In this document: piece by piece, positions 1 to 22,459 of the stretch
Position numbering within the stretch: position 1 is the stretch's first letter
Layout: every line of letters begins with the position of its first letter
From: Saccoglossus kowalevskii
Taxonomy: Eukaryota > Hemichordata > Enteropneusta > Harrimaniidae
Direction of reading: 5' to 3'
Length of the DNA: 22,459 nt
NCBI RefSeq assembly: GCF_000003605.2
Contig: NW_003122409.1
Span: 989,939 to 1,012,397 of the forward strand
Program-made: the position numbers and the translations under genes
Notes under the pieces: model-generated
The model's database searches: none
Seen by the model: the letters and a program-made list of their open reading frames with translations, nothing else
Told to the model about the DNA's origin: nothing

Positions 1-3000
1 ACAACACCAACATTATTGTGTGTAGCATATACTTGGTAATTTCGGCTATTTGCATCAGGGCAGGAACAACATCAGCCAATTACCGTATCCGGTGGACAGC
101 AGTTCGGAGACAAAATATCTCAATTATTTAAGTGTGTTAAATAATGGTGCAAACAACAGATATGTTGTTACTGAAAGCGTGACATCAAAATGAAATTACA
201 GAAACGAAAAGCGGATATTTGAAATGGCTTACTGTAGTGAATCATGTCTTAAAATCGTAGAGCGTATTATTTGCGGGTTGTCGTGACAAGCACTATTTTA
301 AACGTACGTCATCCACTGTGTGTTCACTCCATTCGTAATTAGTGTTATAACTACCAAATGTATATTACAATACCATTTGACACTAGGTACGGTGAATAGA
401 CAACCACTTGGCATTTAGTACGGCGAAATCCCGAAACTATCTGTGGTGTTGTCATGGGTAAAAACATGGGTATCCACGAGTCGACGACGTTGCGTGATGT
501 ATTTTGTATTGAGTTGATACCATTCGATTTCGTATTGCCTTGTATATTTCAGGGTTGTAAAAGTTCTCTGATATCAGCTTTAGGATTTCATGCTTACTTA
601 TTTAGGTTCAAATATATTATTGTACGAAAAGAACCAAAGCATCAGAAATTTCCCAAATACACTGAAACAGTCGACAAGCATTTGTTTTTGATTTTCAACA
701 AAATCCTGATAGCATGTAGATAAACACATCAACATTCACCTCTTATATTGTAAAAACTTCATCAACTCATCAGCAGTGTTCTCTAGGTCAGCAGGCTGTG
801 CCACAAAATGCATGAGCTTGGATGTGCCTCGTGTTGTAGTTTGTCTTCAGCGGGGAATGTTTGGCAGTACAACCAAATCGAGTGAATCTATAATTGACTA
901 GATTAACCATATATCATTTTATAATGGTGAATAAAACACGGGAGTTATATTAATTTACACATATGCTGTCTTTAATGATCTACAATTCCACAAGAATGTG
1001 AAAATTATGCTGGAACATGCCATTTTCAAACCAGTTGATCACTGCTGTATTTACAGTGGCGGATTCAGAGGTGACGCAGGGAACCGTCATTACTCTCGTA
1101 CAAATGTATCCCACAATCCAGCGCGGCAATGTAAACGTGTGACCCCTATACTCGACATTTTGTACCAGCCCATGATTTAGCCCATTATTGTTTGATAGAA
1201 CAAGCATTTACGCTTATAAATACATACTCACGAGTAGATCATGTTTTCACCAAAGATAAGTAAGAAATAACATGTTCTCGGCAAACAGCAGTGATGAAAA
1301 ATTATTTTCATAAACCTATTCCTGCGTCACATCATTTCTCTTGCGTGCCGATCAAAAACAGTAATTACCACTGTCGGTGATACAATAGAACAGATATCAC
1401 TAATACTAGAACCCTTAATATTGAGAAAACATGTTTAGTAAAAAAAATCTATGAAAAAAAAAACTATAATTAAGACCTTTAATACCACCTTAGATATTGT
1501 TGACAAGTTCATTGCAAAAACAGTGGTAACAATGAATTGCTCAATAAAATCAAAATAAATGTGACACTTTATGCTCGTAACAAAACTCGTAATTATCATT
1601 GACCCGTTTTCCACACAGCTATAGTAGAACAAGTTAGCTGCCGTCTGTAATAAAGAAACAACGTGATTGATATTGTCATTAATTGCCATATTTGGACATG
1701 AATTAACGCGCAGCACGATCGTGAAGGTTGCTTTGAGCATATTTCCCGATTATATAAAATACAAAACAAACAGTAGTATTCTTGTGTGGGCGTACACATT
1801 TGTTTTCAGTAATAGGACACCAGCAGTGTATAAGCGACAACAAGTTTTGAAATGTTTCGGTGCAAAACATCTATACCAAACACCACAACATGTTTTTTAA
1901 AGAACTGCTGTTTGATTTCATTGTAAAAGTTTATGTATTTACGAACGCTTTATCATTTTCACAATATCCATGCTATGGACAACATATAGGTTTAAGAGAA
2001 TTTGCTGTTTGATTTCTTGACAAACTAGAGCCAATTTCCCCCTATTGGATTTCACACAGTAGATTTACTAGCAAAACCAATAGCGATATTAACATATCAT
2101 TAACAAAAGTTGTCTAGAATAAACACGACTCGATTCACTCGGTGTTTTATTTGATGTTCTAAACAAGTAAGGGCAGTAGCTAGATCGATCTTCAACGGTA
2201 GTTTGTATTGAACACTTAACATCAACATGCCAAATGTAACGACTAACACAATCAGCTTATCAAATAGAAAATAGAAACAAAGACAGTCCATATTTTCAAT
2301 TCCTACTTTGAATTTATCATTTGGTCTTCTGGGGCTCGTGACTACATTTTCCATAATTACAATAATGGCAGAAAAAAATAGTTTTATCTGAGCTTAGTGC
2401 ATTTAAATCAACGGTCAATAGCTAGCAACTTTTCGTCCTTCCTAAAGTTATTATTTTAGATTTTGAATAATATGAAAATTTAAAAACCGATTTTACTGTA
2501 ATCTATTTTCCCCATTTGGAATGTTCCCACTCAGACTGTCAGAGGACATGTTTTGCATGTTTATGCCGATTCTTGTAATTGAAATGAGACGTCATGATTT
2601 TCCGTGCCCAGTCAATGTGATTGACTGACAACATGTTTTTAGAGTTTACTAAAAATGAATTGTGCCAACAACAGGACTGTTGATTTTAATGTAAATACTT
2701 TTTTTAATGGTAAGATAATACCAAAGTATGTTGAATTATGGACTTTAAAAAAAAACCAATATATTCGTTACAAATAGGTTATGTTATTCGAAACAGGAGT
2801 GATGCAAAACATTTCTACACCGAAATGCATTCTTAGTATGGTACAAAGTTTGATAGACAACATATGTTTCGTTTTTGAAGGAAACACACGTCAACAAACC
2901 ACCGGTACTGCCAAATTGTACGTCCTAGCATATTGATAGCTTCATTATATATTCCTATAAGCATAGTATGAATTAGAGGTTTGTCGGCAATTTACCAGCA

Positions 3001-4065
3001 CAATCATGATTTATTCACCCGATAGACAAGGCTGTGCGCATCGAGGTCCAAATATTATATGTATGTAAACCATTTTTTGTGTTGCAATTAAATTTTGTAG
3101 CTACTGTTTGTTGAAGACCTTAATACTAATTCTGTAATCATAATATGCAATAATTAAGCCCCGTGTCACGATCAGAAAATTGAAATGTGTACCGTTCTTC
3201 TTATCTATGTAACCATATTATTTGGAGCAGTGGACGAAGTGATGGGAAAGAAATAAACGTCTCATGGCTTGTTATTTACGAACAATTGATCCATGCCATA
3301 CATACCGAATCATCATTGTAAATTGATACAATATGTTAGAAAAACGAATAGATGAATCACACACACGTGGGAAGTGGTTGTGAAAAATATCAAACAGCAA
3401 AGAAATAAAAATACTGAAGCAGACTGAGAATCTGCTGCCACTAAGTGGCGCTATATATTGGTGGCTAAAACAGAGAAAACTGAACAGGCAAACATATATA
3501 TGTGCAGCAATTAATCAAAATTATACTAAAACAAATTTAACACCATTATGCTATATAAGTTCAAATCATTGTCTAATATCGACAATTTCTTAACACCGAC
3601 CACTCAGAAACCATGACCACACCCACTTTACAACTTTACTGCTTAACATAACTTCACCTACGCTCAACACGCTCAAGCTATCAGACCAACTCTTTGCAGT
3701 TTGCAGTGGGGGAATTTAGGGTCAGTAAACACCGTGGCTTGTTTCTCATTAATTTAAGGAAGCACCAGTTGCAAGACGGTCGCTGATTGGCTACTCGCCC
3801 TGTCATGCACACTATCGTTTTTTTTTCTCTCTTTGGTCGTTTATAAGACATCGACAACAATATAATGCACTGTGGTCGTAAGCACTGTATGGATGTTCTC
3901 GATGTTCTCGTTCGAGTCGCCGCATCGGGGTGCCCAATGCCGCCTCCAGCTTACCCAGTTTTCTATGTTTTTCCCAAATAGTGCAAGGTAAGCTTGGTTT
4001 CAGCAGAGCGTAATTTAAAAATAAATGTTGTACATTATACAACGAACCAACACTATCACATGACA

Positions 4066-4254
4066 CTATATTACATTATTAGGATTAGGTCCACTGTGAA
4101 TCTCGTCAGCTAAAACAAACGTTCGGACAGGGCAAAACGTTATATATAGTGTTGTTATTTTTCCTTGAATTATTATTAGAAGCAAAAACAATATATTTAA
4201 TAATAAAAAAGTTATTACGAAAGAAAAGTATGAACACAGGCTGTATGGAAACAT
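4066..4254 (-). CDS. Possible small secreted peptide ORF (speculative)
   Basis: A 62-codon frame starts with MFPYSLC, then a very hydrophobic stretch at residues 9-29 (rich in Leu, Ile and Phe) that resembles a signal peptide. A polar tail of about 32 residues follows, ending in PNPNNVI. I recognise no family. The hydrophobic part is encoded by AT-rich DNA, where such stretches arise by chance, and no splice sites or homologue support it. A 16-bp palindrome lies 5 bp upstream of the ATG. Most likely a chance frame; recorded because the signal-peptide-like start is unusually clean. Confidence 0.12.
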   Translation of the reverse strand: MFPYSLCSYFSFVITFLLLNILFLLLIIIQGKITTLYITFCPVRTFVLADEIHSGPNPNNVI

Positions 4255-4258
4255 CCTA

Positions 4259-4274
4259 CGTATCGATCGATACG
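4259..4274. repeat. Perfect 16-bp palindrome
   Basis: CGTATCGATCGATACG is its own reverse complement over all 16 bases, and symmetry breaks at the next base on each side. It contains two overlapping TATCGAT words, similar to the insect DRE core (TATCGATA). Whether it binds a factor in this organism is unknown. Confidence 0.8.
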
Positions 4275-5134
4275 ATCACAGCAGTGAAAGATGAAAGAGC
4301 TCCACAAATGTAGAATACAATTTACGTTTATATACCATTTTTCATTCTCTATATACTAAGGCTTTTCATCATTATTATGTTGTCCACCATCTCGATTCTC
4401 CAGCAAAGGATAATAGGTAAAGTATGACGTCATAGCCACTCTTGATAGCAGGGGACCAGCTGGTATAGAATACAGGAAATAAAAACGGCATTTTACGTTT
4501 TTACAGGAAATAAAATGAAAGTTCCTTTTACAATAAAAAAAAGGTTTTCACACTTTACAGATAAAGCAAATTCCTAATTACATTTTTGTAATATTTTTGA
4601 TAATTTCTGTTTAAGAATCAAAATTGGAAATTGCGTACGAATTACGACATTCAATTTGGAAAATGCTTTATACGCAAAATAATATTTTTGTGCAAATTAG
4701 GGACGAATAAAATAGCTAATCACATTTTACACCTTGCCCATGTCTACAAATTTACATTTTTTATTTATTTAAATTACATTATTAAGAAAATGAAAACAAT
4801 ATTGATTACAGCTTACGAAAATAACCCTTGATATAAAACGCGAAACAAAATGACATGCTTCTCATCAGTGTGAGTTGGCAATACATTCTTATTTGTGAGC
4901 AAAAATACATTGCGCGACAAGTTTATGCTCTCGCATATTTCACCCCATGGCTTTCTACTGTGATTTAAAATCACTTGAACAAATGTATACGTCAAGGTTT
5001 TGGTCTCCATATATTTACAAATATGTCCATGACTGGCTGTATTTATATATTATTGTGGTTCCTAGCATTGTTTATTTAATACTAGTTTTGTGCATATATA
5101 TGTTGTAGTCAATATATTCACAAAGTGTCAAGAA

Positions 5135-5155
5135 TTTATTAATAATTTATTTATT
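5135..5155 (-). terminator. Clustered poly(A) signals, VioB-like gene
   Basis: On the minus strand three AATAAA hexamers occur close together (plus-strand TTTATT at 5135-5140, 5146-5151 and 5150-5155). They lie about 345-360 nt downstream of the stop codon of the VioB-like gene and would give a short 3' UTR. AATAAA is common in AT-rich DNA, so the clustering and position are the support. Confidence 0.45.
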
Positions 5156-5224
5156 ATCTTTAAAATTAAGTATCAACCGACATTATATCATATCATTTGT
5201 TACAAAGCAATGGTTGGTGATCTT

Positions 5225-5395
5225 AAAGCGGGGTAGTGGTCACCTACGCATGCGTCAGATTGCCACAGCGTGTCATTGTTTACATACAAGCGTCTACCCA
5301 TGAGCCTTTGCGTTTTTAGTGTGTGTTGTTATCGTCGGTTGAGACTACCGCGCGTGCGCAGATGACGAACCTCCGCATGCATTGTCCATATATAT
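5225..5395. promoter_or_regulatory. CpG-rich patch with an NRF-1-type site
   Basis: This patch has many more CpGs than its AT-rich surroundings. It contains the palindrome ACGCATGCGT (5246-5255). At 5349-5360 the minus-strand reading TGCGCACGCGCG fits the NRF-1 consensus YGCGCAYGCGCR at every position. NRF-1 sites usually mark promoters of housekeeping genes. Here the patch sits just upstream (plus-strand sense) of the last exon of the VioB-like gene, inside its presumed 3' UTR. I see no gene starting from it in either direction. It could be an unannotated promoter, an antisense promoter or a transposon remnant. Confidence 0.3.
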
Positions 5396-5497
5396 TTTTC
5401 TGTATTTTTCTGCTTCAGATTAGACATTAATATATTGTCACTCATTTCAATGCGTGGTGTCCAACAAAGTCGCTGTCACAATATAACAATTTTTTGG

Positions 5498-8400
5498 CTA
5501 AAATTCCCAGTGTTTGAGCACCATCTCCCGACGACTACATTCTTCAAACGCCGAAGAAACTGAACTTTTCCTCTCCATCAAATCGACATATTCAAAGGTT
5601 GGTGCAGCGTTTCTATTACTACCTTTTTTAATAGGCATCTCCACTAACTGTCTGCCAAGTTGTTCAAGATATGCCATCATAGACATACATTCCACCATGT
5701 TACCTGAATTTACATTGAATGACTCGTGGAGACATCGTAAAAGGTTGGAATACTCTTCATTGAATCTGTCTGACACATATCGTACCTTTGAACTGTCAGG
5801 GTACAGAGTACTTGAGGGATTGTCAATTGTTGGCCAAACCCCGTTTTCATAAAATGAAACCTTCTCGCCAGTGAAATAATAAGGCACACCACATTTGGTA
5901 ATAACGTTCGTTGCCCGGCAATCATTTACTTCACTTCCGCAGGTTGTTAATTTTGAGAACATTGATGCGTAACTAAGGTGACAAATGTTTCCCATATCTT
6001 CTTTCCCAAATTCTTGCAATGTAGGTTCATGAAGAACAATTCTGTATCCCATTACAATTTCCAGAAATTTGTAGTAATGTGAGAGTTCACCTAAAGAGTC
6101 ATAAGGCTGGGTTGGAGAACTTCCTTCACCTTGTTCAGTTATTAATTGAATTGCTCTCCATGCATCACTGAGATTCATCACTGCAAATGGCTTTTCAACA
6201 ACATGACTATACCATTGCTGTTCAGTAACTTGTTTATTAACATTGGCGCAGGAAAACAGATTATCTTGAGTACTGGCAAGATAGTTAAGAGATTGCCATA
6301 TATTCTGATAATAAAATTGTCCAATTGTGTCGTAATGATGGTATGGAATTTCTGTTTCTTCAGTGGACTCGTGTGGGGGAGGTAGAGTTTGTCGAAATGT
6401 TAAAGGTAATGTTTCATCTGGTTCCTCAATTTTAAGAAAGACATCCTCCACGAGACCAAGAGAAAACCGCCCAAGTGACACTGTAAGTCCTGGATGTACA
6501 TTTCCAGGCAGTGTTGTTGGGTAACGGGGGATGACAGAACTTTCATTTAAGGTCGGACTTCCACATATACTACTGAGTATATTGGCCACAAGTGTCATGT
6601 GAAGCATTTCTTCCAAAACAACACTTCTTAAAATATTGGCTACTTCGTTGTTATGTCCTTTGCGAATTGAAAACAATGCACTGAGGTAAGGCGGAATTGT
6701 AGACAGTTCAATTTCTAACGCAGTTTGTAAATAACCATGTAACTCTTCTAAAGTTACGAGTGGGCGTGTGCCAAGTTTAGGGTCATCAAGCCATTCTAAA
6801 ACAGCTGATTGTTTACTGTTAGAAAGATCACGTGTTACGGGCATATATGATGGATCCGTGATTGGTAAACTCATGGTAGCTTTTATCATTTCTTTTTTCC
6901 GCACCACATCTTCATACGATGCCAGGTTCAGAATACTAGTCATAGTTGGAAACATATTAGCATACATTTTGAAAATTGGGTATATGTCTTGGTACCAGGT
7001 TGGACCATCTTCTGATACAGTGTATGAACTATAAAGCAATATAGCAATGGGAAAATCAGTAGAAAGAAGCATTGGTATTTCAACCTCCATATGGTAAAAA
7101 TACAGCTGTCCCTCTATAGGTCGTGGGTTACCTGGATTGTAGCTATGGAAATTAAATGAAGCAATTCCATTATGATCTGTTGTTGCACACAATGTGTGAT
7201 TTACTGCTTCTTCTGGTTGGTTGTACGGATATCTTTTGTTGCCACACCAAGTTCCATTAATCGAGTTGTCTGGCTGCAATCGCAGCTGTAGCCCAATGGC
7301 GGGGTCACCAAAATACATCACAAATGCCTTAACTTCCCATTTATCACCAGGATTCACGCGCCAGACAGAATCGCCCATCACGCCAATGCTAAAACCATGG
7401 TAATGTTCCTTCAATATCACGTCAGTGCAATCCTTTGTCTCTCTGTGCAATTGTCTAATCAACAATGGCCGGTTGTGGAGCATATGTAGCTGTTTCAACG
7501 TCAAAATACCAGTTTCCGGAATTTGAACAATGCCAGCTGTCCGCGTGTACCAATTAGAATCACTGTAAGGAATATAACCCAGCACATCCACTGGTGTGCT
7601 ACAATCAAAACGTGTATTTATTTCAAGAGGGTAGACCACCTGTAGCACTTCGTTTATGAACGGATCCGGATTTCCTTCTAGATTATGTGTAAGGCTATTA
7701 CCGAGATCTATCAGTAGTTTACCACGTTCATACAAAACTCTGAATATTGACTTTCCAAAGTTGACGTTCGTAGAGTGAAGTTCCCTGTGACGGAGCATGT
7801 GTAAAGGTTCAGCAGAGCCCGCCACTCCAATTGACCCAACTAAACGTCCCTGTGAAAAATTACTGAACTGTTTTTGGTACTCAAAATAGTCTAAAATAAT
7901 CTTTATTGATAGGACATTTGGCTGAGGGGTTTGTGAACTGAGGTCCATCATCTGCCTAACAACAACAAGTCCTTTGTTTGTATCATCCCATTCCACATCA
8001 ACCAGCAGTGATTGGAACACAACCCCTGTCGCCTCGTCGTATCTTCGCTCATGTACTTTGTTGAAGTTTGGCTCTCTTATAGATGACTCTAAGTATCTTC
8101 CTGTGAAAGTGTCATGAACAGTCAGATGCATACCATATATCGTCGATGCTATGTGATAAGACGGGTCCAAATCTGCCAATATGGCTTGAGGTCGGTGTTT
8201 ATTGCCTGTGTTCGAAAAAATTAATATAGTGAAACAAGATATTAATTATTTCATAGGTCTTCTGAAGGGTTGATTACTTTATCTTTATTTCTATAGCTGT
8301 ATTTCAAATTAGTAGATGTAGATTATACACCACGAGATTTGTTCAGTCTTGTAAACCCAGTAATAATCTTACGTTTATGCGTGATCGTGGTACACAATAT

Positions 8401-9737
8401 GTGTCTCTACATTTCAATATAAGTATATAGGAGGATATAGAATAAATATTCAGTTACCATTTCAAATTAAAATAATTTTGAAAGATTTGTGTTCAGTTGC
8501 TCATAAACAGAATTTTTTGATACATTTTTACAGTCATTTTATATTATATTTGATATATATATATACCACTATTTCTGGCATTAAATGTCATTTCTTTGGT
8601 AGATTATTTGTACATATCTTACACATACATTATATTTATGTATTTAAAGATTTAATAAAAATCCCATCATGTTAGTTTGTTTAGTCTGAGTTCATATATG
8701 TTGTCAGTTTGTTCAGTTTGAGTGCATATATGTTGTTAGTTTGTTCAGTTTGAGTTCATATATGTTGTTAATTTGTTCAGTTTGAGTTCATATATGTTGT
8801 CAGTTTGTTCAGTTTGAGTTCATATATGTTGTTAGTTTGTTCAGTTTGAGTTCATATATGTTGTCAGTTTGTTCAGTTTGAGTTCATATATGTTGTTGGT
8901 TTGTTCAGTTTGAGTTCACATATGTTGTCAGTTTGTTCAGTTTGAGTTCGTGTATGTTGTTGGTTTGTTCAGTTTGAGTTCATATATGTTGTCAGTTTGT
9001 TCAGTTTGAGTTCATGTATGTTGTCAGTTTGTTCAGTTTGAGTTCATATATGTTGTTAGTTTGTTCAGTTTGAGTTCATATATGTTGACAGTTTGTTCTG
9101 TTCGAGTTCATATATGCTGTTACTTCAGTTTGAGTTCTTTATATTTCGCTAGTTCAGACCCACAATTAATTCAACGGTATAAAACTTACTTATAACGGCT
9201 TTGCCTATTAAGTCATCTTTTTCTGTGACGCATTCGCCATTTTTATAACACACTGAAGTAACTTTACAGTCTTCTAAATAAAACCTGCCACTTCCTTTAG
9301 CATTCCACAATAGCAAGCATTCTTGTTCTCGTAACTTCTGATCAAATGTTTTGATATCATAATTATCACATACATTGTTACCAGTTGGTGCGTCTGCTCT
9401 GTAGTAACCGGCGAAATGTATTCTGGGCCAGTCAAGATAGGAATGGCTTTTTCCTGCAAATAAAATAACGATGTTTAAAGTACATACAAATATAATATAA
9501 TACAATGTGAACCTGTCTGCTGTCATAGCATCAATAAATCTCATTATAGCGTCATTACGTAAAACATGTCATTCACACAGTTCACTATCATAGACTTTTA
9601 GTAGGATTGTTGTGCTTACCTGGGTGATGTTGAGAGGCCTCTGCTATCCATTCTTGTTTATTGAAGTCTGTCAAACACCGATCAAAAAACACTGTCAACA
9701 CAACCGCTATTAAGCCTTTTCTGTGTTTCGTCTTCAT
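5498..9737 (-). CDS. Secreted VioB/RebD-like dimer synthase, 3 exons
   Basis: Family: the bacterial VioB/RebD/StaD enzymes couple two tryptophan-derived imines into chromopyrrolic acid or a related dimer on the violacein, rebeccamycin and staurosporine pathways. Gene model: exon 1 9737-9620, exon 2 9453-9190, exon 3 8205-5498. The donors are gtaagc and gtaagt, the acceptors tttgcag and acacag. Both introns are phase 1, both joins keep the frame (Gly40 and Ser128), and the product is 1029 residues, the usual family size of about 1000. Residues 8-18 form the hydrophobic core of a signal peptide. Residues 46-66 carry the family N-terminal motif (LDWPRIHFAG, then DAPTGNN). The ferritin-like domain spans about 613-846: TIPPY near E627, E660xxH663 and the HYYKF motif at H837 with E843. 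A C-terminal block (GVWPTIDNP, then FNEEY) also matches the family. Five N-glycosylation sequons and 19 cysteines fit secretion. Substrate and product in this animal are unknown. The family call is firm; the exact start codon is less so. Confidence 0.9.
8206..9189 (-). other. Intron 2 of the VioB-like gene
   Basis: This is a 984-bp phase-1 intron. The donor is gtaagt at 9189 and the acceptor is acacag ending at 8206, preceded by a T-rich tract. Splicing joins A to GC to make Ser128. About half of the intron is the 32-bp minisatellite; the rest is AT-rich and includes a short TA run near 8550-8570. No second gene is visible in it. Confidence 0.8.
8671..9137. repeat. 32-bp minisatellite, about 14.5 copies
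   Basis: Tandem units of 32 bp are seen, each containing TTTGTTCAGTTTGAGTTCA and then TATATGTTGT. Each unit looks like three sub-words of about 9-12 bp that begin with CA (CAGTTTGTT, CAGTTTGAGTT, CATATATGTTGT). Units differ mainly at one spot, either GTCAG or GTTAG/GTTGG, and the two types mostly alternate along the array. This suggests growth by 64-bp dimers. The outer units are the most diverged: the left edge has TTTAGTCTG, and the right edge has TTCTGTTCGAG plus a deletion. The array lies wholly inside intron 2. Confidence 0.93.
9454..9619 (-). other. Intron 1 of the VioB-like gene
   Basis: A 166-bp phase-1 intron with donor gtaagc and acceptor tttatttgcag. Splicing joins the signal-peptide exon to the conserved enzyme body (G|GA, Gly40). 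The last 91 nt (from an ATG at 9544) are also open in the exon 2 frame. They encode a second hydrophobic, signal-peptide-like leader (LYYIIFVCTLNIVILFA). An alternative first exon starting inside this intron is therefore possible. Confidence 0.75.
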
Positions 9738-9765
9738 GACGAATGCTACAACCCTGGATGTATCA

Positions 9766-9771
9766 CTTATA
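9766..9771 (-). promoter_or_regulatory. TATA-like box upstream of the VioB-like gene
   Basis: TATAAG on the minus strand lies about 30 bp upstream of the proposed ATG at 9737. If used, it would leave almost no 5' UTR, so transcription may instead start further upstream. In that case an in-frame ATG at 9833 or 9809 could serve, giving a longer N-terminus. An inverted CCAAT box (ATTGG, near 9985) lies further upstream. Weak evidence in AT-rich DNA. Confidence 0.2.
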
Positions 9772-9837
9772 ATAAAAAATAAAATCCGAGATGTGAAAAG
9801 TGAACACATAATTGTATTATTCAAATTAAACATGCAA

Positions 9838-12753
9838 AGACGAAAGGATGAAACTCTTTCTCCGAGATGCCGTGCTTGTTTTGTGCTCTTGTCAGTTGCT
9901 TACACACTTGTTCGTCCCAATGTTAAGTGTTCGTGGGCATGGAAATAGAAACGAATCTCACGTCATAATTACGCCCACATTACGATTGGTGATTCTGTTG
10001 CGTGCTATATGCTATCGACTTTTATTTGCGATGACATTTGGCGTCGAACGTTTGTGCTACGCAAGTCTATGAGAGGAATCATAGCCCTTCTGTGTCGATA
10101 CAAATCTCAATATCTGAAAATAACAAATTTAATGACACCAAATATAATAGAATTGACTAAAATGCCATCACAAAGACTATGTTATTATGCCTAAACTTGT
10201 TGGTTGCAAACACAGCTGGTGTACAAGTGATAATAAAATGAAAGCGACTAATCTACTAGTTGGGGGTCTATAGACTTTCTTGTGTCTTTGTGACAGTATT
10301 TTAGTCATTTTGTGATACATTTAGTGTCATTACAATTGCTTATTTCAGACATACGGATTGTTATCCTAAATATAAAAGGCTCCCCTCATTATGAGATACA
10401 CATGCTTCTAAATGAGCTACATCGTGAATTATCGAAATTACAAAAATAGCTAAAATAGGTAAAATGGTGGTCATTTTGAATACGAGTAATTATTGTGCTC
10501 GTGATAAATACAAATTTGATGAGCTACGAGATCAAGAGTCAATCTACTTTATGTTTGCGGACACAATTCGATCAAAAAAGGCGTCTCGCCTGCTGTGAAT
10601 GGTGGCCCACCCCACAGTTCATATTGAAACTGTGGCTACTACATCATGTAGCTAATATTTCGGGCTCGTATACGCCAGTGTATTAACGGCAACGAGCAAT
10701 ACGTTGTTCATATACTTTATATGAAATAACCTTACCAAATAATAAATTCATTGATATTTACCTTGTTTATCCCTAGAGCTTTGACACCGTGGTATTAAGT
10801 GAGTCAAAAGTTCCAGTCCTTTTCTACATCGAAGTACATCAATATTATTGATATTCATTATCAGTACTCAGCTGGATTGCACATGGGCGCATATATTATC
10901 ATTCAACAAAGCGAATAAACAAGCAAACACATATCAGTATCTTAATCAAATGCTTACAGTGAAAATTAATATAGTCTAAGCAGCTTCGTGCTTGTGGGGT
11001 CCGTTCCATATACGTCCAGATTGATTATAATAACACCGAATTATATTATAGAGATTAGAAGGTTACTCGTTTTAGTATCTTCAACGGATTATGCAAATTA
11101 CTGCAATATTTGTAATACATGATGGTATGCACATATGTACTTGTACGTACACGCTTCTGTCAATTTACAAACGGACAATTATGCATCATTGAAAAAGTTT
11201 TCACGTGGTACGTCGACATAATCATTAATCACAGAGAGGCGATCGACAATTTGTACCGGTCAACACCGACGATGTAACGGAGAACCTGTCTGAACCACGG
11301 CAATACTCGAGGCACATGCTAGTACTATCCCGTACTCCGCTTTTGCTAATATCTTCTAACTAGTATATGTAATCAAACATCTTTAACAAATAGCCACTGT
11401 GTATTGTGCTATTTTATAAAACGAGACTTACTAATCGACAATTGGAGGGGCAAATATGACATTCGAATTAGTCTAACGACAATTTGCAATCTCTCTTTTC
11501 ATCATTAATTAAGTATTTTGTCACAAAATACTATCAACCACCCACAATTTTCAAATGGAGCACTTCGTAATAACCATAAACCTTTTTTATAATATAGTTG
11601 TCTAGGCATTTGTAATTACTTCGCCGTGATTTGTAAGGGATAACCAATTCGTGAAAATGTGTTTGTGGCAGGTTACAGGGGTATATTACAGAGAGTTTGT
11701 AATGGATATCATTCATTGGGACATCATGCAACTTAACAGTACTCAGTATACAGACCAATGTTTCCACTTCAGACATAATATTAATGGATTCGTGAGATTT
11801 AATTTATCATCTCTGACATCGTGGCAACATGTGTGTGTTTTGGGGGGCGTCGATGTGAACAATGATATATGTATATTAATATTTATCTGATGGAATTCAT
11901 CACCTCTGACACTGTGACAACATACAAACATGTATATATTTGGGGGGGCATGGACAATGTAATCAATCATTCATATCGTGACCTTATTACGCTGTAAATA
12001 CTTATAAGTTGAAATATATATTTATATGTCTGAGTGGGTGAGGGATTATACACCAGTGCACAGAACTTTGATTGTATACGTGAATAGAAATTAAGGTAAT
12101 GTTTAATATTTGACAATACAATTTGAATGTGATCAAATATACGATATGCTGCAGTGGAAATGTTGAAGAGTAGACGAATTTCACGCCATAAATTAATATG
12201 TCTAGTATGTCTTCTTCTTTTTTATATAGTTGAAATGTCATTCTAATTGGACCCAGCACTAGTTATTTTGTTCAGACGGTTGGATGATTGGTGATAAAAA
12301 CAGATATCCACCAGAATTCTGCATTGAGAACGGAATCAATAGATATAACAATGAGTTAGCCAGTGATTTGACCAGATGTAAATATGGACTGGGAACATAT
12401 GCCCCTGTGCCTGTGTGTAACTTGTATACTTTGGTTGAACATTGACTAGAAAAACCTCACTTAGCTGCAAATTCCTGGAGAGTCTCTAAGCATGTAATTG
12501 AAACGGTGCTAGACTCATTGTAAGCTTCCATGGTCAGTATTGGTGGTCGTTCTGGAGATGCAATGGCTTTGCTGCCAAAAGTGGCAGGAGAAGTGGAAAC
12601 CGAAGTCTCGCTGGCCAATATTGGATATCCGCTGACATTTCTCTAGTACTGCATAAATCAATGGGGATGGTAGGAATGCATCGATTCACCCATGATATCA
12701 ATATATCCCTCGAATGTGCATATGGGGCTGGCTGATATGCCACAGTATTGATT
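9838..12753. other. Intergenic region upstream of the VioB-like gene
   Basis: No gene with recognisable homology was found. Plus-strand frames such as 9848-10072 (opening MKLFLRDAVLVLCS, faintly signal-peptide-like) and 12284-12445 are short and unsupported by splice sites or known motifs. A diverged local duplication occurs at 11799-11960. No partner enzyme for the VioB-like gene, such as an amino-acid oxidase, is visible. Confidence 0.55.
11799..11960. repeat. Diverged two-copy tandem duplication with G-runs
   Basis: Two modules about 93 bp apart share the same order of words: TCATC, CTCTGACA, GTGNCAACAT, a GT- or TA-rich spacer, a run of six or seven G, then GAACAATG or GGACAATG. The first is near 11799-11868 and the second near 11892-11960. 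The similarity is partial, so this is an old duplication or two copies of an unknown short repeat. Confidence 0.5.
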
Positions 12754-12776
12754 GGGTTGGGTTTGGTTGGGTTGGG
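12754..12776 (+). repeat. G-rich GGGTT repeat, G-quadruplex motif
   Basis: Four GGG tracts (12754, 12759, 12769, 12774) are separated by loops of 2, 7 and 2 nt, which meets the standard G3N1-7 quadruplex pattern on the plus strand. The word GGGTT resembles a telomeric or GGGTT simple repeat. It stands alone in otherwise ordinary sequence. Confidence 0.6.
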
Positions 12777-12779
12777 TTG

Positions 12780-14099
12780 CGTTGTGCCTGAGGCAAAACA
12801 GATCTATCAGAGAATTGCTAGTCATTGTTTGAGTACAAGTGCTTCTGTGATGTCACATGAACCACACTGTTTATTTCCTGCCAAGTGATGAGCTTCTAAC
12901 TAACTTGATTTCCTTCTCGCTGCACCACATCATCTCCTCCGCCAGCTGACTTAGTGTTGGTTATCTCACCCTCCGGTTTTGTGCCTTGAGTCGCTACTGT
13001 TGAGAGCTAACATATCTCTTATATGTTTATGTAACATCTCTCTTCCTTTGGGTGCCACTCTCCCTACTTTCAAGTTTGTGACCAAGGTCATGCAGATTAT
13101 GGATGAAAGTGATGAATCAATCTTTGATCTCTGTCATAGATATACTAAGTCTATACTTCATTTGAGGGTGGTTAGACTTCCATGATCCTTGCTATATGCG
13201 GAAGCAAGTTACCACGACCCCTGCCATCGAGATCATAGACATCTCAACCTCGCCAATCCTAGCCACTTCGACCCCGATATCGTACAACGTTGTATAAGAA
13301 TACTTACATGATTTCCTTAAATGTGTTATCCACTATATTCATTTCACTGACTAATCTCATGTAAATTTATGTTTCTCATTTCACAGTGTGCAATGTCGTC
13401 AGTGACGCCATCTTGGCAGTAAGTAGTATGGCGATTGTCACGTTGTTTTCGGTGTGAATAATAAGCCGATGACGTGCCGACTGCTTCCAAAACTATTGAC
13501 TCTTGATTAAAAGCGTGATAGAAGCAATTATGACAAGGAATGTCTTAACAAGTTTTTTTATTTCATCCTTGGGCACACTTGATTATAGTTATACTACAAT
13601 AAATAACTATCATGAGTGTAGAATGTCTGCTTCATTCCCGGGGGTCACTATATTAAAACCTTACATCGTGTGCATTCTTGGTAAAAAATAATAGGCCCTA
13701 GGGCTGGCAGCACATTGGCAAACCATACCCCCTATTACGGACGCAATGTAAATTTAGTACCCACTAGAGCAGACATATTAAAGAAAAAACATCCCTATTG
13801 CAGACATATAATTGGATGTGCGCCGAGTGGCAGCCTCCATACTCCTCTCCTGGAAAACTACCGAGTTTACCCTGTTAATGTTTGGTATTGCCTGTATTTG
13901 GAACCATACACACATCTATGAACTGTCAAGGACCTTACTTGTGAAGTTTGTTACTCATATCGTCGATTCCTGTTTCCAAATTTATCAAAAGAAAACCTGG
14001 TCTGTGTTACAACTGAACTTACTCTGTGACATAATTTATGCATGTTTCATTGTCTTGACTAAGTTACATAACTCCTGGTGCCACTGATTACCTCACTAT
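12780..14099. other. Intergenic region before the LINE
   Basis: No gene recognised. The part from about 13690 onward may already be the 5' UTR or ORF1 remains of the LINE that follows, because no clear left boundary can be seen. Short plus-strand frames here show no known domain. Confidence 0.4.
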
Positions 14100-17000
14100 T
14101 CATATGATGATTGTCCATTCAATACACAGTGCATTACAACACCTCCACTCTGAAGTTTTTCAACACCAACCTCCGTTTATGATACTGTAAAATCACTGAA
14201 TATCCGGGCATGTTGTGCTACAAACAGAGGCAAAAGAGCGGGCTCACATATACAGGATCAACCACATAAAGTAAGCTACATCAAAACAATACAACCAACC
14301 TGCAAACAAGCTTCATTTTGTTATAATGCAAATCGGACCAACTTTGACATTCTCATCTACATTCCACTAGTAAATACAACAAATGGCGGTACCCAGAACA
14401 CCATTCAGTGTCAACCCCAACTTCTTCTCTCAACCTGGAATATTCGCTTCGTTCGTAACAAAGCATCAGATGTACAAGATTATATTACTGAAAAGAATAT
14501 TGACGTAATTGCACTCACAGAAACCTGGCTCAAAGACACCGGAGATGACCAGTTGGATACACTTTCAAGCAAACACCACGTGCAGGATCGGCTGGTGGTG
14601 GTGACGCTATCATCTATAAGTCATCACTAAAACTTGTAACATGGAAACCTCTCAGCCAAATTTCATCCTTTGAAGCTACAGAGGCCACATTTTCTCGCCA
14701 TGGTACTATCTTCAAACTTGTGGCTCTATATCGTCCACCACCTTCAAGAAAAAACAAACTCACTACTACCCAGTTTCCAACAGAGTTCAGCTCTCTGTTG
14801 GAGAAATATGCAGCATGTACTGGTTACCTGTATTTTGTCAGGGATTTTAATTTACATCATAATGATCCCTGTTATTCCAGTGCCAAAAAATTCTCTGACA
14901 TCATTGAAGGTTGCAACCTCAAGCAGTGGGTAAATGAGGCAACTCATATAAAAGGTCATATACTAGATCTAATCATCTCCAACTCTGCAGATACAATCAA
15001 AGGTGTTACTGTCGACCAACTCCAACTGTCTGATCATAATCCTGTTAATACCACACTTGTGTATTGTAAGCCACCACTCTCCAAAAAGCGAATAACTTAT
15101 CAAAGTATTAAATCAATTTCACTTGATGATTTCCAGAGTGGCCTAGAAGTATCTCCTGAGATTATCCTGCCTTCATCCGTTCCACAGACTGCCATCTTAC
15201 AATTCAATACAACTCTCTCGGACATTCTTGATAAGCACGCTCCTGTTAAAAAGCGGGTCATCACTCTACGCCCAGATAGTAAATGGTACACAACTGACAT
15301 CAATTTGGCGATTTGATCAGCTGAAAAAAATGGAGGTCTACTGCACTAGAAATTCACAGACAAATTTTCAAACATGAATGCAAGAAAGTCAGCCAGCTCA
15401 TACGTAAATCAGTAAATACGTAAACAGTCTTAATACACCAACCTTATCAAGGACCATGTTCATGATCAACAATTCGCATCTGTTCAAACCTATCTGGGAA
15501 CTCAAGTCAGAAACAGCTACCATCACATATCATGATCAAGAATATTAAATACAATAAAAGCAACTTGGGGACGGATAACGAACAACTTATACTAATATAT
15601 ACTAAAAAAGTAAAAATGACAAAACAATCATTGAGCTAGGAAAATTCATCCACACTTGTTTCAATTTACGACAATTAAAATCCTAAAATGCCAGATGCCT
15701 CAACCAACCACCAAATATTTTTTTTCTTTCCTCTTCTTTTCTTTATTCAAATTTCTGTGAATGTCTTGTGTTTTTTGTTTGCTATCTTTTTGTATTACTT
15801 TATTGTATTTTCAACTAAGATCCCACTCTGGGATAGGGTTTCAATAAAGATTATTATTATTATTATTATTTACTTCCAAGATCCTGGAGAAAGTCGTAGC
15901 GCTACAACTGAATTCATATCTTTCTGAACATTCATTACTTGAACCTTCACAATCTGCATATAAGAGATTTCATAGCACTGAAACAGCACTTTTAAAGGTC
16001 CATAATGACATTTGCATGTGTACTTCTTATCCTTCTGGATTTATCCGCATGCCTTCGATACAATTGACCATGATATACTTCTAACAAGATTGTTCAACCT
16101 TGGCATTACTGATACTTCACTTCTCTGGTTCACTTCTTATCTGTAGGATCGTCATCAGCGTGTTTCCATCAATGATAGTCGCTCCGCTTCTCATGTACTT
16201 AAAACCGGGGTTCCCCGAGGGTCTGTTCTAGGACCTCCGCTATTCTCCATTTATATATCACCACTAGGTCAACTTATTCGTTGTCATAAATGTAGTGTTA
16301 ATTTCCATCAGTATGCTGATGACAACCAACTCTACCTCGCTTTCTCATACCCTGAGATGCACTGTCTTCAGTCAGCATAATTAAAAGTACAGCTCGTGAC
16401 ATTAAATCATGGATGTCATGCAAGAAATTAAAGTTGAATGATGATAAAACTGAGGCTCTTCTAATTAGATCACCGTTTAACCACATTCCATGCCCAATAG
16501 AGAATATTCTCATTGGTTCCAGCGTTCCAGATGGCAAGAAACATCAGGGTCATCTTTGATCATCATCACAGCTTCAAGAAGGACACATCTGCAACATGTC
16601 GGTCTATATACTTTCACCTACGTAAAATTGGTCACATACAACGCTTCCTCTCCAAAAATACATGTACAATAATTATTCATGCATATATCTTCAAAACTTG
16701 ACTACGGCAACTCACTTCTATTTGGAATACCAGAGAACACTACAAAGCCACTAAAACATGCCCAGAACACAGCAGCAAGAATTGTTACACACACAAAGAA
16801 ACGTGAACACATTACACCGATTCTACAAAATTTGCATTGGCTACTGGTAAAACTCAGAATTGAATACAAGGTGCTACAAAGCACTGAATAACATGTCACC
16901 TTGTTACATATCAGACATAATTCACTTTAGATCTTCACCTCGCAAACTTCATTCAACAAATAAGTAACTCTTGCATGAACAAAGATACCAATCAGATTCA

Positions 17001-17221
17001 TTCGGCAAACGTTCATTCTCAAGTGCTGCACCACGTTTTGGAACACATTACCACTTAAACTACGCAAGTCACCAACATTGAACAGTTTCAGGACTCAATT
17101 TAAGACTCATTTAGGAAAGCATTAACAACTATTCATCTCTATATACAGCGCCATTGAACAGTACCTTGTTCTGGATACTGGCGCTTTATAAATAGCGTAT
17201 TATTATTATTATTATTATTAT
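14100..17221 (+). mobile_element. Dead L2/CR1-type LINE (EN and RT)
   Basis: A non-LTR retrotransposon in the plus direction, with the usual order of endonuclease, linker, reverse transcriptase and (ATT)n tail. The APE-type endonuclease is at about 14420-15080: TETWL (metal-binding Glu), LYRPP, DFN and LSDHNPV are readable. In GDFN the Gly is replaced by Arg, and a frame break lies near 14580. An in-frame TGA at 15314 looks like a CGA to TGA decay. The RT begins again at 15871 (KILEKVV) and shows AFDTIDHD, GVPRGSVLGP and YADD (16312-16323), with a one-base frameshift near 16050 and a TAG near 16141. Downstream coding continues to about 16900 in several frames. The tail has a small CGCT/AGCG stem (17182-17197), then ATT repeats. 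Not active. The clade is inferred from motif style and tail, and the left end is uncertain. Confidence 0.85.
15540..15870 (+). mobile_element. Second LINE 3' end nested in the first
   Basis: Between the endonuclease and RT parts of the host LINE lies non-coding sequence that ends like an element 3' terminus: a T-rich stretch, CCCACTCTGGGATAGGG, AATAAA (15843-15848) and an (ATT)n tail ending at 15870. The RT frame of the host element resumes immediately after. The simplest reading is that a truncated copy of another LINE (or a SINE sharing its tail) inserted here, with loss of some linker sequence. The left edge is approximate. Confidence 0.6.
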
Positions 17222-18719
17222 ATTGAGAACATCCTACCGCCTATTGCGAGCATTCTCTGCTGTTTTTTGCACTCAAGTGAAGTGTGATCAACTCAAACAA
17301 GCTACTTATGATTGCTGTGTATACAACTCCTGTTGGTGTCATTCGTTGTGTGATGAAATAAGATGAGAACTATTAACATGATTGTGAATATGATCATTTA
17401 TTTGATAGTTTAATACACAATGTACACATCTTTGCCAGGATTCTTATTCCATCAGATAACAGTATGCAATTTTATGTTCAGCTCAGAGTGAACTTTGCAT
17501 GAATTCGGAAGTGAGGATGACTCCTGGGGTGACTTTCCATATGCTCGGGTTGGAAGTGGCGGGAAAGTCCCGGTGGGCGAGGGTTTGGGCCTTGGTCGGG
17601 GTAATGGATCCGCCAATTCGAGGCCTATGGCGGTGTATGGGAGTGATTGTTGCAAAAGGAGGACTCCAGTGGGCGCAGCAACCCTGTAAGTTTATTCCTG
17701 GGGTCCTATTGCAGACATTAGCATTGTAATTGTATTTACCTCCTGCATGGGCCTGCTTTAGACGGTGAAAAACAAAATAATCGTCGTCTTTGCAAGAAAT
17801 ACTTCCGTAGTTTACAAGTACAGCTTATTCATTTACTAGTACCTAGTATGTAAGGAGCACATTTATTTATAGTATCCAATTACAAATCAGCAAGGTACTT
17901 GAATGCAACAATTGCAGTAGATGGCAACATCATACGTGCAGCTTGAATGCTCATTAGTTAAATACAATTGATTGTGTGTGGTCTTGTGCTGACTGCCATC
18001 TGATTATGATTTTGTTTAATTCATAGCACAATATGAAGAACTTGTAGTAAAATACAAAGTAATTCCTAGTGCATCAATCCATGGAAATGCAATGATGTTT
18101 GAAAACCAGGGCTAAAAAAAACAATTGGCAAGGTAGTGCAAGAACAGCCATCTACCTGTGATCCAGAAAGGAAATCACTTCAAAGCTGGACCACATGATC
18201 AAAACTGTCCTGTCTGCCAGGAATAGCAACAAAGTTGAAACAAATCACATCCATAAAGCAGACAGCCAATAACAATGACCAATGCCAATGTCACACAACA
18301 AATTGACAATGACCATCTACATCATTGCTATCCAGTAATATCTAACTTCATCCATGCTGCTAACAGATTTATGCCAAAATGTCAGATTAAAAAACCAAGC
18401 ACATCATACCTTGCCTTAAATACCAGTGTTATCCTACCAGACTTTCTTCAACATGACCTGCCAATTGCTCAACAAAACCAGATTTTAGTATATCAATGAT
18501 ACTTTCAAAATTGTAAATCATCATTAACCCAACTTTTTCAATCCACGGGATTTGGTAAAATTGACGGTGACAACGGAAAACATGTTTATACTCTGATAAC
18601 GAGAAGATCCACCCACGACTGTGGAAATTTTGAAAGCTGAAGACATTGTTCAAAGGTCAAAATGTAAAGAAATTTGAATCTGGCTTGTGGTTAGCAGTAA
18701 CTTTTTTTGGTACCAGCAT
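17222..18719. other. Intergenic region after the LINE
   Basis: No gene recognised. It contains the CpG/GC-rich islet at 17495-17700. From about 18120 the sequence has a mildly coding-like look with scattered stops, but I could not assign a family. Confidence 0.45.
17495..17700. other. GC- and CpG-rich islet of unknown nature
   Basis: About 200 bp with clearly more G, C and CpG than the AT-rich surroundings (about ten CpGs), G-rich on the plus strand, with a CGGGAAAGTCCCG inverted repeat. Two plus-strand frames are open across it. One starts at 17495, is rich in Gly, Arg and Ser, and ends next to a donor-like TGTAAGT. No domain, tRNA box or known element could be recognised. It may be an unannotated first exon with a CpG island, a captured fragment or a transposon piece. 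Confidence 0.35.
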
Positions 18720-19165
18720 TCAAGGATGCTGTTTTCACTGATCACTATACATATGGAGGAAAGTCAACTCCCTTAGATTGCAACCACAGAACATGGAAAT
18801 GGGTGCCATACACAACTACAATCATCAGCACATAGCTCTGGCGTTCCTGCTTCAAAGCATACGTTCAAATTCATAACCTGAAGATCAACACAACCACTCA
18901 TTGATTACATTCACACAACATGGATTGAGGGATTTGCTTGTCCACCATCCACCTGGTGTATTTAAATGCATAGTATTCGCACAAATAATTATGTGGAGGG
19001 CTGGCACTGACATACGATTGTCAAAGGCTGGAAGAAGCAACTTACAACTGCATGTTGTCTTTGAATTGCTTCACAACGAATCGTTATAACACCAAAGTAC
19101 AGATGAAGCTGGTGAAGGAAGGCAAACTATGCAGATACCAAAGATAAGCATATCAAAGTACCCAA
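18720..19165 (+). pseudogene. Decayed coding-like stretch, family unknown
   Basis: Reading plus-strand from about 18738 gives a protein-like sequence (TDHYTYGGKSTPLDC, TWKWVPYTTT, then KLVKEGKLCRYQR) that runs about 140 codons in one frame, broken by six or seven stops. Composition and phrasing look like real protein, unlike the neighbouring AT-rich noise. I do not recognise the family. It could be a dead transposase, a gene captured by a transposon, or an old integrated element. The call rests on appearance only. Confidence 0.3.
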
Positions 19166-19714
19166 GGACAATTATATCTTCAGGTTTCCTGGAAACTTAT
19201 GCACCAACGCTTAAGGTAACACCATTAGTTGTTGCATGCTCAGCACCCTAAGTCACTGTGTTTTGGTCAAGCCTCTGGCTCACTAAGAGTGGAAACTTAT
19301 GTTTCAGTTTGACCTACTTGTTTATTCATCTGGTAAAACTGGTAAATCTGTGGCAGTAGGCATAAATGACTAACGCTGCAAATACGGGTCACAAACAAAC
19401 TAGATGGTAAACTTTATTGTAATTTATTCTACCAATATCCAAATCAAGATATGATAACAATGTTTACATTACAGATCCCTTTCCTAATATTTTAAGGAAA
19501 GGTTATTATATGTTTAATATGTACAATGCACATAAACAGCTTTCAATGTACCAAGTGATCCATATATGCTTGGAAAACAGATTACATCAATCTGAGTCCT
19601 GCATTTCTTCTTCAGCAAGCACAGTCTTGTCAAGGTTTCAGAGGATCAGACATTTTGGAATTTTTACAGTTAGCACTAATGAATACCATAACATGAACAG
19701 ATAAATTCATTTAT
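19166..19714. other. Intergenic region downstream of NELFA
   Basis: No gene, repeat or RNA recognised. This lies beyond the likely 3' end of NELFA. Confidence 0.5.
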
Positions 19715-20024
19715 ATTTTACATAATCCTCTTTGTGTCTCATGCTGACTCTATTGTTCTTGCTTCTCTAATAATAGTCATCAGAAATCATTATAATAACA
19801 ATGCTCATTGTCTTATACCACCTCTATTGTCCTCTAATATTGTAAATCACAATACTCTTTCAGTTTTATGTCGCTTTGAGTGTTTTTGCTTCTCTAATGA
19901 CAGTCATCGTAAATCATTGTTATTACCATGCTTTGTCTCATACCAACTTTTATTGTTCCTACTTTTCTAATAATAGTTCTTGTAATTACAATGCTCTTTG
20001 TGTCTTATATCGCTTCCATTGTCC
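19715..20024 (-). repeat. Degenerate ~55-75 bp tandem repeat, about 5 units
   Basis: Read on the minus strand, five diverged units each contain a GGACAATGGAAG-like word, then ATAAGACACAAAGAGCATTG-like and TAATAACAATGATTT-like words, and most end in ATTATTAGA. The first unit (near 20024-19966) carries the last codons and the stop codon of NELFA; the others follow in the 3' UTR. So the end of the coding exon seems to have been tandemly duplicated or, conversely, the repeat supplied the present C-terminal codons. An AATAAA within the second unit (plus-strand TTTATT at 19949-19954) may be the NELFA poly(A) signal. Confidence 0.7.
19949..19954 (-). terminator. Candidate NELFA poly(A) signal
   Basis: AATAAA on the minus strand, about 32 nt after the NELFA stop codon. 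It would give a very short 3' UTR. It is the nearest canonical signal that I see, but one further on could be used instead. Confidence 0.35.
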
Positions 20025-21544
20025 TGTCTTGTAATTCATTTCAAAGAATGTGTCAACCATCAAAGGAACTCCATCAGTTTGCTCCATGTTTTCACTGAGT
20101 TTAATTGTCACCACATCTCCTTGTTGTGGACACGGGTTTTCTGCAATAATAATGTAAACTATATTAACTAAGATGAATGAAAACGGCTGTTACATATAAC
20201 AATAACAGTAGTTGTTATAATGACCAAATAGAGTACATAAAATCATTCATACAAGTGTCGCATGGCACATTATAATTTCAAAGGAAAGGTCACTTCTGGC
20301 ACTATTATGTGTCTGTGCTGTTTACTGTTGTACTGTAAATGCTGAATTGCATTAATTGTTTGTTGGTTTTTAATTTGCCCTTTTCATTGATAAGTGAAAT
20401 TCTCTAAGTCAAATCCATGTGAACTTGTGGAATAACAATATAACTCATTATTTCCCTGTCAAGTTTGTGAACATATCGACCTCCGTTGCAGGGTTGGTTG
20501 ATACTCCCGCTGTACTGTCTTCAAGCATATATTTCGGTATTCTCGTAATAACCTCATATTGCAGTGTAATACACACCTCTTGATCCTGCCATGAAACCAA
20601 GGATTAAGGCCTTTTCTGGTCTTGTAACTTTGTTGGATTCTCGGAACATCTCTTGTGCTGCTAACATCTGCTCTCTCTGTAGGTCGGAAATCATTGAATA
20701 TAATTGGATATGTACAAGCAAAACAGGGATGAAGTGATATGTAAATGAATGACAAAGACAATGTACCACTGTATGATAATTGTAATGTCTGTGCAATGCC
20801 TTAACATGCTTGACATATCTACATGCAGATAAAGACCTGGAAAATCTTATTTGTATACTGTAAAAAGGTTAATTATTCACTGGGTTTTAATTTTGCTTAT
20901 TTCGCTGACTGGAAAATGCGCTAAATTAAAACCCAGTGAATATGTAAAATTTAGCATAGAACACTTTATCTAAATGATACAACCGTGAATTTAAAACCCA
21001 CTGAATATGCCTGAAATGGTAAATCAGCAAAACTTAAACCCAGTGAAACTTAGTCATTTTACAGTAACAAGCTCTAGTTCTGAAATGCTTGAGACATTGG
21101 AGCAATTTTATTACTGAACTGGACACGAATCGTAAAAATAAAGACCAATAAATTATGGCAAAAAAACATGTTTGGTACTGTAATACATGATGAATAAGGT
21201 GTGTGTAAAGTTGTACAGAAATGTGAGGTAGCTTTCAAGTTACAATGTACCTTGTTTTGTATCTCATATACTTACCGTAAGAGAAAGACCTTTTTTCGCT
21301 GCAGGCTGCCCAGCAGCAGTGCTTGTTGGAGTGGCTGTTGAAGATGCAGCAGCAACTGCAGTAGTAGCGGCAGCAGTTGTGGCGATAATTGTTTGTTGTG
21401 TTGCAGTCGCCTGAGGTTGTTGTGGAGGTTGTTGCGTAATCTGGGCTGTAATTGTGGTCTGTGGGCGGAGCTGTGGCTGCTGTAGTTGTTGCTGAAGTTG
21501 CTGCTGAAGGTTTTCCCTGGCATCTCTTACAGATGGAGGTGTAT
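19986..21544 (-). CDS. NELFA: NELF-A, last three exons (partial gene)
   Basis: NELF-A is a subunit of the negative elongation factor complex, which together with DSIF holds RNA polymerase II in promoter-proximal pausing in the nucleus. Three exons are visible: 21544-21276 (89 codons after a split codon, ends phase 0 at gtaagt), 20676-20577 (starts after acctacag, ends phase 1 at gtgtgt) and 20140-19986 (ends in TAA). The first encodes a flexible Gln-, Thr-, Ala- and Pro-rich linker ending in KKGLSLT. The second gives REQMLAAQEMF and NKVTRPEKALILGFMAGSR, nearly identical to the vertebrate C-terminal region as I recall it. The third gives ENPCPQQGDVVTIKLSEN and the terminal FFEMNYKTGQW block, with a short tail ending in RAL. 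Together about 173 C-terminal residues of a protein of roughly 500. Upstream exons, with the NELF-C-binding N-terminal domain, lie beyond the window. Confidence 0.95.
20856..21066. mobile_element. MITE in a NELFA intron
   Basis: A 211-bp non-coding element bounded by TACTGTAAAA and TTTTACAGTA. The terminal inverted repeats align imperfectly for about 50 bp and share TTCACTGGGTTT and TTTTGCT. If the outer TA is a target duplication, the ends are CTGTAAAA, compatible with a Tc1/mariner-like TA-inserting element. Inside are two more copies of the AAACCCA(G/C)TGAA word. One forms a perfect 20-bp inverted repeat (20874-20893 with 20923-20942, 29-nt loop). No transposase is encoded, so it would have moved in trans. 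Confidence 0.75.
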
Positions 21545-21769
21545 CTATAAATAATTAAAAAATAATGAGTGACAATGAAAGCCACTTTTTTAAAAAAAAT
21601 ACTGATAAAACAGGGTTCAACCTTCAGCATTATAGAGTAGGGATTTCCACCAACTGTTTAATTTTGGATATAGCATATAACAATGAACACAATAGAAATA
21701 ATCAATATACTCTATTGTTATGCAAAATACTATGTTCTACTTTTATGAGGAGAATTTGTGTCAAATTTT

Positions 21770-22459
21770 GCCAAATAAAGCTTATTAAATTGCTTTTAAA
21801 TATGCACAATCAAGGCAAACGCACATGGGCTATTGAAATAATGCTCCTACTAGGCAATTTAGGTTTTGGTACAGTCTGGGAAAATCAAGGCATTGAAAAC
21901 AGTGAAAATTTTCTACTTGAGTTCAAAAGCCGTGCGCAAAATGAAGGTAAAAGAATTTGGTACTCGGATATATGTACGACGGAGAAAACAGATCATTATC
22001 GACAATTTAAATTTAACTTTGGCAGAGAAATGTACTTAAAGCTTTCAGTCAACACAAAACTTCGTAGAGCATATGCCCGTTTAAGGTGTTCAGATCACCC
22101 CTTAGCTATAGAAGTCGGTAGACACAGAGGAATCGCCAGAGTATAGAATTTGCAATCTATGTTTGTCTGAAATTGAAGACGAGTTCCATTTTCTTCTAAA
22201 ATGACCAAAACTCAACACATTCAGGCAAACATTTCTCCCCCAGTCTCTCCAGGACCATGCAGCAAACACCTTGCATGATTTTCACAAGATAATGGCATCA
22301 GACAACCCGACTGATATTGAAAGTGTTGCTTTATTTTGTTGTCATGTATTAAAAGTTAAAGAGAAATTGTAATTTAAGTCTTTTAAACTTTATTTTCAAA
22401 CCTATGACAGAAATGTAATGATTTATTATTATTTGCATACATGGGCCATAGGCCTAAAT
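21770..22459 (+). mobile_element. LINE 3' end, antisense in a NELFA intron
   Basis: The plus-strand frame near 21780-22143 reads like the region after the RT domain of an invertebrate non-LTR element (WAIEIMLLLGNLGFGTVW, YLKLSVNTKLRRAYARLR). A frameshift near 22130 leads into EYRICNLC and then IEDEFHFLL, a CxxC...H zinc-finger-like motif. Its expected last Cys codon is replaced by TGA (near 22203), followed by the terminal frame up to a TAA near 22371. The 3' UTR continues to the window end (GGGCCATAGGCCTAAAT). The element is 5'-truncated and dead, and lies opposite to NELFA, upstream of its exon starting at 21544. The left end is approximate because the open frame runs on from 21565. Confidence 0.7.

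Follow-up and report, generated by a model that had tools for sequence, protein, structure and literature searches.

The window, a 22,459-nucleotide stretch of the Saccoglossus kowalevskii genome, contains a real animal gene, and there is about an even chance that its predicted product is a secreted, fused animal metalloenzyme of bacterial origin that oxidises or couples a small molecule. Comparison of both parts of the protein with bacterial loci, of its presumed metal ligands, and of its copies in the animal genome led us to this reading and away from an indole dimer synthase.

Structure of the gene

The spliced frame rebuilt from the sequence runs from 9737 to 5498 on the minus strand, as do all features given below, and its three exons encode 1029 aa with no internal stop. 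Both introns have GT-AG borders, bearing out the initial annotation, which had described a spliced frame of about 1000 residues with introns. Exon 1 (9620..9737) provides the start codon and a signal-peptide-like stretch (MKTKHRK plus GLIAVVLTVFF) in 39 codons and one base. Intron 1 (9454..9619) separates it from exon 2 (9190..9453), which encodes the beginning of the N-terminal part and carries the SYLDWPRIHFAG motif. After intron 2 (8206..9189), exon 3 (5498..8205) encodes the remainder of the N part, the ferritin-like domain, the C-terminal region, and the stop. The introns are independently supported because acceptor positions and phases recur across the genomic copies of the gene: the acceptor of intron 1 has the same offset and phase in the window copy, C3167a, and C3167b, the three copies where exon 2 was found, and that of intron 2, at residue Ser128 in phase 1, is common to all four copies. 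Exon 1, with its start and signal-like peptide, was found only in the window copy among the four. Intron 2 also holds a tandem repeat of 14 units of 32 bp (8670-9120).

Domain, presumed metal ligands, and motifs

The N-terminal part (aa 44-606; 6770..9442, spliced across exons 2 and 3) is homologous to a separate bacterial protein of about 640 aa. The Pfam scan proposed in the initial annotation placed the ferritin-like domain PF12902 at aa 620-845 (6053..6730), with 200.3 bits, an E value of 5e-59, and model positions 1-220 of 221 covered; this score is far above chance and passes the curated cut-off of 22.3 bits. When the PDB was searched with the 915-aa ORF, 3hl1 was the only match (E 4.8e-8); neither profile A2, built on an alignment in which N and C fragments were mixed, nor a 294-aa piece gave a match.

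Five presumed metal ligands were located: E627 (6707..6709), E660 and H663 of the ExxH motif (6599..6610), E821 within QGEG (6125..6127), and H837 within SHYYKF (6077..6079). Each was invariant in the 85 rows of the alignment, and all five positions were kept in the three animal rows that it includes. Because these ligands are invariant, the best reading in our view is a metalloenzyme that oxidises a secreted small molecule, and the conserved site points to a catalytic metalloenzyme as the probable nature of the protein.

All the motifs named initially, i.e., DWPRIHF (aa 47-53), ExxH (as EEMLH), TIPPY after E627, HYYKF, GVWPTIDNP, and FNEEY, are present in the rebuilt frame. They had been regarded as the pattern of the VioB/RebD family, and this assignment failed, since in six of six VioB/RebD-like rows LMLQY replaces TIPPY, and the residue following the last ligand His, Y838 in the window protein, is F. 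Within this alignment, the TIPPY and HYY motifs are those of the non-VioB side of the superfamily.

Bacterial two-part relatives

The closest relatives found were bacterial two-gene operons with no annotated function, composed of an N part of about 640 aa and a ferritin-like part of about 350 aa. The genome scan was restricted to stretches with two short peptide patterns; therefore, relatives lacking them, VioB included, were not sampled. The 124 loci examined comprised 55 split, one fused, 63 C-only, and two N-only loci, plus three in which neither half reached E 1e-4, each a VioB or RebD-like locus; one of the split loci (L099) coincides in place with L033, and the reported counts use 80 scanned loci. 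Among the best 80 of 211 confirmed loci, 52 matched both halves (51 split and one fused), and this comparison showed that the predicted animal protein is a fusion of two proteins encoded separately in 51 of these 52 bacterial loci. In 49 of the 51 split loci, both parts lie on one strand and the N stop precedes the aligned C part by 0-400 nt, and in five annotated plasmid loci the pair appears as 'hypothetical protein' and 'ferritin-like protein'.

When compared with the animal gene, operons such as those of Azospirillum, Aureibacter, Gloeothece, Mycetohabitans, and Dyadobacter showed an identity of about 24-30% in the N part and about 29-35% in the C part. Its ligands are present in them as well, and of 53 rows all keep the first Pro of TIPPY and 50 keep the H-Y pair, but unlike the fused animal gene, they consist of separate genes, their N protein starts with MSYL and has no signal-like extension, and their cysteines are fewer on average than in the animal copies. 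The best match of the scan to the window protein (E 5e-123, 31% identity) was a 1003-aa open frame from an Acidimicrobiia MAG (JANYDT010000110.1), in which N and C are fused as in the animal gene. It was the sole match spanning both parts in one frame among 25 matching genomes (296 searched in the class), and in the N-part tree no other row lay closer to the animals (86/85, not starred). The 85-row tree included 23 of the 63 C-only loci and omitted L096, L097, and L099 from the 55 split loci; 40 of its rows entered the careful tree, and the N tree had 34 rows. Within the non-VioB part, the AU tests gave no placement of the animals, and the trees settled neither the donor nor the direction of transfer.

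Within flanks of up to about 8 kb, genes of the ebo cluster accompanied 10 of the 52 loci that are two-part or fused, versus one of 28 C-only loci (Fisher p 0.086), and after reassigning one contig-end locus, the proportions were 11 of 53 and 0 of 27 (p 0.013). All ten ebo-linked loci stand without the query annotated 'hypothetical protein', which has no Pfam match, and two of the five annotated plasmid loci have no ebo gene. According to PMC6282210, the Nostoc ebo cluster moves precursors of scytonemin, a dimeric indole-phenol, to the periplasm. The bacterial two-part family is partially tied to this metabolite-export cluster.

All relatives found outside the source genome were bacterial, in collections that hold no other animals, and no phage, viral-contig, or PHROGs relatives of the gene were found. 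In Gymnopus luxurians, PF12902 genes near lodA/lodB-like genes are reported in PMC4417212; these are eukaryotic like the animal gene, but fungal. A literature search, with most subscription journals and protein databases outside its reach, gave no named animal member of the family except in PMC7563238, which lists 'ferritin-like domains (PF12902)' in Schistosoma vesicles yet discusses iron-storage ferritins, and we suspect that the accession number is wrong there.

Relation to VioB and RebD

The initial annotation had proposed a secreted animal VioB/RebD-like indole dimer synthase. An animal gene with introns, probable secretion, and whole-length homology to the superfamily were retained; the indole dimer synthase was not, as both half-protein trees put the animal rows outside the VioB/RebD clade, in which the six VioB and RebD-like rows stand together with 100/100 support, and exon 3 gave no match (E up to 1) to the VioB equivalog model TIGR04492. 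With this model, two animal paralogs scored 24.6 and 27.6 bits versus a cut-off of 1250, a true VioB scored 1625, and three Streptomyces RebD-like proteins scored 733-792, also below the cut-off. The model found no match in the whole animal genome, where no control was detected either.

The animal gene shares with VioB (violacein) and the RebD/StaD-type chromopyrrolate synthases the superfamily, the fused length, the ligand set, and the DxPRxHF start, but differs from them in clade, in LMLQY and H-F, and in their TIGR04492 matches. A functional enzyme of this type, coupling two indole-3-pyruvate imines into a chromopyrrolic-acid-like bisindole in the animal, is unlikely. The window protein does have the fused N+C architecture of about 1000 aa and is homologous to both halves (VioB has 997-1011 aa), its N-terminal part matched one of three VioBs by blastp (E 3e-9), a placement of the animals on the branch adjoining the clade was not rejected by the AU test (p 0.396), which is adjacency and not membership, and a review counts acorn worms among indole alkaloid sources (PMC11323739). 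Genomic context argues against this function: a VioA-type oxidase is adjacent in three of three VioB loci, whereas a VioA query with no positive control had no match in the animal genome, and the available flanks of the bacterial two-part relatives yielded no VioA-like oxidase. This query found no oxidase beside three RebD-like genes either; therefore, it may have overlooked an oxidase of the RebO type. In the animal genome, the PF01593 amine oxidase family as a whole gave 18 exon-level matches, and the Trp halogenase PF04820 gave none; a single-frame amine oxidase lies at C2341:164765-166033. The animal proteins are distant cousins of the violacein-building enzymes; bisindole synthesis by the window protein is possible, and any action on indolepyruvate imines is hypothetical.

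The ferritin-like metal-site residues would also suit a secreted, non-biosynthetic redox protein of mucus or body fluid that handles peroxide or iron (catalase- or ferroxidase-like). PMC10851217 describes heme in RebD-type enzymes, and a pair of irons at the invariant residues is therefore not required. This role is nevertheless improbable, as no Pfam family other than PF12902 reached E 0.1, with no match to ferritin PF00210, and the large N part, kept and constrained, would be superfluous for pure iron or peroxide handling.

Probable secretion and cysteines

The N-terminus of the window protein is hydrophobic, with a hydropathy peak of 3.2 at aa 9-17. Bacterial relatives begin, with MSYL, about three residues past the exon 1-2 junction, and exon 1 is an extra signal-like peptide, in our own reading short and with no clear cleavage motif. 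In addition, 14 cysteines are conserved in the animal copies and almost absent from the bacterial relatives. The N-glycosylation sequons were not enriched (five seen, 7.2 expected). On the basis of the animal-specific cysteines and the signal-like peptide, the protein is likely secreted. Such cysteines, along with a gene family that expanded and has some decaying copies, would also fit a fold that now serves in structure or binding with no catalysis, e.g., in mucus, egg coat, or matrix; the five ligand positions retained in the three animal rows make this quite improbable.

Copies in the animal genome and selection

The contig that carries the gene measures 1.36 Mb, and in the animal genome of 572 Mb four copies were found on three contigs. 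The mitochondrial gene order fits that of Saccoglossus (PMC3121625) and does not match the rearrangements of Asymmetron described in PMC2034537, by which a lancelet origin was rejected. A search of the genome for GFP gave no match, weak evidence since no control was detected. Besides the window copy, one (C357) has an intact main exon, and two, both on C3167, carry in-frame stops. The window and C357 copies, with a dN/dS of 0.22 over 873 codons (dS 1.3), are under purifying selection, and the animal gene is almost certainly under selection. The window copy is not a pseudogene because its frame is intact and its dN/dS is low. Although only bacterial relatives were found in the collections searched, which hold no other animals, and both C3167 copies have stops, bacterial contamination is rejected by the introns with their common position, the contig size, and the paralogs, and a dead remnant of transfer is contradicted for the window copy by its intact 1029-aa frame and its dN/dS, leaving this explanation a very slight chance.

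Proposed function and significance

In the secreted metalloenzyme that we favour, the gene was likely acquired long ago from bacteria, and the introns and the 5' exon adding a secretion signal were likely gained afterwards. In the secretory pathway, the protein would likely acquire disulfides as it folds, and it would then be exported. Its ferritin-like bundle would bind a two-metal centre, probably of iron, that may activate O2 or peroxide, and the N part would present a small substrate that the centre oxidises or couples. An aromatic amino-acid-derived substrate, such as an arylpyruvate or its imine, is a tentative assignment, somewhat short of even likelihood. A metabolite of the defence or pigment type could result and be secreted, for instance into mucus.

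It is doubtful, though conceivable, that a deuterostome uses secreted enzymes of its own, bacterial in origin, to make an aromatic alkaloid by oxidative coupling (bisindole-, pyrrole-, or arylpyruvate-derived) and deploys it extracellularly; if true, some acorn worm alkaloids would be animal-made and not symbiont-made. The gene presents a bacterial operon architecture refitted in an animal: fused, with introns, in multiple copies, and with a signal-like exon and a new cysteine set. It also offers a way into the bacterial two-part family, which is large and uncharacterised, and into the partial link of that family to the ebo export genes. If the protein is an active oxidase, secondary metabolism encoded by the animal itself would have a concrete candidate that can be expressed, in a group named among the sources of indole alkaloids.

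Gene Model and Copies in the Animal Genome

The gene was rebuilt on the minus strand of the window from three exons (9737-9620, 9453-9190, and 8205-5498), and the spliced frame had 1029 codons, no internal stops, and GT-AG intron borders, which bore out the initial annotation of an intron-bearing animal gene. The only Pfam family found in the encoded protein was PF12902 'Ferritin-like' (aa 620-845, 200.3 bits). The window lies in a 1.36 Mb contig (C1491:989939-1012397) of a 572 Mb genome in 4830 contigs. Intron 2 holds a 32-bp tandem repeat of 14 copies with 91% match (8670-9120), and a short TTGGG-type tandem repeat was seen at 12748-12784. Two overlapping plus-strand ORFs at 14154-15316, with endonuclease-reverse-transcriptase type domains (PF03372, and PF14529 slightly below the cut-off), are probably the remnant of a non-LTR retrotransposon.

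A profile search of the animal genome, whose counts are lower bounds, placed PF12902 matches at no fewer than four sites. The copy on contig C357 had an open main frame of 904 aa, with 61% identity to the window copy over 873 codons; ~12 kb of upstream sequence did not yield its first exons. Contig C3167 carried two divergent copies ~17 kb apart (250596-251264 and 268710-269327), which shared ~95-96% identity across the pieces compared. One had a single in-frame stop and the other several, and this pair is a recent duplication with decay. In all four copies, the exon-3 acceptor sat at the same residue in the same phase, as did the exon-2 acceptor in the three copies where exon 2 was found, indicating that the intron predates the duplications. 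The dN/dS ratio was 0.22 between the window and C357 copies (dS 1.3). Comparing these two with one C3167 copy, C3167a, gave 0.16 and 0.19, respectively, at dS values close to saturation (2.0-2.4), and pieces of the C3167 pair gave 0.18-0.32 (dS 0.05-0.10). These low values indicate that the copies evolved under constraint. A single open frame elsewhere in the genome (C2341:164765-166033) matched amine oxidase (PF01593, 214 bits), and may be a partner oxidase.

Mitochondrial Contig of the Assembly

The genes of the mitochondrial contig (C4830, 17,037 bp) were named by eye from translations. COX1 was inverted, cytochrome b preceded the frame taken as ND6, ND4L adjoined ND4, and ND2 preceded ND1. 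In the nine gene frames counted, AAA was in use and AGG occurred once; ATA codons sat at what we take to be conserved isoleucine sites, as Ambulacraria would have. Saccoglossus and Balanoglossus mitochondria are described as differing by a COX1 inversion and an ND1 or ND2 transposition, with AAA read as Lys and AGG absent (Perseke et al. 2011, PMC3121625), and ND4L and ND4 are reported to be non-adjacent in echinoderms (PMC2697986). The animal is accordingly most likely an acorn worm related closely to Saccoglossus.

Bacterial Relatives and Their Neighborhoods

A single scan of the genome collection, limited by sequence pattern, confirmed 211 stretches, of which the best 80 were kept. Relatives of both halves of the protein were present among these 80: the halves were separate genes at 51 loci and one fused frame at an Acidimicrobiia locus (L015), and at the other 28 only the C query matched. 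For 49 of the 51 split loci, the stop of the N part fell 0-400 nt ahead of the aligned C part, with both on one strand. The exceptions were L036 and L037, whose top N and C matches were not neighbors in N-then-C order. The animal gene is a single fused version. A search of phage records and viral contigs turned up no relative.

A 624-aa neighbor family was present in 23 of these best 80 of 211 loci, probably corresponding to the GMC oxidoreductase annotated next to single ferritin-like genes on plasmids. The ebo genes (EboA, TatD, EboC/UbiA, dehydroquinate-synthase-like, and EboE) flanked, within up to ~8 kb, 10/52 two-part or fused loci versus 1/28 C-only loci (Fisher p 0.086). The sole ebo-linked C-only locus, L025, begins at a contig end and is placed by the tree with two-part loci; once it was reassigned, p was 0.013. 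Annotated plasmids of Aureibacter, Gloeothece (partly), and Mycetohabitans had ebo genes adjoining the pair, and these genes were absent from two annotated Azospirillum loci. On the Mycetohabitans endofungorum megaplasmid (L156), the pair, ebo genes, a LodA/GoxA-family oxidase, and a gene annotated as tryptophan 7-halogenase lay within 15 kb, a candidate biosynthetic cluster. A ~347-aa protein family with no Pfam match at E 0.01 was also seen near 10 of the 52 two-part or fused loci (L016, L031, L033, L036, L041, L045, L048, L055, L080, and L086), and at L156:10506-11549. In Nostoc, scytonemin precursors reportedly reach the periplasm by way of the ebo cluster, and an ebo-containing Pseudomonas cluster has been associated with a nematode repellent that is itself conjectured (PMC6282210). 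Together with these reported roles, the co-occurrence suggests that the bacterial pair may make an exported aromatic metabolite.

Comparison with VioB and RebD-Like Proteins

True VioB loci were taken from Pseudoduganella violacea, Chromobacterium sphagni, and Pseudoalteromonas luteoviolacea, and a VioA-like oxidase adjoined VioB in all three. The RebD-like set, three Streptomyces proteins scoring 733-792 bits to the VioB model, was named by score, in a comparison set without authentic RebD. The VioA query, which picked up the neighbors of all three VioB genes, detected nothing at these three RebD-like loci, so RebO-type oxidases would escape it. The examined flanks of two-part loci yielded no VioA-like gene, and weak matches occurred at two C-only Dyadobacter loci.

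In both the 40-row C tree and the 34-row N tree, the six VioB and RebD-like rows formed a clade (100/100), and the three animal rows formed their own clade outside it. The animals grouped with the fused L015 in the N tree (86/85, not starred). Several placements were not rejected by AU tests, among them one beside the C-only group (p 0.461), one beside the VioB/RebD branch (p 0.396), and one beside L015/L145 (p 0.314). The TIPPY motif of the animal gene is replaced by LMLQY in all six VioB/RebD-like rows. With the animals outside that clade and no match of window exon 3 to the VioB equivalog model TIGR04492, the proposed identity as an indole dimer synthase was not sustained, and this label should not be used for the animal gene unless it is assayed.

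Putative Active Site and Predicted Secretion

Residues E627, E660, H663, E821, and H837 were identical in all 85 rows (3 animal, 3 VioB, 3 RebD-like, 53 two-part or fused, and 23 C-only), which we take to be the expected pattern for a putative two-metal ferritin-like site. Heme has been reported in RebD-type enzymes (PMC10851217).

Exon 1 contributes 39 residues, with a basic start followed by a hydrophobic run (hydropathy 3.2, aa 9-17), and its junction lies ~3 residues ahead of the MSYL start of bacterial N proteins. At 14 columns (68, 108, 114, 329, 387, 448, 675, 780, 869, 883, 890, 899, 952, and 967), Cys was found in all animal rows covering them (two or three) and in at most two bacterial rows (n = 31 for the N part, n = 82 for the C part); columns 869, 883, and 890 fall within a segment absent from bacterial rows. 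Cys21, 85, 467, and 1017 lacked conservation or coverage, and Cys102 was common to 23 of 31 bacterial rows. N-glycosylation sequons were not enriched. The animal protein is likely to be secreted.

Collectively, the initial observation is real, and its interest exceeds that of a stray domain: the animal has a constrained, fused, and probably secreted form of a two-protein family known from bacteria, and this family is probably oxidative.
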